Of a stretch of 64,000 bases of DNA, positions 1 through 64,000 are shown one piece after another. The notes under the pieces are model-generated. The model was not told where the DNA came from. It ran no database searches and worked only from the letters and a program-made list of their open reading frames with translations. The stretch's first letter is position 1. Every line of letters begins with the position of its first letter. This stretch comes from Thioalkalivibrio sp. ALMg11. GTDB taxonomy: Bacteria; Pseudomonadota; Gammaproteobacteria; Ectothiorhodospirales; Ectothiorhodospiraceae. The stretch is from NCBI RefSeq assembly GCF_000377905.1, contig NZ_KB898877.1, forward strand, positions 1 through 64,000, given 5' to 3'. Both the position numbers and the translations under genes were made by a program.

Positions 1-85
1 ACGCGACACCGGAACGCCGCAGCGAAGCGAAGGCGGCCCGGAGGGCGGACGGCGAAGCCGTGCGTAATCCCTCCCTCTCCGCCAG
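1..85 (+). repeat. 3' part of a T-loop-insert tRNA-like element (copy C, cut by window edge)
   Basis: The segment ends with the 3' half of a serine-tRNA T-arm and acceptor (ATCCCTCCCTCTCCGCCA, 67-84). The preceding bases are not a tRNA but a run of small hairpins: CCC-GGA-GGG (38-47 region) and ACGGC-GAA-GCCGT (49-61). Copies at 143-269 and 1784-1941 have the same order of hairpins just before the same ATCC junction, so this is the right end of the same kind of element. Its left end lies outside the window, so a serine tRNA or a further element copy may sit just upstream. Confidence 0.6.
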
Positions 86-93
86 ATTCAAGC

Positions 94-116
94 AAGGGGG
101 CCCTAGTGGCCCCTTT
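94..116 (+). terminator. Hairpin plus short T run after copy C
   Basis: GGGCC-CTAGT-GGCCC stem with an A-rich left and a TTT right flank, placed ten bases after the CCA end of copy C, as a tRNA terminator would be. The T run is short, so strength is uncertain. Confidence 0.45.
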
Positions 117-142
117 CGCGTTCTTGGCCACAGATGCCTGGA

Positions 143-269
143 GATTCGAACCCGAGGAATAAAGAAATTCAGGTTCGACTGGCGCCACATAGTGGCGCCA
201 GAACGTCGCCGCAGGCGACGACCCGAAGGGTGAGGCGCAACGCGCCGAGCAATCCCTCCCTCTCCGCCA
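143..269 (+). repeat. T-loop-insert tRNA-like element (copy A)
   Basis: Order seen: an inverted T-arm (GATTCGAACC, 143-152), a short AT-richer spacer, GGTTCGA (172-178), a 73-nt insert (179-251), then the serine-tRNA 3' end ATCCCTCCCTCTCCGCCA (252-269). The insert folds on inspection into four hairpins: CTGGCGCCAC-ATA-GTGGCGCCAG, CGTCGCC-GCA-GGCGACG, CCC-GAA-GGG and GGCGC-AAC-GCGCC. No tRNA 5' half precedes it, so this is not a simple interrupted tRNA. It lies in tandem with copy C. I do not recognise a named family. Confidence 0.7.
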
Positions 270-324
270 GATTCCACAAGCGCCCCTTGCGCCACATTCG
301 CTGGTGTCACCGTCCCGCAAACAC

Positions 325-357
325 AAAAAAAGCGGCCCGGTTTCCCGAGGCCGCTTT
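325..357. terminator. Bidirectional rho-independent terminator
   Basis: AGCGGCC...GGCCGCT stem with A7 on the left and TTTCTT on the right. On the minus strand it follows tRNA-Val and ends in seven T; on the plus strand it follows element copy A. Confidence 0.8.
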
Positions 358-372
358 CTTAAGATCCGAATC

Positions 373-447
373 TGGTGGGCGGTACTGGGTTCGAACCAGT
401 GACCCCTGCCGTGTGAAGGCAGTGCTCTACCGCTGAGCTAACCGCCC
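373..447 (-). tRNA. tRNA-Val (anticodon CAC)
   Basis: Read on the minus strand the 75 bases form a complete cloverleaf: acceptor GGGCGGT pairing with ACCGCCC, D-arm with GCTCAGC, anticodon stem CTGCC/GGCAG around loop TTCACAC (anticodon CAC), and T-arm with GGTTCGAACCC. The discriminator A and CCA are encoded. It reads GUG valine codons, frequent in a GC-rich genome. A sigma70-type promoter lies just upstream and a strong terminator downstream, so it is a single-gene unit. Confidence 0.95.
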
Positions 448-459
448 GGAACGCGACAA

Positions 460-488
460 AGATTAGGGTTCGCGCGGCCGGACGTCAA
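460..488 (-). promoter_or_regulatory. Promoter of tRNA-Val
   Basis: Minus strand: TTGACG, 17-base spacer, TAATCT, then about 12 bases to the tRNA 5' end. Spacing and position are as expected for a strong sigma70 tRNA promoter. Confidence 0.7.
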
Positions 489-539
489 GCTCTGGACGCG
501 CGATTTAAGATAGCCCTTTCTCGATCACGCGACCCGCCC

Positions 540-1730
540 ATGCCGCCCAATGCCCTGATCCCCCACTGGCGCTTCCTGTCCGCGTCCTTCCTGCTCGTCG
601 GACTCTCGGCGGTCGGGCAGACTTTCGTGCTCTCGCTGTTCGGAGGCGAGTGGCGGGAGGCCTTCGGGCTCTCCCACGGCCAATTGGGCATGGCCTATTC
701 CCTGGCCACCTTGGCCAGCGCCCTGCTCCTGCTACAGGCAGGCCGGCTGATCGATCATGTGCCCTTGCGCAGCATGATCCTGCTGGTGCTGTTCGGGGCC
801 GCCGCCGGCAGTCTGATTCTCGCGTTCAGCACTGGCGTGATCCTGCTGACGCTGGGATTCTTCGTATTGCGGCTGTTTGGCCAGGGGTTGATGGTCCACA
901 CCGCACAGACGGCGGTGGCGCGCGCCTTCCATGAGAACCGCGGCAAGGCCGTCAGCCTGGCGGCCGCCGGGCTGCCAGTGGCGGAGGCCATCGTACCCGC
1001 CCTGATGGTGGGCCTGATGACGGCGATTGGCTGGCGCAGCACCTGGGGGCTGACCGCCGCCGCCCTGGTTGTCCTCGCCGCGCTTGTGCTGGCACTCCTC
1101 GGGCGGAACATCCCCGTCACGGACTCCACGGGCTCCGAACAAGCCGCCTCCCGCGACTGGACGCGTCATGAAGTCCTGCGCGATCCGCGTTTCTACCTCG
1201 TGCTCCCGGCGTTGATGGGCGCGCCATTCGTGATCACCTCGCTGTTTTTCCACCAGGTCCCGCTGGCCGAGGAACAGGCGTGGGCACTCGACTGGCTGGC
1301 CGCGAGCTTCGTGGCCTTTGCCGCCGCCCATCTCGTCTCCCTGTTCCTGGCCGGACCCCTCGTGGATCGCTTCGGATCGCGCCGCCTCCTGCCACTGCAT
1401 CTGCTCCCGCTGTTGCTCGCCCTGTTCGCCCTGCAACTCGACGCCGGCCCCTGGCTCGCCCCGGTCTATCTCGGACTCGCGGGACTCGGCATGGGCATCG
1501 CCAACACCCTGATGGGGGTCGTCTGGGCGGAGTTGTACGGGATCCGCCACCTGGGCGCCATCCGTGCGGTGGGACAAGCCGCGATGATCCTCGCCACCGC
1601 GGTGGCACCAGTCACAATCGGGATGCTCCTCGATCAGGGCCTGACCATGTCGACCATTGCCCTGTTCCTCGCAGGTTACCTCCTCGCTGCATCGGCGCTG
1701 GCCCGCCAGGGGCTCCGACGCAACCACTGA
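540..1730 (+). CDS. MFS transporter
   Basis: Protein of 396 residues made almost entirely of hydrophobic helices, consistent with the 12-helix major facilitator fold of the inner membrane. The loop after TM2 reads GRLIDHVPLR (about residues 65-75) and the equivalent loop in the second half reads GPLVDRFGSRR (about 268-280), the two half-molecule copies of MFS motif A. The low-complexity central loop (NIPVTDSTGSEQAASRD) separates the halves. It stands alone between tRNA genes on the plus strand. Substrate cannot be told from sequence; similarity is to the general uncharacterised MFS group. The start at the ATG gives a short cytoplasmic N-terminus before TM1. Confidence 0.85.
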   Translation: MPPNALIPHWRFLSASFLLVGLSAVGQTFVLSLFGGEWREAFGLSHGQLGMAYSLATLASALLLLQAGRLIDHVPLRSMILLVLFGAAAGSLILAFSTGVILLTLGFFVLRLFGQGLMVHTAQTAVARAFHENRGKAVSLAAAGLPVAEAIVPALMVGLMTAIGWRSTWGLTAAALVVLAALVLALLGRNIPVTDSTGSEQAASRDWTRHEVLRDPRFYLVLPALMGAPFVITSLFFHQVPLAEEQAWALDWLAASFVAFAAAHLVSLFLAGPLVDRFGSRRLLPLHLLPLLLALFALQLDAGPWLAPVYLGLAGLGMGIANTLMGVVWAELYGIRHLGAIRAVGQAAMILATAVAPVTIGMLLDQGLTMSTIALFLAGYLLAASALARQGLRRNH

Positions 1731-1744
1731 ACCCGGCCACCCGG

Positions 1745-1773
1745 TTGCCAGCCCGCCCCCCTTGCCAGACAAT
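1745..1773 (+). promoter_or_regulatory. Promoter of the interrupted tRNA-Ser unit
   Basis: TTGCCA, 17-base spacer, GACAAT, ten bases before the tRNA-like 5' end. It is essentially identical to the promoter of the intact copy at 1973-2001, so the interrupted copy could still be transcribed. Confidence 0.65.
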
Positions 1774-1783
1774 GCCCAGCCTC

Positions 1784-1941
1784 GGAGAGGTGGCAGAGTG
1801 GTCGATTGCACCGGTCTTGAAAACCGGCAGGGGTGAAAGCCCCTCGAGGGTTCGACAAGGCGGCGCAGCCGCCGCAGGACGTTGCCGCCAGGCAACGCCC
1901 GAAGGGTGAGGACCGCAGGTCCGAATCTATCCCTCCCTCTC
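1784..1941 (+). pseudogene. tRNA-Ser(UGA) copy interrupted in the T-loop
   Basis: From 1784 to 1855 the sequence matches the intact tRNA-Ser at 2012 base for base, through acceptor 5' strand, D-arm, anticodon arm (loop CTTGAAA, anticodon TGA), variable arm and T-loop as far as TTCGA. A 73-nt foreign segment follows (1856-1928), then the T-arm resumes with ATCCCTCCCTCTC (1929-1941). The last bases and CCA are replaced by a GTGGCC-GCGA-GGCCAC hairpin. It therefore cannot mature into a normal tRNA, although promoter and 5' half are intact. The intact copy 228 bp downstream supplies the function. Confidence 0.85.
1856..1928 (+). repeat. 73-nt four-hairpin T-loop insert (copy B)
   Basis: The insert contains GGCGGC-GCA-GCCGCC, CGTTGCC-GCCA-GGCAACG, CCC-GAA-GGG followed by TGA, and GGACC-GCA-GGTCC. 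It has exactly the same length and hairpin order as the insert of copy A (179-251), while three of the four stems have different, compensated sequences. The shared unpaired core is CCCGAAGGGTGAGG. The insertion point is after T-loop position 58 (TTCGA). Confidence 0.8.
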
Positions 1942-1972
1942 GTGGCCGCGAGGCCACGCGGGCCACCCCCGG

Positions 1973-2001
1973 TTGCCAGCCCGCCCCCCTTGCCAGACAA
2001 T
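1973..2001 (+). promoter_or_regulatory. Promoter of intact tRNA-Ser
   Basis: TTGCCA, 17 bases, GACAAT, ten bases before the tRNA. About 60 bases of this upstream region are a direct repeat of 1740-1783, so the tandem duplication included promoter and gene. Confidence 0.7.
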
Positions 2002-2011
2002 GCTCAGCCTC

Positions 2012-2103
<92 letters not shown>

Positions 2104-2209
2104 TCCGGTGTCCCGGGCCGAAGGCCTTTCTCGGCCCTCCCCGGTAACGCTTCCCCTCTCAGCCCCACCCCAACACATAGCCCATCTGTTATGTGTCATA
2201 TAGAACAAG

Positions 2210-2243
2210 TTAGATAGAAGAAAATGAACTAACCGCCTATAAT
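2210..2243 (+). promoter_or_regulatory. Candidate promoter upstream of the SulP gene
   Basis: A perfect TATAAT lies at 2238-2243 inside an AT-rich patch (2175-2245) that stands out from the GC-rich surroundings. No good -35 hexamer is seen at the right spacing, so regulator-dependent or extended use is possible. The gene start at 2409 would leave a leader of about 160 bases. Confidence 0.4.
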
Positions 2244-2408
2244 CTGGCGCTACTTTCGCGACTGCGCCCGTGCATCCGACCGGGCCCAGCACCGGCTGCC
2301 AGTATTGTGACGACGGCCCTGGCAAGCCCCGGCCCGGACCGCTCTTGGGCCCATTGCATCGGTTCCGGCCGTCGTCGATCCTCACGAACTGGCCAAGCGA
2401 GCGACCCG

Positions 2409-4481
2409 ATGAATTCGATTCTGCTGCGAGTGTTCCCCTTCCTCAGCTGGCGCCCGACGAAGCAAACCCTCAACGCGGACCTCATCGCCGGCATCTCGGT
2501 CGCCCTGGTCCTGATCCCGCAGTCCATGGCCTACGCCCAGTTGGCCGGCCTGCCCCCCGTGTACGGACTTTATGCCTCGCTGCTGCCCGTGATGGTCGCG
2601 GCGCTGTGGGGCTCGTCGAACCAGCTCGCCACCGGCCCGGTCGCGGTCGTGTCGCTCCTCACAGCCTCGGCGCTGATCCCGCTGGCCGCCGAGGGCTCAT
2701 CCGAATTCATCATGCTGGCCATTGCCCTGGCCTTCATCGTTGGCGTGATTCAGCTGATTTTGGGGCTGTTCAAGCTGGGCGCGCTGGTCAGCTTCATCTC
2801 GCATCCGGTCATCGTAGGCTTCACCAATGCCGCGGCCATCATCATCGCCCTGTCGCAGCTGAACAAGATTCTCGGGGTCCCGATCGATACCAGCGGTCAC
2901 TTCATGCTGGGCCTCTGGGGCGTGGTAATGGAGCTGGGCAGCGTCCACTGGCCGACGCTTGCGTTCGGCGTCGGCGCGATCGCCCTGATGGTGCTGATGA
3001 AGCGGTTCCTGCCGAAGATCCCGGGGGTCCTCGTAGCCGTGGTCGTGGCGATCCTGGTGAGCTGGGCCATCGGCTACGAGCAGAAGGCCGCGACATCTCT
3101 CCAGCAGATCGCGCCGGCCCAGGTTCTGACCCTCGCGCAGTCCATCGAGAACGAAGGCAAGCGCCTCGCCGATCTCGACGAGCAGATCCGTGCGCTGGAA
3201 GCAGAGCTCCAGGAACAGGAGGGCGCCGAGGCCGTCCGCCTGCGCCACGAGGCCGACCAGCTGCGTCTACAACGCGATGAACTGCGCCCCGAACTTGCCG
3301 GCATGCGCGAGGAAATCCGCGACATCACGCTGCGTCGCGTCCCCGGTGCGAACGACCAGCCGGTGCGCTTTATCGCGGACGACCACCTGACCGAGGCCGA
3401 ACGCGAGCGGGCCGACCGCACCTCGTGGCGGATCGTGCGAGTCAGCGAGGATGAGGTCCAGCTGAACGGCGGTGGCGCCGTCGTGGGCAATGTGCCCCAG
3501 GGCCTGCCCGGGTTCTCGATCCCGGATATCACCTTCGGCACGTTCACCACCCTGCTGACCACCGCCTTCGTCATCGCGCTGGTGGGCTTCACCGAAGCCA
3601 TCGCGATCGCCAAGGCCATGGCTGCGCGGACCGGTCAGCGGTTGAACCCCAGCAAGGAGTTGATGGGTCAGGGCCTGGCGAATATCGCCGGGGGCTTTAC
3701 CCAGGGCTATCCGGTCAGCGGCTCGTTTTCGCGATCGGCGGTCAACCTCAACTCCGGCGCCAAGACCGGCCTGTCCTCGGTCTTTACTGCGGTGCTCATC
3801 GGCGTGGCCCTGCTGTTCCTGACGCCGCTGATCTATCACCTGCCTCAGGCGGTGCTCGCCGCCATCATCATGATGGCGGTTGCCGGGCTCGTGAACTTCA
3901 AGGCCATCAAGCACGCATGGGTGGCCAACAAACACGATGGCGCTGCCGCCATCGTGACCTTCGTGGCGACCCTCGCAATGGCTCCGAACCTGGACTACGG
4001 CATCCTCATCGGTGCCGGTCTGGCCATCGTGCTGTACCTGTACCGCACCATGAAGCCGCGTGTCTCGGAACTGGCACGCTACGAAGACGGCACCCTGCGC
4101 GAAGCCCAGCGCTACGGCCTGGAGACCAACGAGAAGGTCGGCATAATGCGCTTCGACGGGTCGTTGTACTTCGCCAACGTCCCCTACTTCGAAGATGCCG
4201 TACTGGACCTGCTCGCCCGTCATCCGCAGGCGAAGTACCTGATCGTCGTCGGCAAGGGCATCAACGAGATCGACGCCTCCGGCGAGGAGGTCATCCATCA
4301 GCTGGTGCACCGCCTCAAGGCGCGCGGCATCACCCTGGTATTCGCCGGCGTTAAGGCCCAGATCATGGAGGTCATGCAGCGCACCGGGCTGGACGACATC
4401 ATCGGCAAGGACAACATCTTCAAGTCCACCGACCATGCGGTGAAGACCATCTCGGAAAAGGTCGGCGAGCCGATCAAGTAA
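2409..4481 (+). CDS. SulP-family anion transporter with coiled-coil insertion and STAS domain
   Basis: Protein of 690 residues. The N-terminus has the SulP signature (DLIAGISVALVLIPQSMAYA, residues about 22-41, then GLPPVYGLYASLLP), followed by the membrane domain, and the C-terminus is a STAS domain (about 565-680) with the usual LDLL/GEEVIHQL pattern. SulP proteins import sulfate, bicarbonate or other anions across the inner membrane. Odd feature: residues about 230-355 are a charged, heptad-like stretch (LADLDEQIRALEAELQEQEG and following) inserted before the membrane helix that starts after QGLPGFSIPD. Usual family length is near 560. I chose ATG 2409 because the 34 residues before it are Arg/Pro rich and unlike SulP N-termini. 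Substrate not determinable. Confidence 0.85.
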   Translation: MNSILLRVFPFLSWRPTKQTLNADLIAGISVALVLIPQSMAYAQLAGLPPVYGLYASLLPVMVAALWGSSNQLATGPVAVVSLLTASALIPLAAEGSSEFIMLAIALAFIVGVIQLILGLFKLGALVSFISHPVIVGFTNAAAIIIALSQLNKILGVPIDTSGHFMLGLWGVVMELGSVHWPTLAFGVGAIALMVLMKRFLPKIPGVLVAVVVAILVSWAIGYEQKAATSLQQIAPAQVLTLAQSIENEGKRLADLDEQIRALEAELQEQEGAEAVRLRHEADQLRLQRDELRPELAGMREEIRDITLRRVPGANDQPVRFIADDHLTEAERERADRTSWRIVRVSEDEVQLNGGGAVVGNVPQGLPGFSIPDITFGTFTTLLTTAFVIALVGFTEAIAIAKAMAARTGQRLNPSKELMGQGLANIAGGFTQGYPVSGSFSRSAVNLNSGAKTGLSSVFTAVLIGVALLFLTPLIYHLPQAVLAAIIMMAVAGLVNFKAIKHAWVANKHDGAAAIVTFVATLAMAPNLDYGILIGAGLAIVLYLYRTMKPRVSELARYEDGTLREAQRYGLETNEKVGIMRFDGSLYFANVPYFEDAVLDLLARHPQAKYLIVVGKGINEIDASGEEVIHQLVHRLKARGITLVFAGVKAQIMEVMQRTGLDDIIGKDNIFKSTDHAVKTISEKVGEPIK

Positions 4482-4602
4482 CCCGCGCCGGGCCGATCGC
4501 CCCGTGATCGGCCCGCAGCCCTGAAACCGCAAGGGAAACGCTGCAACCCGGAGCGCTTGTCGCTACACTGTCTTTGTTTCGAATCCAATGAGGAGTTGAC
4601 CC

Positions 4603-5292
4603 GTGTCCCGAGACCAGATCGTCCGCTCGAGTCGCAATCCGTCCAGCACTGGTTCCATCAGCGAGACCATCTCCACCAACAAGGTGATCCGGCAGACCTA
4701 CATGCTGCTGTCGCTCACCCTGGCGTTCAGCGCGATCACCGCGTTCATCGCCATGGCGGTCAACGCGCCACCGGTGCACTGGATCATAATGATTGGCGTA
4801 CTGATCGGCGGCCCGTTCGCCATCCACGCCGCGCGCAATTCGGCGCTGGGCATTGTCCTGACCTTCGCCTTCACCGGCGTGCTGGGCTTCTTCCTTGGCC
4901 CGATCCTGAGCATGTACCTGGGTCTTCCGAACGGGCCGCAGATCGTCGGCAACGCCTTCGCCGCCACCGCGGTCGCGTTTGTCTCGCTCTCCGGCTACGC
5001 CCTGGCCACCAAGAAGGACTTCAGCTTCCTCGGCGGCTTCCTGGTCGTCGGCCTGATCGTCGCCCTGCTGGCCATCGTCGCCAACCTGTTCCTGGCGATC
5101 CCGGCCCTGTCGCTGGCCATCTCCGCGGCGGTTGTGTTGCTGCTGTCGGCCGCCATCCTGTTCGACACCAGCCGGATGATCCACGACCCCGAGGCCAACT
5201 ACGTCGTGATGACGGTCTCGCTGTACGCGAACCTCTACGTGATGTTCCTGCACCTGCTGAACCTGTTCCACGCCTTCTCGGGCGACAACTAG
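4603..5292 (+). CDS. yccA: Bax inhibitor-1 / YccA family membrane protein
   Basis: Protein of 229 residues with a polar N-terminus of about 28 residues and seven predicted membrane helices. The pattern TNKVIRQTYMLLSLTL at the first helix and DTSRMIHDPEANYV plus LYVMFLHLLNLF at the end are characteristic of the UPF0005 family. E. coli YccA is an inner-membrane substrate and modulator of the FtsH protease, protecting cells when secretion is jammed; that role is assumed by homology. The GTG start has a good AGGAG site ten bases upstream. A strong terminator follows, so it forms a unit of its own. Confidence 0.9.
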   Translation: MSRDQIVRSSRNPSSTGSISETISTNKVIRQTYMLLSLTLAFSAITAFIAMAVNAPPVHWIIMIGVLIGGPFAIHAARNSALGIVLTFAFTGVLGFFLGPILSMYLGLPNGPQIVGNAFAATAVAFVSLSGYALATKKDFSFLGGFLVVGLIVALLAIVANLFLAIPALSLAISAAVVLLLSAAILFDTSRMIHDPEANYVVMTVSLYANLYVMFLHLLNLFHAFSGDN

Positions 5293-5321
5293 GCTTACGC
5301 GCCACACCGCAGGAATGTCCA

Positions 5322-5346
5322 GGGCCCCGCTGTGCGGGGCCCTTTT
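5322..5346 (+). terminator. Rho-independent terminator after yccA
   Basis: GGGCCCCGC-TGTG-CGGGGCCC stem followed by TTTT. Confidence 0.85.
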
Positions 5347-5387
5347 CATTGGGAGCCGTCTTCATTGAACCCAGGGACACGTCGATC

Positions 5388-6359
5388 ATGACCCAGCTCC
5401 AGCGCGGCGTCTTTCTCGATCTCGCCACGGTTGACCGCGACGATCTCGAGCTGACCGAACTCCGGGCCAGCCTTCCCGAGTGGTCCGTCCACGAACGTAC
5501 CGCGCCGGATCAGCGTACGGACCGGATCGGCGACGCCGAGGTGGTCATCACCAACAAGGTCGAACTGAACGCCGACGTACTGGCCGCAGCCCCCCGCCTG
5601 CGACTCGTCTGTGCCGCCGCTACGGGGACCAACAATATCGACCTGGAGGCGGCCCGCCGCCTGGGCATCGTCGTCAGCAATGCGCGCGACTACGCCACCG
5701 ACTCCGTGGTGCAGCACGTCTTCGCCCTGCTGCTGACGCTGGTCACCCAACTGGACGCCTACCGCGCGGATATCCGCGCCGGTCGCTGGAGCGCCTCCGA
5801 TCAGTTCTGTCTCCTCGACCACCCCATCGGCACGGTGGCCGGGATGCGCATCGGCATCATCGGCTGGGGCGTATTGGGCCGTGCCACCGCGCGCGTCGCC
5901 GAGGCCTTTGGCATGGAGGTGCTGGTTGCCGAGAGCCTGAATCCGGACCGCGCATCACAAGAGGATCGCGTGCCGCTGGAACGGTTGCTGGGACAATGCG
6001 ACGTCATCAGCCTGCACTGCCCCCTGACCGCGACCACCCGGCACCTCATCGATGATGCCGCCCTGCGCCAGATGCGGCCGGGAGGCCTGCTGCTGAACAC
6101 CGCCCGGGGTGGCCTGGTCGATCCCGAGGCTCTGGTCAGGCACCTGCGTAGCGGGCATCTGGCGGGTGCCGGCATCGACGTGCTGGAACCGGAACCCCCG
6201 CAACCGGATCACCCCTTGCTGGCCGACGACATCCCCAACCTCGTCCTCACGCCCCACACCGCATGGGCCGCACGAACCGCCCGGCAGCGGGTGATCGACG
6301 AGGTCACGGCCAATATCCGCGCCTTCGCGAGCGGCCAGCCGCGCAACGTGGTGGAGTAA
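5388..6359 (+). CDS. D-2-hydroxyacid dehydrogenase (glycerate/hydroxypyruvate type)
   Basis: Protein of 323 residues with the two-domain formate/glycerate dehydrogenase fold. The NAD-binding glycine motif GIIGWGVLGRA is at about 154-164. Catalytic residues typical of the family are visible: Arg in NTARGGLVD (about 239), Glu in DVLEPEPP (about 267) and His in LTPHTAWA (about 290). It probably interconverts hydroxypyruvate and D-glycerate (HprA type) with NAD(P)H in the cytoplasm; the exact substrate is not certain. The reading frame is open far upstream, but ATG 5388 is the first start after the yccA terminator and aligns with family N-termini. slyX follows after five bases, suggesting co-transcription. 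Confidence 0.85.
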   Translation: MTQLQRGVFLDLATVDRDDLELTELRASLPEWSVHERTAPDQRTDRIGDAEVVITNKVELNADVLAAAPRLRLVCAAATGTNNIDLEAARRLGIVVSNARDYATDSVVQHVFALLLTLVTQLDAYRADIRAGRWSASDQFCLLDHPIGTVAGMRIGIIGWGVLGRATARVAEAFGMEVLVAESLNPDRASQEDRVPLERLLGQCDVISLHCPLTATTRHLIDDAALRQMRPGGLLLNTARGGLVDPEALVRHLRSGHLAGAGIDVLEPEPPQPDHPLLADDIPNLVLTPHTAWAARTARQRVIDEVTANIRAFASGQPRNVVE

Positions 6360-6364
6360 CCCAA

Positions 6365-6583
6365 ATGGATTCGGAAGCCCTGCAAAAGCGCATCGAGGAT
6401 CTGGAGATCCGCCTGGCCCATCAGGAATACACCCAGGAGGAGCAGGCCCGCGTGCAACTGGAGCTGCAGCAGGCCAATACCGAGCTGCGTCAGCAGGTCC
6501 GGTGGCTGCGCGATCGCCTGCGCGACCTCGAGGAGCATGGCGGCGGCGCAGAGGGCGCCGAACCACCCCCGCCGCACTACTGA
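6365..6583 (+). CDS. slyX: SlyX family coiled-coil protein
   Basis: Protein of 72 residues, the normal SlyX length, consisting of one long heptad-repeat helix (LQKRIEDLEIRLAHQEYTQ..LRQQVRWLRDRL) and the typical PPPHY C-terminus. SlyX is a small conserved proteobacterial protein of unknown biochemical role. It lies five bases after the dehydrogenase and five bases before rsmJ, an apparent three-gene operon. Confidence 0.9.
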   Translation: MDSEALQKRIEDLEIRLAHQEYTQEEQARVQLELQQANTELRQQVRWLRDRLRDLEEHGGGAEGAEPPPPHY

Positions 6584-6588
6584 CGCCC

Positions 6589-7353
6589 ATGCCACTCATC
6601 GTACGCTCGGCCCCCGGCCACGAGGCCGACGCCAACAGACTACGCGAGGCCCTGGCCGCCCGCGGCTACCAGCATGCCGGGGGCGCCGAGCTAGTGCTGG
6701 AGACGGGAGATCGCGGGATCGAACTGGTGCGCGAGGACGTACACCCGCCGCTGCGACTACACTTGGACTTCGCCGCCGGCCGCCAGGGCTACCGCCTCGC
6801 CCATGCCGGTCACCAGCGCGAGGGCCTGATCCGCGCCTTCGGCAAGCTCCCGCGTGACGGTCATGTGCTGGATGCCTCCGCCGGTCTCGGGCGCGACACC
6901 CTCCTGCTGGCCGCGCATGGATTCCGGGTCACGGCCTGGGAACGGCATCCAGTGGTATACCACCTGCTCGCCGACGCCCTCGAACGCGCCGCAGCCAGCC
7001 CGGAACTCGCGCCCATCATCCAGCGCATCACCCTGTGCGAGGGCAAGGCCGATCCGGCGCATCTGGCCGTCCCGGCGATGGCCGCGGTCTTTGATCCCAT
7101 GTTCCCTGAACGGGCCAAGCGGGCCGCGGTAAAAAAGGACATGCAGCTGATTCAGGCCCTGATGCCCGACGCGGCCGACCCCGACGCCGAGCAAACGCTG
7201 GCCACCCTGCGCCAGAACGTGGAACGCCGCGTCATCGTCAAGCGCCCGCTGCATGCGCCCGCCCTCGGCCCCGACTCGCCCCAGGCGAGCGTCAAGGGCA
7301 AGAGCGTGCGCTTTGACCTCTACCCCGCCCTCGCCTTGCGGGATAACAGTTAA
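6589..7353 (+). CDS. rsmJ: 16S rRNA (guanine1516-N2)-methyltransferase RsmJ
   Basis: Protein of 254 residues. The SAM-binding motif DASAGLGRDTLLLAAHG (about 98-114) and the catalytic-region motif VFDPMFPERAKRAAVKKDMQ (about 166-185) are diagnostic of RsmJ, which methylates G1516 of 16S rRNA. Length and motif order match E. coli RsmJ. The start was placed at ATG 6589, just after the slyX stop, because residues encoded before it are Arg-rich shadow sequence. Confidence 0.93.
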   Translation: MPLIVRSAPGHEADANRLREALAARGYQHAGGAELVLETGDRGIELVREDVHPPLRLHLDFAAGRQGYRLAHAGHQREGLIRAFGKLPRDGHVLDASAGLGRDTLLLAAHGFRVTAWERHPVVYHLLADALERAAASPELAPIIQRITLCEGKADPAHLAVPAMAAVFDPMFPERAKRAAVKKDMQLIQALMPDAADPDAEQTLATLRQNVERRVIVKRPLHAPALGPDSPQASVKGKSVRFDLYPALALRDNS

Positions 7354-7486
7354 GCCTGAACAAGCGGATCAGCGCGCAACGCCGACCCCGGAATACGGCA
7401 GCCCCCGTGCGGCACTTGCAGCCGCCAAGCCAGCGGTGTGCCTGACACCCCCCTAGAAAGAGCCGGGAACGCCCGCCAGACGAGGT

Positions 7487-8047
7487 TTACGGACTCCCGA
7501 GGATCAGCTGGTCATCACCGGCGAAGCGATAGTCGGGGATGGGCAGGTTGCGCCGGGCCGATTGATCCACGTATACCCGGCCGGCCCCGTCGTAGCGCCC
7601 GCCCCGGCAGCGGTCGACAAAGCCGCCGCTCCAGCCGTCGGCCTCGTCCGGGTGAACCAGGTCCAGCTCACAACCCAGATCCGCACTTTCGCCGATCACC
7701 ACCAGCCACTCGGGCCGGAAGCTGCGCAACGGCCGATCCAGCCCGTCCGGTTGCTGGCCCCGGCGGGCCTCGGGGTCGACCAGCTCGTCATTACCTGCCA
7801 GGGCGGCCTGCCAGGCGGCATCGCGATGGACCACGAGCACGTGGCGGTTGCCATGGATCACACGCCGGGCCTCGCCCGGGGCAATCTCGGCAAGATCCAC
7901 CCGCAGCGTCTCGCCGCGGGTATCGCCCGGCCCGGAAAAGGCGTACCGGAGCATCACCACCACCAGCAGCAGGGCGGCGCCCAGCACCATCAGTTTGATC
8001 AGGGCACGGATGCGCACCCGTACCAGCGAGTCGTTTGCAGCCTGCAC
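7487..8047 (-). CDS. Membrane-anchored Rieske-like protein lacking cluster ligands
   Basis: Protein of 186 residues: one N-terminal membrane helix (about 15-37) and a C-terminal domain resembling the Rieske iron-sulfur protein of the bc1 complex. In true Rieske proteins the cluster loops read C-x-H-x-G-C and C-x-C-H-G-S-x-Y-D. Here the loops read ESADLGC (about 119-125) and DRCRGGRYD (about 144-152). The two disulfide cysteines and the YD are kept, but all four metal ligands are replaced (Ser, Asp, Asp, Arg). The ending RNLPIPDYRF also matches Rieske C-termini. So the fold is probably kept without a 2Fe-2S cluster. No other bc1 genes are adjacent. Function unknown. Confidence 0.7.
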   Translation of the reverse strand: MQAANDSLVRVRIRALIKLMVLGAALLLVVVMLRYAFSGPGDTRGETLRVDLAEIAPGEARRVIHGNRHVLVVHRDAAWQAALAGNDELVDPEARRGQQPDGLDRPLRSFRPEWLVVIGESADLGCELDLVHPDEADGWSGGFVDRCRGGRYDGAGRVYVDQSARRNLPIPDYRFAGDDQLILGSP

Positions 8048-8122
8048 CTGTTATCCCCGTTCTTGTCCGGAAGCTCCGGAACCCGCGTCGAAATGGCTTT
8101 GCCTGAGCCGGGCACGCGCCCA

Positions 8123-8405
8123 GGGAAATACTGATGAATGTACACACTCGCGCTCGAGTCGCTTTTGCGTGCGAACAAGGCGCGGCGACTGCCGTGCAGT
8201 CATTCTGCACAAGGGAGCCGCAACGCCGTGCGCGCTCAAAAGCGGCCGAGCCCCGTCTTTCAATAGCTTGTGGGGTTGGCACCCCAGGTTCCCCGATCCT
8301 GCGTTGCGCCGCTTGCGGGTAGAACCACTACCCACTGCACGACGCGCCTTGTCTCGGAAAACCTGGGGTGCCAACGCGAGTGTGTACATTCATCAGTATT
8401 TCCCT
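8123..8405 (+). mobile_element. MITE-like nested inverted-repeat element, copy 1 (complete)
   Basis: A 31-bp perfect terminal inverted repeat (8123-8153 and 8375-8405) encloses two internal hairpins: one built on GCTCGAGTCGCTTTTG pairing with CAAAAGCGGCCGAGC, and one on a 16-bp perfect stem 8275-8290 / 8360-8375. No credible protein is encoded. Related copies occur at 56931-57228 and 45008-45176, with decayed pieces at 17917 and 62513. It sits immediately upstream of the small gene at 8418, so it may contribute its promoter or leader. No clear target duplication is seen. Confidence 0.75.
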
Positions 8406-8417
8406 AGACTATGCGGC

Positions 8418-8753
8418 ATGAATGCACCCAAACGCTCCAGTCGCACCTACGTCGGCCTGTACAACGACATGTACGCCGGCATGACCCCCATCGGCAATTT
8501 CATCCGCGATGCCTGGGTATTCGGCATCCTCCCGGAGACCGAAACCTGCGATGGCTGGGATGTCTCGCGCATCCAGATGCTGCATGACCAGGTCAATGCC
8601 GAGTGGGACAAATACAGCCTGCGCATCAGCAACCTGCCGCCGGAACTGCGCGAACGCCACGAACGCATCCACCAGGAAGCGATCGACCGGGCCCGTGAAC
8701 ACGGCTGGGTCGCCGGCCAGGACATCGACAGCGAGATGGGCGACGACGCCTGA
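8418..8753 (+). CDS. Conserved-looking small protein of unknown function
   Basis: Soluble protein of 111 residues with no membrane segment. It opens with basic residues, then an aromatic motif YVGLYNDMYAGMTPIGNFI, and ends in an acidic, helical tail (ELRERHERIHQEAIDRAREHG, DIDSEMGDDA). I do not recognise the family. Codon pattern and composition fit a real gene. The stop overlaps the ATG of the DUF423 gene by one base, indicating translational coupling. The start ATG 8418 is 13 bases after the end of the MITE-like element, so insertion may have changed its expression. Confidence 0.65.
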   Translation: MNAPKRSSRTYVGLYNDMYAGMTPIGNFIRDAWVFGILPETETCDGWDVSRIQMLHDQVNAEWDKYSLRISNLPPELRERHERIHQEAIDRAREHGWVAGQDIDSEMGDDA

Positions 8754-9139
8754 TGGGGGCCAGCGAACCGCTGATTCGCCCCCTTATTGTCATCGCTGCC
8801 CTGCTGGCCGGGATTGCCGTCGTCCTCGGCGCCTTCGGCGCCCACGCCCTGCAGGAACGCCTGACGGAACAGGCCCTCGCGACCTGGCATACCGGCGTCC
8901 AGTATCACTTCATCCATGCCCTGGCCCTGTTGCTGGTCGCGGCGTTGTGGGCCCACCTGGCCAACGGCTGGGCCGCCGCCAGTGCCGTGGCGTTCGTGAT
9001 CGGCGTCCTGCTGTTCTCTGGCAGCCTGTATGCCCTAGCGCTGGGCGCACCCCGCATCCTGGGCGCGATTGCACCGCTGGGCGGGACCGCGTTTATCCTC
9101 GGCTGGGCCGGGCTGGCCATTGCCGCCTGGCGCGGCTGA
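8753..9139 (+). CDS. DUF423 (YgdD-type) inner membrane protein
   Basis: Protein of 128 residues with four hydrophobic helices. The sequence AALLAGIAVVLGAFGAHAL at the N-terminus and TGVQYHFIHALALL in the middle are the hallmarks of DUF423 membrane proteins such as E. coli YgdD. Biochemical role unknown. It overlaps the upstream gene by one base (TGATG arrangement), so the two are very likely translated together. Confidence 0.88.
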   Translation: MGASEPLIRPLIVIAALLAGIAVVLGAFGAHALQERLTEQALATWHTGVQYHFIHALALLLVAALWAHLANGWAAASAVAFVIGVLLFSGSLYALALGAPRILGAIAPLGGTAFILGWAGLAIAAWRG

Positions 9140-9192
9140 CCTATAATCGCGGCGCAGCCGAACCCACTCTTCCCGACCGTATCGAGAGCCCC

Positions 9193-9516
9193 ATGAGCCA
9201 GACCTCCTTCGCCGTATTCGCCGAAAATACCCTGGACGACATCCAGACCCGCCTGACCGAGCAAAGCGCACTGGACGACCTGGACATTGACCTGATCGAC
9301 GGCGTGATGACGATCGAATTCGACGATGGCGCCCAGATGATCCTGAACCGCCAGGAGGCCGCACAGCAGATCTGGCTTTCCTCGCCCGAGGGGCCGGCCC
9401 ATTTCGGCTATTCCGAAGAAGAAAGCACCTGGGTCGACGACCGCAACGGCGAAGAACTGCACGCGACCCTGGTGCGCGTCATCGAGCAGAAACTGGGCGT
9501 ACCCGTCGAGCTCTGA
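9193..9516 (+). CDS. cyaY: Frataxin-like protein CyaY
   Basis: Protein of 107 residues, the normal CyaY length. It has the acidic first helix (ENTLDDIQTRLTEQSALDDLDIDLIDG) and the beta-sheet region with QIWLSSPEGPAHFGY typical of bacterial frataxins. CyaY binds iron and modulates the IscS/IscU iron-sulfur assembly machinery in the cytoplasm. It is encoded 53 bases after the DUF423 gene and is followed by convergent minus-strand genes. Confidence 0.93.
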   Translation: MSQTSFAVFAENTLDDIQTRLTEQSALDDLDIDLIDGVMTIEFDDGAQMILNRQEAAQQIWLSSPEGPAHFGYSEEESTWVDDRNGEELHATLVRVIEQKLGVPVEL

Positions 9517-9537
9517 TCCGGCGACCGCAGGCCGCTG

Positions 9538-9960
9538 TCAGTCGCCCTTGCCGGTCCCCTTCTTCGTATCGTCCGGGCCAGCGGCCTCGCGTTCCTCCTG
9601 CGTCGCGGGCGCCTCTTCCAGCGCCCGCAGATGCGCCTCGACCTCAGCCAGTACCGGGTGGGGCTTGTCCTGCTCCAGCGCCATGTCGATCGCCTTGAGC
9701 GCCTCCACCGCCTGCGGATCGCCACGCAGCGGCATACGCGCCACTCCCAGCGCCAGCATGCGGAACTGGCGGAACACCAGGTAGCTGAGCGTCGCCACCA
9801 CCAGGGCGGCCCACACATTGTCCTGAAACCACAGCCACACCGCCGCCCCGTAGCCCCCGAAGGTCAGCGCGAAGATCCCCAGCGCCACACGGTGGGAACG
9901 GGCAACGATACCTTCCAGCACGTCACGGTTGCGGATCACGAAGTCACGTTCGAAATGCAA
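9538..9960 (-). CDS. Small two-helix membrane protein, unknown function
   Basis: Protein of 140 residues with two membrane helices (about 26-47 and 50-68) and a charged, mostly helical C-terminal half ending in a Lys/Gly-rich tail. The start is TTG at 9960, preceded by AAGGAA at suitable distance; no ATG fits. It lies 29 bases downstream of the double-thioredoxin gene on the same strand and is probably the last gene of the crcB-serS unit. No family recognised. Confidence 0.6.
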   Translation of the reverse strand: MHFERDFVIRNRDVLEGIVARSHRVALGIFALTFGGYGAAVWLWFQDNVWAALVVATLSYLVFRQFRMLALGVARMPLRGDPQAVEALKAIDMALEQDKPHPVLAEVEAHLRALEEAPATQEEREAAGPDDTKKGTGKGD

Positions 9961-9989
9961 AGGGATGATTCCTTGAGTCAGCGGCGTGG

Positions 9990-11060
9990 TCAGGGGCGCG
10001 GCGGCTGCTGGGCACGCCAGCGTTCGAAGGTCGGATATTCCTCGTAGCCACGGGTCAGGACAAAGTCCAACACATTGCGCAGCCGATTCTGGTGGACCAC
10101 CGAATCGATGCGGATAATCTCTTCGCCGCGCTCGTCGAAGAAAATGAGCGTGGGCGCCCAGTGCACATCCAGTTCCGCGGCCCAGTCTTTCGCGTTGGTG
10201 CGGTCGCCACCCGGCGTCAGCACCGGCGTATCGGCATCGTCGGCATCCAGCTGCACCGCATCCATCAGGGCGATGCGCTCCAGCACTTCGTCCTGCTGCA
10301 GCGGCTCGGAGTGCATGATATCGCAGGCGTGGCAGGCCTCGCGCTCAAAGAACACCACCAGTGGGCGTTCCGCGGGGATCCGGCTCCGATCCAGCGCATA
10401 CGGCTCGCGGACAAAGAAATCCCGCTGGTTGATGTCATCAAGGTCGAATTTGGGCGGCGGATTCGCCCGGTCGAGATAGTCGCGAAAGCTCACGTCACGA
10501 TCGTGCCGATCGATCACGTACTCCAGCAAGGCACGGAAACGGTAAGGTGGATAGTAACCGCGCATCTGGTGAATACGCTCGCCATTCTCGTCATAAAACG
10601 CAATCGACGGGGTGAAATTCAGACGTTTCTCGGCTGCGTAGCGCCGCTCCATCCAGGTCTCGCCGTCGAGATCCGTGACCTCGCGTGTACCGAGTGCGTC
10701 GATGGCCACCACGTTGAAATGTGACGCCAGGTACTCGCGGATATCGTCCTGTGCGAAGTTCTTGTCGAACAGCGCCTCGCAATAGGGGCAGTCATCCATG
10801 CCGAAGTAAACGGCCAGCCCCATCTTTCCCTGCTCCACCGCGTCGTCCAGGTCCTCGCGCAGATCGAGGAAGCTCAGCTCGAACCAGTCGGGTGTATGCA
10901 GTCCAATCGGGCGCGGGGTGTCGTCGAACACGATCCCCTCGTCGGGTTCGACGGATTCGTCCGCCACAGGGGCGGTCGCGAACAATACCACCACCATGCA
11001 TGCCAGCGAGAGACTCGCCAGCCGACCCAACCAACTCTTCCTGCCAAGCGCGTTATTCAC
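9990..11060 (-). CDS. Periplasmic protein with two thioredoxin-like domains
   Basis: Protein of 356 residues with an N-terminal signal or anchor (about 12-32). Two thioredoxin folds follow: the first with active site DDCPYCEALF (about residues 91-100), the second with EACHACDIMH (about 234-243), each followed by the cis-proline region (NFTPSIAFYD and HWAPTLIFFD). The domains are about 140 residues apart and look like an internal duplication. Such SoxW/DsbE-like proteins act as thiol reductants in the periplasm, for example in sulfur oxidation or cytochrome c assembly; the partner is not identifiable here. Start codon is GTG with a GGGAG site. It follows serS by 25 bases. Confidence 0.8.
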   Translation of the reverse strand: MNNALGRKSWLGRLASLSLACMVVVLFATAPVADESVEPDEGIVFDDTPRPIGLHTPDWFELSFLDLREDLDDAVEQGKMGLAVYFGMDDCPYCEALFDKNFAQDDIREYLASHFNVVAIDALGTREVTDLDGETWMERRYAAEKRLNFTPSIAFYDENGERIHQMRGYYPPYRFRALLEYVIDRHDRDVSFRDYLDRANPPPKFDLDDINQRDFFVREPYALDRSRIPAERPLVVFFEREACHACDIMHSEPLQQDEVLERIALMDAVQLDADDADTPVLTPGGDRTNAKDWAAELDVHWAPTLIFFDERGEEIIRIDSVVHQNRLRNVLDFVLTRGYEEYPTFERWRAQQPPRP

Positions 11061-11085
11061 GTCAAGCGAACTCCCGGTGGACCTC

Positions 11086-12874
<1,789 letters not shown>

Positions 12875-12949
12875 GTCCCGCTCGCGGAAAAGGCCTACAG
12901 TTTATGCGATCACCTCGCACGCACCCAGCAGGCCCCTACCATCGAGGCC

Positions 12950-14446
12950 ATGAGTGCCGATCTGTCCATCGCCCCGACCGAGGCCGCCGCACAGGCGCTG
13001 GCTGCGGTCATTGAGGGTCTGACCACCGAGCTGCCTTCGGATGCATTGGTGGTCGAGGCCGCGGAACGCCGAGCCTACGAGTGCGACGGCCTCTCCGCCT
13101 ACCGCCAGATTCCCGGGGCCGTGGCCCTGCCGCGCACCCGCGACGAATTGCTGACCTGCCTCCGGCTTTGCCGCGAGCACGGAGTCCCGATCGTGCCGCG
13201 CGGGGCTGGCACCGGGCTGTCCGGCGGCGCGCTGCCCAGCGAGACCGGGCTGCTGCTATCCCTGGCGCGCTTCAATCGCATCCTGGAGATCGATGCCGAC
13301 AACCGCTGCGCGGTCGTCCAGCCTGGCGTGCGCAACCTCGCGATCTCCGAGGCGGCAGCGCCGCAGGGGCTCTACTATGCGCCGGACCCCTCCTCGCAGA
13401 TCGCCTGCTCCATCGGCGGCAACGTCGCCGAAAACGCCGGCGGCGTGCATTGCCTGAAATACGGGCTCACCGTGCACAACGTGATCGGGCTGGAACTGGT
13501 CACCCTGGATGGAGAGATCATCCGGCTGGGCGGCAAGACCCTGGATAGCGCCGGGCTGGACCTGCTCGCCTTCATGGTCGGCTCGGAGGGCATGCTGGGC
13601 ATCGTCACCGAAGTCACCGTGCGCCTGCTGCCCCGCCCCGAGCGCACCCAGGTCCTGCTGGCCAGCTTTGACCAGGTCGATACCGCCGGGCGGGCGGTGG
13701 CGGGAATCATCGCCGCCGGCCTGATCCCGGCCGGGCTGGAGATGATGGACAACGCCGCCATCCGTGCCGCGGAGGACTTCGTCCACGCTGGCTACCCGGT
13801 GGATGCCGCCGCGATCCTCTTGTGCGAGCTCGACGGCACCAACGCCGAGGTCTCCGAGGACATCATGGTGGTCCGCCAGAAGCTGCTGGACCTGGGCGCG
13901 ACCGAGGTGCACACCGCCCGCGATGACGCCGAGCGCGCATTGTTCTGGGCCGGGCGCAAGGCCGCTTTCCCTGCCGCCGGGCGTATCTCGCCGGACTACT
14001 ACTGCATGGACGGGACCATCCCGCGCCACCAGATCGGGACGGTGCTGGAGCGGATCAACACCCTGTCGCGCGAGTATGGCCTGGGCGTGTGCAACGTGTT
14101 CCACGCCGGAGACGGCAATCTGCATCCACTGATCCTCTACGACGCCAACCAGTCCGGGCAACTGGAAACGGCGGAGGCCTTCGGCCAGCAGATCCTCGAA
14201 CTGTGCGTCGAGGTGGGCGGCACCGTCACCGGGGAACACGGCGTAGGCGTGGAAAAGCTGGACGGCATGTGCGTACAGTTCGCCGCGCCGGAACTGGAGC
14301 AGTTTCACCACCTGCGGCGCGCGTTTGACCCGCTGGGGCTGCTCAACCCCGGCAAGGCCATCCCCACCCTTGCCCGCTGCGCCGAGTTCGGGCGCCAGCA
14401 CGTCCACGGTGGGCAGCTGTCGCACCCCGAACTCCCGCGTCTGTAG
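12950..14446 (+). CDS. glcD: FAD-linked glycolate/lactate oxidase subunit GlcD
   Basis: Protein of 498 residues. The PCMH-type FAD-binding domain shows PRGAGTGLSGGALPSETGL (about 82-100) and the C-terminal domain has HAGDGNLHPLILYD and GTVTGEHGVGVEKL, all diagnostic of GlcD. It oxidises glycolate (or D-lactate) and normally works with GlcE and GlcF; neither is adjacent here, so partners must be elsewhere or the protein acts with other electron acceptors. The chosen ATG 12950 gives the usual N-terminus; the frame is open further upstream across the crcB start region. Confidence 0.88.
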   Translation: MSADLSIAPTEAAAQALAAVIEGLTTELPSDALVVEAAERRAYECDGLSAYRQIPGAVALPRTRDELLTCLRLCREHGVPIVPRGAGTGLSGGALPSETGLLLSLARFNRILEIDADNRCAVVQPGVRNLAISEAAAPQGLYYAPDPSSQIACSIGGNVAENAGGVHCLKYGLTVHNVIGLELVTLDGEIIRLGGKTLDSAGLDLLAFMVGSEGMLGIVTEVTVRLLPRPERTQVLLASFDQVDTAGRAVAGIIAAGLIPAGLEMMDNAAIRAAEDFVHAGYPVDAAAILLCELDGTNAEVSEDIMVVRQKLLDLGATEVHTARDDAERALFWAGRKAAFPAAGRISPDYYCMDGTIPRHQIGTVLERINTLSREYGLGVCNVFHAGDGNLHPLILYDANQSGQLETAEAFGQQILELCVEVGGTVTGEHGVGVEKLDGMCVQFAAPELEQFHHLRRAFDPLGLLNPGKAIPTLARCAEFGRQHVHGGQLSHPELPRL

Positions 14447-14481
14447 GATGACAGGCCCGACCCAACCGAGCTGAGCCTCCG

Positions 14482-15432
14482 ATGCCCAGGGCCACCCTTG
14501 CAACCGCACTGGCCGACGACTTCTCCGGAGCCGTCGATGCCACGCTGAGCGCCCTGCAGGCGTTGATCCCGCTGGACATGTGGATGCTCACACGGGTCGA
14601 GTCGGACGACTGGGTGGTATTGCACACCCACGGCCACGCACCGCGCATCCGCCCCGGGGCCCAGTTCAGCTGGCAACACTCCTACTGCGTGCACATGAAC
14701 GCCGGAGACGGACCGAACATCGCCGCGGACGCACGCACGGTTCCGGCCTATGCCAGCGCCCCGATCAATGACGTCGCCACCATCGGCTGCTACATCGGGT
14801 TCCCGCTGTACGATGCCGATGGCGAACTCTTCGGCACGCTTTGCGGATTGCATCCCGAGCCCATGGACCCCGCGATCGAACACCATGAGCCGGTCGTCCG
14901 CGCCCTGGCAGCATCGCTGGGGCACCTGCTGCGCCTCAGCCAGCGCGCCGAGGGGCTGGACCGGCTGCGCCAGCACGCGGCCCTGGCCGCGCACAGTGAT
15001 CCCCTGACCGGCGTTCTCAACCGCCACGGCTGGGAACTCGCGCTGGACGCGGAGGAGACCCGCTGCCAACAGAGCGGTCAACCCGCCGGCATCATCCTGC
15101 TGGATCTCTTCCCCGGGGACTCGGGCGCGGACAGCACCGGCATCCAGGATGACACCGACTTGGTTCGCGCGATCCTCGCCCTGCAGGGTCTGGCAGGCCC
15201 CACCGACCTTATCGGTCGGCTGGGTGGCACCCGCTTTGGCCTGCTCGCGATCGACCTGAGGGAGCAACCCCTGGCGGCACAAGCGCGACACATCCACCAG
15301 GCCCTGTTCGAAAAGGCCATCCCCGCGGCGATTGGCCACGCCATGCGCAAACCAGGTGCAGGAAGCCTGGAACACGCCTTGAAGCGCGCGGAACGCGAAC
15401 TGCGACCGGCACCGCAACCCGCGATCTCCTAA
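14482..15432 (+). CDS. GAF domain protein with degenerate GGDEF domain
   Basis: Protein of 316 residues. A GAF-like sensory domain covers about 1-155, followed by a diguanylate cyclase domain in which SDPLTGVLNRHGW is kept but the active site reads LGGTRFG instead of GGDEF, and the metal-binding region DLFPGDSGAD is shortened. It is therefore probably catalytically dead and may act as a sensor, GTP-binding or partner protein. The next gene (15489) is a paralogue with an intact active site, 56 bases downstream, so the two were likely produced by tandem duplication. Confidence 0.82.
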   Translation: MPRATLATALADDFSGAVDATLSALQALIPLDMWMLTRVESDDWVVLHTHGHAPRIRPGAQFSWQHSYCVHMNAGDGPNIAADARTVPAYASAPINDVATIGCYIGFPLYDADGELFGTLCGLHPEPMDPAIEHHEPVVRALAASLGHLLRLSQRAEGLDRLRQHAALAAHSDPLTGVLNRHGWELALDAEETRCQQSGQPAGIILLDLFPGDSGADSTGIQDDTDLVRAILALQGLAGPTDLIGRLGGTRFGLLAIDLREQPLAAQARHIHQALFEKAIPAAIGHAMRKPGAGSLEHALKRAERELRPAPQPAIS

Positions 15433-15488
15433 ACTTTTCCCACCCTCAGCGGCTAACAGCCGCCCCCACCGTCCCGACGGAATGTCCC

Positions 15489-16460
15489 ATGGCCCGAATC
15501 TTCGACATCCCCGATACCGCGCCCTCCCCGTTCAACCTCGGGGTCGACCACATCCTGAAACTGCTCCACCGGATCGTCCCCCTGGACGTCTGGATGCTGA
15601 CCCGGATCGAGGACAACGAGCAGATCGTGGTGCGCGCCGATGACCGCGGCTACGGCATTCATGCAGGCACGGCCTTTGACTGGGGCAACTCCTTCTGCAT
15701 ACGCATGCTCGCCGAACGCGGCCCGCGAATCGCCCCGGACGTACAACAGGTTCCCGCCTACCAGGAAGCCCTGGCCGCACAACCCGATCCCCCTGCCATC
15801 GGCAGCTACATCGGGTTTCCGGTGCAGGACCGCGAGTACGAGATGTACGGTGTACTCTGCGCGATGAACCCGGAGCCCATATCGGCCGATATCGAGGCGC
15901 AATCCGAACAAATCCAGGCGGCCGTCACCGTCATCGAGTCACTGATCCGCCAGCGCCGCCAGATCGACGAACTTGAACGCGAGCGCGAGGCCCTGAGACT
16001 CGAGGCCTACAACGACGCCCTCACCGGCACCTACAACCGACGCGGCTGGCTACTCGCGCTGAGCGCCGAGGAACAGCGCTGCCAGGATCACAGCCTCCCG
16101 GCGGGTCTCATCGCCATCGACCTCGACAACCTCAAGACCGTCAACGACCACGAAGGCCATGACGCCGGCGACCGGTTGATCGCGGCTGCTGGCCAGGCCC
16201 TGCGTGATGCCAGTCGCGAGATCGACATCGTCGCCCGCCTGGGCGGCGACGAGTTCGGCGTGCTGCTGCCGGAGACCCCGGCCGACCACCTCCCCGGGAT
16301 CGCGAACCGGCTGCGTGCGGCGCTGCAGGAGGCCGGTGTGGCGGCCTCCATCGGCTACGCCTGCCGCACCATCAGCGGGTCCCTGCCCGAGGCCCAGACC
16401 AGCGCCGATGCCGCAATGTACGCCGACAAGCGCCAGCGCCGCGCAACCCCCGGGCCCTGA
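15489..16460 (+). CDS. GAF-GGDEF diguanylate cyclase
   Basis: Protein of 323 residues: GAF-like domain (about 1-145), a short coiled coil (RQIDELEREREALRLEAYND) and a GGDEF domain with NDALTGTYNRRGW, DLDNLKTVNDHEGHDAGD and the intact active site LGGDEFG. It should make cyclic di-GMP from two GTP in response to the GAF domain input. The N-terminal domain aligns with the preceding gene (both have VPLD or IPLD then WMLTR, and IG-YIGFP), showing that the genes are tandem paralogues. Confidence 0.9.
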   Translation: MARIFDIPDTAPSPFNLGVDHILKLLHRIVPLDVWMLTRIEDNEQIVVRADDRGYGIHAGTAFDWGNSFCIRMLAERGPRIAPDVQQVPAYQEALAAQPDPPAIGSYIGFPVQDREYEMYGVLCAMNPEPISADIEAQSEQIQAAVTVIESLIRQRRQIDELEREREALRLEAYNDALTGTYNRRGWLLALSAEEQRCQDHSLPAGLIAIDLDNLKTVNDHEGHDAGDRLIAAAGQALRDASREIDIVARLGGDEFGVLLPETPADHLPGIANRLRAALQEAGVAASIGYACRTISGSLPEAQTSADAAMYADKRQRRATPGP

Positions 16461-16598
16461 CGCCCTCGCCCAACAAGCGCGGCCGCCCGTTTCATCCGGG
16501 CGCAACACACTTCACGCCCCCCTCTGCCGCAGGGCGGTCGATGGTTTACCATTCACCTAATCCGCATCCGGACGACCCCTTCGCTACGAGGCCGTTTC

Positions 16599-17903
<1,305 letters not shown>

Positions 17904-17916
17904 ACGCATTCCCGGC

Positions 17917-18027
17917 TACCCCATGTGTTCCGAGACCCGATACGGCACGCAGACGGGTAGGCGTGCTACTGGCCTGTGTCCTCTCTTTGGAGGTCGCAAC
18001 GCAAATCGGGGAGCGTGGGGTACCAAC
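17917..18027 (-). mobile_element. Decayed internal part of the MITE-like element (inverted)
   Basis: On the minus strand this matches the internal hairpin of copies 1 and 3: GTTGGTACCCCACGC, CCCGATTTGCGTTGCG, and on the far side TCTCGGAACACATGGGG. The outer terminal repeats are missing. It lies directly after gltA. Confidence 0.6.
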
Positions 18028-18199
18028 GCCACGACCGATTGAACGCCAGGGCCTGGCCGAATCTGCCCACCGACAGCGTTGCGGCTCAAGCGCGAACGCG
18101 TGCGTTGATCAGCCTTCCCCAGGCTGGCATTCGGACGGATGCTTGCCGAACCCCTGCGCCGGTGCTATCTACTGGGTAGTAACAAGGGAGGAAGTGCTC

Positions 18200-18403
18200 A
18201 TGTCCACCGACCGTTTCTTCATTTTGTTTGCCGGTATTGTCGTCCTGGTCAGCGTACTGCTCACCTGGCTGGCCAGCCCCTGGTGGCTTCTGCTCGCCGT
18301 CTTCATGGGCATCCACCTGATTCAGGCCTCGTTTACCGGCTTCTGCCCGCTGGTAATGATCCTGAGATCGATGGGGCTCAAGCCCGGCGAAATCTTCCCC
18401 TGA
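18200..18403 (+). CDS. DUF2892 inner membrane protein (first of two)
   Basis: Protein of 67 residues with two close membrane helices and the DUF2892 (YgaP-type transmembrane) ending FTGFCPLVMILRSMGLKPGE. Such proteins are small integral membrane modules often linked to rhodanese domains and to sulfur or arsenic stress genes. It has a strong GGGAGG ribosome site. It is 63 percent similar by eye to the gene at 18517, so the pair arose by tandem duplication. Confidence 0.85.
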   Translation: MSTDRFFILFAGIVVLVSVLLTWLASPWWLLLAVFMGIHLIQASFTGFCPLVMILRSMGLKPGEIFP

Positions 18404-18477
18404 ACCCGGTCCCACGCATCGGGGGCGAAGAGCGCCATCAGCCTGGCGCCCCTTGAATTCGTGAGCGCCAGACTGCA

Positions 18478-18497
18478 TATTAGTATTCGCTAATACT
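18478..18497 (+). promoter_or_regulatory. Palindromic operator overlapping a promoter
   Basis: AT-rich island in GC-rich DNA with two nested perfect inverted repeats: TATTAG-N6-CTAATA (18478-18495) and AGTATT-N4-AATACT (18482-18497). It lies 20 bases before the start of the second DUF2892 gene and includes a TAATACT that could be the -10 element. ArsR/BigR-type repressors bind comparable AT-rich dyads in front of DUF2892/rhodanese genes; which regulator acts here is inference. Confidence 0.55.
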
Positions 18498-18516
18498 TAA
18501 CCAGGAGACACCATTC

Positions 18517-18720
18517 ATGAGTATTGACCGCATCGTCCTCGCCTTTGCCGGCACCGTCGTGATCATCAGCGCCATCCTCGCGTGGGTCTTTTCCTCGATG
18601 TGGCTGATCCTCACCCTGTTCGTCGGCGCCAACCTGTTGCAGTCCGCCTTCACCGGCTTCTGCCCGCTGGCAATGATCCTGAAGGCGATGGGCGTGAAGC
18701 CCGGGGAAGCCTTCAACTAA
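18517..18720 (+). CDS. DUF2892 inner membrane protein (second of two)
   Basis: Protein of 67 residues, paralogue of the gene at 18200 (both share the start MS.DR and the end FTGFCPLAMIL.MG.KPGE). Two membrane helices. Preceded by AGGAG and by a palindromic operator, and followed by a strong terminator, so it is a regulated single-gene unit. Likely role is in the membrane response to reactive sulfur or metal(loid) stress, by family association only. Confidence 0.87.
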   Translation: MSIDRIVLAFAGTVVIISAILAWVFSSMWLILTLFVGANLLQSAFTGFCPLAMILKAMGVKPGEAFN

Positions 18721-18746
18721 AACCAAGGGGCCCCCACCTCTTCCAA

Positions 18747-18777
18747 GGCCCGGGTACCGCTGGTCCCGGGCCTTTTT
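18747..18777 (+). terminator. Rho-independent terminator
   Basis: GGCCCGGG stem, ten-base loop, CCCGGGCC, then TTTTT. Confidence 0.85.
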
Positions 18778-18855
18778 GTTTGCGTCGCCCGCGAGTGATC
18801 AATCAACGCCTGTCTACACTTCAGGTGATGCCAACTCACGCTGAGCGTAGGCCAA

Positions 18856-19509
18856 ATGCGTTTTCGAGACCGAAACGAAGCCGGCGAGCAACTCGCACAC
18901 GCCCTGGACCGCTATCGCGGACAGCCCGGCGTTGTGTACGCCTTGCCGCGCGGTGGAGTCCCCCTGGGGGTCGCTGTCGCCGGGCACCTGGGCATGCCCC
19001 TGGATCTCCTGATCCCGCGCAAGATCGGCCACCCGTTCCATCCCGAGTACGCGATCTGTGCCGTGCCCGAGCAGGGCGAGCGGGTCTGTAATCCGCGCGA
19101 GGCCGAACGCGTCGATCCGGACTGGCTGGACCAGGCGGAGGCACGCGAACGCGCCGAAGCCCAACGCAGGCGCGCGCTCTACTGCACGGCACCCTCCCCG
19201 GACGTTGGCGGCAAGCTGGCGATCATTGTCGACGACGGGATCGCCACCGGACTGACCATGCGCGCCGCGATCCGTGACGCGCGTCAGCGCAAGCCTCGCC
19301 ACCTGGTCGTGGCGATCCCGGTGGCACCAGCGGAAACCGCGGCGCTCCTGGAAAACGAGGTGGATGAACTCGTCACCCTGGACATCCCCAAGTACTACCG
19401 CGGCTCGGTGGGGGCGTACTACGAGGATTTCGCCCAGACCTCCGACGACGAGGTCATCGCGTTGATGGCCTCGGTCCACCACGCGCAAAAACCCGATGTC
19501 TCGCGCTGA
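18856..19509 (+). CDS. Phosphoribosyltransferase-fold protein
   Basis: Protein of 217 residues with the type I phosphoribosyltransferase fold. The PRPP-binding loop reads LAIIVDDGIATGLTM (about 119-133), and the N-terminal VYALPRGGVPLGVAVA matches the family of predicted phosphoribosyltransferases that pair with or fuse to a dienelactone-hydrolase-like protein. Substrate unknown; PRPP loop intact, so catalytic. The stop lies 14 bases inside the next gene, an overlap that implies coupling. Confidence 0.82.
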   Translation: MRFRDRNEAGEQLAHALDRYRGQPGVVYALPRGGVPLGVAVAGHLGMPLDLLIPRKIGHPFHPEYAICAVPEQGERVCNPREAERVDPDWLDQAEARERAEAQRRRALYCTAPSPDVGGKLAIIVDDGIATGLTMRAAIRDARQRKPRHLVVAIPVAPAETAALLENEVDELVTLDIPKYYRGSVGAYYEDFAQTSDDEVIALMASVHHAQKPDVSR

Positions 19510-20143
19510 GGAACAGACTGTCGCCCTGGTCCTGGACGACCAGGTCCACCTGGGCATTCTCGGCCTGCCCGAGACGCCCGCCGGACTCGTGATCTTCGCG
19601 CACGGAAGCGGCAGTAGCCGCCTGAGCCCGCGCAACCACCAGGTCGCTCAGACACTGCAGGCAAGCAACATCGCCACCCTGATGTTCGACCTTCTCACCG
19701 AGGCCGAGGATCGCACCTACGCCAACCGCTTCGATATCGAGCTACTCGGCCGGCGGCTGGTGCAAGCCTGCCAATGGGCGGCCGCCCAGCCTCGTCTGGC
19801 TCCCCTGCCGCTCGGGCTGTTTGGCGCCAGCACCGGCGCCGCCGCAGCGTTGCAGGCCGCCGCGGCCGCGCCGGAGACCATCCGGGCCGTTGTCTCGCGC
19901 GGCGGCCGACCGGACCTGGCAGGCGAGGCCCTGCCCCGAGTCCAGAGCCCCACCCTCCTGATCGTGGGCGGTGACGACACCATGGTGATTCAACTGAATC
20001 GCCAGGCGCAGGCGCTTATGCACGCGCGCTGCGAGCTCCAGATCGTGCCTGGCGCCAGCCACCTGTTCGAGGAACCGGGCACTCTGGAACAGGCAGCCGA
20101 ACTCGCGGCCGCCTGGTTCAGTCAGTGCTTCACTACGGGGTAA
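19496..20143 (+). CDS. Alpha/beta hydrolase (dienelactone hydrolase-like)
   Basis: Protein of 215 residues. Nucleophile serine in GLFGASTGAAAAL, acid aspartate in IVGGDDTMV and histidine in PGASHLFEE form the expected triad; HGSGSS near residue 36 is the oxyanion region. It overlaps the phosphoribosyltransferase gene by 14 bases. In many proteobacteria these two activities are encoded side by side or fused, but the joint reaction is not established. Its 3' end also overlaps the convergent alcohol dehydrogenase gene by 11 bases. Confidence 0.83.
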   Translation: MSRAEEQTVALVLDDQVHLGILGLPETPAGLVIFAHGSGSSRLSPRNHQVAQTLQASNIATLMFDLLTEAEDRTYANRFDIELLGRRLVQACQWAAAQPRLAPLPLGLFGASTGAAAALQAAAAAPETIRAVVSRGGRPDLAGEALPRVQSPTLLIVGGDDTMVIQLNRQAQALMHARCELQIVPGASHLFEEPGTLEQAAELAAAWFSQCFTTG

Positions 20144-21188
20144 TGGCGACCTTCAGTACGCCGTCGCGCTGATGCGAGAACAGGTCGTAGGCCGCCTCGA
20201 TATCCGCCAGCTTGTAACGGTGCGTCACCATCGACGTCAGATCCACGCGCCCCGAGGCGACGACCTCCATCAACCGCCGCATGCGTTCCTTCCCGCCGGG
20301 GCACAGGGTGGTCACGATGGTGTGATCGCCCAGGCCGGCGGCGATTGCATCCAGCGGCATGGAGACCTTGCCCGAATACACCCCGAGACTGGAAAGCGTC
20401 CCGCCCGGTTTCAGGATGCGCAGGCAGGCCTCGAACGTCTCCTGCTGCCCCAGGGCCTCGATGGACACATCCACCCCGCGCCCGCCAGTCAGCTCCATGA
20501 TCGTCTCGACCGGGTCCTGCTCGCGGAAGTCGATCGCCACGTCCGCCCCCAGCTTGCGGGCGGTCTCCAGGCGTTCCGGCACCCCGTCCACCACGATGAT
20601 CCGGGTGGCCCCCATGAGCTTGGCACCCGCCGTGGCACAAAGGCCGATGGGGCCCTGGGCGAACACGGCCACGGTATCGCCGATGTGGATATGCCCATGC
20701 TCGGCGCCGCCGAAACCCGTGCTCATGATGTCGGGACACATCAGCACCTGCTCGTCGCTCAGGCCATCCGGCACCGGGGTCAGATTCGCCTGCGCATTGG
20801 GGATACGCACGTACTCCGCCTGGCAGCCATCGATCGTGTTTCCCAGCTGCCAGCCACCCATGGCCTTGCCACCACACTGGCTGGAGATGCCCTCCTGGCA
20901 GGAATGGCATTGCCCGCAGGGCGTGATCGCCCCCGCGATGACCCGCTGGCCGACCTCATAGCCGGTCACTGCGTCCCCGAGGCGTTCGATCACCCCAACC
21001 GGTTCGTGCCCCACGATGCGGCCCGCCTCCACCGGGTATTCGCCCTTGAGGATATGCACATCGGTCCCGCAGATGGTCGTGGTCGTCACCCGCAGCAGGG
21101 CGTCCGTCGGTCCGATCTCCGGGATCGGACGCTCCTGCAGCTCGATCCGTCCGGGTTCGACGAAAACCGCCGCCTTCATCATCTTCAT
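20133..21188 (-). CDS. Zinc-dependent secondary-alcohol-type dehydrogenase
   Basis: Protein of 351 residues of the medium-chain dehydrogenase family. Catalytic zinc ligands: Cys in TTICGTDVH (about 40), His-Glu in VGHEPVG, and the CPDIMSTGF segment. Structural zinc cysteines are present in PCGQCHSCQEGISSQC. The NAD(P)-binding motif is GPIGLCATAGAK. The MSTGFGGAE segment resembles Clostridium/Thermoanaerobacter secondary alcohol dehydrogenases. It probably oxidises a small secondary alcohol or reduces a ketone. Start chosen at ATG 21188, which has AAGGAGAT upstream; the frame is open 32 codons further. Confidence 0.88.
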   Translation of the reverse strand: MKMMKAAVFVEPGRIELQERPIPEIGPTDALLRVTTTTICGTDVHILKGEYPVEAGRIVGHEPVGVIERLGDAVTGYEVGQRVIAGAITPCGQCHSCQEGISSQCGGKAMGGWQLGNTIDGCQAEYVRIPNAQANLTPVPDGLSDEQVLMCPDIMSTGFGGAEHGHIHIGDTVAVFAQGPIGLCATAGAKLMGATRIIVVDGVPERLETARKLGADVAIDFREQDPVETIMELTGGRGVDVSIEALGQQETFEACLRILKPGGTLSSLGVYSGKVSMPLDAIAAGLGDHTIVTTLCPGGKERMRRLMEVVASGRVDLTSMVTHRYKLADIEAAYDLFSHQRDGVLKVAITP

Positions 21189-21342
21189 GCTGATCTCCTT
21201 TGATGCAGCCACCGGCACGCCGTGCCGGTATTCGGCCCTGATCCAACAAACATAGCAGGCCAACCGACCGGCAACAGCGCCCATCGCGACGGCCTGCTCG
21301 CCTGCCTTACAATGAGCCTACGTCCGCCGTTCAGGATCGCAT

Positions 21343-22113
21343 GTGATCTCGCTCATTCCCCGCCTGTTTCAACGCGCCCCGGCCCTCGACCCCGAAAGCC
21401 GGGCATGGATCCACGCCATCTTCGACTGGGCCGGGAACGAGCCGCACCTGGGGCCGATGCTGCGCAAGGCACATCTGGTACTGCCCACCGCCGAGCACTT
21501 CCCCGGGCAGGCCGACAATCGCCAGGCCATGGCTCAACTGGTGTTCGATCGCGTGCTGGACCATGCCGGACTCGCGGACAGCCCGTTCCGGCTCGTGCAC
21601 CCTGGAAACCTGATGGACGACCCCATCCCCTGGGATGCGATGAATACGGCCCGACCGAGCCGCAACCCGGCGGCCCCCCAGTCCGGGGGCGTCGGCATCC
21701 GCTACGATCCGGAGCTCGTCGCCCATTCCCAGGCGCTGATTGCCCACTTCGCGCGCGAGATCGCCTTGCGCCTGCTCGCCACGGCTGGCGAGCCCCCACC
21801 CGCCCTGGAGGGCAACGAGGCCCATATCGCGGAGCTCCTCGCCACCCAGATGGGCTTCGGGGTCATGCTGGCCAATACCGCCTTCCAGGTCCGCGTGAAT
21901 CAGTGCGGTGCCTGCAAGGGGCCGAGCGCCGAACGCGAAACCGCACTCTCGCGCGACGACCTTGCCTACGCCCTCGGGCTGTTCTGCCGGCAGCACGCCA
22001 TCCCGCCGTCCCGAGCGAGGGCTCACCTGAATACCCCGTTGCGCCCGGCCCTGCGCCACGCCCTGCGCGACCTCGCCCGTCGCGAGCGTGAAGCCGCGAG
22101 CGGCGCCGCCTGA
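21343..22113 (+). CDS. Hypothetical protein
   Basis: Protein of 256 residues, soluble, without recognised domain. It has a mainly helical, Ala/Arg/Leu-rich sequence, a region NMDDPIPWDAMNTARPS and one close cysteine pair (QCGACKG, about residues 187-193) that could bind metal or form a disulfide. The only start that fits is GTG at 21343; the ATG two bases earlier is followed at once by a stop. It is divergent from the alcohol dehydrogenase. Function not known. Confidence 0.6.
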   Translation: MISLIPRLFQRAPALDPESRAWIHAIFDWAGNEPHLGPMLRKAHLVLPTAEHFPGQADNRQAMAQLVFDRVLDHAGLADSPFRLVHPGNLMDDPIPWDAMNTARPSRNPAAPQSGGVGIRYDPELVAHSQALIAHFAREIALRLLATAGEPPPALEGNEAHIAELLATQMGFGVMLANTAFQVRVNQCGACKGPSAERETALSRDDLAYALGLFCRQHAIPPSRARAHLNTPLRPALRHALRDLARREREAASGAA

Positions 22114-22325
22114 TCGGCCCGTCCAACGGGCGCCAGCTGCACAGCCGCCAGGCGTGGCGTTATTCAATCCGTTTTATAAGACTTCTTCCGTACCTTACTG
22201 TCGGATAGGAGGATTTACTTGATAGAAAGTGGATACCACTTAGCGCGGGGTCTCGGCGCATTGAAGAGCCGTGCCCGGGCATCTAGTTACCAGAGTGCGA
22301 AACCACAGCTCTCTGGAGACCCATC

Positions 22326-22826
22326 ATGAAGACCCTGCGTTACTGCCTTGCTGCCCCGATCTTGCTCGCCTTTTCCGCCGCGCCCCTGCACGCCAGCGAG
22401 GGTACCTTCGACACCCCAACCCTGATCCCCGAGCTTGCGGTCAAGGCCGCAGAGGCCGCGGTCGAGGCCTGCCGCGAACGCGACACCCAGATCACCGCAG
22501 CCGTGGTCGACCGACATGGGACGCCGCAGGCCCTGAAGCGCGACCGATTTGCAGGTCCGCACACTGTGGATACCGCCATCCGCAAGGCCTGGACCGCCGT
22601 CAGCTTCCGCACCGACACCCTGGAGCTTCGCGAGATGACCGAACCGGGAGAGGCCGGCTATGGCATCCAGCACCTGCCAGGCGTCAGCACTCTGGGCGGC
22701 GGCAAGCAGATCACGACCGATGGTCGGATCGTCGGCGGCATCGGCATCTCCGGCGCCCCCAGCGGACAGGTCGATGACGAATGCGCAGCAGCCGGCATCG
22801 ACGCCATCACCGAAGACCTGCTCTGA
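22326..22826 (+). CDS. Secreted HbpS/GlcG family protein
   Basis: Protein of 166 residues with a clear signal peptide (MKTLRYCLAAPILLAFSAAPLHA) and a single GlcG/HbpS domain: AAVVDRHGTPQALKRDRFAGPH near the start and GKQITTDGRIVGGIGISGAPSGQVDDECA near the end. The family binds haem or small ligands in the periplasm and is often near oxidoreductases; the ligand is not determined. The 200 bases upstream contain an AT-rich stretch (22155-22240) suitable for a promoter. Confidence 0.85.
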   Translation: MKTLRYCLAAPILLAFSAAPLHASEGTFDTPTLIPELAVKAAEAAVEACRERDTQITAAVVDRHGTPQALKRDRFAGPHTVDTAIRKAWTAVSFRTDTLELREMTEPGEAGYGIQHLPGVSTLGGGKQITTDGRIVGGIGISGAPSGQVDDECAAAGIDAITEDLL

Positions 22827-22896
22827 TCCCCACCAACGCCCGGGGCCTTCTCGCATAAGCGGAGGGCCCCCTTCATCGCATGATCACGCGACCGTT

Positions 22897-23529
22897 TCAG
22901 GCGCCCAGCAAGCCGCTTCGCTGAAGCCCGTCGAAGATGAACTGCATCGCCAGCGCGCTCAGCAGCACGCCCAGAATGCGGGTGAGCACATGCGCGCCCG
23001 TCACACCCAGCCAATGCTGCAGACGTGACGCCACCAGCAAGCACACCAGCGCGAGCACCATTACGGCCACCAATGCGCCCAGCACCACGGCCTGGGCCGC
23101 CCAGTCGCCCTCGGCCCGGCTCATCATCAGGATCGCGGCCCCCATCGCGCCGGGGCCGGCCAGCAAGGGCGTGGCCAACGGAAAGATCGACAAGTCCTTG
23201 CGAGTGCGCGCCTCCTGCGTCTCGGCCGCCGTTGCCGACACCGCGCCCGAACTGCGCGCGAACACCATGTCGATGCCGATCAGCAACAGCAGGATCCCGC
23301 CCGCGGTATAAAGCGCCGCCAGCGAGATCCCCAGCAGCGACAACAGCGCCTCCCCGACCAGCGCAAACAGCAACAGGATGCCGCCAGCGACCGCCGCCCC
23401 GCGGATGGCCATGGCGCGGCGCTGGGCTGGGTCCACGCCCCGACTGAGGACCGCAAACACCACCGCGACATCCACCGGCCCGATGGTCACGAAGAACGTG
23501 GCCAGCGCGACGATTCCCAGTTCCAGCAT
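22897..23529 (-). CDS. MarC-family integral membrane protein
   Basis: Protein of 210 residues with six membrane helices and the MarC signature pieces VTIGPVDVAVVFAVL near the N-terminus and FPLATPLLAGPGAMGAAIL in the middle. Despite the name, MarC proteins are not shown to give antibiotic resistance; transport role unknown. ATG 23529 is preceded by GGAGGG, so I prefer it to the codon 13 residues upstream. A G/C hairpin at about 22842-22871 separates it from the convergent HbpS-like gene. Confidence 0.87.
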   Translation of the reverse strand: MLELGIVALATFFVTIGPVDVAVVFAVLSRGVDPAQRRAMAIRGAAVAGGILLLFALVGEALLSLLGISLAALYTAGGILLLLIGIDMVFARSSGAVSATAAETQEARTRKDLSIFPLATPLLAGPGAMGAAILMMSRAEGDWAAQAVVLGALVAVMVLALVCLLVASRLQHWLGVTGAHVLTRILGVLLSALAMQFIFDGLQRSGLLGA

Positions 23530-23606
23530 GGCGGATCCCTCCTCTGGCCCTTGTTCGCCGACGGCCATGACATGCCCAGAATGGGCCTGGCCATTAGGGG
23601 TTTAAA

Positions 23607-23635
23607 TTGCCCTTCGTGATCGACGCACCTACTTT
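23607..23635 (+). promoter_or_regulatory. Candidate promoter of the TonB receptor gene
   Basis: TTGCCC, 17-base spacer, TACTTT, about 38 bases before the ATG at 23674. Confidence 0.4.
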
Positions 23636-23673
23636 AGCGCGTTCTGAAACGCTTATTGGGGAGCCATCGAGTC

Positions 23674-25806
23674 ATGAAACGTCGTGTTGTCGGTCATCTG
23701 ACGCTGGCCAGTCTGCTTGCATCACCTGCCCTCGCCCATGCCCAGGAGGCCGCTCAGACACTGGGCACCGTATCGGTTACGGCCACCGGGTACGAGACGC
23801 TGATCGACGAGACGCCGTCTTCCGTCACCGTGATCGAGGCCAGCGAAATCCGCAACCGCGAGGCACGCACCCTCGGCGACCTTCTGCGCGGCCAGCCGGG
23901 TGTCGCCACGGCCGTGGACGGATCGGTGGGCTCCGATCCGATCATCCGCGGCCTGAAGCGCGACCAGGTGCTGGTTCTGGTCGATGACGTGCGCATCAAC
24001 GCGATGCAGCCACCGGCCCGCGGCTCGCTCGCCTCCTATGTCAACGTCGACCTGATCGAACGCATCGAGATCGTACGCGGCCCGGGCTCCGTGCTCTACG
24101 GCGCCGGTGCCATGGGCGGCGTGATCAACATCATCACCCGCGGCGGCGATTTCACCGACGAACCCGAGACCCGCGGCTTTTCGCGCCTGGGCGTCACCTC
24201 GGTCGACGAAGGCATCCGCGGCGCGATCGGCGTGACCGTCTCCAACGACCGCAACGTGCTGGACCTCTCCACCGCCTACCTGAACACCGACGACTACAAA
24301 AACGGCGACGGCGAGCGCCTGCGCGACTCCGGCACCGAACAGAACGCCTACCACCTGCGCTACCGCGGCAAGCTCGCACCAGGCCACGAGGTCCAGTTCC
24401 GCGCCCAGCGCGACGAACGCAAGGACGTCTGGTACCTCGCCTCGCGCAACTTCAACACCGATGAACCCCAGGAAGGATCTATTGCTCCGCCGATGGGGCT
24501 GAATACGCACTACACCCCGCGCCAGACCCGCGACCTGTACGAACTCCGGTACGAAGGCGAACTGAATGGCACCTGGGCACCGCGTGTCGAAGCCTCGGTC
24601 TACCGCCACGAACTATCGCGCGGCAACTACGACTGGAACAAACAGCTCGGACGGGACTACCGCACGTCCGACACGGACTTCACGACTGATGGACTGCGTC
24701 TTCAGGCCGAATTGATACCCACCGATGACCAGATCCTGCTGGTCGGAGCCGAGGCCTGGCGTCTTCGTGCAAGCCCCGAATCGTATTTCGGGACCGAGAG
24801 CAATGAGTTCCAACCAGGCGAGTATGTCAATCCGTTTATCGATACGCCTCAGCCTTTGGTAGAGAACGGACGCATTGAGTCGGTTGGGATATTCGCGCAG
24901 CACGAGACCTACCTGGACTGGGCCACGGTCAATCTTGGTGTTCGGTACGACGAGATTTCCGGGAAAGCGGATGATGCGTTCATGGTCGCCCCCCCACTCG
25001 ACAAGACCGACCGTAACCTCAGCTGGTCGGCCGGGTTGACCTGGCACCTGGATGAGGCCTTTAACCCGTATTTCAGCCTCTCCGAGGGCTATCGCTCTGC
25101 CAGTCTGCTGGAACGCTATCTCACCTATCCCTACAGCGACGGTTACACCTGGCTCAGCAATCCGCAGCTGGACCCGGAACGGAACCGCACGTTCGAGGTG
25201 GGCGCACGCGGCCAGATCGGCGCGACCTCCTACACCGTATCCGCTTACGAAAGCCGGATCCGCGACTACATAGGTGGCGAAGTAATCGGCTCCGAAATCA
25301 AGCAGACGATCAACCTCGACGAGGCCCGCATCCACGGCGTCGAGGCCCTGGTGGAGCACGCGTTTACCGCTGCGGTCACCGGCTACGCGAGCGGCACCTG
25401 GATTCGCGGCGAGAACCGCGACAGCCGCTTTGACGAGCCGCTGACCCAGATGCCGCCGCCTGAAGCCAGTATCGGGCTCAACCATTCGGTCGCGCAGGGC
25501 TGGCAGTGGGATGCCCGCATCCGCGCCGTCGCGAGCCAGAGCCGGACGGCCGACACCTTCACGGACAACAGCGAACGCAACACCTCCGGTTTCGCCACCG
25601 CCGATCTCGCGGTCGGCTACCGCTTCGGGCCCAGCGCCGGCTTTCGTTCCAACGAGATCACCTTTAGCGTGACTAACATCGCGAACAAGGCCTACCGCGA
25701 GCACGTTAACGAGATGACCGAGGCGCGCCTGGACCCGGCCAATGGCGTACAGGACATCTGGGCCCCCGGCCGCAGCTTCGGGCTGACCTGGAACGCCGAG
25801 TTCTAG
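23674..25806 (+). CDS. TonB-dependent outer membrane receptor
   Basis: Protein of 710 residues: signal peptide (about 1-28), TonB-box-like TLGTVSVTATG, plug domain with IIRGLKRDQVLVLVDDVRIN and RIEIVRGPGSVLYGAGAMGGVINIITRGG, then a 22-strand barrel ending in SFGLTWNAEF with the terminal Phe. Resembles haem/siderophore receptors of the HmuR/BtuB type. The ligand is not clear. The next gene, 44 bases downstream on the same strand, is a lipoate-protein ligase, an unusual partner that might hint at uptake of a lipoyl compound, but this is inference. Confidence 0.9.
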   Translation: MKRRVVGHLTLASLLASPALAHAQEAAQTLGTVSVTATGYETLIDETPSSVTVIEASEIRNREARTLGDLLRGQPGVATAVDGSVGSDPIIRGLKRDQVLVLVDDVRINAMQPPARGSLASYVNVDLIERIEIVRGPGSVLYGAGAMGGVINIITRGGDFTDEPETRGFSRLGVTSVDEGIRGAIGVTVSNDRNVLDLSTAYLNTDDYKNGDGERLRDSGTEQNAYHLRYRGKLAPGHEVQFRAQRDERKDVWYLASRNFNTDEPQEGSIAPPMGLNTHYTPRQTRDLYELRYEGELNGTWAPRVEASVYRHELSRGNYDWNKQLGRDYRTSDTDFTTDGLRLQAELIPTDDQILLVGAEAWRLRASPESYFGTESNEFQPGEYVNPFIDTPQPLVENGRIESVGIFAQHETYLDWATVNLGVRYDEISGKADDAFMVAPPLDKTDRNLSWSAGLTWHLDEAFNPYFSLSEGYRSASLLERYLTYPYSDGYTWLSNPQLDPERNRTFEVGARGQIGATSYTVSAYESRIRDYIGGEVIGSEIKQTINLDEARIHGVEALVEHAFTAAVTGYASGTWIRGENRDSRFDEPLTQMPPPEASIGLNHSVAQGWQWDARIRAVASQSRTADTFTDNSERNTSGFATADLAVGYRFGPSAGFRSNEITFSVTNIANKAYREHVNEMTEARLDPANGVQDIWAPGRSFGLTWNAEF

Positions 25807-25850
25807 ACCGGCCGAAGCCTTCGCCCCAAAGACAAGACAAGGACAACACC

Positions 25851-26930
25851 ATGCGTTTACGCGTAATCGACTTCGGCCAGCAGCCCGCCGTGCGTTCCCA
25901 GGCGGTCTACCACGGCATCGCCGAGGCCATGGGCAAGGACGACGATCCGGTGCTCACCCTGGTCAACCCCGACGACCCGTATGTCTGCGTCGGGCTGCAC
26001 CAGGAGATCGCCCTGGAGGCCGACGAAGACTTCTGCAAGGAACAGAACCTGCCGATCATCCGCCGCCATGTCGGCGGCGGTGCGGTGTATCTGGACCACA
26101 ACCAGATGTTCTTCCACTTCATCTATCCGTCGTCCAAGGCGCCACGGATCGTCTCGGAGATCTACAAGAAGTTCATCGATCCGGTGATCAACACCTATCA
26201 GGACCTCGGCGTGAACGCGACCTTCCGCCCGGTGAACGACATCCACGTGGACGGGCGCAAGATCGGCGGTACGGGCGCCGCCAGCATCGGCAATGCCACG
26301 GTGATGGTCGGCAGCTTCATGTTCGACTTCGACACCGCCACCATGGCGCGTTGCCTCAAGGTGCCGTCGGAGAAATTCCGCGACAAGCTGCGCGCCGGCA
26401 TGGAGGACTACATCACCACCCTGTCGCGCGAACTGGGCGAGATGCCGGCCCGCGAAACCGTACGCGATGCCTTCCTGAAACGGGTCGCCAGTGATCTCGC
26501 CGTCGAAGTCGAAATGAGCGAGCCCACCGCCGAGGAAAATGCGGCCATCGAGGAACAGGTCGCCGAACTGACCGACCCCGAATGGACCTACCGCAAGGGC
26601 CGCAAATTCGTCGAGATGGGCGTGAAGATCGCCGCCGGAACCCACCTGACCGAAGGTGCCCACAAGGCCCCCGGCGGGCTGATTCGGGCCCAGCTGATGG
26701 AAAAGGACGACCACATCGCCGATCTCCTGCTCTCCGGCGATTTCACCGTCTTCCCGGAAGACGGCATGGACCGCATCGCGGATGCCCTGCACGGCCAGCC
26801 ACTGGAAGAAGAAGCCCTGCGCACTGCCGCGACCACCTGCATGCAGGAAATCGGCCTGGACGCACCGGGCATCGAAGCCAACGACATTGCGACGGCGATC
26901 CTCGCCTGCGTCCACCGCGAGCCGCATTGA
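25851..26930 (+). CDS. Lipoate-protein ligase with fused LplB-like domain
   Basis: Protein of 359 residues. The N-terminal LplA/BPL fold carries RRHVGGGAVYLDHNQMFFHF (about 71-90) and the lysine-containing GRKIGGTGAASIGN (about 135-148). The C-terminal 110 residues (RKFVEMGVKIAAGTHLTEG, HIADLLLSGDFTVFPEDGMD) look like the accessory LplB-type domain. This LplA-LplB fusion matches the sLpl(AB) ligases described for sulfur-oxidising prokaryotes that lipoylate LbpA proteins of the sHdr system. The sHdr genes themselves are not in the window. It transfers lipoate via lipoyl-AMP. Operon with the TonB receptor is likely. Confidence 0.82.
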   Translation: MRLRVIDFGQQPAVRSQAVYHGIAEAMGKDDDPVLTLVNPDDPYVCVGLHQEIALEADEDFCKEQNLPIIRRHVGGGAVYLDHNQMFFHFIYPSSKAPRIVSEIYKKFIDPVINTYQDLGVNATFRPVNDIHVDGRKIGGTGAASIGNATVMVGSFMFDFDTATMARCLKVPSEKFRDKLRAGMEDYITTLSRELGEMPARETVRDAFLKRVASDLAVEVEMSEPTAEENAAIEEQVAELTDPEWTYRKGRKFVEMGVKIAAGTHLTEGAHKAPGGLIRAQLMEKDDHIADLLLSGDFTVFPEDGMDRIADALHGQPLEEEALRTAATTCMQEIGLDAPGIEANDIATAILACVHREPH

Positions 26931-26962
26931 CCGGTCACGCGCAAGGCTTCGCATCCAAATAG

Positions 26963-27000
26963 AAACGGCCGGACTACCCTCTTGGTAGTCCGGCCGTTTT
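26963..27000 (+). terminator. Strong rho-independent terminator
   Basis: AAACGGCCGGACTACC stem with a five-base loop and its complement, ending in TTTT. The A-rich left flank makes it work in both directions, between the ligase gene and convergent arsR. Confidence 0.92.
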
Positions 27001-27035
27001 GACGTTATTGCAGCTGCTTCTGCGCGCGACGACCC

Positions 27036-27389
27036 TCAGGCCGAATCCAGGCACTCCGCACGACTGGGTGCGGTGCTGAGCCGCCCCCGATCACTTGTGT
27101 ATGGCTCCGTTCGGGAGACGGCACGATCCGCAGTCTTCAGGATCTCCCCGGCCCATTCCGGAAGCTCCGGCGAGAGTCGATAATAGATCCAGTTGCTCGC
27201 GCGCCGGGTACACACCACCTGGGAGTGGCGCAGCGCGGCCAGATGACGCGACACCTTCGGCTGAGACATCTCCAGAGCGTGGGTCAGCTCGCAGACGCAC
27301 AGCTCCCCTTCCGCCTGCATCAGCAAGAGCGAGCGAAGCCGTGTCTCGTCGGCCAGCAAGTTGAACAGGTCCGTAGGGTTAAGCGACAT
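27036..27389 (-). CDS. arsR: ArsR-family transcriptional repressor
   Basis: Protein of 117 residues. Winged-helix domain with the arsenite-binding motif ELCVCEL (about 32-38), which corresponds to ELCVCDL of E. coli ArsR, and the recognition helix SQPKVSRHLAALRHSQVV. It should repress its target until As(III) or Sb(III) binds. No arsenite pump or arsenate reductase gene is next to it; it is followed by a terminator, so it is a solitary regulator. I chose MSLNPTDLFNLLADETRLR as the standard start; the long upstream open frame is not conserved-looking. The C-terminal 30 residues are a polar tail. Confidence 0.88.
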   Translation of the reverse strand: MSLNPTDLFNLLADETRLRSLLLMQAEGELCVCELTHALEMSQPKVSRHLAALRHSQVVCTRRASNWIYYRLSPELPEWAGEILKTADRAVSRTEPYTSDRGRLSTAPSRAECLDSA

Positions 27390-27642
27390 ACCGTATCCAG
27401 CAAAAATCCTTGGACGAACTATATCCCGACAGCTCAGGTCGGACAATGAATAGACCCCCGCGATTCCGCCCCAGTCCAGGACGAGCAAGCCGGTTGCGGC
27501 ATTTCGAACATCCGGCCGCATCTCCCTGGAAGATGTCCGACGTTTTCGCTCGTTACGTCTTCGATTCGTGTATGATGCGGGGTTGGCAGTTGCCATCCGA
27601 TTTTCGCCGGGCCTTCGTTTCCGGCCTGTGTGAGTACCCTAA

Positions 27643-29598
27643 ATGTCTGATTCCCCCTCCTTCTCCCAGCTCGGGCTTTCCGAGTCGCTGGTTCATGCCC
27701 TTTCGAACATGGGCTTTTCTACCCCGACCCCGGTCCAGGCCGCCTGCATCCCCGCGCTGCTGAAAGGCCGCGATGTTCTGGGCGAAGCCCAGACCGGCAC
27801 CGGCAAGACCGGCGCCTTCGGCCTGCCGCTGATCGACCTGATGGACGCCGGCAAGCGTGTGCCCCAGGCACTGGTGCTGGCTCCGACGCGCGAGTTGGCC
27901 AACCAGGTCGCCGGTGCCCTGACTGAATTCGCCCGCGGCGTCGGCGGCATCGACGTCCTGCCCGTCTACGGTGGCCAACCGATGGGCGAGCAGCTGCGCG
28001 CCCTGCGCAAGGGCCCGCAGATCGTGGTCGGTACGCCCGGCCGCGTGGTCGACCACATCAAACGCGGCACCCTGAACCTCGACGCCCTGCGCGTCGTGGT
28101 GCTGGACGAAGCCGACGAAATGCTGCGCATGGGCTTTGTCGAAGAGATCGAGTGGATCCTGGAACAGACCCCGGAAGCGCGTCAGACCACCCTGTTCTCC
28201 GCCACCATGCCGGCCCCCATCCGCCGTATCGCGCACCGCCACATGCGCGAGCCGGAAGAGATCAAGATCGGTGCCGGCAACGAGGCAGGCACCGATATCG
28301 ATCAGAGCTATTGCCTGGTCGATGCCCGCCACAAGGTGGAGGCCCTGACCCGCCTGATGGAGACCGAGGAAGATCTGGACGGCGCGGTCGTCTTTGCCCG
28401 CACCAAGGCCTCCACGGTCGAGATCGCCGATTCACTCGGCCAGGCCGGCATCGCCGCGTCCGCGCTAAACGGCGACATGGAACAGGGCGAGCGCGAGCGT
28501 GTGGTCAGTGACCTGCGCGATGGCCGCCTGGATGTAATCGTAGCCACCGACGTCGCCGCCCGCGGCATCGATGTGCCGCGCATCAGTCACGTCTTCAACT
28601 TCGACGCCCCCGGCGATGCCGAGGTCTACGTTCACCGCATCGGCCGTACCGGCCGCGCCGGTCGCAAGGGCCGCGCCATCCTGTTCTTGGAGCCGCGCAA
28701 GCGCCGCATGCTGAAAGACATCGAACGCCTCACCGGCAAGCCGGTGCGCGAGCAGCCGGTCCCGGACCGCCAGGCCGTACAGGCCCGCCGCGAGACGCGC
28801 TTCGCCGAACGCGTACAGGCCCTCCTGGGCAGCGACAAGGACTCCGGGCACGAAGCCCTGGTCGACCGCCTGCTGACCGACAGCGGCGTATCCGAACGCG
28901 AACTCGCCACCGCCCTGGTCGGACTGGCCACCGCGGGCAGCCCGCTGGATGCCAACGCCAACAAGGGTGCCGATCCCCTGCTGGCGGCCGCGCGTGCCCC
29001 CTATTCCGAGCGCGGCGACAACCGCCGGGACAGCAAGCCCCGGGGCGAGCGCCCGTCGCGCGGCAAGGATCGCGAGCCGGAAGGCGACATGGTGCGCTAC
29101 TACATGCCGGTCGGCCGCAACAACGGCGTGGCGCCGGGTGCCATCGTCGGCGCCCTGGCCAACGAGGGCGGCCTGAACGGCCGCGACATCGGCCGCATCG
29201 GCCTGCGTGACGACCACAGCCATGTGGATCTGCCGGCGTCGCTGGACGAAGCCGCGATTCGTCGCCTGGGCAACATCCACATTGCCAACCGCAAGCTGGA
29301 ACTGACCCTTCAGGCGCCTCGCCCGGGCCAGGCGGCAAACCAGGACGACACGCGCAAGCCTGCCCCGCGCAAGGCGACCAAGCCGCGCAGTGACAAACCA
29401 GAGGCGAGCGGCAAGTCCAAGCCAACCAGCAAGCCCCACCCGGCCAAGCGTGGCCCGGCCCCGGCCAACGGCAAGCGCCCGGCCTATGCCGCCGCGCCCG
29501 GCAAACAACCCGCACGCAAGGGTGCAAGCGGGCCCAAGAACGCCGGCTCGCGCGCGGACGGCACGCTAATGATCAAGCGCAAGGCCGCCAACGGCTAA
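27643..29598 (+). CDS. deaD: DEAD-box ATP-dependent RNA helicase DeaD/CsdA
   Basis: Protein of 651 residues. All helicase motifs are visible: Q-motif FSTPTPVQ, AQTGTGKT, PTRELA, TPGR, VLDEADEML, SAT, and HRIGRTGRAG. After the core comes a DbpA-like RNA-binding domain (MVRYYMPVGRNNGVAPGAIV .. IGLRDDHSHVDLP) and a basic low-complexity tail rich in Lys, Pro and Ala. DeaD unwinds RNA for ribosome assembly and mRNA turnover, especially in the cold. The leader from the arsR start is about 250 bases, with a TATGAT -10-like hexamer at 27571; long leaders are usual for this gene. Confidence 0.93.
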   Translation: MSDSPSFSQLGLSESLVHALSNMGFSTPTPVQAACIPALLKGRDVLGEAQTGTGKTGAFGLPLIDLMDAGKRVPQALVLAPTRELANQVAGALTEFARGVGGIDVLPVYGGQPMGEQLRALRKGPQIVVGTPGRVVDHIKRGTLNLDALRVVVLDEADEMLRMGFVEEIEWILEQTPEARQTTLFSATMPAPIRRIAHRHMREPEEIKIGAGNEAGTDIDQSYCLVDARHKVEALTRLMETEEDLDGAVVFARTKASTVEIADSLGQAGIAASALNGDMEQGERERVVSDLRDGRLDVIVATDVAARGIDVPRISHVFNFDAPGDAEVYVHRIGRTGRAGRKGRAILFLEPRKRRMLKDIERLTGKPVREQPVPDRQAVQARRETRFAERVQALLGSDKDSGHEALVDRLLTDSGVSERELATALVGLATAGSPLDANANKGADPLLAAARAPYSERGDNRRDSKPRGERPSRGKDREPEGDMVRYYMPVGRNNGVAPGAIVGALANEGGLNGRDIGRIGLRDDHSHVDLPASLDEAAIRRLGNIHIANRKLELTLQAPRPGQAANQDDTRKPAPRKATKPRSDKPEASGKSKPTSKPHPAKRGPAPANGKRPAYAAAPGKQPARKGASGPKNAGSRADGTLMIKRKAANG

Positions 29599-29630
29599 GC
29601 GCGGCGACCCAAAAGCGCGTACGACACAAC

Positions 29631-29664
29631 GCCCGCGGCCTCCGAAAGGAGCCGCGGGCTTTTC
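29631..29664 (+). terminator. Terminator after deaD
   Basis: GCCCGCGGC(TCC)-GAAA-(GGA)GCCGCGGGC stem followed by TTTTC. Confidence 0.88.
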
Positions 29665-29674
29665 ATTTGGACGT

Positions 29675-30193
29675 TCAGAAATCTCCGGTACGGCCCGCCT
29701 CGACGATGCTATAGATCGTGTCGCGTACCTCGCGGGCAACGACCTCGAGATCCTCGGGGAGATCCGTCGCGTGCAGCATCATGTCCATGTTGGTGGTGAC
29801 GATCCAGCCCTGCCCCTCGTCATCCTCCACCACTGCGATACGACAGGGCAGAAAGCTTGCAAAGATGATGTCGTGCTTCACCATCTGATTGGCGATGAGG
29901 GCATCACAGAAGGCGAGAATGCGCATGTAGTTGCCTTCGCCACCCATCGCCTGCACCTGATCCGACAGCGGCAAATCGGCGACCTCCTGGAAGTTGCGCA
30001 GATTGGCCCGCAACTTCATCGACTCGATGGCCTCGTCGATGCTGACACCATCATCGATTTTGAAAATCTCGGCACTATGCCGAACCATCTGTTGCAACGT
30101 TTCAGGATCCAGCGCCTCGTCCCCGTCCGTCGAGTCGGACGCAGCCAGCGGAAGAGGCAGCAGCAACAACAAAACGAACATCCAGACTTTCAT
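29675..30193 (-). CDS. Exported DUF302 protein
   Basis: Protein of 172 residues with a signal peptide (MKVWMFVLLLLLPLPLAAS) and a C-terminal DUF302 domain (ILAFCDALIANQMVKHDIIFASFLPCRIAVVEDDEGQGWIVTTNMD). DUF302 proteins are periplasmic or cytoplasmic beta-alpha proteins common in sulfur oxidisers; the reaction is unknown. AGGAG lies seven bases before ATG 30193. It is convergent with deaD across a terminator. Confidence 0.83.
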   Translation of the reverse strand: MKVWMFVLLLLLPLPLAASDSTDGDEALDPETLQQMVRHSAEIFKIDDGVSIDEAIESMKLRANLRNFQEVADLPLSDQVQAMGGEGNYMRILAFCDALIANQMVKHDIIFASFLPCRIAVVEDDEGQGWIVTTNMDMMLHATDLPEDLEVVAREVRDTIYSIVEAGRTGDF

Positions 30194-30377
30194 CGCGCAC
30201 TCCTGGTTCGGGTGGACGGGAGAGCCCGCCGGCCGAAACCCTTGCGGGCCCTCCCTAGTCCGAATCTAGATCATGCGCATGCACTTCACCGCTTCTACCG
30301 CGCCTGGACGCGGGAGATTCCCCATCGGCGCACGGGCCGCGGGCCGCGGGCCGCCCGACAGGATCCACAGCGTCTCC

Positions 30378-30998
30378 TTAACGCCGGATCAAGCAGTAGA
30401 GCTGCTCGTACTTGCCATTGGTGTGGTCGGTACGGCCTACGTCGTCCTGCCAATCCCAACGATCGGCAGGAAACAGCTGACGCATCTCCGGCACCGCGCA
30501 ATGGTAGGGCGGCCCGCCCTCGCGACCGGTCTGCATGAAACACGCAAACAGTTCGCCGCCTTCACGCAACCAGCCATGCAGCTTCGCCTCGTACGCCGGC
30601 CACTGCTCGGGCGGCAGGGCACAAAGAGACGTCTGCTCGTAGATCCCGTCCACTGGCACCTCGGGTTGCCAGGCGAGCATGTCCGCCTGCACCACCTCCG
30701 CTTCCAGCCCGGCCTGCGCCAGATCGCGGCGCAACTGTTCTACCGGCGTTGGCGCCACATCCAGCCCGGTCACACGGAAACCCCGCGCAGCGAGAGCCGG
30801 CACCTCGTGACCAAAGCCACAACCGGGCACCACGATCCGCGCGCCGGGCCCCAGCGCGGTGACCTCCAGCCAACGCTCCAGCGAAGGGCTGGGCGCGCCG
30901 CGGTCCCAACGGGTCGAACCCGCCTGATAGCGGGCCTCCCAGTTGGTCTTGGGATCCAGAGCTTCGGAATCAACCGGCGAATCTTCGGAATTTGGCAT
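30378..30998 (-). CDS. TPMT-family SAM-dependent methyltransferase
   Basis: Protein of about 206 residues. Hallmarks of the thiopurine S-methyltransferase family: NWEARYQAGSTRWDRGAPSP, the SAM motif IVVPGCGFGHEVPALAARG and DGIYEQTSLCALPPEQWPAYEAK. Bacterial members methylate selenium, tellurium or sulfur compounds, or thiols. Start uncertain: ATG 30998 is preferred, GTG codons at 31001 and 31016 are alternatives, since the GGGGAG is close to all three. It is divergent from the MBL hydrolase gene. Confidence 0.83.
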   Translation of the reverse strand: MPNSEDSPVDSEALDPKTNWEARYQAGSTRWDRGAPSPSLERWLEVTALGPGARIVVPGCGFGHEVPALAARGFRVTGLDVAPTPVEQLRRDLAQAGLEAEVVQADMLAWQPEVPVDGIYEQTSLCALPPEQWPAYEAKLHGWLREGGELFACFMQTGREGGPPYHCAVPEMRQLFPADRWDWQDDVGRTDHTNGKYEQLYCLIRR

Positions 30999-31070
30999 CA
31001 CTCCCCTTCTCGGCACAGGATAGGAAACGCATAGACCCTACCAAACCACGAATAACTCCCGGAGACCTCG

Positions 31071-31778
31071 ATGGACCGTACCCAACTGCCCTATCGCATC
31101 CACCGCCAGGAACTCGGCCCGATGGAGAACTTCGTCTATCTGATCGAGGATCGCGCCAGCCATCGTGGGGCGGTGGTGGATCCAGCCTGGGATCCGGAGG
31201 CGATCATCCGTCAGGCCCGCGAAAACGAGGTCGAGATCTCCGACATCCTGCTGACGCACAGCCACCACGACCACATCAACGGGGTCGAGGCAATCCTTGA
31301 ACAGTATCCGAATGCGCGGCTGCACCTGCTCAAGCCCGAGGCCGAGTTCTGGGGCAAGGAGCTGGAACGCCCGGAACTGCACCACGGTGGCGATGATATG
31401 CACCTGGGCGACACCGAGATCCGCTTCCTGCATACACCCGGCCACACCCCCGGTTCCGCCTGCTTCCACATGCCGGCGGGCGACGACCTGATCACCGGCG
31501 ACACCCTGTTCGTCTTCGGCTGCGGCCGTTGCGACCTGGCCGGCGGCGATCCGGAACAGATGTTTCATACCCTCAACGGCCTGCGCGAGGGGCTTCCGGC
31601 CCATACCTGCATCCATCCGGGTCACAACTACGCGGAAAAGGCGGAATCCACACTGGCGGAGGAGGATGCGGGCAACCCCTTCCTGCACTTTGACGACAAG
31701 GACGCCTTCGTCCATTACCGCATGCATGAACACGACCGAGTACGCAGTACGCCCTATCACCCCATCCCGAGGGGATAA
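31071..31778 (+). CDS. Metallo-beta-lactamase-fold hydrolase (glyoxalase II-like)
   Basis: Protein of 235 residues. Dinuclear metal site: THSHHDHING (about 62-71), HTPGHTPGS, ITGDTLF and IHPGHNYAEKA. The layout is that of glyoxalase II-like thioesterases and persulfide dioxygenase relatives, but it lacks the long C-terminal glutathione-binding domain of classical GloB. It may hydrolyse a thioester or act on sulfur compounds; uncertain. Preceded by GGAG. The ending RSTPYHPIPRG is Pro/Arg rich. Confidence 0.83.
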   Translation: MDRTQLPYRIHRQELGPMENFVYLIEDRASHRGAVVDPAWDPEAIIRQARENEVEISDILLTHSHHDHINGVEAILEQYPNARLHLLKPEAEFWGKELERPELHHGGDDMHLGDTEIRFLHTPGHTPGSACFHMPAGDDLITGDTLFVFGCGRCDLAGGDPEQMFHTLNGLREGLPAHTCIHPGHNYAEKAESTLAEEDAGNPFLHFDDKDAFVHYRMHEHDRVRSTPYHPIPRG

Positions 31779-31815
31779 GGACGGCGGACGGGGCCGGAAA
31801 ACCACAACACACTCA

Positions 31816-31920
31816 CCGCGACGGCTTGCTGCCTCGGGGCCCATCGCGGTCCACCGTGCATCCAGTCGATGCGAGCGCAGCTGGATAGACTTCCTGGCTA
31901 CGAACCAAGTGTGTGCCTCA
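31816..31920 (+). pseudogene. Decayed tRNA-Arg(ACG) copy with its promoter region
   Basis: Bases 31816-31920 align with the tRNA-Arg unit at 34065-34170: the upstream region keeps CGCGACGGCTTG and CAGTCGATGCG, followed by a tRNA-like GCAGCTGGATAGAC and CCTGGCTACGAACCA anticodon arm. The -10 hexamer (GATAAT in the live copy) is changed to GGTCCA, the D-arm is shortened and the T-arm is lost. It cannot be functional. Confidence 0.7.
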
Positions 31921-32049
31921 ACGTACAGACGTGGGTGACAGCGCTCCGCAACATCGTTGGTGCGTTCGCATCGCTGGGTCCAAGTGCCCGCGTGATGCAC
32001 GCGACATCGACTCCCGGATTGAACGCCGGACCCATCAAGGAGCGACACC

Positions 32050-32550
32050 ATGAAAAAACTTGCCTCACTCAAACTCGCCGCGGCCACGGTCCCGATCTTC
32101 GTCTTTGGCCTGGGCGGCGTCATGACCGGCACCATGGCCGGTGAACACGAGAGGGACTCGAAAGACCACGAGATGATGGAAGAACGTGGCGCAGAAGCCC
32201 ACGATCGCGATGCCATGGATCAACGTCGTGCGGACGCCCGCGATGATGCCCCCCATATCCAGCGCATGCCGGACCAGGGGCTGCACGTCTCGGACCTGAT
32301 GGACCAGAAGATCCATAGCCGTGAAAGCCAAGACGAGATCGGCGAAATCCACGATCTGGTCGTCGATCGGGATGGTCGTATCGTCGCGGTCGTTATCGGC
32401 ACGGGCAGCGGCGTTCTCGGCCTCGGCGGAAAGGACGTGGCGATCGCCTGGGACCGTATCGAGCGTACGACCGAAGACGGAGAGGTCAAGCTCTACATCG
32501 ACATGAATGAAGACACGCTGCAGGAAACGCCGGAATACGAACGCGACTAA
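32050..32550 (+). CDS. Exported PRC-barrel domain protein
   Basis: Protein of 166 residues: signal peptide (MKKLASLKLAAATVPIFVFG), a very acidic and basic charged region rich in His, Asp and Met (about 30-75), and a PRC-barrel domain (VSDLMDQKIHSRESQDEIGEIHDLVVDRDGRIVAVVIGTG). PRC-barrel proteins of this type are common stress-related proteins of the envelope. AAGGAGCG is in front of the ATG. Function unknown beyond the domain. Confidence 0.83.
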   Translation: MKKLASLKLAAATVPIFVFGLGGVMTGTMAGEHERDSKDHEMMEERGAEAHDRDAMDQRRADARDDAPHIQRMPDQGLHVSDLMDQKIHSRESQDEIGEIHDLVVDRDGRIVAVVIGTGSGVLGLGGKDVAIAWDRIERTTEDGEVKLYIDMNEDTLQETPEYERD

Positions 32551-32767
32551 CGCGTTAGTCGTCCTCGCCCGGGGGATGTCACATCCCTCGGGTGTACCGG
32601 CAAGCGCCACAGCAGAATCGCACAATACGGGACCCAGGCTCGAAGTAGCTCGCGACACCTAGCCAGAAGGTCGCCCGCCACTACGGCCGTCTGCCCGGAC
32701 ACACGCCAATCACCGAACCTTGGACTTGAGCCCAGGCGGCCCAGGACCGGCCCCCGCGGCTGGCGGT

Positions 32768-32980
32768 TCAGTGGTGGACCCGACTCACCTTCCTCTCGAA
32801 CTCCACGAGCTGCCCTTCGGCCGCGGTACGGGTCACGCCATACCGCTCCTGGATACAGCCCACCAACTCGTCGCGTTCGCCCGCCACGGTTTCCAGTTCA
32901 TCGTCGGTCAACTCGCCCCAACGCGCCTTGACCTTGCCCTTGAACTGCGTCCAGTGACCTTTCGCCATATTCCAGTTCAT
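32768..32980 (-). CDS. CsbD-family stress protein
   Basis: Protein of 70 residues with the CsbD pattern MNWNMAKGHWTQFKGKVKARWGELTDDELETVAG. CsbD-like proteins (E. coli YjbJ) are abundant general stress proteins of unknown mechanism. The ATG at 32980 has GGAGGAG nearby upstream; the open frame beyond it is not CsbD-like. It belongs to the stress-gene theme of this region. Confidence 0.87.
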   Translation of the reverse strand: MNWNMAKGHWTQFKGKVKARWGELTDDELETVAGERDELVGCIQERYGVTRTAAEGQLVEFERKVSRVHH

Positions 32981-33355
32981 CTCGCACTCCTCCGCATGGC
33001 TGGTCGGCCTGATTGCCAACCGAACCGAAACCCTGCGGAGCACAACCGTGCGCGTCTGTGCGGGGCCGCACAAACCTGCCCGCTATTCACACCTTCGGTC
33101 TGCCCATCAAGGATCCTTTCCACCTAGAAGAGCACCATTTGGGTCCGCAGCTTCGAGAAATCCAGGGTTCTCTTGATTTTCGCCAACCAGGACACAGCGC
33201 ATCCGGATGCCTATGTGCGCCAACGTACAGATACCCCATGTCTGGAAACGTAATCTGTCGCCAAGTATCGACCGGGACCATCCCGGCCACGCCCAAAACC
33301 CACCGAGACATCCACCCCATCCCGCGCCGGATGGGAACCCATCAGGAGAACCATA
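32981..33355. other. Intergenic region without a recognised gene
   Basis: About 375 bases between the divergent CsbD and outer-membrane-barrel genes. It must hold both promoters, but I see no convincing -35/-10 pair and no structured RNA. Confidence 0.5.
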
Positions 33356-33910
33356 ATGAAGAAAAGCCTAATCGCGCTCACTCTGTGCCTGGCCGGAACA
33401 CTGCCCCTCGCCGCCCAAGCCCAGCAAGCAGGATCAACGGCGAACTTCGGACCCTCCATGGGCGACCGCGAGTTCTCGCTTTCCGGAAGCGGCAGCAGTA
33501 GCCGCAAATTCGACAACACCAACTTTGGCGTCTCGGGCGATATGGGCTGGTACCTGCAAGATCACATGATCGTCGGGGTCCGCCAGAGCATCAACTACGC
33601 CGACCTCGAGGGCGAGTCCCTGATCGATGACTACTGGAACGGAGCCACCCGCGGCTACCTCAACTTCCAAACCACGGACGGCAGGCTGCGTCCCTTTGGT
33701 GGTGGCAGCCTGGGCTTCATCTACGGCGACGGGGTCAAAAACAGCGCGTTCGCCGGCCTGGAAGGCGGCGTGAAGTATTACGTGCTGGAAAACACCTACG
33801 TCCTGGGCCGCATCGAATACCAGTGGTTCTTCAGCCGCTCCAGCGATGCAGAAGATGCCTTCCGCGATGGTGCGTTCGCCTACACCGTAGGCTTGGGCTA
33901 CAACTTCTGA
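33356..33910 (+). CDS. Small outer-membrane beta-barrel protein
   Basis: Protein of 184 residues with signal peptide (about 1-22) and alternating beta-strand pattern: NTNFGVSGDMGWYLQDHMIVGVRQSINY, TRGYLNFQTTDGRLRPFGGGSLGFIYG, GLEGGVKYYVLENTYVLGRIEYQWFF, ending AYTVGLGYNF with terminal aromatic residue. It fits an eight-stranded OmpW/OmpX-like or DUF-type barrel. Ligand or role unknown. AGGAG is nine bases before the start. Confidence 0.8.
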   Translation: MKKSLIALTLCLAGTLPLAAQAQQAGSTANFGPSMGDREFSLSGSGSSSRKFDNTNFGVSGDMGWYLQDHMIVGVRQSINYADLEGESLIDDYWNGATRGYLNFQTTDGRLRPFGGGSLGFIYGDGVKNSAFAGLEGGVKYYVLENTYVLGRIEYQWFFSRSSDAEDAFRDGAFAYTVGLGYNF

Positions 33911-34073
33911 TGCATGCCCGGGGCCGGGCCTGCGCCAGCAAACCGGCCCCGCGGCACCTCACGATCCCGGCAATCCGGGTCTCGCGCACGCCCTGACGTT
34001 GCTTGGGGCGCCTGCAGCCCGTACTGCCAAAGCCATGTTGTGCCCGAAAAAACAAAGAATCCGTCGCGACGAC

Positions 34074-34102
34074 TTGCATCCCTCGGGACCAATCGCGATA
34101 AT
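34074..34102 (+). promoter_or_regulatory. Promoter of tRNA-Arg
   Basis: TTGCAT, 17 bases, GATAAT, about 17 bases before the tRNA 5' end. Confidence 0.7.
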
Positions 34103-34119
34103 GCGCGCCTTCAGTCGAT

Positions 34120-34196
34120 GCGCCCGTAGCTCAGCTGGATAGAGTACCTGGCTACGAACCAGGTGGTCGGAGGTTCGAATCCTTCCGGGCGCGCCA
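34120..34196 (+). tRNA. tRNA-Arg (anticodon ACG)
   Basis: Complete cloverleaf of 77 bases: acceptor GCGCCCG/CGGGCGC, D-arm AGCTCAGCTGGATAGAG, anticodon stem CCTGG/CCAGG around CTACGAA (anticodon ACG, read as inosine after deamination), T-arm GGAGG-TTCGAAT-CCTTC and encoded CCA. It serves CGU/CGC/CGA codons. A companion T-loop-insert element follows 60 bases downstream and a decayed copy lies 2.2 kb upstream. Confidence 0.95.
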
Positions 34197-34209
34197 TATT
34201 CCAGAGAGA

Positions 34210-34236
34210 GGGCATCCATATCCGGGTGCCCTTTTT
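34210..34236 (+). terminator. Terminator of tRNA-Arg
   Basis: GGGCA ... TGCCC stem followed by TTTTT. Confidence 0.75.
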
Positions 34237-34255
34237 CGTTTGGGTCAGCCCAAAG

Positions 34256-34377
34256 GATTCGAACCTCCGTTCAACAATCCGGTTCGATCCCGAGCGCAGC
34301 GAGGACCGTGTCGGCCCACGGCCGACACCCGCAAGGGCAAGACGCGAAACGGCGCCGCCATCCTTCCGGGCGCGGCA
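34256..34377 (+). repeat. T-loop-insert tRNA-like element, arginine version (copy D)
   Basis: Same order as copy A but built from the neighbouring tRNA-Arg: inverted T-arm GATTCGAACCTCC (34256-34268), spacer, GGTTCGA (34281-34287), a 72-nt insert (34288-34359), then the tRNA-Arg 3' end ATCCTTCCGGGCGCGGCA (34360-34377, two changes from the live tRNA). The insert contains a 9-bp perfect hairpin GTGTCGGCC-CAC-GGCCGACAC and CCC-GCAA-GGG, paralleling hairpins 2 and 3 of copies A and B. It carries its own terminator. Confidence 0.72.
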
Positions 34378-34385
34378 TATTTAAG

Positions 34386-34424
34386 AAAAAAGGATCAGTG
34401 ACTTACCGTCGCTGGTCCTTTTTT
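34386..34424 (+). terminator. Terminator after copy D
   Basis: AAAAAAGGATCAG pairs with CTGGTCCTTTTTT around a 13-base loop; strong T run. It sits just after the tRNA-like 3' end. Confidence 0.85.
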
Positions 34425-34605
34425 CGTTTTAGGCTCCAGCGCTCCTGTGACCAAATCTGTGACCGCCTTGTGACCAGTCGCGCCAAGACCCCGTCGTACA
34501 AGCCATCCGATTGACCCCCTGGTGCTGTGACCGATCCTGCGCCCTACTCCGCAGGTTCTCCCCCTCGCGAACGTGCTCGAACAGGCCCCCAACCTGACAA
34601 TTGAA

Positions 34606-34764
34606 CTAGGTGCAAAACGCACCCACTGCTGGGAGACCCACCCGCGTCGCCGCATCTTGGCAGAGCAATGTAATGGTCTTTCAATTCAGTCCAGTTGCCC
34701 GAGCAACTTCGGCAATCTTCCGCTTGTGCTCGCCCATCGTCCTCGATAGATAGCAACGAATCAT
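34606..34764 (-). pseudogene. Decayed XRE-family HTH regulator
   Basis: Read on the minus strand this gives MIRCYLSRTMGEHKRKIAE, VARATGLN, a TGA stop, then KTITLLCQDAATRVGLPAV and a final stop. The family pattern (IADVARETGLNRNTITLLY..TATRVDL) has arginine where the TGA stands, so one CGA to TGA change broke the gene. Such short XRE regulators often belong to mobile or defence loci, and the position next to a tRNA gene fits a former integration site. Confidence 0.6.
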
Positions 34765-35021
34765 ATTCGCCCCTACGTGTCAGATTCGGGATCGTGGTAG
34801 ACAAGGGCCAGACAAGTCTCGCGAAATACAAGGGTAGGCGCGATGGCGACCCACCGCTGGGTTGAGCGGCTCAAGGCGGATCGGTCCAGGCCGGTTATGG
34901 TCGCCCCATAAAACCCGCTCGCAAGAGCCGGAAGCCACAACAGCAAGGGCATTCGGCTGTGCAAGCCCGGTCACCACGAAAAACAATCGAGACATCCTTT
35001 CGCACGAAAACGGAGACCCTC

Positions 35022-36233
35022 ATGACAACCGACAAGCCGAACGCCGATGCATTACCCCGGGGCAAGTCCAAAACCAAAACCAAAGCCAAAGCCAAATCCA
35101 AGGGCGCCAAGCGACCGGCGACGCCTCGGTCCCGCACCCAGCGCGTGAACGCGGGAGACACATCACCCGATTTATCGCCTCAGGGCATTGAGCGGCATGT
35201 CTCCAGTGGGGCAACGGACGGCGCACAAAACTCCAAGAGGATCGGCATCGAGGACATCATCAGGAGAGATGGCGGATCGGATATCAACGCCCTGGCCGAA
35301 CATCTGGGTGCAATCCTCCAGGGCGCCTCCCCGGACGATATCGCGATGTTGCGCCGCACCCTGTTCCAGGACGAGATCGCGGCCACCTTCAGGACCGGGG
35401 TCAAGGCCGACGACGAACTCGCGGATGACTGGCGCAAGGGCGGGTATCCGTACAAAAACCGGATGAGCCGCAAGAACTACGAGAAACAGAAATATCGACT
35501 CCAGGTAGAGCTGTTGAAACTCCAGAAATGGGTGCGCGCCACCGGACAACGGGTAGTGATCATCTTTGAAGGGCGCGACGCGGCAGGCAAGGGCGGAGCC
35601 ATCAAGCGGTTCATGGAACACCTCAATCCCCGCGGTGCCCGGGTAGTGGCCCTGGAGAAGCCCACCGAAACCGAAAGGGGGCAATGGTACTTCCAGCGTT
35701 ACATCCAGCACCTGCCCACCGCCGGCGAGATCGTGCTGTTCGACCGATCCTGGTACAACCGCGCTGGCGTGGAACGGGTCATGGGATTCTGCGGCGACGA
35801 GGAGTATGCGGAATTCATGCGCCAGGCCCCGGAATTCGAACGCAATCTGGTGCGCAGCGGCATTCATCTGATCAAGTTCTGGTTCTCCGTGAGCCGCGAC
35901 GAACAGAAGCGGCGTTTCAATGAGCGTGAGGCCCACCCCCTGAAACAGTGGAAACTAAGCCCCATCGATCTGGCCTCGCTTGATAAGTGGGAGGACTACA
36001 CCCGCGCCAAAGAGTCGATGTTCTTCTATTCCGATACCGCGGATGCGCCCTGGACGGTGGTCAAGTCGGACTGCAAGAAGCGTGCGCGGCTCAATGCCAT
36101 GCGTTACGTACTGCACAAACTCCCGTACACTGACAAGGACCAGACCGACATCGGCCCAATCGACCCCCTGCTCGTGGGACGGGCGAACGTGGTCTACGAG
36201 CAGGGAGAGAACGAAGACCTGCCGATTCTCTAG
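35022..36233 (+). CDS. ppk2: Polyphosphate kinase 2 (class I)
   Basis: Protein of 403 residues. After a Lys/Thr/Ser-rich N-terminal extension of about 50 residues and a helical linker, the PPK2 domain starts near 130 with the Walker A motif FEGRDAAGKGGAIKRF, the Walker B region LFDRSWYNRAGVERVMGFC and the lid SRDEQKRRFNEREAHPLKQWKLSPID. It transfers phosphate between polyphosphate and nucleotides (GDP or ADP). The start at 35022 has GGAG nine bases upstream; the frame is open 21 codons further. Polyphosphate turnover fits the stress theme of the neighbouring genes. Confidence 0.9.
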   Translation: MTTDKPNADALPRGKSKTKTKAKAKSKGAKRPATPRSRTQRVNAGDTSPDLSPQGIERHVSSGATDGAQNSKRIGIEDIIRRDGGSDINALAEHLGAILQGASPDDIAMLRRTLFQDEIAATFRTGVKADDELADDWRKGGYPYKNRMSRKNYEKQKYRLQVELLKLQKWVRATGQRVVIIFEGRDAAGKGGAIKRFMEHLNPRGARVVALEKPTETERGQWYFQRYIQHLPTAGEIVLFDRSWYNRAGVERVMGFCGDEEYAEFMRQAPEFERNLVRSGIHLIKFWFSVSRDEQKRRFNEREAHPLKQWKLSPIDLASLDKWEDYTRAKESMFFYSDTADAPWTVVKSDCKKRARLNAMRYVLHKLPYTDKDQTDIGPIDPLLVGRANVVYEQGENEDLPIL

Positions 36234-36335
36234 GTCGGCCTGCGCAGGCAGTCCACGGGTCCCGCGGACCAGCACCGCCCGACTGAATGGCGTAGCGCCC
36301 CCAAGGCAACGGCCCCTTCCGCAGAAGGCGCGCTA

Positions 36336-36428
36336 CGCGTGCGGGAAGGGAACCAGACACGGCCGTTCCTCGTGCCACAGGGCAAGCTGCGCGCACTGGA
36401 GGCTTTGCCTGTGCGTGACCCGACTGAT
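36336..36428 (-). pseudogene. Fragment of the desaturase C-terminus
   Basis: Minus-strand translation ISRVTHRQSLQCAQLALW and following EER..LVPF.HA matches the last 31 residues of the desaturase gene at 62598 (ISRVTLKQSLHCARLALW.EER..LVPF.HA) at 23 of 31 positions. Nothing of the rest of the desaturase is present. Confidence 0.75.
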
Positions 36429-36481
36429 CTCCCAACGAGGATCGCCTGTTTCCACGCGATCTTTCATGCTGGCACCATCGG

Positions 36482-36657
36482 TTACGCCAGATCGTCCGAT
36501 CCAGACCGATCGCATTTTTCACCACGAGCCTCCCGAAACCACCGCTCGACATCCTCTGCGCGGCACATCACGGTTCCTTCGCCTAACAGCGCGCCGGCAC
36601 CCGCCGCGACGGCATTCCACGCCGCATTCCCGAGTGACGCTTCAGCTGCCAGCCAGC
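36482..36657 (-). pseudogene. Fragment of the PfkB kinase C-terminus
   Basis: Minus-strand translation ASLGNAAWNAVAAGAGALLG and EGTVMCRAEDVERWFREARG aligns with the last 57 residues of the PfkB kinase at 41320-42285, up to and including the stop region (DRSGSDDLA here, DRSGPDDLP there). About 37 bases of the kinase 3' flank (GGAAACAGGCGATCCTCGTTG) are also shared. The 5' part of the gene is missing, so this is a decayed duplicate. Confidence 0.8.
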
Positions 36658-36679
36658 GTAGTTGACGCCAGACATACCC

Positions 36680-36871
36680 TCACGCCCTATCGGTCACCGT
36701 AGTGGTTACCTGCCGGGTTCTTCCGCAGCGCCCCGTTCCTCCAGCACAGACTGCAGGGTGCGGCCAATCTCTCGCTCGTCCGAGGCCATCGCGGGTCATG
36801 GCGACAACCGCTACCTGCCCCTCTTCCGGCGACCGGGAGGTGAGGCGTTCGGCGATCGTCTGGGCAGTCAT
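36680..36871 (-). CDS. Small open reading frame, possibly frameshifted
   Basis: Protein of 63 residues starting MTAQTIAERLTSRSPEEGQV, with GGAGG at the right distance and 25 bases downstream of the big GH65 fusion gene on the same strand. From about residue 25 a second frame reads more protein-like (ASDEREIGRTLQSVLEERGA), ending in TAA, so the original product may have been about 50 residues with a one-base frameshift. Family not recognised. Confidence 0.35.
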   Translation of the reverse strand: MTAQTIAERLTSRSPEEGQVAVVAMTRDGLGRARDWPHPAVCAGGTGRCGRTRQVTTTVTDRA

Positions 36872-36896
36872 CCGGAAACCTCCAGGAAAACACGGA

Positions 36897-39800
36897 TCAA
36901 TGCGCCACGTCGGGCTCGGCCCCGCCGGTGCGATTCTCGTCGCGCACGCGTTCCTCCGGCTTCAGCAGCCGGAAGCGGCAGTCGTCGCCAGGCACCAACT
37001 CCCGGTAATGACCGCGGTAGGCGACCATGATCGAGTGGGTGGTATAGGCACCGCTGCGGATTTCCAGCAACTCGCGGGTGGCCTCCACCTCCAGCGTCTG
37101 GTTGCGGTAATGCAACCGGACCTTCACGCAGTGCAGTTCCGGAGGTAACACCGGATCAAAGTGGAGTACGTTGCCCCGCATGTCGATCCCCAGATAGCAA
37201 CGCTGAACCAGATCGACGCTCCCGGCCATCGCGCCAACATGGATGCCCTCGGGCGTCGTACCGCCCTGGATGTCCTCAAGGTCGCTGTCCAGGACGCGCT
37301 GAAAGAGATCCCAGGAATGGGAGCGGTCAGACCGCGCCATCACCCAGGAATGCGGCACGTGGCTCAGAGTCGAGCCGTGCGAGGTGCGGGCCAAGTAGTA
37401 ATCGACGTTGCGCGGGATCATCGACGGATCGAACGGATAGCCGAGCTGTTCGAACAGCATCGCCAGCTCCTCCGCCGAGAACAAATAGAACAGCATCAGG
37501 ACGTCGGCCTGCTTTGAGACCTTGTAGCGATTTGACGAATCGCCCTCGGCCTCCAGGATCCGGTCCAGGCGCTGGATATCACCGTAGCGTTCCCGGTACT
37601 CCTGCCAGTCGAACTCTGCGAGCTGTTCATAGCCCTCGAACTGACAGATGATCCCGTCCGCGTCCATCGGCACGCGCAGCTTGCGGCTGATCTCGTCCCA
37701 GAGATCGAGTTCCACGTCGTCCAAGCCGACACGTTCCCGCAGCTCCCGCCAGCGGATCTCCGGAAGCAGGTCGATGACGTCCCGCGCGCGGGTCAGTACC
37801 CAGGCCGCCATCACATTGGTGTAGGCATTGTTGTCCACCCCGCCCTGGGCCTCGGGGTCGGCGTCCGGATACGCGGTGTGATACTCGTCCGGCCCCATCA
37901 CGCCCTTGATCTCGTAGCGGTCCAGGTTCGGGTTGTAGACCGATGCACTGGCCCAGAACCGGGCGATCTCCAGCAGCATCTCCGCCCCGTAGAAGTTCAT
38001 GAACTCCTGGTCACCGGTGGCCTGGAAGTACTGCCACAGGTTGTAGGCGATCGCGGAGTTGATGTGCCGCTGCCGGTGGGAGGTATCCGGGAGCCACCGC
38101 CCCGAAGTCGGGTTCAAATGCAGTCGCTGCGTCTCCTCGCGTCCGTCACTGCCGCTCTGCCAGGGATACATCGCGCCCCGATAGCCGGCCTCAAGCGCCG
38201 CCTGCCGGGCCTCCCCGAGACGGCGATAGCGGTAGCGGAGCAGCGCCCGGGTCAGCATCGGAATACGCAGGTTCAGGAAGGGGAAGATGAACAGCTCGTC
38301 CCAGAAGACATGTCCGCGGTAGGCCTCGCCGTGCCAGCCCCGCGCGGGGATGCCGGTATCAAGATCGACCGAGTGCTTCGAGGTGGTCTGCAGCAGGTGA
38401 AAGATGTGGATCCGCAGCTTTAGTTCGGTATCCGGCGCCGCGTCATCCTCGAGTGCAATATCGCACTCCCCCCACAGGTGCCGCCAGGCCATCTCGTGGC
38501 GGGCGCGCAGGGCTTCGAAGTCACCGGCGCGCCCGAGCGTTCGGAGGGCCTCGATGCCGGGTTCGGAGGTCGCGGCATCACGCGACGAGTACAGCGCGAG
38601 GACCTTCTCCACCCGCAGGTTCGCGCGTTCCGGCAGATCGAGCACGATCTCCTGCGCCACACCCTGCGCCTCCCGCCGCGTGTGCCGCTCGACCCCGGCC
38701 TCCACGCCGTCGCGGTAGACGCGGGTGCGGGCGGCCTGCGCAATGTCGAGCCGGGACTGGTTCGTCCGGGCCCGAAGAAAGAGGGTGTCGTCGCCCCGGT
38801 GGTCCGCCTCGAGAATCTCGAGATGGCGGTTCTCGAGCCCCCGGTAGCGCGTCACACCATCATTGACCACCCCGCCGTCGAGCGCGGAATGCAGGGCGAC
38901 CCGTCCCGACCAGTCCTCCGCGGTCAGCTCCACGCACAGGGCCGCGAGGTGCGGGTTATCCATGCTGACCAACCGACGCTCGCGCCACTGCGTGGTACGG
39001 CCCGCCGGATCGCGGAAACGCAGGCTGCGCAGCAACAGGCCGCGATCAACATCGAGTTCCTGTGCCAATGACAGGATCTCCGTGTCGTCGAGCCGGAACC
39101 AGTCGCCGTCGTCCACACGGAAGGTCAGCGGCAACGCGTTGGGCAGATTGACCAGGTCCTCGTTCTCGACCTTGCGACCGGCCACCTCGCTGATCAGGCG
39201 GTTGTAGCCGCCGGCGAGATAGGTGCCCGGGTAATGCACGTCATCCGCCCGCGCATCCGGCGCGGCACCTCGCATCGCGAAATAGCCGTTGCCCAGCGTG
39301 CACAGCGCCTCGCGCAGACGCTCCTGCCAGGGGCGGTAGCCGGCGTAGCGCAGCACCCAGCCCCCCCTTGCCCGTGTATCCGCCGTCGCGGCATCGGAGA
39401 CGCGGGCCGCCAGGATCCCGGCCAGGGACTGGAGCAGGCGTTTCACGCCGAGGACGTCCTCCACCACCGAGTCGGCGGCGGTCGCCCGGGTTTCGTCGTG
39501 ACGCACCGCGACGCAGATACCCTCCCCCGCCAGCGCGCGGAAGGCGTCCTCGTCGGTCAGGTCGTCGCCGACATACACCGGCACGAGGTTCTCGCCCGGG
39601 CCGTCCACCTCGCCGAGAATCCAGCGCACGGCCTCGCCCTTGTTCCAGTGGATGCCCGGACCGATATCCAGCACCTTCTTGCCGTGGCCGAGACGCAGTT
39701 TCGGGTGTGCCTCCAGCACCTCGCGGACGATCGAGCCAACCCGATCCACCTCCGCAGCGCCAACACGCCGGTAATGCACGGCAATGGAGAAGCGCTTGCG

Positions 39801-40970
39801 CTCCACCATGTGGCCCTCAATCCCGGCCAGCCGCTGCGTCAGTTCCTGTTCCGTCGCATCCAGTTCGGGGAGGAACTCACCGCCCATCTCCAGACTTCGG
39901 CCATCGTCCTTCGGACCGGCGATCTCGAAGCCGTGGCTGCCCGCGAGCCACACGGAGTCGAGCGCGACCAGCTCCCGCAGCTTCGTCAGATCGCGACCGC
40001 TCACAATGACCACGCTGCAGTGCCGGGCCAGCGCCGCCACCGTCGCGCGCATGTCGGCGGCCAGCCATGCCTGCGTATGATCCTCGATGATCGGCGTCAG
40101 GGTGCCGTCGTAATCCAGAAACACCACCGGACGCGCGGCCTGCAGGCGAGCGAACATCTCGCTTTCGCGATCCCGGGCACGGGGCAGATCGACGAGCGTG
40201 CGTCGGGTCAGTCCGGCGGCACGACTGTAGCGAAGCTCGGCGGCATCGCGGACCACCAGGTCGGCGCCGAGCTCGAGCAAGGCATCGGCACGGTCGGGAC
40301 CGGCCATGCCGATCACGGGCCGAAAGCGGCCGCGCACCGCTGCCTCGACACCACTGCCCGCATCCTCGAGGACCGCGCATTCCTGCGGCGCTACGCCCAG
40401 TCGCCGCGCCGCCTCCAGCAGCATCGCCGGATCCGGCTTGCCGGGGATATCCAGCCGCGCCAGCTCGTTGCCATCCACCCGTACGTCGAAGGCGTCGAGC
40501 AAGCCGGCGCTGCGCAGGACGGCCTCCGCATTGCGACTGGAAGAGAACACCGCGGCCGGGATGCCACCGCGGCGCAGTACATCAAGCAGTCGCAGGGTGC
40601 CCGGGAGCGGCTGCACCCGGTTTGCCTCCAGCCAGGCATGGAAATACCGATTCTTGCGCCGGCCCAGGCCCGCGACCGTCTCCGCCTCCGGGCCGTCCTC
40701 GTCGCTGCCGGCCGGCAGTTCGATGCCGCGCGCGTCAAGAAACGTGCGGATGCCCTCGGCACGAGGGCGCCCGTCCACATACCGGCGATACTCCGCATCG
40801 GCGTCGAAGGGCTCGAACGTCTCTCCGAAACGCTCGGCGCGCGCCTCGAGGAACTCGTCGAACAGGTGCTTCCAGGCCGCGGCGTGGGCGCTTGCCGTAT
40901 CCGTGACCACCCCGTCCATATCGAACAGCACGGCCCTGGTGTTTGCCCCTCGTTCCGCCTGATCCTTCAT
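36897..40970 (-). CDS. Three-domain beta-phosphoglucomutase / trehalose-phosphatase / GH65 phosphorylase fusion
   Basis: Protein of 1357 residues. Domain 1 (about 10-240) is a HAD beta-phosphoglucomutase with LFDMDGVVTDT and KPDPAMLLEAARRLG. Domain 2 (about 270-510) is a trehalose-6-phosphate phosphatase-type HAD with VFLDYDGTLTPI and VYVGDDLTDEDAF. Domain 3 (about 545-1340) is a GH65 phosphorylase with catalytic acid in GVMGPDEYHTAYPD (near 1025) and KQADVLMLFYLF. GH65 enzymes phosphorolyse alpha-glucosides such as trehalose, kojibiose or maltose to beta-glucose-1-phosphate, which domain 1 would convert to glucose-6-phosphate. ATG 40970 has GGGAGG upstream; ATG 40988 is an alternative. PfkB and the remains of ppsA lie upstream. 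Confidence 0.88.
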   Translation of the reverse strand: MKDQAERGANTRAVLFDMDGVVTDTASAHAAAWKHLFDEFLEARAERFGETFEPFDADAEYRRYVDGRPRAEGIRTFLDARGIELPAGSDEDGPEAETVAGLGRRKNRYFHAWLEANRVQPLPGTLRLLDVLRRGGIPAAVFSSSRNAEAVLRSAGLLDAFDVRVDGNELARLDIPGKPDPAMLLEAARRLGVAPQECAVLEDAGSGVEAAVRGRFRPVIGMAGPDRADALLELGADLVVRDAAELRYSRAAGLTRRTLVDLPRARDRESEMFARLQAARPVVFLDYDGTLTPIIEDHTQAWLAADMRATVAALARHCSVVIVSGRDLTKLRELVALDSVWLAGSHGFEIAGPKDDGRSLEMGGEFLPELDATEQELTQRLAGIEGHMVERKRFSIAVHYRRVGAAEVDRVGSIVREVLEAHPKLRLGHGKKVLDIGPGIHWNKGEAVRWILGEVDGPGENLVPVYVGDDLTDEDAFRALAGEGICVAVRHDETRATAADSVVEDVLGVKRLLQSLAGILAARVSDAATADTRARGGWVLRYAGYRPWQERLREALCTLGNGYFAMRGAAPDARADDVHYPGTYLAGGYNRLISEVAGRKVENEDLVNLPNALPLTFRVDDGDWFRLDDTEILSLAQELDVDRGLLLRSLRFRDPAGRTTQWRERRLVSMDNPHLAALCVELTAEDWSGRVALHSALDGGVVNDGVTRYRGLENRHLEILEADHRGDDTLFLRARTNQSRLDIAQAARTRVYRDGVEAGVERHTRREAQGVAQEIVLDLPERANLRVEKVLALYSSRDAATSEPGIEALRTLGRAGDFEALRARHEMAWRHLWGECDIALEDDAAPDTELKLRIHIFHLLQTTSKHSVDLDTGIPARGWHGEAYRGHVFWDELFIFPFLNLRIPMLTRALLRYRYRRLGEARQAALEAGYRGAMYPWQSGSDGREETQRLHLNPTSGRWLPDTSHRQRHINSAIAYNLWQYFQATGDQEFMNFYGAEMLLEIARFWASASVYNPNLDRYEIKGVMGPDEYHTAYPDADPEAQGGVDNNAYTNVMAAWVLTRARDVIDLLPEIRWRELRERVGLDDVELDLWDEISRKLRVPMDADGIICQFEGYEQLAEFDWQEYRERYGDIQRLDRILEAEGDSSNRYKVSKQADVLMLFYLFSAEELAMLFEQLGYPFDPSMIPRNVDYYLARTSHGSTLSHVPHSWVMARSDRSHSWDLFQRVLDSDLEDIQGGTTPEGIHVGAMAGSVDLVQRCYLGIDMRGNVLHFDPVLPPELHCVKVRLHYRNQTLEVEATRELLEIRSGAYTTHSIMVAYRGHYRELVPGDDCRFRLLKPEERVRDENRTGGAEPDVAH

Positions 40971-41319
40971 GCGGGCCTCCCGCTGCATGAAATCCCTCGG
41001 TCGAATGGCGGCGCCTGCAGGCAACCCCCACTCTCATCATACGCATGGACAGATTTCGCCAAGAAACCCTGATCTTCGATGAAACCCTGCCGCCGCCACG
41101 CGGCACGGATATCACCCTCGCGCAGATAATGAGCGCGCCGACTGTCGTGCTGAACGGGGTTTTTCAGAGTGATTAGCCAATCGAGTTCGCCAAGCGGCTG
41201 ATCATCACCCCCGGCCCGGAGATCAGGGCACACGCCCCGGGCCTGGGTCGCCCCAAGGCGCGGGTGTTTCAACGAGGATCGCCTGTTTCCAGGCCATTTT
41301 TCATGCGGACTTCCACCGG
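40971..41319. other. Intergenic region without a recognised gene
   Basis: About 350 bases between the GH65 fusion and the PfkB gene, both minus strand. Apart from the kinase 3' flank that is duplicated at 36434-36481, no gene or strong terminator is evident. Short frames on both strands look non-coding. Confidence 0.4.
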
Positions 41320-42285
41320 TTATGGGAGATCGTCCGGACCGGACCGATCGTTGTCTTCACCACGAGTCTCCCGAAACAACCGCTCGACATCCTCGGCACG
41401 GCACATCACGGTACCCTCGCTCAACAGCGCGGCGGCACCCGCGGCGACGGCATACCGGGCCGCACCCCCGAGTGACTTTCCGCCAGCCAGCCTGAGTACG
41501 AGAGCAGCCACGAAGCTGTCGCCCGCACCCACCGCGCTGCGGGCTTCAACCTCTGGCGAGGGAACATGAAAGGCACCCTCGGACGAGGCAAACAGCGCCC
41601 CTTCCCCGCCAAGGCTCAGCGCGACGATCTCCGCGCCGCCATCGTCGAGGATCTTCTGCAGCGCGGCCTCCTGCTCTTCCCGCGAATCCAGATCGGCCCC
41701 GGTTAGCTGGCGCAATTCCTGTTTGTTCGGCTTGACCAGGAACACCCCTTCGTCCAGCGCAGCCTCCAGGGAGGCGCCGGAAGCATCGACAACACAGCGC
41801 GCCCCTGCCTGCTTTGCGAGCCGTGCCACCCGGGCCGTGAAATCGTCCGGGACCCCTTCCGGCAGGCTGCCGCTCACCACCAGATAGCCACCCTCCGAAA
41901 GCGACTCCGCCACACGATCCAGCGCCCCGCGCCACTCCTTCTCGTGCCACTCCGGGCCCTCCAGCACGAAGCGATATTCCTTGCCGGTCGAGTCCTCGTT
42001 CACGTTAAAGCTCTGGCGGGTGTTGCCCTCGATTCCAATCGCCTGTGCCCCATCCAGCTCGGCCTCCAGCAACCCGCGGTACACGTCGCCGATCGCACCG
42101 CCGACCGCGTAGAGCGCCGTCGCCTCGCCTCCCAGACGCTCGATCACGCGGGCGACATTGACGCCGCCGCCACCGGGATCGAAACGGGCACCCGAGCAGC
42201 GCAGCTTGTGTTTGCTGACCACCTCCTCCACCGACGTGCTGACATCGAGTGCGGGATTCATCGTCAGCGTGACAATCGGTTGCAT
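41320..42285 (-). CDS. PfkB-family phosphofructokinase
   Basis: Protein of 321 residues. Start MQPIVTLTMNPALDVSTSV and the glycine-rich FDPGGGGVNVARVIERLGG are typical of the phosphofructokinase II / 1-phosphofructokinase group, and the C-terminal anion hole with catalytic Asp is SAVGAGDSFVAALVLRLAGG. It phosphorylates fructose-6-phosphate or a related sugar phosphate using ATP. Together with the neighbouring phosphorylase fusion it would feed glucose units into glycolysis. A decayed duplicate of its tail is at 36482. Confidence 0.88.
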   Translation of the reverse strand: MQPIVTLTMNPALDVSTSVEEVVSKHKLRCSGARFDPGGGGVNVARVIERLGGEATALYAVGGAIGDVYRGLLEAELDGAQAIGIEGNTRQSFNVNEDSTGKEYRFVLEGPEWHEKEWRGALDRVAESLSEGGYLVVSGSLPEGVPDDFTARVARLAKQAGARCVVDASGASLEAALDEGVFLVKPNKQELRQLTGADLDSREEQEAALQKILDDGGAEIVALSLGGEGALFASSEGAFHVPSPEVEARSAVGAGDSFVAALVLRLAGGKSLGGAARYAVAAGAAALLSEGTVMCRAEDVERLFRETRGEDNDRSGPDDLP

Positions 42286-42384
42286 ACATTTCCTCCGGTG
42301 CTTGCGTGCGGATATTCACGAGTACCGCATCCGGGTATCGGCGTAGCGCCCCACTCATCGGCTGCGAGTTCCTCTTTGCATTCG

Positions 42385-42565
42385 GCCTGCGCAACCATCC
42401 GCTTCATCGCCATGAAGCTCTCCGAACACTCACCGAGATGCGGTCGATCCCCTGCTCTAGACGAAACGCGGCGAACTCCGGGTCGTCGTTCGGGGCCTGA
42501 CCTCCGAGGCCGGTCTTCACACCGGCATCTCGGCCCATTTCCAGCAGCACACCGATCGCGGCGCT
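42385..42565 (-). pseudogene. Remnant of the phosphoenolpyruvate synthase C-terminus
   Basis: Minus strand reads AAIGVLLEMGRDAGVKTGLG, GQAPNDDPEFAAFRLEQGID and RISVS, then after a one-base frameshift SESFMAMKRMVAQAE. This corresponds to the end of PpsA (GICGQAPSDHPEFA..LVEQGIDSISL.PDSF..VK). The upstream 700 residues of the enzyme are absent, so it is a decayed fragment next to pfkB. Confidence 0.7.
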
Positions 42566-42870
42566 GCTCTCGCCCCGGCCACCCGCCTGCGCATTGACAG
42601 ACTTCGCCAGCAAACCCCAGTCTCTATGGGAGACGCTACGTGCTCCCACCGCCCGGAAAAGCAGTTGTGCTTCAGGGACCACCCGCCACCACCGCCGGCT
42701 TCCCTAACATCAGTGTAGCCCACCATCGGAGGGGTCCCGTTGAACGTCTCTGAAATGCCCCCGCCACCTCGGGACGCCTATGTGCCGATCAAGGATCACG
42801 GCCTGATCGGGGATGGTGTCAGGACCGGCACGCCGCTGCGTTCGCCCTCAGCGGGCGCTTCGGTGCGGGC

Positions 42871-44301
42871 ATGAGGCGGGGGCGCTGGTTCCTGCTCGGG
42901 TTGCTGGCTGTCTACCTCTCGACCGGCGCCTACCACCTGTACAAACCGCTTCCCGAGGGACTCGATGTCGTCACGCCCTACCATCCCGCCGAGGGGGTCG
43001 AGTTCCTCGCGGATGCCACGTGGACCGACACACAGGGCAATCAGCACACAGAGCAGGAGATATTCGATGCCGCCCTGGAGATGATCGGACAGGCGCAGTC
43101 GCTTGTTGTCGCGGATTTCTTTCTGGTGAACCAGTTTGCGGCGACGTCCGGGGCTGCGCATCGTCCACTCTCAAGCGAGTTCGTCCTCGGACTGGCGGAG
43201 TGGCACGCACAACGACCCGGGGTCGAGGCGCTACTGATCACCGATCCCTTCAACACCCTCTACGGCGGCATCAAGCAGCCCCTGTTCTCGCGGCTGGAGG
43301 CGCATGGAATCCCCGTGATCGAGACGGATCTGCGGGCGCTGCGGGATCCCAATCCCCTGTGGTCAGCCGCCTGGCGCATCTGCTGTCAGTGGTTCGGCAA
43401 CAGTTCGCACGGTGGTTGGCTCCCGAACCCGGTGGGCGATACACCCGTGAGCCTGCGCACGTACCTTGCGCTCCTAAACTTCAAGGCGAACCACCGCAAG
43501 ACGCTGGTCACGAATGGGCCGGACGGCTGGACCGGACTGGTGACCTCGGGAAATCCGCATGACGCCAGCAGCCGGCACGACAACATCGCCGTGCGTTTCC
43601 GGGGCGCCGCGGCCATCGACCTGCTACACACCGAGCGCGCGGTCGCAGAGTTCTCGAATGGAACCCGAACGGCCCTTCCGGATCGCGTGGAAGCGAACGG
43701 AGCCGTTGATTCGCCCGTCCGGATCCGAATCCTGACCGAGTCACGGATCCGCGACGCCGCCCTGGAGATGATTGACGCCGCGGGTCCCGGGGACCAGCTG
43801 GACCTGTGGATGTTCTACCTCTCGCACCGGGCCATCGTGAAGGCCCTTCTGGCCGCGCAGCAGCGCGGCGTCGACCTGCGGGTACTTCTCGATCCGAACC
43901 GTGATGCATTCGGCCGTAAAAAGCAGGGAATACCCAACAGGCAAGTGGCGCTGGAACTGAACGCCGGGGACGTCTCGGTGCGCTGGTGCAATACCCAGGG
44001 CGAGCAGTGCCACACGAAGATGCTCCTGCATCGTCCTCGCGATGGCGATGCCACGCTGCTTGCGGGCTCCGCGAACTTCACCCGGCGCAACCTGGACAAC
44101 TTCAACCTGGAGACCAACGTGCAGATTCAGGCCGAGGCCGGAGCCCCGGTGATGGCCGATGCCGCCGACTTTTTCGATACCCGCTGGCACAACGAGCCGG
44201 GCCGGGTTCACAGTCTCCCCTACCAGGAACACGCCGATGAATCCCGGCTGCGCTACTGGCGCTATCGCATGATGGAGGCTACCGGGGTGTCTTCTTTCTG
44301 A
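42871..44301 (+). CDS. Phospholipase D-like protein (cardiolipin synthase type)
   Basis: Protein of 476 residues with an N-terminal membrane helix or signal (about 5-22) and two PLD half-domains. The HxK motifs are NHRKTLVTN (about 209) with downstream GLVTSGNPHD, and CHTKMLLH (about 385) with LLAGSANFTRRNLDN. Both halves have His and Lys, so it should be active as a phosphatidyltransferase, phospholipase or nuclease. The extracytoplasmic location suggests envelope lipid metabolism. Single plus-strand gene between minus-strand blocks. Confidence 0.85.
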   Translation: MRRGRWFLLGLLAVYLSTGAYHLYKPLPEGLDVVTPYHPAEGVEFLADATWTDTQGNQHTEQEIFDAALEMIGQAQSLVVADFFLVNQFAATSGAAHRPLSSEFVLGLAEWHAQRPGVEALLITDPFNTLYGGIKQPLFSRLEAHGIPVIETDLRALRDPNPLWSAAWRICCQWFGNSSHGGWLPNPVGDTPVSLRTYLALLNFKANHRKTLVTNGPDGWTGLVTSGNPHDASSRHDNIAVRFRGAAAIDLLHTERAVAEFSNGTRTALPDRVEANGAVDSPVRIRILTESRIRDAALEMIDAAGPGDQLDLWMFYLSHRAIVKALLAAQQRGVDLRVLLDPNRDAFGRKKQGIPNRQVALELNAGDVSVRWCNTQGEQCHTKMLLHRPRDGDATLLAGSANFTRRNLDNFNLETNVQIQAEAGAPVMADAADFFDTRWHNEPGRVHSLPYQEHADESRLRYWRYRMMEATGVSSF

Positions 44302-44594
44302 TCCACACCCAGGCACCGGTTGCGGAGGTGCGGGCCAGTTCCACACTCGGAAACAACGCGCCGAGGGCGGACGCCCACGAGTGATGCGGTTATTGCCGAT
44401 CTGACAGGTGCGGGCCAAACCACACTGGACTGAACCCACCGTGACGACCTGCCTCCGTCCGGGGGACACGCCGCTCCCGGACGGACCGCCGGCCACGCCT
44501 CTGCCAACACCGGGCACTTGGCCGGGCAGATCAAAAGACGATCAGGGCGGCTACGCGGCTCGCCCGACCGCTTCGATTTCGCCAGGCCTGGTTC

Positions 44595-44882
44595 TTACCG
44601 GAAGCGTTCCGAAGCGTTCCGCAGTGCCTTTGCCATGTCATCCCATGCGGACTCCATTCCTTCCCGCAACTCCTTCCACGAATCCTCGCTCGCCTCGCGC
44701 AACTGGCTGAGCCGTTCCTCGGCCTCGTCGCGCCGTTTACGCAGTTCCTGGATTTGCTCTTCGTACTTGGCGCGCAGATCCGCATCCGCCTGTTTGGCCT
44801 TCGCCTCCAGCTTTCCCAGGTCGTGGTTCCACTCGTCAATTTTCGCCTTCATCTTCTCGACGTATTGTTCGCGATCACTCAT
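44595..44882 (-). CDS. Small coiled-coil stress-response protein (sll1863-like)
   Basis: Protein of 95 residues that is almost one continuous charged helix (REQYVEKMKAKIDEWNHDLG, KLEAKAKQADADLRAKYEEQ, IQELRKRRDEAEERLSQLRE), ending SWKELREGMESAWDDMAKAL. This is the pattern of the sll1863-type stress-response coiled-coil family. Start MSDREQY at 44882 has GGAG upstream; 17 earlier in-frame codons are unlikely. Mechanism unknown. Confidence 0.75.
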   Translation of the reverse strand: MSDREQYVEKMKAKIDEWNHDLGKLEAKAKQADADLRAKYEEQIQELRKRRDEAEERLSQLREASEDSWKELREGMESAWDDMAKALRNASERFR

Positions 44883-45007
44883 CTCGTCCGTCTCCTTGTT
44901 CTTCGTGGATTGCATGGGTCCGCTGCGAACCAAGGATCCGCAGCGTCTAAAGCTACGCCCTGAACACGCCCCAATACATCCGTTAGCGGAAGCGTTGGTC
45001 CGGGACT

Positions 45008-45176
45008 AGGGAAACACTGATTAATGTACACGTTCGCGCTCGAGTCACTTTTGCGTGCGAACAAGGCGCGGTGACCGCCGTGCAGTCATTCTGCACAAGG
45101 GAGCCGCAACGCCGTGCGCGCGCAAAAGTGACTCGAGCCCCTGCATACAATGGCTTGTGGGTTTGGTGCCCCAGGG
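45008..45176 (+). mobile_element. MITE-like element, copy 2 (right end lost)
   Basis: Left terminal repeat AGGGAAACACTGATTAATGT as in copy 1, then the first internal hairpin: GAGTCACTTTTGCG pairing with CGCAAAAGTGACTC. Compared with copy 1 (GTCGC/GCGGC) the stem bases here are changed on both sides (GTCAC/GTGAC), so pairing is preserved. The central 60 bases between the arms are nearly identical to copy 1. The second hairpin is cut after GGTGCCCCAGGGG and no right terminal repeat is found. Confidence 0.72.
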
Positions 45177-45842
45177 GGTTCGACCCCGTTTCTGCGGGCC
45201 GTTTGAAAAGGGCTTTTTTGTCGCTGCGAGTTCCGGGCGACCCGATCGAGTGCCAGGCACGTCATGCCCCAGGGAAAACCGTACCTCCAGCGGGTGGCCG
45301 ATCGAGTGCGAGGCCAGATGAAGATGGCTCCACGTCCGGCACTTGGGTTGCAAGGTCGAAAACGACGTCTCCTCCTCTGCCAATTTCGGCGCTGACCAAT
45401 GCGTCAACGCCATCTCATGGCCAAGGGCGGTAACGTTCAGCGCCCGACATCGCCCTGTCGCACCCGCTGCTCGAGAAACTCCTCGTCCACCATCCGCGCT
45501 GCGCTCTCGGCCTCCGGACAACCTCCCAGAGTCGAGGCGACTTCATGCCGCGTCCAGCCCTGTTCCGACCGCTCCAGCCGAGCCCCTCACGCGATCAGTG
45601 TTTCCCTGGCCAGGCTGGAGACCTCCACTTCCCGCCGAATCACGTTGGAGTCAAGGCGACGGTGCGCTGGCGAACATACGGGGGCAGTGCATGGTGCAAG
45701 ACTGAAATGGCTGCAAACGACGGGGTAGGCCAGCCCGGCCCTGACCCGCCTGCGTCCGGACAAGGAGAAGGTCATCGACATCAAGGCGTTCGGATCTTCC
45801 TCGCGTACGCGCGAGGCGCTTCGCCACGACCGCGACACCGAG
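45177..45842. other. Long gap upstream of the glucan synthase, no complete gene
   Basis: About 670 bases. On the minus strand 45435-45590 there is a protein-like stretch (GWTRHEVASTLGGCPEAESA, MVDEEFLEQRVRQGDVGR) without a normal start, possibly a decayed gene. From 45729 the plus frame of the glucan synthase is open (KVIDIKAFGSSSRTREALRH), so the real start may lie before 45843. No clear promoter is seen. Confidence 0.4.
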
Positions 45843-48800
45843 TTGCTGCGTTCCGAGCTGTTGAGCATCGAGCAGCTCAAGCGCCACGCGGTGACGCTGG
45901 CCGAGCAGCATCGTATTGATCCCCGCCCCGGGCCGGACCGGTTGCTGCCCCGGCTGGCGGACAATGAGCGGGTTCTGATCGCGGCCTACGACGTCGTCAC
46001 CGGCAAGCGTACCGAGGCAGCGGGACAACGCATCGTGCCGGATGAGGCCTGGCTACTCGACAACTTCTACCTGATCGAGCAGCAGATCGGGATGGCGCGG
46101 CGGCATCTGCCCGACGGCTACAGCCGGCAGCTTCCGCACTTGGCCAATGGCCCGTCGGCGGGCTTCCCGCGCATCTACGATCTGGCGCTGGGACTGATCT
46201 CGCACATGGACGGCCGCGTTGATGGCGACAACGCCACCGAGTTCATCGCCGCCTATCAAACCGTCGAGCCCCTGAAACTGGGTGAGCTGTGGGCATTCCC
46301 GATCATGCTCCAGCTGGCGCTGCTGGAAAACCTGCGCCGCGTCGGGGTGCGCATCGCCCAGCGACGCGTGGAGCGCGACGCGGCCATCACCTGGGCGGAC
46401 CGCATGCTCGCCTCGGCCGAACGCGAACCCACACAGCTGATCCAATTGCTGGCCGAGTTTGCCAGTGCCGACGTGCCGCTGACCGCGCCGTTCGTGGAGG
46501 AGTTCTACGGCCGGCTCCAGGCCCAGGGGCCGGCCATGGCCTTCGTGCAGACCTGGGTCGAGCAGAGATTGCTGGAACAGGGGGTGAGCACCACCGGATT
46601 GTCCGAGGCGTATGGACGCACGGCTGCCGCCAACCAGATTTCCATCGCCAACAGCATCGGCAGCCTGCGCTTCATTGCCGCCATGGACTGGAAGCAGTAT
46701 GTCGAGTCCCTCAGCGTCGTCGAACGGATCCTCCGCGAGGATCCAATGGCAAGCTACGCAAGCCAGGACTTCGCGACCCGCGACCGTTATCGGCACGTCA
46801 TCGAGGAAGTGGCCCGACAGAGCGGCAGCAGTGAAGCGACGGTGGCACGCGAAGCCATCGGTCTGGCGGAGGCAGCGGCCACGCACGGGAACCACCGGGA
46901 CCGCCATGCGCATGTGGGCTACTACCTGATCGACCGGGGCCGGGAGGACCTGGAGCATGCAGCGGGCTACCAGCCCTCGTGGCGATCCCGTCTCCGTCGG
47001 GTGGTTCGAGAGCAGAGCCTGCCCCTGTATCTGGGCCCCATCCTGTTGCTCACGCTTCTCGTGGCGGCCGTTGTGGCAGCCCTCGGAGGGTTCGGGCCCG
47101 GTGACGGGCGGACCTGGCTGCTTGCGCTTCCGCTCTTCATCGCCGCCTCGGCGCTCGCGATCTCGCTGGTCAACCTCCTGTTCACGCGCGTCCTGCCACC
47201 GCGCGCCCTGCCCCGCATGGACTTTTCCCGCGGCATTCCCGACCGCCACCGCACCATGGTGGTCGTGCCCACCCTGCTGGGAAGCCCGCAGGACGTCGAT
47301 GATCTGCTCGAGGCCATGGAGATCCGCTATCTCGGCAATCGAGATCCCAATCTGTTCTTCGCCCTCCTGACGGACTTCCGCGACGCTCCCGAACAAACCA
47401 TGCCCGGGGATGAGACCCTGCTCGCCCATGCCCGTCGCGCGGTCGAGGAACTCAACCAGACCTACGCCGACGACCGCCCCTGCATCTTCTATCTGTTCCA
47501 CCGACCCCGGGTGTGGAATCCATTCGAGCAGATATGGATGGGCCATGAGCGCAAGCGCGGCAAGCTGGAGCAGTTCAACGCGCGGCTCCGAGGCGAAGCC
47601 CTGACCGCCTTCACCGATATGGTTGGGGATCCGTCCGTGCTCGCGGAGATCCAGTACGTCATCACCCTGGATACCGATACGCAACTGCCGCGCGACGCCG
47701 CCCGCGCCCTGGTCGGCAATCTGGCACATCCGCTCAATCGCCCGGTCTACGATCCCGACAAGGGCCGCGTGGTGGAGGGCTATGCGATCCTGCAGCCGCG
47801 CGCGACGATCAGTCTGACCAGCGCCGAGCAGTCGAACTTCAGCCGATTGTTTGCGGGTGAATCCGGCCTCGACCCGTATACCCGTGAAGTCTCGGACATC
47901 TACCAGGATGTGTTCGGCGAAGGCTCGTTCATCGGCAAGGGCATCTATGACGTGGATGCGTTCCGGCAGGCCGTCGACGGACGCTTTCCGGACAATCTGA
48001 TCCTCAGTCACGACCTGCTCGAAAGCGGATATGCGCGTTCGGCCCTGGTGACCGATATCGAACTGATCGAGGAGCATCCGGCCAGTGTTGCCATCGAGGC
48101 CAGTCGGCGGCACCGCTGGATACGCGGCGACTGGCAACTGGCCGGCTGGCTGCGGCCGCGCGTACCGGGGCCGCCCGGCCCCGACGGATCCATGGGACCG
48201 CGCCAGCCGAACCCGCTCTCGGCCCTGTCGCGCTGGAAACTGTTCGACAACCTGCGGCGCAGCCTGGTCGCGCCCGCGCTTGTGCTCCTCCTCGCAGGGG
48301 GCTGGCTGCTGGGTCCGGCGTGGCTGTGGACCCTCCTCGTCGCGGGCGTGGTGTTCCTGCCCACCCTGCTGTCCAGCATCATCGACCTGATCGACAAGCC
48401 AAGCGGACGCGACTGGGCGGATCACTTGAATCTGACCGGACGGTCGACCGGCCGGCCGCTTCTGCTCTCCCTGCTGACCCTGGCCTTCCTGCCCTACGAC
48501 GCGCGGATCAGCGTGGGTGCGATCCTGCACTCGGGCATCCGCATGCTGTACACGCGAAGCGGCCTGCTGCTGTGGCACCTGCCCTCGTACGCCCGCCGCA
48601 ACGCCCGCCAGACGCCAGTCGGCTTTTTCCGGGAGATGGCGATCGCACCCGGTCTTGCTGTGGTGCTGGGCGGGCTACTGACCATTACGGGAAGTCCGGT
48701 GGCGGTTTGGCTTGCCGCCGCCCCCATCCTGCTGCTGTGGCTGGTCTCACCGGCGCTCGGCTGGTGGATCAGTCGGCCGCGGATCGTTTCCACCCCGGAC

Positions 48801-51800
48801 CTGACCGACGATCAACGCGCCTTCCTGCGGGCCGTGGCCCGACGCACCTGGCGCTATTTCCTGGATGTCGTCGGTCCCGAAGACCACTGGCTCCCGCCGG
48901 ACAATGTCCAGGAATCCCCGGCACCGGCGATCGCAACCCGGACCTCGCCGACCAACATGGGCATGGCGCTACTGGCCGATCTGGCGGCGGTGGATTTCGG
49001 CTATCTCACGACCGGGGAATGCCTGCAGCGCCTCGGCAATACCGTGGCCTCAATGGAAAAGCTGGAACGCTACCGCGGGCATTTCTACAACTGGTACGAC
49101 ACCCGCACGTTGCAACCCCTCCAGCCGCAGTACGTATCGTCGGTGGACAGCGGCAACCTGGCCGGCAGCCTGCTCACCCTGCAGGCCGGGCTGGAGGAAC
49201 TGAAGCATCAACCGATACTGGCCGCGAACGCATGGCAGGGACTACAGGACACCCTGCAGGTGCTCGCCGAACACTTGCCCCCTGGTTCTGCGCCCGAGTT
49301 GACGAAAACCGTCGGCCGGCTGCAGGAGACCCTGCGCGCCCTGTTACTGAACGGACCCGCGCAAACCCTGGCGGACGCCAGCAGTGCGTTGAGCGAGCTT
49401 CAACGCCTCGGTGGCGTGCTCCTCGAGGAGCCGCCGCCAGGTACCGACATCGACCCTGAACTGGATGCCTGGACGCAGGCATTCCAGCGACAGTCCCAGG
49501 CCCTGCAGGAAGAGTTCGCAACGCTGGTTCCCGCCACATGGCCGGACAACGGCCTCCCGACTCTGGCGGAACTGGCGCGGGCGGATTCCGAAGGTGCCGG
49601 CGCCCGGGCGCAGATTGACCTCATCGATGATTTGATCGGTCGTTGCGGGGCACTGGCGACGATGGATTTCGAGTTTCTCTACGACGTACCGCGCGACCTG
49701 CTGGCCATCGGCTATGACGTCACCGAACGGCGCCGTGACCCATCGTGCTACGACCTGCTGGCATCGGAAGCCCGCCTGGCCAGTTTCCTGCTCATCGCGC
49801 AGGGGCAGGTGCCGCAGAAGCACTGGTTCACCCTCGGCCGCCTGCTGACCCGCCATGGAGGCAACGTCAGCCTGATCTCGTGGAGCGGCTCCATGTTCGA
49901 ATACCTGATGCCGCAGCTCATCATGCCGAGCTACGCCCATACCCTGCTGGATCAGACCGGCAAGGCGGCAGTGGCGCGCCAGATCGAATACGGCCGGCAA
50001 CGCGCAGTGCCCTGGGGAATATCCGAGTCCTGTTACAGCGCCACTGATCTCGACCAGGTGTACCAGTACCGCGCCTTCGGCGTGCCCGGCCTCGGCCTGA
50101 AGCGCGGGCTGGGCGATGACCTGGTGATCGCGCCTTACGCCAGCGCCCTGGCACTGACCGTGGCACCGCAGGACGCCTGCCGTAACCTCCAGACCCTGGC
50201 CGATCAGGGGTTCCTCGGCGCCTACGGGTTCTACGAGGCAATCGACTACACGGCGACGCGCGTGCCGCACGGCAATCCGCATGCCGTCGTGCGCTCCTTC
50301 ATGGCACACCACCAGGGCATGAGCCTGCTCGCCTTTGCCCATGTCCTGCTCGACCAGCCAATGCAGCGCCGTTTCATGTCCGACCCGCTGGTGCGGGCGA
50401 CCGAATTGCTGCTCCAGGAACGGGTGCCGAAGAAGGGCGCCACCCTGCACCCGCATGCCGCGGAGGTCAGCGCCGCCGCCCGCCCCTCCGGCGCGGACAC
50501 CGGTTCGATCATGCGCGTATTCACCGACCCGGACACGCCGATGCCCGAGGTTCATCTGCTGTCGAACGGCCGCTACCACGTCGTGGCAACCCATGCCGGA
50601 GGCAGCGCCAGCCGCTGGCGCGACCTCGCCGTCACCCGTTGGCGCGAGGATGCCACCACCGATGGCTGGGGCACGTTCATCTACCTGCGCGACCGCGACA
50701 GCGGGGAATACTGGTCGACAGGGCACCAACCCACCCTGCGCCGCGCCGACCACTACGAGGCGATCTTCGTCCAGGGGCGCGCGGAATACCGCCGCCGCGA
50801 TCACGCCATCGAGGCCCACACCGAGATCTGTGTATCGCCCGAGGACGATGTCGAGATCCGCCGCGTCACCCTGACCAACCAGTCGTCCAGTACCCGCCAC
50901 ATCGAGGTGACCAGCTACGCGGAGGTGGTCCTTGCGCCGTTGAACGCCGACCTCGCGCACCGCTCGTTCAGCAATCTGTTCGTGCAAACGGAGATCCTGC
51001 CAGAGCGCCAGGCGATCCTCTGCACCCGGCGCCCACGCACGCCGGGCGAACAGGTGCCGTGGATGTTCCACCTGATGGCGGCCCCGGGTGCGACGACCGA
51101 CGAACCCTCCTACGAGACCGACCGTGCCCGCTTCATCGGCCGCGGGCGCAGCGCAGCCAACCCGCTGGTGCTCGACAACCCGGACAGCGAGGCGGCCCTG
51201 TCCAATACGGATGGGCCGGTGCTCGATCCCGTGGTAGCGATCCGCCGCACCCTGACCCTGGCGCCCGACGAGTCGGCCAGCGTGCAGATCATCTCCGGGG
51301 CCGTGGATACCCGCGAGACCGCACTCGCCCTGCTGGAGAAGTATTGCGATCGCTACTTCGTCGAGCGGGCATTCGAGATGGCCTGGTTCCAGAGCCAGGA
51401 GGTGTTGCGCCACATCAATGCCACCGAAGTCGATGCCCAGGTCTTCGGTCGCCTGGCCAGTTCGGTCGTCTACGGCAACGCCCTGCGCCGCGCCAAGCCC
51501 GCCACCATCGCCCGCAACCGGCTGGGACAGTCCGGGCTGTGGCGCTTCGGTATCTCGGGTGACCTGCCCATCGTCCTGTTGCACATCCGCGACCTCGATC
51601 GCATCGGGCTGGTCAGACAGATTCTGCAGGCCCACACCTACTGGCGCCTGAAGGGCCTGGCCGCGGACCTGGTGATCGTGAACGAGGACTTCTCGGGCTA
51701 CCGGGCCCTGCTCCAGGATCGGATCCTGGGGCTGATCCACGCAGGACCCGAGGCGCAGGTCGTCGACCACCCCGGCGGCGTCTTCGTGCGGCGTGCCGAG

Positions 51801-54482
51801 GAACTGACCGAGGACGAACGGGTGCTGCTACAGACAGTGGCCCGGATCGTCTTCAGCGACACGGCCAAGACCCTGAGCGAAGAGATGGAGCGGAGGGTGT
51901 CGGCAAAGTCGCTGGATCGGCGAGTCTCGAAGATGGGACGGTCGGTCGATCGGCGCCGCTCAAAGCTGGGCCGGTCGGTGGACCGGCGCGTGACCGCGAC
52001 GCGTGCCTCGGACCTGCTGGAGCCCGCAAAGCCAGCCACCACCGAAGTGATCCATCCGCTGGCGTCACGCGAGCGGGTCTTCAGCAACGGGCTGGGCGGC
52101 TTCACCCCCGACGGGCATGAATACGTGGTCACCCTGGAACCCGGCGAGACGACCCCGGCGCCCTGGGTCAACGTCATCGCCAGCCCCTACATTGGCACGG
52201 TCATCAGCGAGAGCGGCAGTGCCTACACCTGGGTCGAGAACGCGCACGAGTTCCGCCTCACCACCTGGCACAACGACCCGCTCTCCGACGCCAGCGGCGA
52301 GGCCTTCTACATCCGCGACGAGGAGACCGGGACGTTCTGGTCGCCCACGCCGCTGCCGGCCCGCGGCCAATCCGGCTACGTATGCCGGCACGGGTTTGGC
52401 TACAGCGTGTTCGAGCACGCCGAGTCGGAGATCACCTCGGAGCTGTATACCTACGTCGCCATGGACGCTCCGGTGAAGATCGTGCGGGTCAAACTGAGCA
52501 ACACATCGCAGCGGCCACGCAGCCTGTCGCTGACCGGGTATTGGGAACTGGTGCTCGGCGAGTGGCGGCACGCGAACATGATGCACATCGTCACCGAAAC
52601 GGATGCGCAAACCGGGGCGCTGCTGGCACGCAATGCCTACGGCCGCGAATGCGCCAACCGGGTCGTGTTTGCCCATGTCGGCGGGCGCGAGCGCTGGATA
52701 AGCGGGAGTCGCGACGAATTCATTGGCCGCAACCACTCGCTAACCAACCCGGAGGCGATGCGCCGTAAACGACTGTCCGGCAAGACCGGCCCCGGCCTCG
52801 ACCCGTGCGCCGCGCTCCAGACCCGGATCGACCTGGCCGCAGGAGAGGAACAAGAGATCGTGTTCGTCTTCGGTGCGGCCGCCAACGCCGACGAGGCGCG
52901 CCAGTACATCCAGCGATTCGGCGGACGCGCAGGCGCGCGACACGCACTCGAAGCGGTCTGGGAACACTGGAATCACACGCTGGGCGCAGTGAATGTCGAC
53001 ACCCCCGACCCCGCCCTGAACGTGCTGGCCAACGGCTGGCTGGTGTATCAGACCATATCGTGCCGGCTGTGGGGCCGCAGCGGCTATTACCAGTCCGGCG
53101 GTGCCTACGGGTTCCGTGACCAATTGCAGGACACCATGGCGCTCGTGCATGCCACGCCATGGCTGGCCCGTGAGCAACTGCTTCGCTGTGCCGGACGCCA
53201 GTTCCCGCAGGGCGACGTGCAGCATTGGTGGCACCCGCCCAACGGCCAGGGCGTGCGCACCCGGTTCTCCGACGACTACCTGTGGCTACCGTATGCCGCC
53301 TGTCGTTATGTGGCGGCCACGGGCGACACCGGCGTGCTCGACGAGTCCATTCCCTTCCTGGAAGGCCGCGAACTCCAGGCCGACGAGGAGGCCTACTACG
53401 ACCAGCCGCAAACCTCGGCCGAAACGGCCAGCCTCTACGAACACTGCGTCCGCGCCCTCCGGCACGGCCTGCGTTTCGGCGTGCACCATTTGCCACTGAT
53501 GGGCTGCGGCGACTGGAACGACGGGATGAATCTGGTCGGTAACGAGGGCAAGGGCGAGAGCGTGTGGCTGGCGTGGTTCCTGTTCGAGAACCTCGAGTTA
53601 TTCGCCGACCTCGCGCGCAACCACGGCGACTCGGATTTTGCCGAGTTGTGCACCGCGCAGGCCGAAGCGCTTCGCAGCAACATTGAAGCCGAAGCCTGGG
53701 ACGGTGCCTGGTACCGCCGCGCCTGGTTCGACAACGGCACGCCCCTGGGTTCGTCCAGCAACGAGGAGTGCCGGATTGATTCGATCAGCCAGAGCTGGGC
53801 GCTCCTCTCCGGTGGCGGCGATCCGCTGCGCGCCCGCCAGGCGATGGCGGCGGTGGACACGCACCTCGTGCGACGCGACGAGCGGATCATCCAGCTGCTC
53901 GACCCGCCCTTCGATCACTCCGACCTGGAACCGGGGTACATAAAGGGCTATATACCCGGTGTGCGCGAAAACGGCGGCCAATACACCCATGCGGCGATCT
54001 GGACCACGATGGCATTCGCCAGGATGGGCGACACGGAACGCGCCTGGGAATTCTTCGCCATGCTCAATCCCATCCACCAGGGCAGTACCCCGGAGGCGAT
54101 CGAACGCTACCGGGTCGAGCCCTACGTGATGTGCGCGGATATCTACGGCGCCCCACCGCATACCGGCCGCGGCGGCTGGACCTGGTATACCGGAGCGGCG
54201 GGCTGGATGTACCGGCTAACGGTCGAGACCCTGCTTGGCCTGCACCTGGAAGCGGACCATCTGCGCATTGCGCCCTGCGTCCCTGCGGACTGGGACGCCT
54301 ACCGCATCCACTACCGCTACCGCGAGACGGTCTACCACATCACCATCCGGCCGAGCGGGGAACCAGTAGGTCAGGAGACCCGCATGACGGTGGACGGTGT
54401 CGAGCAGCCGGATTCACGCATCCCATTGGTGGACGACCACCAGGAGCATCATGTCGAACTCCATCTCGTTACAAAGGCGTGA
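45843..54482 (+). CDS. Cyclic beta-1,2-glucan synthase homologue (NdvB/ChvB type)
   Basis: Protein of at least 2879 residues, the full length of rhizobial NdvB/ChvB. Order: N-terminal domain (LLRSELLSIEQLKRHA onward), two membrane helices (about 395-450), an inverting glycosyltransferase domain with ITLDTDTQLP (about 608), FGEGSFIGKGIYDVDAF and RHRWIRGDWQL, further membrane helices (about 815-970), a glycoamylase-like domain (about 1000-1500) and a GH94 phosphorylase-like part with MGCGDWNDGMN (near 2556). NdvB makes periplasmic cyclic glucans for osmoadaptation from UDP-glucose. No NdvA exporter is adjacent. TTG 45843 is the first usual start; CTG 45741/45750 or ATC 45774 behind AGGAG are possible. 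Confidence 0.85.
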   Translation: MLRSELLSIEQLKRHAVTLAEQHRIDPRPGPDRLLPRLADNERVLIAAYDVVTGKRTEAAGQRIVPDEAWLLDNFYLIEQQIGMARRHLPDGYSRQLPHLANGPSAGFPRIYDLALGLISHMDGRVDGDNATEFIAAYQTVEPLKLGELWAFPIMLQLALLENLRRVGVRIAQRRVERDAAITWADRMLASAEREPTQLIQLLAEFASADVPLTAPFVEEFYGRLQAQGPAMAFVQTWVEQRLLEQGVSTTGLSEAYGRTAAANQISIANSIGSLRFIAAMDWKQYVESLSVVERILREDPMASYASQDFATRDRYRHVIEEVARQSGSSEATVAREAIGLAEAAATHGNHRDRHAHVGYYLIDRGREDLEHAAGYQPSWRSRLRRVVREQSLPLYLGPILLLTLLVAAVVAALGGFGPGDGRTWLLALPLFIAASALAISLVNLLFTRVLPPRALPRMDFSRGIPDRHRTMVVVPTLLGSPQDVDDLLEAMEIRYLGNRDPNLFFALLTDFRDAPEQTMPGDETLLAHARRAVEELNQTYADDRPCIFYLFHRPRVWNPFEQIWMGHERKRGKLEQFNARLRGEALTAFTDMVGDPSVLAEIQYVITLDTDTQLPRDAARALVGNLAHPLNRPVYDPDKGRVVEGYAILQPRATISLTSAEQSNFSRLFAGESGLDPYTREVSDIYQDVFGEGSFIGKGIYDVDAFRQAVDGRFPDNLILSHDLLESGYARSALVTDIELIEEHPASVAIEASRRHRWIRGDWQLAGWLRPRVPGPPGPDGSMGPRQPNPLSALSRWKLFDNLRRSLVAPALVLLLAGGWLLGPAWLWTLLVAGVVFLPTLLSSIIDLIDKPSGRDWADHLNLTGRSTGRPLLLSLLTLAFLPYDARISVGAILHSGIRMLYTRSGLLLWHLPSYARRNARQTPVGFFREMAIAPGLAVVLGGLLTITGSPVAVWLAAAPILLLWLVSPALGWWISRPRIVSTPDLTDDQRAFLRAVARRTWRYFLDVVGPEDHWLPPDNVQESPAPAIATRTSPTNMGMALLADLAAVDFGYLTTGECLQRLGNTVASMEKLERYRGHFYNWYDTRTLQPLQPQYVSSVDSGNLAGSLLTLQAGLEELKHQPILAANAWQGLQDTLQVLAEHLPPGSAPELTKTVGRLQETLRALLLNGPAQTLADASSALSELQRLGGVLLEEPPPGTDIDPELDAWTQAFQRQSQALQEEFATLVPATWPDNGLPTLAELARADSEGAGARAQIDLIDDLIGRCGALATMDFEFLYDVPRDLLAIGYDVTERRRDPSCYDLLASEARLASFLLIAQGQVPQKHWFTLGRLLTRHGGNVSLISWSGSMFEYLMPQLIMPSYAHTLLDQTGKAAVARQIEYGRQRAVPWGISESCYSATDLDQVYQYRAFGVPGLGLKRGLGDDLVIAPYASALALTVAPQDACRNLQTLADQGFLGAYGFYEAIDYTATRVPHGNPHAVVRSFMAHHQGMSLLAFAHVLLDQPMQRRFMSDPLVRATELLLQERVPKKGATLHPHAAEVSAAARPSGADTGSIMRVFTDPDTPMPEVHLLSNGRYHVVATHAGGSASRWRDLAVTRWREDATTDGWGTFIYLRDRDSGEYWSTGHQPTLRRADHYEAIFVQGRAEYRRRDHAIEAHTEICVSPEDDVEIRRVTLTNQSSSTRHIEVTSYAEVVLAPLNADLAHRSFSNLFVQTEILPERQAILCTRRPRTPGEQVPWMFHLMAAPGATTDEPSYETDRARFIGRGRSAANPLVLDNPDSEAALSNTDGPVLDPVVAIRRTLTLAPDESASVQIISGAVDTRETALALLEKYCDRYFVERAFEMAWFQSQEVLRHINATEVDAQVFGRLASSVVYGNALRRAKPATIARNRLGQSGLWRFGISGDLPIVLLHIRDLDRIGLVRQILQAHTYWRLKGLAADLVIVNEDFSGYRALLQDRILGLIHAGPEAQVVDHPGGVFVRRAEELTEDERVLLQTVARIVFSDTAKTLSEEMERRVSAKSLDRRVSKMGRSVDRRRSKLGRSVDRRVTATRASDLLEPAKPATTEVIHPLASRERVFSNGLGGFTPDGHEYVVTLEPGETTPAPWVNVIASPYIGTVISESGSAYTWVENAHEFRLTTWHNDPLSDASGEAFYIRDEETGTFWSPTPLPARGQSGYVCRHGFGYSVFEHAESEITSELYTYVAMDAPVKIVRVKLSNTSQRPRSLSLTGYWELVLGEWRHANMMHIVTETDAQTGALLARNAYGRECANRVVFAHVGGRERWISGSRDEFIGRNHSLTNPEAMRRKRLSGKTGPGLDPCAALQTRIDLAAGEEQEIVFVFGAAANADEARQYIQRFGGRAGARHALEAVWEHWNHTLGAVNVDTPDPALNVLANGWLVYQTISCRLWGRSGYYQSGGAYGFRDQLQDTMALVHATPWLAREQLLRCAGRQFPQGDVQHWWHPPNGQGVRTRFSDDYLWLPYAACRYVAATGDTGVLDESIPFLEGRELQADEEAYYDQPQTSAETASLYEHCVRALRHGLRFGVHHLPLMGCGDWNDGMNLVGNEGKGESVWLAWFLFENLELFADLARNHGDSDFAELCTAQAEALRSNIEAEAWDGAWYRRAWFDNGTPLGSSSNEECRIDSISQSWALLSGGGDPLRARQAMAAVDTHLVRRDERIIQLLDPPFDHSDLEPGYIKGYIPGVRENGGQYTHAAIWTTMAFARMGDTERAWEFFAMLNPIHQGSTPEAIERYRVEPYVMCADIYGAPPHTGRGGWTWYTGAAGWMYRLTVETLLGLHLEADHLRIAPCVPADWDAYRIHYRYRETVYHITIRPSGEPVGQETRMTVDGVEQPDSRIPLVDDHQEHHVELHLVTKA

Positions 54483-54766
54483 TCACGCCCGCACCGGCCA
54501 GCGACAGAGGCAGGGTTGCCCAAGCACCCTGGGCAACGAGCCAGGAGACATGGCGACACCCATCGAACTAACGGCGTGTACGGTAACGCACAGACCCCCC
54601 TGTGGTATCGGTGCCACGGTGGCGCAAGAGCGTTCGACCCGGCGCGGTGTCCGCGCGGCGTTGCCATCATCACGTGCCCGGTCGAGCCGATTATGCGAAC
54701 TGATACGGGGGTAGACGCATGGGGACACAAAGGGCACCGAGCCTCGAACACAATAGGGACAACACC

Positions 54767-56638
54767 ATGGGGCAGAAACACCAGACGAGGAGTGCCTTGC
54801 GGCTCGCGGCGGAGGCCCGGCTCGAAGATGCCACACCCAAGGAGTCCCCCGAATCCTCCCAGGCGCTCGTGCACGAACTCCAGGTTAACCAGATCGAACT
54901 GGAGATGCAGAACGAGGCCCTGCGTCAGGCCCAGCATGAACTGGAAGAATCGCGTAACCGCTATGTCGATCTCTTCGAATCCGCCCCGGTGGCCTATGTC
55001 ATCCTTGCGCGCGATGGCCGGTTGACGGACGCCAATCAGCTCGCCACCCGGCTCCTGGGACGCACCCCGGCACAGCTTCTGCAATATACCTTCGACCAGT
55101 TCATTGCCCCCTGCGACCGGGAACGATGGAAGGAACAGTCCGCGGCCGTGTGGGCGGGCACCCTCGACGCGCCCCAGGAGGCCGAGCTTCTACTCCAAAA
55201 TGCGGAGGGCTCGCAGTTCCCGGCCCAACTGCAATGCGGCGCGTTGGACCCCTCCCACACCGGGACCACCATGCGCATCGCGTTCTTCGACATCACTGAA
55301 CGCGCCGAGGCCGCGGCAGAGATCCACCGGCTGGCCTATTTCGATGCGCTGACCGGCCTTCCCAACCGCCGCCTGCTACTGGACCGCCTGGCCCAGACGC
55401 TGGCGACATCCGAGCGCAAGGGCCTCTACGGCGCGATCGTGTTTCTCGACCTCGACGATTTCAAGGTGCTCAACGATACCCGGGGTCACGACGCCGGCGA
55501 TCGGCTACTCGCCGAGGTGGGACAGCGCCTGCGTGCCGGGCTGCGCGAAGGCGATACCGTGGCGCGCATGGGGGGCGACGAGTTCGTAGTGATCCTGGAC
55601 GGCCTGGGCCCGACCCAGGAAAGCGCGGCCCTGCTCGCCCAGAACATTGGCGAAAAGCTGCGGCAGAGCATTGCAGAGCCCGTCGATCTCGGGGAGTTCG
55701 TGTTCCACTGCACGACCAGTATCGGGGTGCGCCTGTTCGGCCCGGGCGAAACGCAGGCGGAATTGCTCCAGCATGCCGATCTGGCCTTGTACAGGGCGAA
55801 ATCGGCCGGTCGCAATCGGGTGATCTTCTTCGACCCGTCCATGCAGGCGGTGCTGGATGCGCGGGGCCGGCTGGAGGACGCCCTGGGCCGCGCGCTGCGC
55901 GAGGGACAGCTCGAACTGCACTATCAGCCCCGATTCGATGGAGAACGGCGTGTGGTGGGGGCCGAGTCTCTGCTGCGCTGGAGGCATCCGAAACACGGTC
56001 TGATGACGCCCAACGACTTCCTGGGGATCGCCGCGCAAACGGGTCTGATCTTGCCCATCGGGCGCTGGGTGCTGGAAATCGCCTGCGCCCAGCTCGCCAC
56101 CTGGTCACAGGATCCAGCCACCCGTGAACTCACCCTGGCGGTCAATATCAGCGCCCTGGAGTTCCGGCAGTCCGATTTCCTCGACATGGTCCGCCAGGCG
56201 CTGGATTCCAGTGGCGCCAGTCCGGAGAAGCTGACCCTGGAGCTGACCGAGGGCGCGACTCTGGACAGCAGTGAAGAAACCATGTGCCGGGCGCGACAGC
56301 TCAGGGAACTCGGCGTTCGCTTGTCGGTGGACGATTTCGGAACGGGTTGGTCGTCCCTGTCTCGCCTGACACGGCTTCAACTCCAGGAAATCAAGATCGA
56401 CCGATCGCTGGTGTTCAACATGGGTCAAGCGGGGACCGACACGACCCTTGTGTCCGCCATCATCGCCCTGGCCAAGAGCCTCGGCCTGGCGACCGTTGCC
56501 GAAGGCGTGGAGACCGAGGCACAACGTCACTTCCTCGCTGCCGAGGGTTGCGACACCTTCCAGGGTTTCCTGTTCAGCGCCCCGTTGCCACTGGAGGGTT
56601 TTCAGCGCCTCCTGCGGCACGCGAAACCGGGCTCTTAA
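54767..56638 (+). CDS. PAS-GGDEF-EAL cyclic-di-GMP signalling protein
   Basis: Protein of 623 residues. A helical N-terminus (HELQVNQIELEMQNEALRQA) precedes a PAS domain (about 70-190), a GGDEF domain with ARMGGDEFVVI and an EAL domain in which EAL reads ESL (VVGAESLLRWRHP), while the other catalytic residues (NISALEF, LELTEG, DDFGTGWSS, KIDRSL, AEGVET) are present. Both synthesis and hydrolysis of cyclic-di-GMP are possible. The ATG at 54767 has a usable upstream site; 16 in-frame codons before it are weak. The N-terminal helix resembles that of the PAS protein at 60918, so the two may share an input. Confidence 0.87.
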   Translation: MGQKHQTRSALRLAAEARLEDATPKESPESSQALVHELQVNQIELEMQNEALRQAQHELEESRNRYVDLFESAPVAYVILARDGRLTDANQLATRLLGRTPAQLLQYTFDQFIAPCDRERWKEQSAAVWAGTLDAPQEAELLLQNAEGSQFPAQLQCGALDPSHTGTTMRIAFFDITERAEAAAEIHRLAYFDALTGLPNRRLLLDRLAQTLATSERKGLYGAIVFLDLDDFKVLNDTRGHDAGDRLLAEVGQRLRAGLREGDTVARMGGDEFVVILDGLGPTQESAALLAQNIGEKLRQSIAEPVDLGEFVFHCTTSIGVRLFGPGETQAELLQHADLALYRAKSAGRNRVIFFDPSMQAVLDARGRLEDALGRALREGQLELHYQPRFDGERRVVGAESLLRWRHPKHGLMTPNDFLGIAAQTGLILPIGRWVLEIACAQLATWSQDPATRELTLAVNISALEFRQSDFLDMVRQALDSSGASPEKLTLELTEGATLDSSEETMCRARQLRELGVRLSVDDFGTGWSSLSRLTRLQLQEIKIDRSLVFNMGQAGTDTTLVSAIIALAKSLGLATVAEGVETEAQRHFLAAEGCDTFQGFLFSAPLPLEGFQRLLRHAKPGS

Positions 56639-56826
56639 GTATTGCGGCGAGAAGCTCCCGTCGAGTTCGCGGTCAGCATCTTCTGCCGCAGCTGTTCCTG
56701 ACCCCTCCAGATTCTGGCAAGCGCACTCCTGGAAAACGCGGCGCCAGCGCCCGCTCCCCTGTCTGCGCGAGTGCCCTTGCGGCCGATTGCATCATCGGCG
56801 GCGTTTCCGAGTTCGTTGGCTGTCAT
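56635..56826 (-). CDS. Small basic protein, unknown
   Basis: Protein of 63 residues (MTANELGNAADDAIGRKGTR, then an Ala/Gly-rich and Arg-rich stretch). AGGAG lies eight bases before the ATG. Overlaps the end of the PAS-GGDEF-EAL gene by four bases on the opposite strand. No family recognised; could be a small stress protein. Confidence 0.4.
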   Translation of the reverse strand: MTANELGNAADDAIGRKGTRADRGAGAGAAFSRSALARIWRGQEQLRQKMLTANSTGASRRNT

Positions 56827-56930
56827 GAGTTCTCCTGTTTCCGGGGTGGGTGGATACACGTCCCGTCGCGCTGGCGCCACACCGCATCCCCAGGCACAGC
56901 CCCCGGGAGAAAGAGAGCCCACGGCCTGCC

Positions 56931-57228
56931 AGGGAGACGCTGATTCATTCGCACGTCCGCCTTCGAGTCGATGGTTCTTGGCTTTCAAGGCGCGGCGAGT
57001 GATGTGTAGCCGAACCTTAATTGCAAACCGCAATGTCGTCTGCGGGCGCGAATTCAAAAGGCAAACGCGTCCGAACCCTCAAGGGGTTGGTGCCCCATGT
57101 TTCCCGATCCTGCGTTGCGCCCCATGGATCGACACGGGACCGTAGAGTGACTACGGCACTGCGCAGCGCGCCTGGTCTCGGAACACATGGGGCACCAATG
57201 CGGACGTGCGAATTCATCAACGTCCCCT
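56931..57228 (+). mobile_element. MITE-like element, copy 3
   Basis: Imperfect terminal inverted repeats of about 30 bp (AGGGAGACGCTGATTCATTC ... and its complement ending at 57228) and an internal perfect 14-bp stem (57087-57100 / 57185-57198, TTGGTGCCCCATGT). The inner stem pairs as in copy 1 although sequence differs (GGCACCCCAGG there, GGTGCCCCATG here). The CCCGATCCTGCGTTGCGC segment is shared with copy 1. No coding content. Confidence 0.72.
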
Positions 57229-57625
57229 CGCCGACTGACCCGACATGGAATCCGAGCAACGGTACAAGGGAAGGATGCCATACCGCCGGAGCCAGCTCTG
57301 TTCGCCGCCGAACAAAGTGATCATCCGTGCACGGGCCACCCGGCCACCCCCGGCCACCGCCCAGGCCCGCAGGAGATCCGAACCTGCCCCGGTCCATGGC
57401 CAGACGCGGGTTTGATCGTCCGCACGCCGGTGGAAGCCAAGGCCGCGTGCTTGCCCGTCGGCTTCGCATCCTGGTCCTCGCAACCGCCCCCTTTCCCGTC
57501 TCCCGAAAGGACCCGCTATGTGTGCGACATCGTACAGACGGGCCACTGCACTTGCGCCAGACTTTTCAACAGGTTCGAGCCATGAAGGCTCGACCCAAAA
57601 GGCCCATCACACGGAGAGAAACGCC
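57229..57625. other. Intergenic region without a recognised gene
   Basis: About 400 bases before the DUF3309 gene. The only clear structure is an inverted repeat GGTTCGAGCC-ATGAA-GGCTCGACC near 57572-57595, close to the gene start, which could be an operator or leader hairpin. Confidence 0.4.
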
Positions 57626-57784
57626 ATGACAACGGGAACCATCCTGCTCATCGTCCTTGTCATTCTGTTGATCGGCGTGATCCCCACGTGGCCGCATAGC
57701 CGGAACTGGGGTTATGCCCCGGGCGGCGTGATCGGTGTCGTGCTGATCATCCTGCTCATACTGCTACTAACTGGCCGAATCTAG
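57626..57784 (+). CDS. DUF3309 small membrane protein
   Basis: Protein of 52 residues: MTTGTILLIVLVILLIGVIP, a central TWPHSRNWGYAPGGVIG and a second hydrophobic helix, the exact layout of DUF3309. Often induced by envelope or osmotic stress; mechanism unknown. GGAG is eight bases upstream of the ATG; earlier in-frame codons are poor. Followed by a BON-domain lipoprotein gene. Confidence 0.85.
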   Translation: MTTGTILLIVLVILLIGVIPTWPHSRNWGYAPGGVIGVVLIILLILLLTGRI

Positions 57785-57897
57785 ATCCGAGCGTTCCTGA
57801 CGAAGGACATGCAACAACCGACGCCCCCGAACCCAGGGCGGCACCTGACCGACCCGGTCCATGTCGACCTGGCCTGTACCCATCTGGAGAACAAGAA

Positions 57898-58212
57898 ATG
57901 AGACAGTTGCGAGTTGTACCCCCGATCTTCCTGACCCTTTTGCTGGCCCTGCTCCTCGCGGGTTGCGCTGCATCGAATGAAAGACAGACTGTCGGCGAGT
58001 ACGTCGACGATAGCGTAATCACCACCAAGGTGAAGGCGGCGTTGTTCAACGAGCCATCCCTGAGCGGATTCGAAGTCAGTGTCGAGACCTACGAGGGGCG
58101 GGTGCAGTTGAGCGGCTTTGTCAGTTCCCAGGAGGACATCAACAAGGCCGTCGAGATTACACGTGGCGTCGAGGGCGTAAGGTCGGTCGAGAACAACATG
58201 CAGCTCAAATAG
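57898..58212 (+). CDS. BON-domain lipoprotein
   Basis: Protein of 104 residues with a lipoprotein signal peptide (LLLALLLAGCAAS, lipobox LAGC, Cys at about 22) and one BON domain (VDDSVITTKVKAALFNEPSL .. VRSVENNMQL). OsmY-like BON proteins bind the membrane or lipids and protect against osmotic stress. It lies 113 bases after the DUF3309 gene on the same strand and ahead of the convergent CheB-CheR fusion. Confidence 0.87.
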   Translation: MRQLRVVPPIFLTLLLALLLAGCAASNERQTVGEYVDDSVITTKVKAALFNEPSLSGFEVSVETYEGRVQLSGFVSSQEDINKAVEITRGVEGVRSVENNMQLK

Positions 58213-58347
58213 CGGCCGGACGCGACAGGCCGCCCCCCCGATACGCACGCTCGGCCACCATGCCAAGGTCGCGATCGCGGTGGCGCGCCTCCACTCGTCC
58301 ATTCGCCATGACGGCCCGCCCATTTGGGCGGGCCGTCTACGGTTTGC

Positions 58348-60921
58348 TTACTCCCGCAACGCGGCTTCCAGCCTCTTGGTCTCGGTGATATCGAGCAACG
58401 TGATCACCACCCCGTCGATCACGTTGTCCAGCCTCCGATAAGGCATGATGCGCACCTCGAACCAGCAGCTGTCGTCGGTCGTGATCTGTTTCTCCGAAGG
58501 GGTCAGGGTGCGCAGGGTTTCGTACGCGTCGTCTTGCAATTCCGGGTATTCCAGGCTGGTGGTCAGATCGCTGAGCGGCCGGCCGACATCGCTTTCCCGA
58601 AGAGAAAAGAGCTTGGCCGCCTTTTCGGTATAACGTCGGACATGCAGATTCTGATTCAGGAACAGGATGGCGATGTCGACGCTGTTGAGCACGTTCTGCA
58701 TATCACTCTGCGCGAGCGCGAGATCATCCAGCTTGGCCTGCAGCTCGGAATTGATCGTCTGCAGTTCCTCGTTCATCGACTGCATCTCTTCCTTCGAGCT
58801 GTTGAGTTCCTCGTTGGTCGATTGCAGTTCCTCGTTGGCGGATTGCAATTCCTCGTTGGCCGCCTGCGATTCTTCCCGGGAGGTACGCGCCTCCTCGCGC
58901 AAGGACTCGATCTCGGCGCGGTACTGCTGCAGCTCGGCGTCATGCGCAGTTCTACCCTCGTCCGTGCGTCCACCCCGCTTGCCCGCCTTACCCGGGGGTA
59001 GATCACGGAATACGATCATGCTCATGCCCCGCAAGGGGGATGGGTCATGAAACGCCTGCACGGTGATATCGACACGCTGCACGCCGGCGGGCGTGGGCAC
59101 CTCCAGGTTGTGCAGGTGTACGGGGCGCTCGGCCTTGGCCGCCTCCTTCAATGCACTGGAAAGCGGTGTGCCCAGACCCTCGCGCGCCATTGCGAAGATA
59201 TTCCAGTTGGCCTTGCCGGCGGCCGGCTCGAGGTACTTTCCGGTATGGCCACTGACGTAGACGATATCCCCTTCGGCGTTGAGCACGACCGCGGCCGGGG
59301 CGTACACCTGCAGCAGGACCTGATCAGCCTCCGCCTGCAGCGGATCGATGTGTCGCGTGGAACTCTCGGCTGGGGACACGGAATGCTCCTTGTTCGTGCC
59401 TGACAGGGGCGGGAAGGCGTGTTGCAAAAAAACACCCCCGCCCTTGTGAGCGTGATCTTGGCGCTGGTAGAGCCGCAGCCGCGAGTCGATCGGGGTGAAC
59501 AGATTGTCGAATTGCCCAATGGTCTCGGAAGTCCCCAGAAACAACACCCCACCCGGGCGCAGGCTGTAGTGGAACAGGGGCAGCAGTCTGCGCTGCAGCT
59601 CCGACCCAAAATAGATCAGCAGATTGCGACAGGCAATCAGGTCGAGCTTGGTGAAGGGCGGGTCCAGGATCACGTCATGCCGCGTAAACAGCACCATGTC
59701 CCGGATACCCTGCTTGATCTGGTAGTAGCGTTCATGGGCGGTGAAGAAACGGGCCAGCCTCTCGGGAGACACGTCGTCCGCGATCGCCAGCGGGTACTGG
59801 CCCCGCCGCGCCACCGCAATTCCGTCCGCGCTCAGATCCGATGCGAAGATCTGCAGCGTGAAGGCATGCGGCTGCGGGAATTGATCCATGACCTCGCGGA
59901 AAACCATGGCCAGCGAATAGGCCTCCTCGCCGGTCGAGCAGCCGACCACCCAGGCGCGCAGTTTGTGCTCCCCCGTCGGCCGCGCCAGCAAGTCCGGCAA
60001 TACCGTCTCCGCCAGACGCTCCCAGGCTGCGGAATCGCGGAAGAAATTGGTCACGCCAATCAGCAGTTCCTTGAACAGGAGTTCGACTTCCTTCGGGTTG
60101 TGTTCGAGGAACTCGGCGTACTGCTCCAGGGCGGAAACCCCATGGATCGCCATGCGCCGTTCCGACCGGCGCAGCAGCGTGCTGGTCTTGTACATCGAAA
60201 AATCATGGCGGATCCGCTGTTGCAGCGAGGCGACGATCCGTTCCAGAGGAGGGGAAGTTTCCGCGGGTGGCGTGTCATCCGTGACCGCGCCCTGACCACT
60301 CGGCTGCGCCGCCACGACCGCCAGAATCCGCTCCGGCAGCTCACTCGGCGGCGCAACGATATCAGCACAGCCCGCCGCGATCGCGCTTCTGGGCATCGAG
60401 TCGAACTGCGCCGATTCGGGGTCTTGCACTGCAGTCAGACCGCCCACGGCCTTGATGTCCTGCAGACCCGCCGTACCGTCCGAGCCCATGCCGGACAGCA
60501 CCACCCCGATGGCGCGTTCACCCTGCCCACTGGCCAGCGACGAGAACAGGATGTTGACCGGCAAGCGCATACCCCGCGGCGCCCCGGGTGCGGCCAGATG
60601 CAGCGTCGTGCCGACCACCGTGAGTTCCGTGTTCGGCGGAATCACGTACACATGACCGGGCTCAATGCGCATGTCCTGTTCGGCCGCACACACCGGCATG
60701 GCGGTGACCCGCTGCAGCAGCTCGGGCAGCAACCCCTTCTGAGTCGGATCAAGATGCTGCACCACGAGACAAGCGATACCGCTGTCGGGTGGCATCCGCT
60801 CCAAAAACTCCTCCAGCGCGACCAAACCCCCGGCTGAAGCGCCGATACCGATCATGCGCGGCGCCTCCGGACGGCTTGCAAAGGATCGGTCACCCATGCG
60901 CGGTCCCCCAAGCAGGTTCAT
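58348..60921 (-). CDS. CheB-CheR-PAS fusion signalling protein
   Basis: Protein of 857 residues. CheB methylesterase domain (about 20-200) with triad Ser in GIGASAGGL, His in VVQHLDP and Asp in LSGMGSDGT. CheR methyltransferase domain (about 225-480) with RNLLIYF and WVVGCSTGEEAYSLAM. Then a PAS-like segment, a long coiled coil (about 660-745, EELQSANEELQSTNEELNSS) and a C-terminal PAS domain. No histidine kinase domain follows. The ATG overlaps the stop of the upstream PAS gene (ATGA), so translation is coupled. Such hybrids adjust alternative chemosensory or stress pathways rather than classical chemotaxis. Confidence 0.88.
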   Translation of the reverse strand: MNLLGGPRMGDRSFASRPEAPRMIGIGASAGGLVALEEFLERMPPDSGIACLVVQHLDPTQKGLLPELLQRVTAMPVCAAEQDMRIEPGHVYVIPPNTELTVVGTTLHLAAPGAPRGMRLPVNILFSSLASGQGERAIGVVLSGMGSDGTAGLQDIKAVGGLTAVQDPESAQFDSMPRSAIAAGCADIVAPPSELPERILAVVAAQPSGQGAVTDDTPPAETSPPLERIVASLQQRIRHDFSMYKTSTLLRRSERRMAIHGVSALEQYAEFLEHNPKEVELLFKELLIGVTNFFRDSAAWERLAETVLPDLLARPTGEHKLRAWVVGCSTGEEAYSLAMVFREVMDQFPQPHAFTLQIFASDLSADGIAVARRGQYPLAIADDVSPERLARFFTAHERYYQIKQGIRDMVLFTRHDVILDPPFTKLDLIACRNLLIYFGSELQRRLLPLFHYSLRPGGVLFLGTSETIGQFDNLFTPIDSRLRLYQRQDHAHKGGGVFLQHAFPPLSGTNKEHSVSPAESSTRHIDPLQAEADQVLLQVYAPAAVVLNAEGDIVYVSGHTGKYLEPAAGKANWNIFAMAREGLGTPLSSALKEAAKAERPVHLHNLEVPTPAGVQRVDITVQAFHDPSPLRGMSMIVFRDLPPGKAGKRGGRTDEGRTAHDAELQQYRAEIESLREEARTSREESQAANEELQSANEELQSTNEELNSSKEEMQSMNEELQTINSELQAKLDDLALAQSDMQNVLNSVDIAILFLNQNLHVRRYTEKAAKLFSLRESDVGRPLSDLTTSLEYPELQDDAYETLRTLTPSEKQITTDDSCWFEVRIMPYRRLDNVIDGVVITLLDITETKRLEAALRE

Positions 60922-61526
60922 CGCGGCGATGGCTCGCACCTCGATACAATCAGCAACACCTCCTCGCCTGACGGCCCCAGGCTCGCGGTCATTTGCAAGG
61001 GTTCTGCGCCGCCGCTCCCTAGACCGCTGGATTCGACCGAGCAGCAGACCCCCGCGGCGCCTTCACGGCACGCTTCGACCACGCCCTTAACCGCCGACTG
61101 GCTGCCCTGTGCGAACCACGAGGCAAGGGGCTCGCCCTCGAGTCCATTCGGTTCCGTGCCGAGCAGCTCGGCGCCCGCACGATTGCCTTCGAGGATTCTT
61201 CCATCGAGCCCGACGACCAGGTAACCCACTGGCGCAAACTCATAGAGGCCCCGATAACGAGCCATGGCCTGCTCCAGTTCCTCCTGGTCGGTTCTCAGCT
61301 GGGAATTTTGCAGATCCAGCTCGACCTGGTGGGTCTGCAATTCACTCAACAACCTGAGCGCGTCCGCGGCGGTATCGGGATCGCTTGCTAGCCGGTAAAG
61401 GAGCGTCAGCGAATCCGGGCCAACCGTCCAGCCACCGTTGGTCGGAGCCGAGCCCTCTTTAAGCCGGGACTCGGCGTCCTGGCGCAATTGCAACTGTCTC
61501 TCGTATTCCGGGCTCAGCTTCCGCAT
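60918..61526 (-). CDS. PAS-domain protein, partner of the CheB-CheR fusion
   Basis: Protein of 202 residues: a helical N-terminus (PEYERQLQLRQDAESRLKEG), a region LSELQTHQVELDLQNSQLRT similar to that of the PAS-GGDEF-EAL protein at 54767, and a PAS domain (YEFAPVGYLVVGLDGRILEG .. NRAGAELLG). No output domain. ATGA overlap with the CheB-CheR gene indicates a coupled pair in which this protein could be a sensor or adaptor. Confidence 0.78.
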   Translation of the reverse strand: MRKLSPEYERQLQLRQDAESRLKEGSAPTNGGWTVGPDSLTLLYRLASDPDTAADALRLLSELQTHQVELDLQNSQLRTDQEELEQAMARYRGLYEFAPVGYLVVGLDGRILEGNRAGAELLGTEPNGLEGEPLASWFAQGSQSAVKGVVEACREGAAGVCCSVESSGLGSGGAEPLQMTASLGPSGEEVLLIVSRCEPSPR

Positions 61527-61661
61527 CGGTCCTCCAATTAAATCAACCAGAGATCACCGCCCCTGGTGCGCGCATGATAGCCCGGTCCCTGGTCATTCTG
61601 CTTCCCGGGGGCGGCACCGCGAGCGAAGCCGGTGACCGGGATCACCCGCGGGAAGCCCGGG

Positions 61662-61838
61662 TCAGGTGGAATCCTTGACGTCCTTCTTCAGGTCGCCATA
61701 TCCCGCCTGAAGCTTTCCGCCCGCCTTCTGAGCGCTTCCTTTCGCTTCCAGTTCCTTGTTGCCAACGACCTTGCCGGCGGTCTGCTTCGCTTGGCCCTTG
61801 GCCTCTTCGACGCGGCCCTTGATCTGGTCCTTGTTCAT
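61662..61838 (-). CDS. CsbD-family small stress protein
   Basis: Protein of 58 residues (MNKDQIKGRVEEAKGQAKQT then AGKVVGNKELEAKGSAQKAG), a textbook CsbD sequence and length. GGAGAAGG lies just before the ATG at 61838. It is the second CsbD gene in the window (the other is at 32768). Mechanism unknown; family is general stress and osmotic. Confidence 0.88.
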   Translation of the reverse strand: MNKDQIKGRVEEAKGQAKQTAGKVVGNKELEAKGSAQKAGGKLQAGYGDLKKDVKDST

Positions 61839-62277
61839 GTCCTTCTCCCGTCAACGGTTGTCGATAAAAGGAGTCACGTCCGGGATAGCCGCTCGGCCCA
61901 TCCGTCATTCAGTTACGGGGGGCCCGGCCCGCGTCCCGGATGCGGTCTCCGGCGCACTCGAGCGACTCGCCCACGTTCTCGGCGTTTCGCTAGCGCCAAG
62001 CTACGCGGGCCCCGAGCCCTGCGTCTGTCTGCTGCCGAACACAACCCGGCAGCCAGACGCAGCCCGCCCCGAGATTGGCATTCGGCAGTGCGGGCGTCTG
62101 TTCGCCACAAGCCGGACAATGCGGCGGACACTCAGCGCTCGCTGCCAGCTCGAACGAGCCCCGAAACTCCCTGTGCGGTGCCGCACCGACGGGCGATCCG
62201 GCCACGCATACCCTGAAAGGCGAGTCACCGGGTTCGGACAGCATGTCGCTGAGCCCGTCCAAACCAAGGAAAAGCTT
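61839..62277. other. Intergenic region without a recognised gene
   Basis: About 440 bases between the CsbD gene and the 24-residue peptide gene. I see no gene, terminator or RNA fold that I can support here. Confidence 0.4.
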
Positions 62278-62352
62278 ATGAACCAGATCATCTACATCGT
62301 CGGCGCCATCGTTATCGTCCTGTTCATCCTGGGCTTCTTCGGACTTCGATAG
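62278..62352 (+). CDS. 24-residue hydrophobic peptide
   Basis: Codes for MNQIIYIVGAIVIVLFILGF and FGLR: a single membrane helix with a short basic end. AAGGAAA lies eight bases before the ATG. Similar tiny membrane peptides ending in FGLR are seen in many proteobacteria next to stress genes, so I consider it real although short. Function unknown. Confidence 0.6.
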   Translation: MNQIIYIVGAIVIVLFILGFFGLR

Positions 62353-62512
62353 GCCCCGCATCGTCGCGGCGGTGTTTCCGCCTGCGACTTTTGCTGGCTG
62401 CCGAACACCCCACCGGCCCGCTCAGGAAGCAATCACAGGCCCCCATCCTTCAGACGGGGTGCGGCCCGGGCGCCGCACCCCCATTCGCCGGTTGCGCGCC
62501 AGGGAGACCCCC

Positions 62513-62545
62513 AGGGAGACCCCTGATCCATTCGCACGTCCGGCC
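62513..62545 (+). mobile_element. Single terminal repeat of the MITE-like element
   Basis: AGGGAGACCCCTGATCCATT and CGCACGTCCGGCC match the left terminal repeat of copy 3 (56931). The element interior and right end are not found. It lies just downstream of the desaturase stop, on the opposite side. Confidence 0.55.
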
Positions 62546-62597
62546 TCCGTGCCCGACGCCCCCCCGAGCGCCCTGCCGGAGAACTCGCTCTGTACGC

Positions 62598-63638
62598 TTA
62601 CGCGCGTACCGGAGGCGTCTCCGTGCTTGCGTGCTCAAAGGGGACCAGACGCTGCCGTTCCTCGTCCCACAGGGCGAGCCGGGCGCAATGGAGGCTTTGC
62701 TTCAGCGTGACACGACTGATGTTGCGAAGCTGCGGATGGTCTTCCAGCACCTCGGACAACCGGTAGAACGGGATGCGGCTGGCGAGATGATGGACGTGGT
62801 GTACCCCGATATTCGCGGTCATCCAGCGCAAAACCGCAGGCAGCTCGTAATAGGAACTGCCGTAGAGCGCCGTTTCCTGGAAGCTCCACTCCTCGTCGTG
62901 CGCCCAGCGCGTATTCTCGAACTGGTGCTGGACATAGAACAGCCAGACGCCGATCGCGCCCGCCAGAACCGCGATCGGCAGGTGCACCAGGAGAAAGGTG
63001 CCCGCACCCACCAGCCACATCATCGCAACGACGACCAGCGCAATGCCCACATTGGTACCCATGGTGCTCAGCCAGGGCATCCATCCCGCGCGCATGAACC
63101 CGACGGGTAGGCGGTTGCTCAACATGAAAAGGTACACCGGACCCAGCCCGAACAGGATCAGCGGGTGCCGGTACAGCCGGTAACGCAGGCGTTGCGAGGG
63201 AGACAGCGCCTGGTATTCACGCACACTCAAGGTTTCGATGCTCCCCTCGTCCGCGCGATCCAGATTGCCGGAGTGCGCGTGATGGAGGGCGTGCGTGTGG
63301 CGCCAGAAGTCGTAGGGCGTGAGCGTCAATATGCCCAGGGCCCGCCCCACCCAGTCGTTCGCGCGCCGGGACGGGAAGAATGACCCGTGCCCGCAGTCAT
63401 GCTGGATCATGAATAGCCGCACGAGAAATCCGGCAGCGGGAATGGCCAGCACCAGGCCGACCCAGTAGCCGGCACTCACGCTTGCCCAGGTCAGGAACCA
63501 GAAAAGGCCGAACGGGATCACGGTAACGACCAGTTCAAAGATGGCGCGAGCGAGAAGCGGCGTACGATACGCGGACAGTGCGCGCTGTAACGCCCGGGGA
63601 TCATCGGTGGGTTCGACAGCCGCGGCTTGTGGCTCCAT
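62598..63638 (-). CDS. Fatty-acid desaturase (omega-6/delta-12-like)
   Basis: Protein of about 346 residues with four membrane segments and the three histidine boxes: HDCGHGSFF (about 81), HTHALHHAH (about 117) and HHVHHLASRIPFY (about 291). The diiron desaturase introduces double bases into membrane acyl chains, adjusting fluidity. I chose ATG 63638 (MEPQAAAVEP, GGAG upstream); in-frame ATGs at 63665 and 63713 are alternatives. A fragment of its last 31 residues occurs at 36336. A terminal repeat of the MITE-like family lies near its 3' end. Confidence 0.85.
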   Translation of the reverse strand: MEPQAAAVEPTDDPRALQRALSAYRTPLLARAIFELVVTVIPFGLFWFLTWASVSAGYWVGLVLAIPAAGFLVRLFMIQHDCGHGSFFPSRRANDWVGRALGILTLTPYDFWRHTHALHHAHSGNLDRADEGSIETLSVREYQALSPSQRLRYRLYRHPLILFGLGPVYLFMLSNRLPVGFMRAGWMPWLSTMGTNVGIALVVVAMMWLVGAGTFLLVHLPIAVLAGAIGVWLFYVQHQFENTRWAHDEEWSFQETALYGSSYYELPAVLRWMTANIGVHHVHHLASRIPFYRLSEVLEDHPQLRNISRVTLKQSLHCARLALWDEERQRLVPFEHASTETPPVRA

Positions 63639-64000
63639 GCATGGACTCCGTACTTGGCCCGACATCCAGCCTCCGGGTTCGAAACCCATTGCCGGCGAGC
63701 CTGTTTCTGACATCGGGCTTTCGGTCTCGATACTACCGGGTCCGAAAGCCGTACACTTGCAACATATACTGGGGCCAGGCGCGCTCACCGTATGTTCGGT
63801 CCCACACACTGCGCCCGCGGTACCATGGCACCTTCCGCCCCCCCCGGCGGCGAACCTTGCCGTCTATGTGCCTCCACGAGTGCGTGCAGGCCCGTTGGTC
63901 ACGCCAATTGGACACACACATTGAACCTGGAACATCCAAACCGCTGTTGCGCCCGGGTGTTGCTCGATCTGTCCGCCCTTCAAGCTCGGGTGCGCGCCCG
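63639..64000. other. Upstream region of the desaturase, no gene seen
   Basis: About 360 bases to the window edge. An AT-richer stretch near 63750-63770 may hold the desaturase promoter, but I cannot assign -35 and -10 elements. No coding region is supported. Confidence 0.35.

Follow-up and report, generated by a model that had tools for sequence, protein, structure and literature searches.

A 73-base insert in the T-loop of a duplicated tRNA-Ser gene of Thioalkalivibrio matches the RtT RNA family

Introduction

Near the start of a contig of Thioalkalivibrio sp. ALMg11 (NZ_KB898877.1, assembly GCF_000377905.1), a tRNA-Ser gene is present twice in close succession, and one of the two copies is interrupted in its T-loop. 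What is the inserted sequence, and what is it doing inside a tRNA? A first-pass annotation, made from the letters of the sequence, knew of no named element that inserts at this position and suggested either a compact mobile element or a processed RNA. Here we analyze the stretch of 64,000 nucleotides that begins at the first base of the contig (hereafter, the window) and compare it with related genomes.

The interrupted tRNA-Ser gene and its neighbors

By direct comparison, the interrupted copy (1784-1855) and the intact one (2012-2083) are identical at 72 of 72 bases. After TTCGA, the former carries 73 additional bases (1856-1928), and the tail then continues (ATCCCTCC / ATCCCTCCCTCTC), just as the first-pass annotation had described. 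A detail absent from that description is that CCA is missing from the interrupted copy, with a GC hairpin, CGTGGCC-GCGA-GGCCACG, from 1941 on. The 48 bases before each copy agree at 44 positions, and thus the duplication takes in the leader. Two pairs of promoter-like hexamers were found in positions 1-2400 against 0.3 expected, by consensus match only.

Judged by its sequence, the insert is an RtT RNA (Rfam RF00391), a member of a known and poorly understood family of bacterial small RNAs that occupies a single fixed site at the ends of tRNA genes in many gammaproteobacteria. The hallmark of the family, a core that contains CCCGNAGGG and is flanked by the GGTTCGA and ATCC of a tRNA tail, is present. 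A second insert, which we call copy A (179-251), also has 73 bases and the same junction as the one in the interrupted tRNA (copy B), and the two have 55 aligned bases in common. The unit of copy A (138-269) matches RF00391 at 57.2 bits, above the curated cut-off of 45 bits, whereas copy B (1812-1946) does not reach it (37.6 bits, E 4.4e-05). Copy B was aligned over model positions 1-130, yet its 5' half is the tRNA body, and for this reason we file it as an RtT variant. A third, partial copy at 1-66 is cut off by the contig start, base 1 of the window being base 1 of the contig. Copy B stands upstream of the intact tRNA-Ser; any tRNA before copy A would fall beyond the contig start.

The resemblance of copies A and B noted at first pass stands as regards junction, length and order of hairpins, except that their equal length is partly luck, since cores elsewhere mostly measure about 62-84 nt. 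The claim that no named element inserts here fails, RF00391 being already listed for Thioalkalivibrio in the available part of PMC8092127. Elsewhere, sources available in part present RtT as a small RNA from the tyrT operon of E. coli or from tRNA operons. The features of the window are as follows; type 1, the form of most units, denotes a core that lies within a duplicated tRNA tail and is closed by an antisense arm against the local tRNA, and type 2 a core in the T-loop of a complete tRNA copy, as in the interrupted tRNA-Ser.

1-66, forward strand: 3' part of a partial RtT core, unit cut by the contig start (RF00391, 21.6 bits, 5' truncated)
67-84, forward strand: duplicated tRNA-Ser tail ATCCCTCCCTCTCCGCCA of the contig-start unit, identical to the tail at 2084-2101
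140-157, forward strand: antisense T-arm of a tRNA-Ser (GGAGATTCGAACCCGAGG), the 5' arm of type 1 copy A, seen by eye; the fold pairs TCGAACC with GGTTCGA
172-178, forward strand: GGTTCGA, 5' side of the T-loop junction of copy A, read from the sequence
179-251, forward strand: RtT core of copy A, from Rfam match, folding and comparison
179-201, 204-220, 221-231 (CCCGAAGGG hairpin) and 234-246, forward strand: hairpins of copy A, predicted fold
252-269, forward strand: duplicated tRNA-Ser tail with CCA, copy A, by comparison
1745-1773, forward strand: promoter-like hexamers before the interrupted tRNA, the same as at 1973-2001, by consensus match only
1784-1855, forward strand: tRNA-Ser(TGA) body up to TTCGA, type 2 copy, identical to 2012-2083 (72/72)
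1856-1928, forward strand: RtT core of copy B, within the T-loop (RF00391, 37.6 bits, E 4.4e-05, under the 45-bit cut-off)
1929-1941, forward strand: remainder of the T-loop, T-stem and acceptor 3' strand, lacking discriminator and CCA, by comparison
1941-1958, forward strand: GC hairpin replacing the CCA end, from the sequence; a similar hairpin occurs in genomes G021, G026, G040 and G025
1973-2001, forward strand: promoter-like hexamers before the intact tRNA, by consensus match only
2012-2101, forward strand: intact tRNA-Ser(TGA), from tRNA and Rfam annotation

Both tRNA-Ser copies also gave weak matches to the Rfam family sX4 (2006-2149, 31.8 bits; 1778-1878, 21.4 bits; cut-off 70).

Distribution and anatomy of RtT units

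Further copies at T-loop junctions, which the first-pass annotation had made a test of its idea, were found in the genome of the window, in the samples of its family, class and phylum, and in named genomes. The window's genome has eight RF00391 matches at E<=1, and the RtT layout was confirmed on reading at tRNA-Gln(ctg), tRNA-Gln(ttg) and tRNA-Ser(gct) besides the window. The match at C4:350274 (E 0.85), with no tRNA in the stretch examined, looks spurious. RF00391 is present in 32 of 47 genomes of the window's family (E<=0.01), in 64 of 377 of the class sample and in 37 of 396 of the phylum sample (both at E<=0.001). At megablast sensitivity, 4,680 of 5,426 E. coli genomes have an RtT match, in one to nine places each (median 2), and 746 have none; 18 places are on plasmids (reference locus NC_000913.3:1287066-1287236).

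The RtT core, about 60-85 nt long, is flanked by the GGTTCGA and ATCC of a tRNA 3' end. Type 1 units of many genomes have one order: an intact tRNA, usually a terminator-like palindrome, the antisense arm, GGTTCGA, the core, and ATCC with the tail. The arm is antisense to the T-arm, and often also to part of the acceptor, of the same tRNA, and the core is made up of three variable hairpins and the CCCGNAGGG hairpin. In an alignment of 63 sequences, GTTCG is invariant and the preceding G and following A nearly so, the invariance of TTCG and of a CCC..GGG-like motif being partly by construction, as unit parsing demanded both. The arms of 141 units have the consensus GGAT-NN-GAACC, in which NN is TC in 67, GA in 52, TT in 12 and other in 10. 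Against the GA of GGTTCGA, TC would form Watson-Crick pairs, GA a tandem G-A motif and TT G-U pairs; a tandem GA motif is named in RtT in the available part of a structure study (PMC7657543).

The tRNAs of 164 parsed units are Gln (69), Ser (60), Tyr (23), Arg (7), Glu (2), Lys (2) and Pro (1), about half a dozen units being mis-parsed at the 5' side. This set was reduced from 175, using a slightly different key, by dropping cores with a second GTTCGA, two tRNA-Ala calls and cores devoid of the motif. Nine of the 164 do not start at GGTTCG[AG] (L024, L046, L068, L091, L144-L147 and L171, with L068 a chance parse), and L159 begins at a tRNA's own T-loop. In Thioalkalivibrio, the units mostly follow tRNA-Ser, -Gln and -Arg. 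Among the 54 best-match loci of the class and phylum samples, a same-strand tRNA ends within 120 nt upstream at 44 of the 47 that could be parsed.

Named genomes were scanned independently with a pattern that includes no tail beyond ATCC, which gave at least 160 units in 119 stretches. Among the matches listed, a tRNA precedes the unit on the same strand in 131 of 160 cases, and 29 units lack one in the stretch. At 86 of 94 tRNA loci, no more than 120 nt separate the tRNA from its nearest unit, and 111 of the 131 tails agree with the upstream tRNA at 15 or more of 17 bases. Tyr (36/94) and Lys (21/94) lead among the tRNA loci listed for all 119 stretches.

That the arms are local is also apparent from their sequences. 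Over 141 units, an arm matches its own tRNA tail at a mean of 9.0 of 14 positions and tails of other amino acids at 7.1, the first value being an upper estimate because the anchor was chosen for best fit to the own tail; 12 of 153 type 1 units, for which there was no anchor, were left out. By eye, Ser arms in Thioalkalivibrio often span the T-stem alone, and we consequently dropped the idea that the arm is universally a full acceptor-stem mimic. At L089 and L123, arms and tails stand in a sense-antisense-sense arrangement directly after the tRNA. In the open-licence literature, we found no account of arms specific to the local tRNA or of bacterial insertions in the T-loop.

Cores within whole tRNA copies

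Type 2 was found in Thioalkalivibrio, in a second family, in Sedimenticola, in a Muproteobacteria MAG and in Photorhabdus. CCA is lost everywhere except in Photorhabdus, mostly with a hairpin in its place, and simply lost in the Muproteobacteria MAG. At tRNA-Gln(ttg), seven Thioalkalivibrio genomes have type 2 copies, up to three in tandem. The tRNA-Ser(tga) form of the window has matches over at least 150 of 192 bases in 8 of 30 Thioalkalivibrio genomes, of which five were read (G016, G024 and G023 were left out); in G025, much of the core is lost.

In the second family, genome G138 has three type 2 copies spaced 213 bp apart at tRNA-Gln(ttg) and a further one at tRNA-Ser(tga). Genome G789 has, at tRNA-Gln(ttg), a type 2 copy, after which come the intact tRNA and then a type 1 unit, an order also present in Thioalkalivibrio. 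In the stretches read, the Sedimenticola MAG (Ser gga) and the Muproteobacteria MAG (Ser gct) have one type 2 copy each, upstream of the intact tRNA. Photorhabdus has type 2 arrays in tRNA-Lys, with the core in the T-loop, and copies at tRNA-Tyr, all with CCA kept. The arrays include L310:5169-6480 and L242, with a period of 175-176 bp, and L245, with eight matched units.

Among the matches listed for named genomes, 24 of 109 units are type 2 (three were too short to call) and 22 of these are in Photorhabdus, calls that cover 80 of the 119 stretches and depend on a tRNA library that may include interrupted copies; in the other genomes, type 2 accounts for 10 of 157 units. Since 22 of the 24 listed type 2 units of the named set keep CCA, being those of Photorhabdus, loss of charging is not general. 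At the loci read, an intact copy of the same tRNA adjoins the type 2 copies, except at L249, where the stretch ends before any intact copy; L278, on the same contig, has an intact tRNA-Tyr. Because type 2 bodies are homogenized with their intact neighbor, the conservation of the body is no proof of function. In the type 2 copy of L132, the anticodon loop is changed and the anticodon stem is kept.

The window thus holds a known family in an unusual form. It shares with RtT (rtT/rttR of the E. coli tyrT operon) the core, the GGTTCGA..ATCC junction, the duplicated tail, the antisense arm and the tandem units. It differs in that copy B lies in a complete tRNA body with a hairpin for CCA, and Thioalkalivibrio units are on Ser, Gln and Arg tRNAs rather than on Tyr. 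The unusual trait is the position of this core within a full extra tRNA copy. REP and BIME are likewise short repeated hairpin elements of gammaproteobacteria, but REP sequences are located in general intergenic DNA, whereas RtT is bound to tRNA tails on one strand. In the available part of PMC2965389, members of a BIME cluster are said to be similar to rtT.

Folding and covariation

Compared with dinucleotide shuffles, the core of copy A folds better than expected both as RNA (z -4.8) and as DNA (z -6.0), with 0 of 200 shuffles as good in either case. For copy B, the values are z -3.1 as RNA (2/200 as good) and z -3.4 as DNA (0/200). Four hairpins are predicted in copy A; in the RNA fold of copy B, the CCC-GAA-GGG hairpin opens in favor of a competing stem.

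The first-pass annotation had observed that the stems remain paired while their sequences change, and had proposed covariation beyond chance as a check. Using RNAalifold on the 63-sequence alignment, only 10 pairs were recovered, four of them with two-sided change; hairpin length varies in this alignment, and we therefore carried out the covariation analysis on 26 distinct Ser units from a single genus, Thioalkalivibrio. In these, 94.2% of stem cells are paired, and two-sided changes occur in 12 of 25 pairs (48 cells; 0/500 shuffles as high). The structure was written from the same alignment, which makes the analysis partly circular for the percentage paired and less so for the two-sided changes. 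With a covariation score of 0.235, the units exceed both the shuffles (0.095; 0/500 as high) and the slid controls, which do not go beyond 0.077; the shuffles leave relatedness in place. Further pair types (19 against 17.5 in shuffles, 121/500 as high) are not above shuffles. Four of five measures thus exceed the shuffles, and the observation of conserved pairing is upheld. The last hairpin of the window copy is an example: it reads GGACC/GGTCC in G000 and G040 and GGCCC/GGGCC in G021 and G026.

A possible role for RtT units

We hold, with about even confidence, that RtT is a co-transcribed structured RNA module that makes mimics of tRNA ends and spreads by recombination, the copies of the window being known from their sequence. 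The family, its junction, the local arms, covariation, both types, tandem arrays and decay are the observed traits on which this reading builds. According to it, the core would be a compact structured module placed at GGTTCGA^ATCC of tRNA 3' ends and transcribed with its tRNA, giving a small RNA with a tRNA-derived end. In type 1, pairing of the duplicated tail with the antisense arm would hold the core; in type 2, the whole tRNA cloverleaf would hold it in the T-loop, with CCA lost. The type 2 RNA of the window would then fold like a tRNA and not be chargeable. Recombination between tRNA tails, together with tandem duplication, may be the source of new sites and arrays.

Expression of RtT is consistent with this reading. 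The available parts of two papers report RtT sRNA among the RNAs upregulated at low temperature in a study of two Thioalkalivibrio strains (PMC8092127) and RtT Northern signals in Actinobacillus (PMC4986893). The idea of a processed RNA, raised at first pass, fits these reports; for the copies of the window, such an RNA is predicted. RtT RNAs may act as non-decoding mimics or decoys of tRNA ends, for instance for tRNA-handling enzymes or in the response to amino-acid starvation. Such a decoy role would be in line with a link between RtT and amino-acid starvation that PMC4986893, in its available part, attributes to Bosl and Kersten 1991.

More tentatively, and with clearly less than even confidence, RtT may be a transferable RNA domain with one fixed T-loop address and host-derived arms, capturing the end of the adjacent tRNA, with type 2 making tandem arrays of tRNA mimics that are mostly unchargeable outside Photorhabdus. 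If the anatomy described here is right, RtT is a widespread module that always occupies the same position in tRNA genes, has host-specific arms and comes in a second form that mimics a whole tRNA; its role in the starvation response, tRNA processing or gene spread could be tested by simple deletions in laboratory strains. There is also a warning for annotation: tRNA finders report some interrupted copies as tRNA genes, as ARAGORN does with some of the core-bearing Photorhabdus copies, which it calls as tRNA-Lys.

Inheritance, mobility and decay

A selfish, non-autonomous mobile module that targets the T-loop sequence GGTTCGAATCC, copies arms and tail from its target and yields RNA as a by-product is a rather unlikely alternative that still has evidence on its side. 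Cores on tRNA-Gln(ttg) in G011 and on tRNA-Ser(gga) in G148, genomes of different families, are 93% alike, with local arms and tails. This is the most similar pair between families; the next pairs on different amino acids reach 88%. Over 146 units, with core lengths that include the A of ATCC, core identity across families is 0.689 for the same amino acid and 0.687 for different ones, as a mobile module would predict. As baseline identity is high, this missing signal is weak evidence; within families, where cores are in general more alike, the values are 0.776 and 0.727. The type 2 copies of Photorhabdus also look like a core dropped into a redundant tRNA-Lys gene and then amplified.

Against this, cores of Enterobacterales appear to follow their tRNA more than their genus: Tyr or Lys cores compared across genera have an identity of 0.773, above the 0.717 of Tyr-Lys comparisons within one genus, which makes the selfish module less likely. 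In addition, the RtT unit at tRNA-Gln(ctg) is common to three genera in full, decayed and empty states, which argues for old inheritance followed by loss. Among 30 genomes, the tail of this region was located in 25, while it was not located in three and two had no match; of the 25, 13 have a core, one is cut by the contig end, nine keep the 5' part only (one of these standing behind a 12-kb insertion) and two are empty. The first-pass idea of a mobile element therefore stands in part, with respect to the one pair of 93% similar cores on different tRNAs with local arms; the shared tRNA-Gln(ctg) unit, which often decays in place, and the Enterobacterales cores speak against it.

Some rearrangements at these loci may be mentioned. 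About 12 kb are inserted at tRNA-Gln(ctg) (L234, L232; G001:C4:402735-415143), and over 49 bp the 3' half of the tRNA is repeated. An RtT remnant stands after the far end of the insertion, which is probably an island. At L233 (G004), the RtT unit is interrupted after AAGGTTC by a sequence that, as we take it, resembles a REP palindrome pair. In G026 (L060:1016-4780, reverse strand), two nearly identical units lie about 3.4 kb apart at tRNA-Arg(acg), and between them are a partial tRNA copy and a sequence that we take for a putative transposase.

Structure at the RNA or the DNA level

The structure could instead matter as DNA, with no role for the RNA: template switching during replication at palindromic tRNA ends would keep the hairpins perfect and make the arms, or the hairpins would serve a single-strand DNA step. 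We regard this as improbable, and yet several signals point in its direction. C-GNA-G triloops, which are very stable in DNA, account for 101 of 225 hairpin loops in RtT. Shuffled cores have them in 13 of 538 loops and RNase P RNA in one of 249, where GNRA loops take their place (49 of 249). In RNAfold structures, G-U pairs make up 4.3% in RtT cores (7.9% when shuffled) and 10.6% in RNase P RNA (10.6% when shuffled). On alignments, the ratio of G-U to A-C, pooled over five RtT sets, is 57:18, against 192:6 in RNase P RNA and 81:8 in the RNase P RNA of six genomes of the window's own family; the Ser set alone gives 5:4, and the Tyr set rests on four pairs. G-U is thus preferred less strongly than in RNase P RNA, and less than a plain structural RNA would lead one to expect. 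The sense-antisense-sense arrangements of L089 and L123 would also suit a DNA mechanism. The dominance of GNA triloops and the scarcity of wobble pairs are what keep explanations at the DNA level in play.

On the other side are the expression of RtT RNAs reported in the available parts of PMC4986893 and PMC8092127, and the arms, whose positions 1-6 have 67 G-U against 18 A-C, although 40 of the 67 fall at one position. A further comparison with a hairpin finder restricted to Watson-Crick pairs was discarded: its low G-U share is nearly equal in RtT (0.6%) and in RNase P RNA (0.7%), and it cannot separate DNA from RNA.

Dead tRNA pseudogenes left by recombination, with no present role, would account for the decay at orthologous sites. 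Type 2 copies could also result from a deletion that joins the GGTTCGA of a tRNA to that of a unit, and the pair-type measure that is not above shuffles makes this explanation slightly more likely. It remains very improbable in view of the two-sided stem changes, matched by 0 of 500 shuffles, and of the last hairpin of the window copy, changed on both sides between species.

Introns can interrupt the T-loop in archaeal and algal tRNAs, and bacterial group I and II introns also insert in tRNA genes, although they are much larger and usually found in the anticodon region. An insert spliced out to leave a working tRNA is hardly credible here, even though its removal would restore the T-loop and the Photorhabdus copies keep complete tRNA ends: the window copy has no splicing sign and no CCA, intact copies adjoin type 2 at the loci read except L249, the anticodon loop of L132 is altered with its stem kept, and no Rfam intron family matched, whether in the window at the gathering cut-off or in positions 1-2400 at E<=1.

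Finally, GGA in hairpin loops might be read as a sponge for CsrA, a reading that we rejected as not typical of Thioalkalivibrio cores. Among 78 units, loops with GGA or GGG that are of neither the GNA nor the GNRA type were counted in 14 of 63 first hairpins and in 17 of 76 third hairpins. In several other families, RtT loops read CAGGACG or CAGGATG (L093, L126, L127, L143, L034 and L163; third hairpin), which is presumably the repeated CsrA-binding motif of CsrB, and these loops are possible CsrA ligands.
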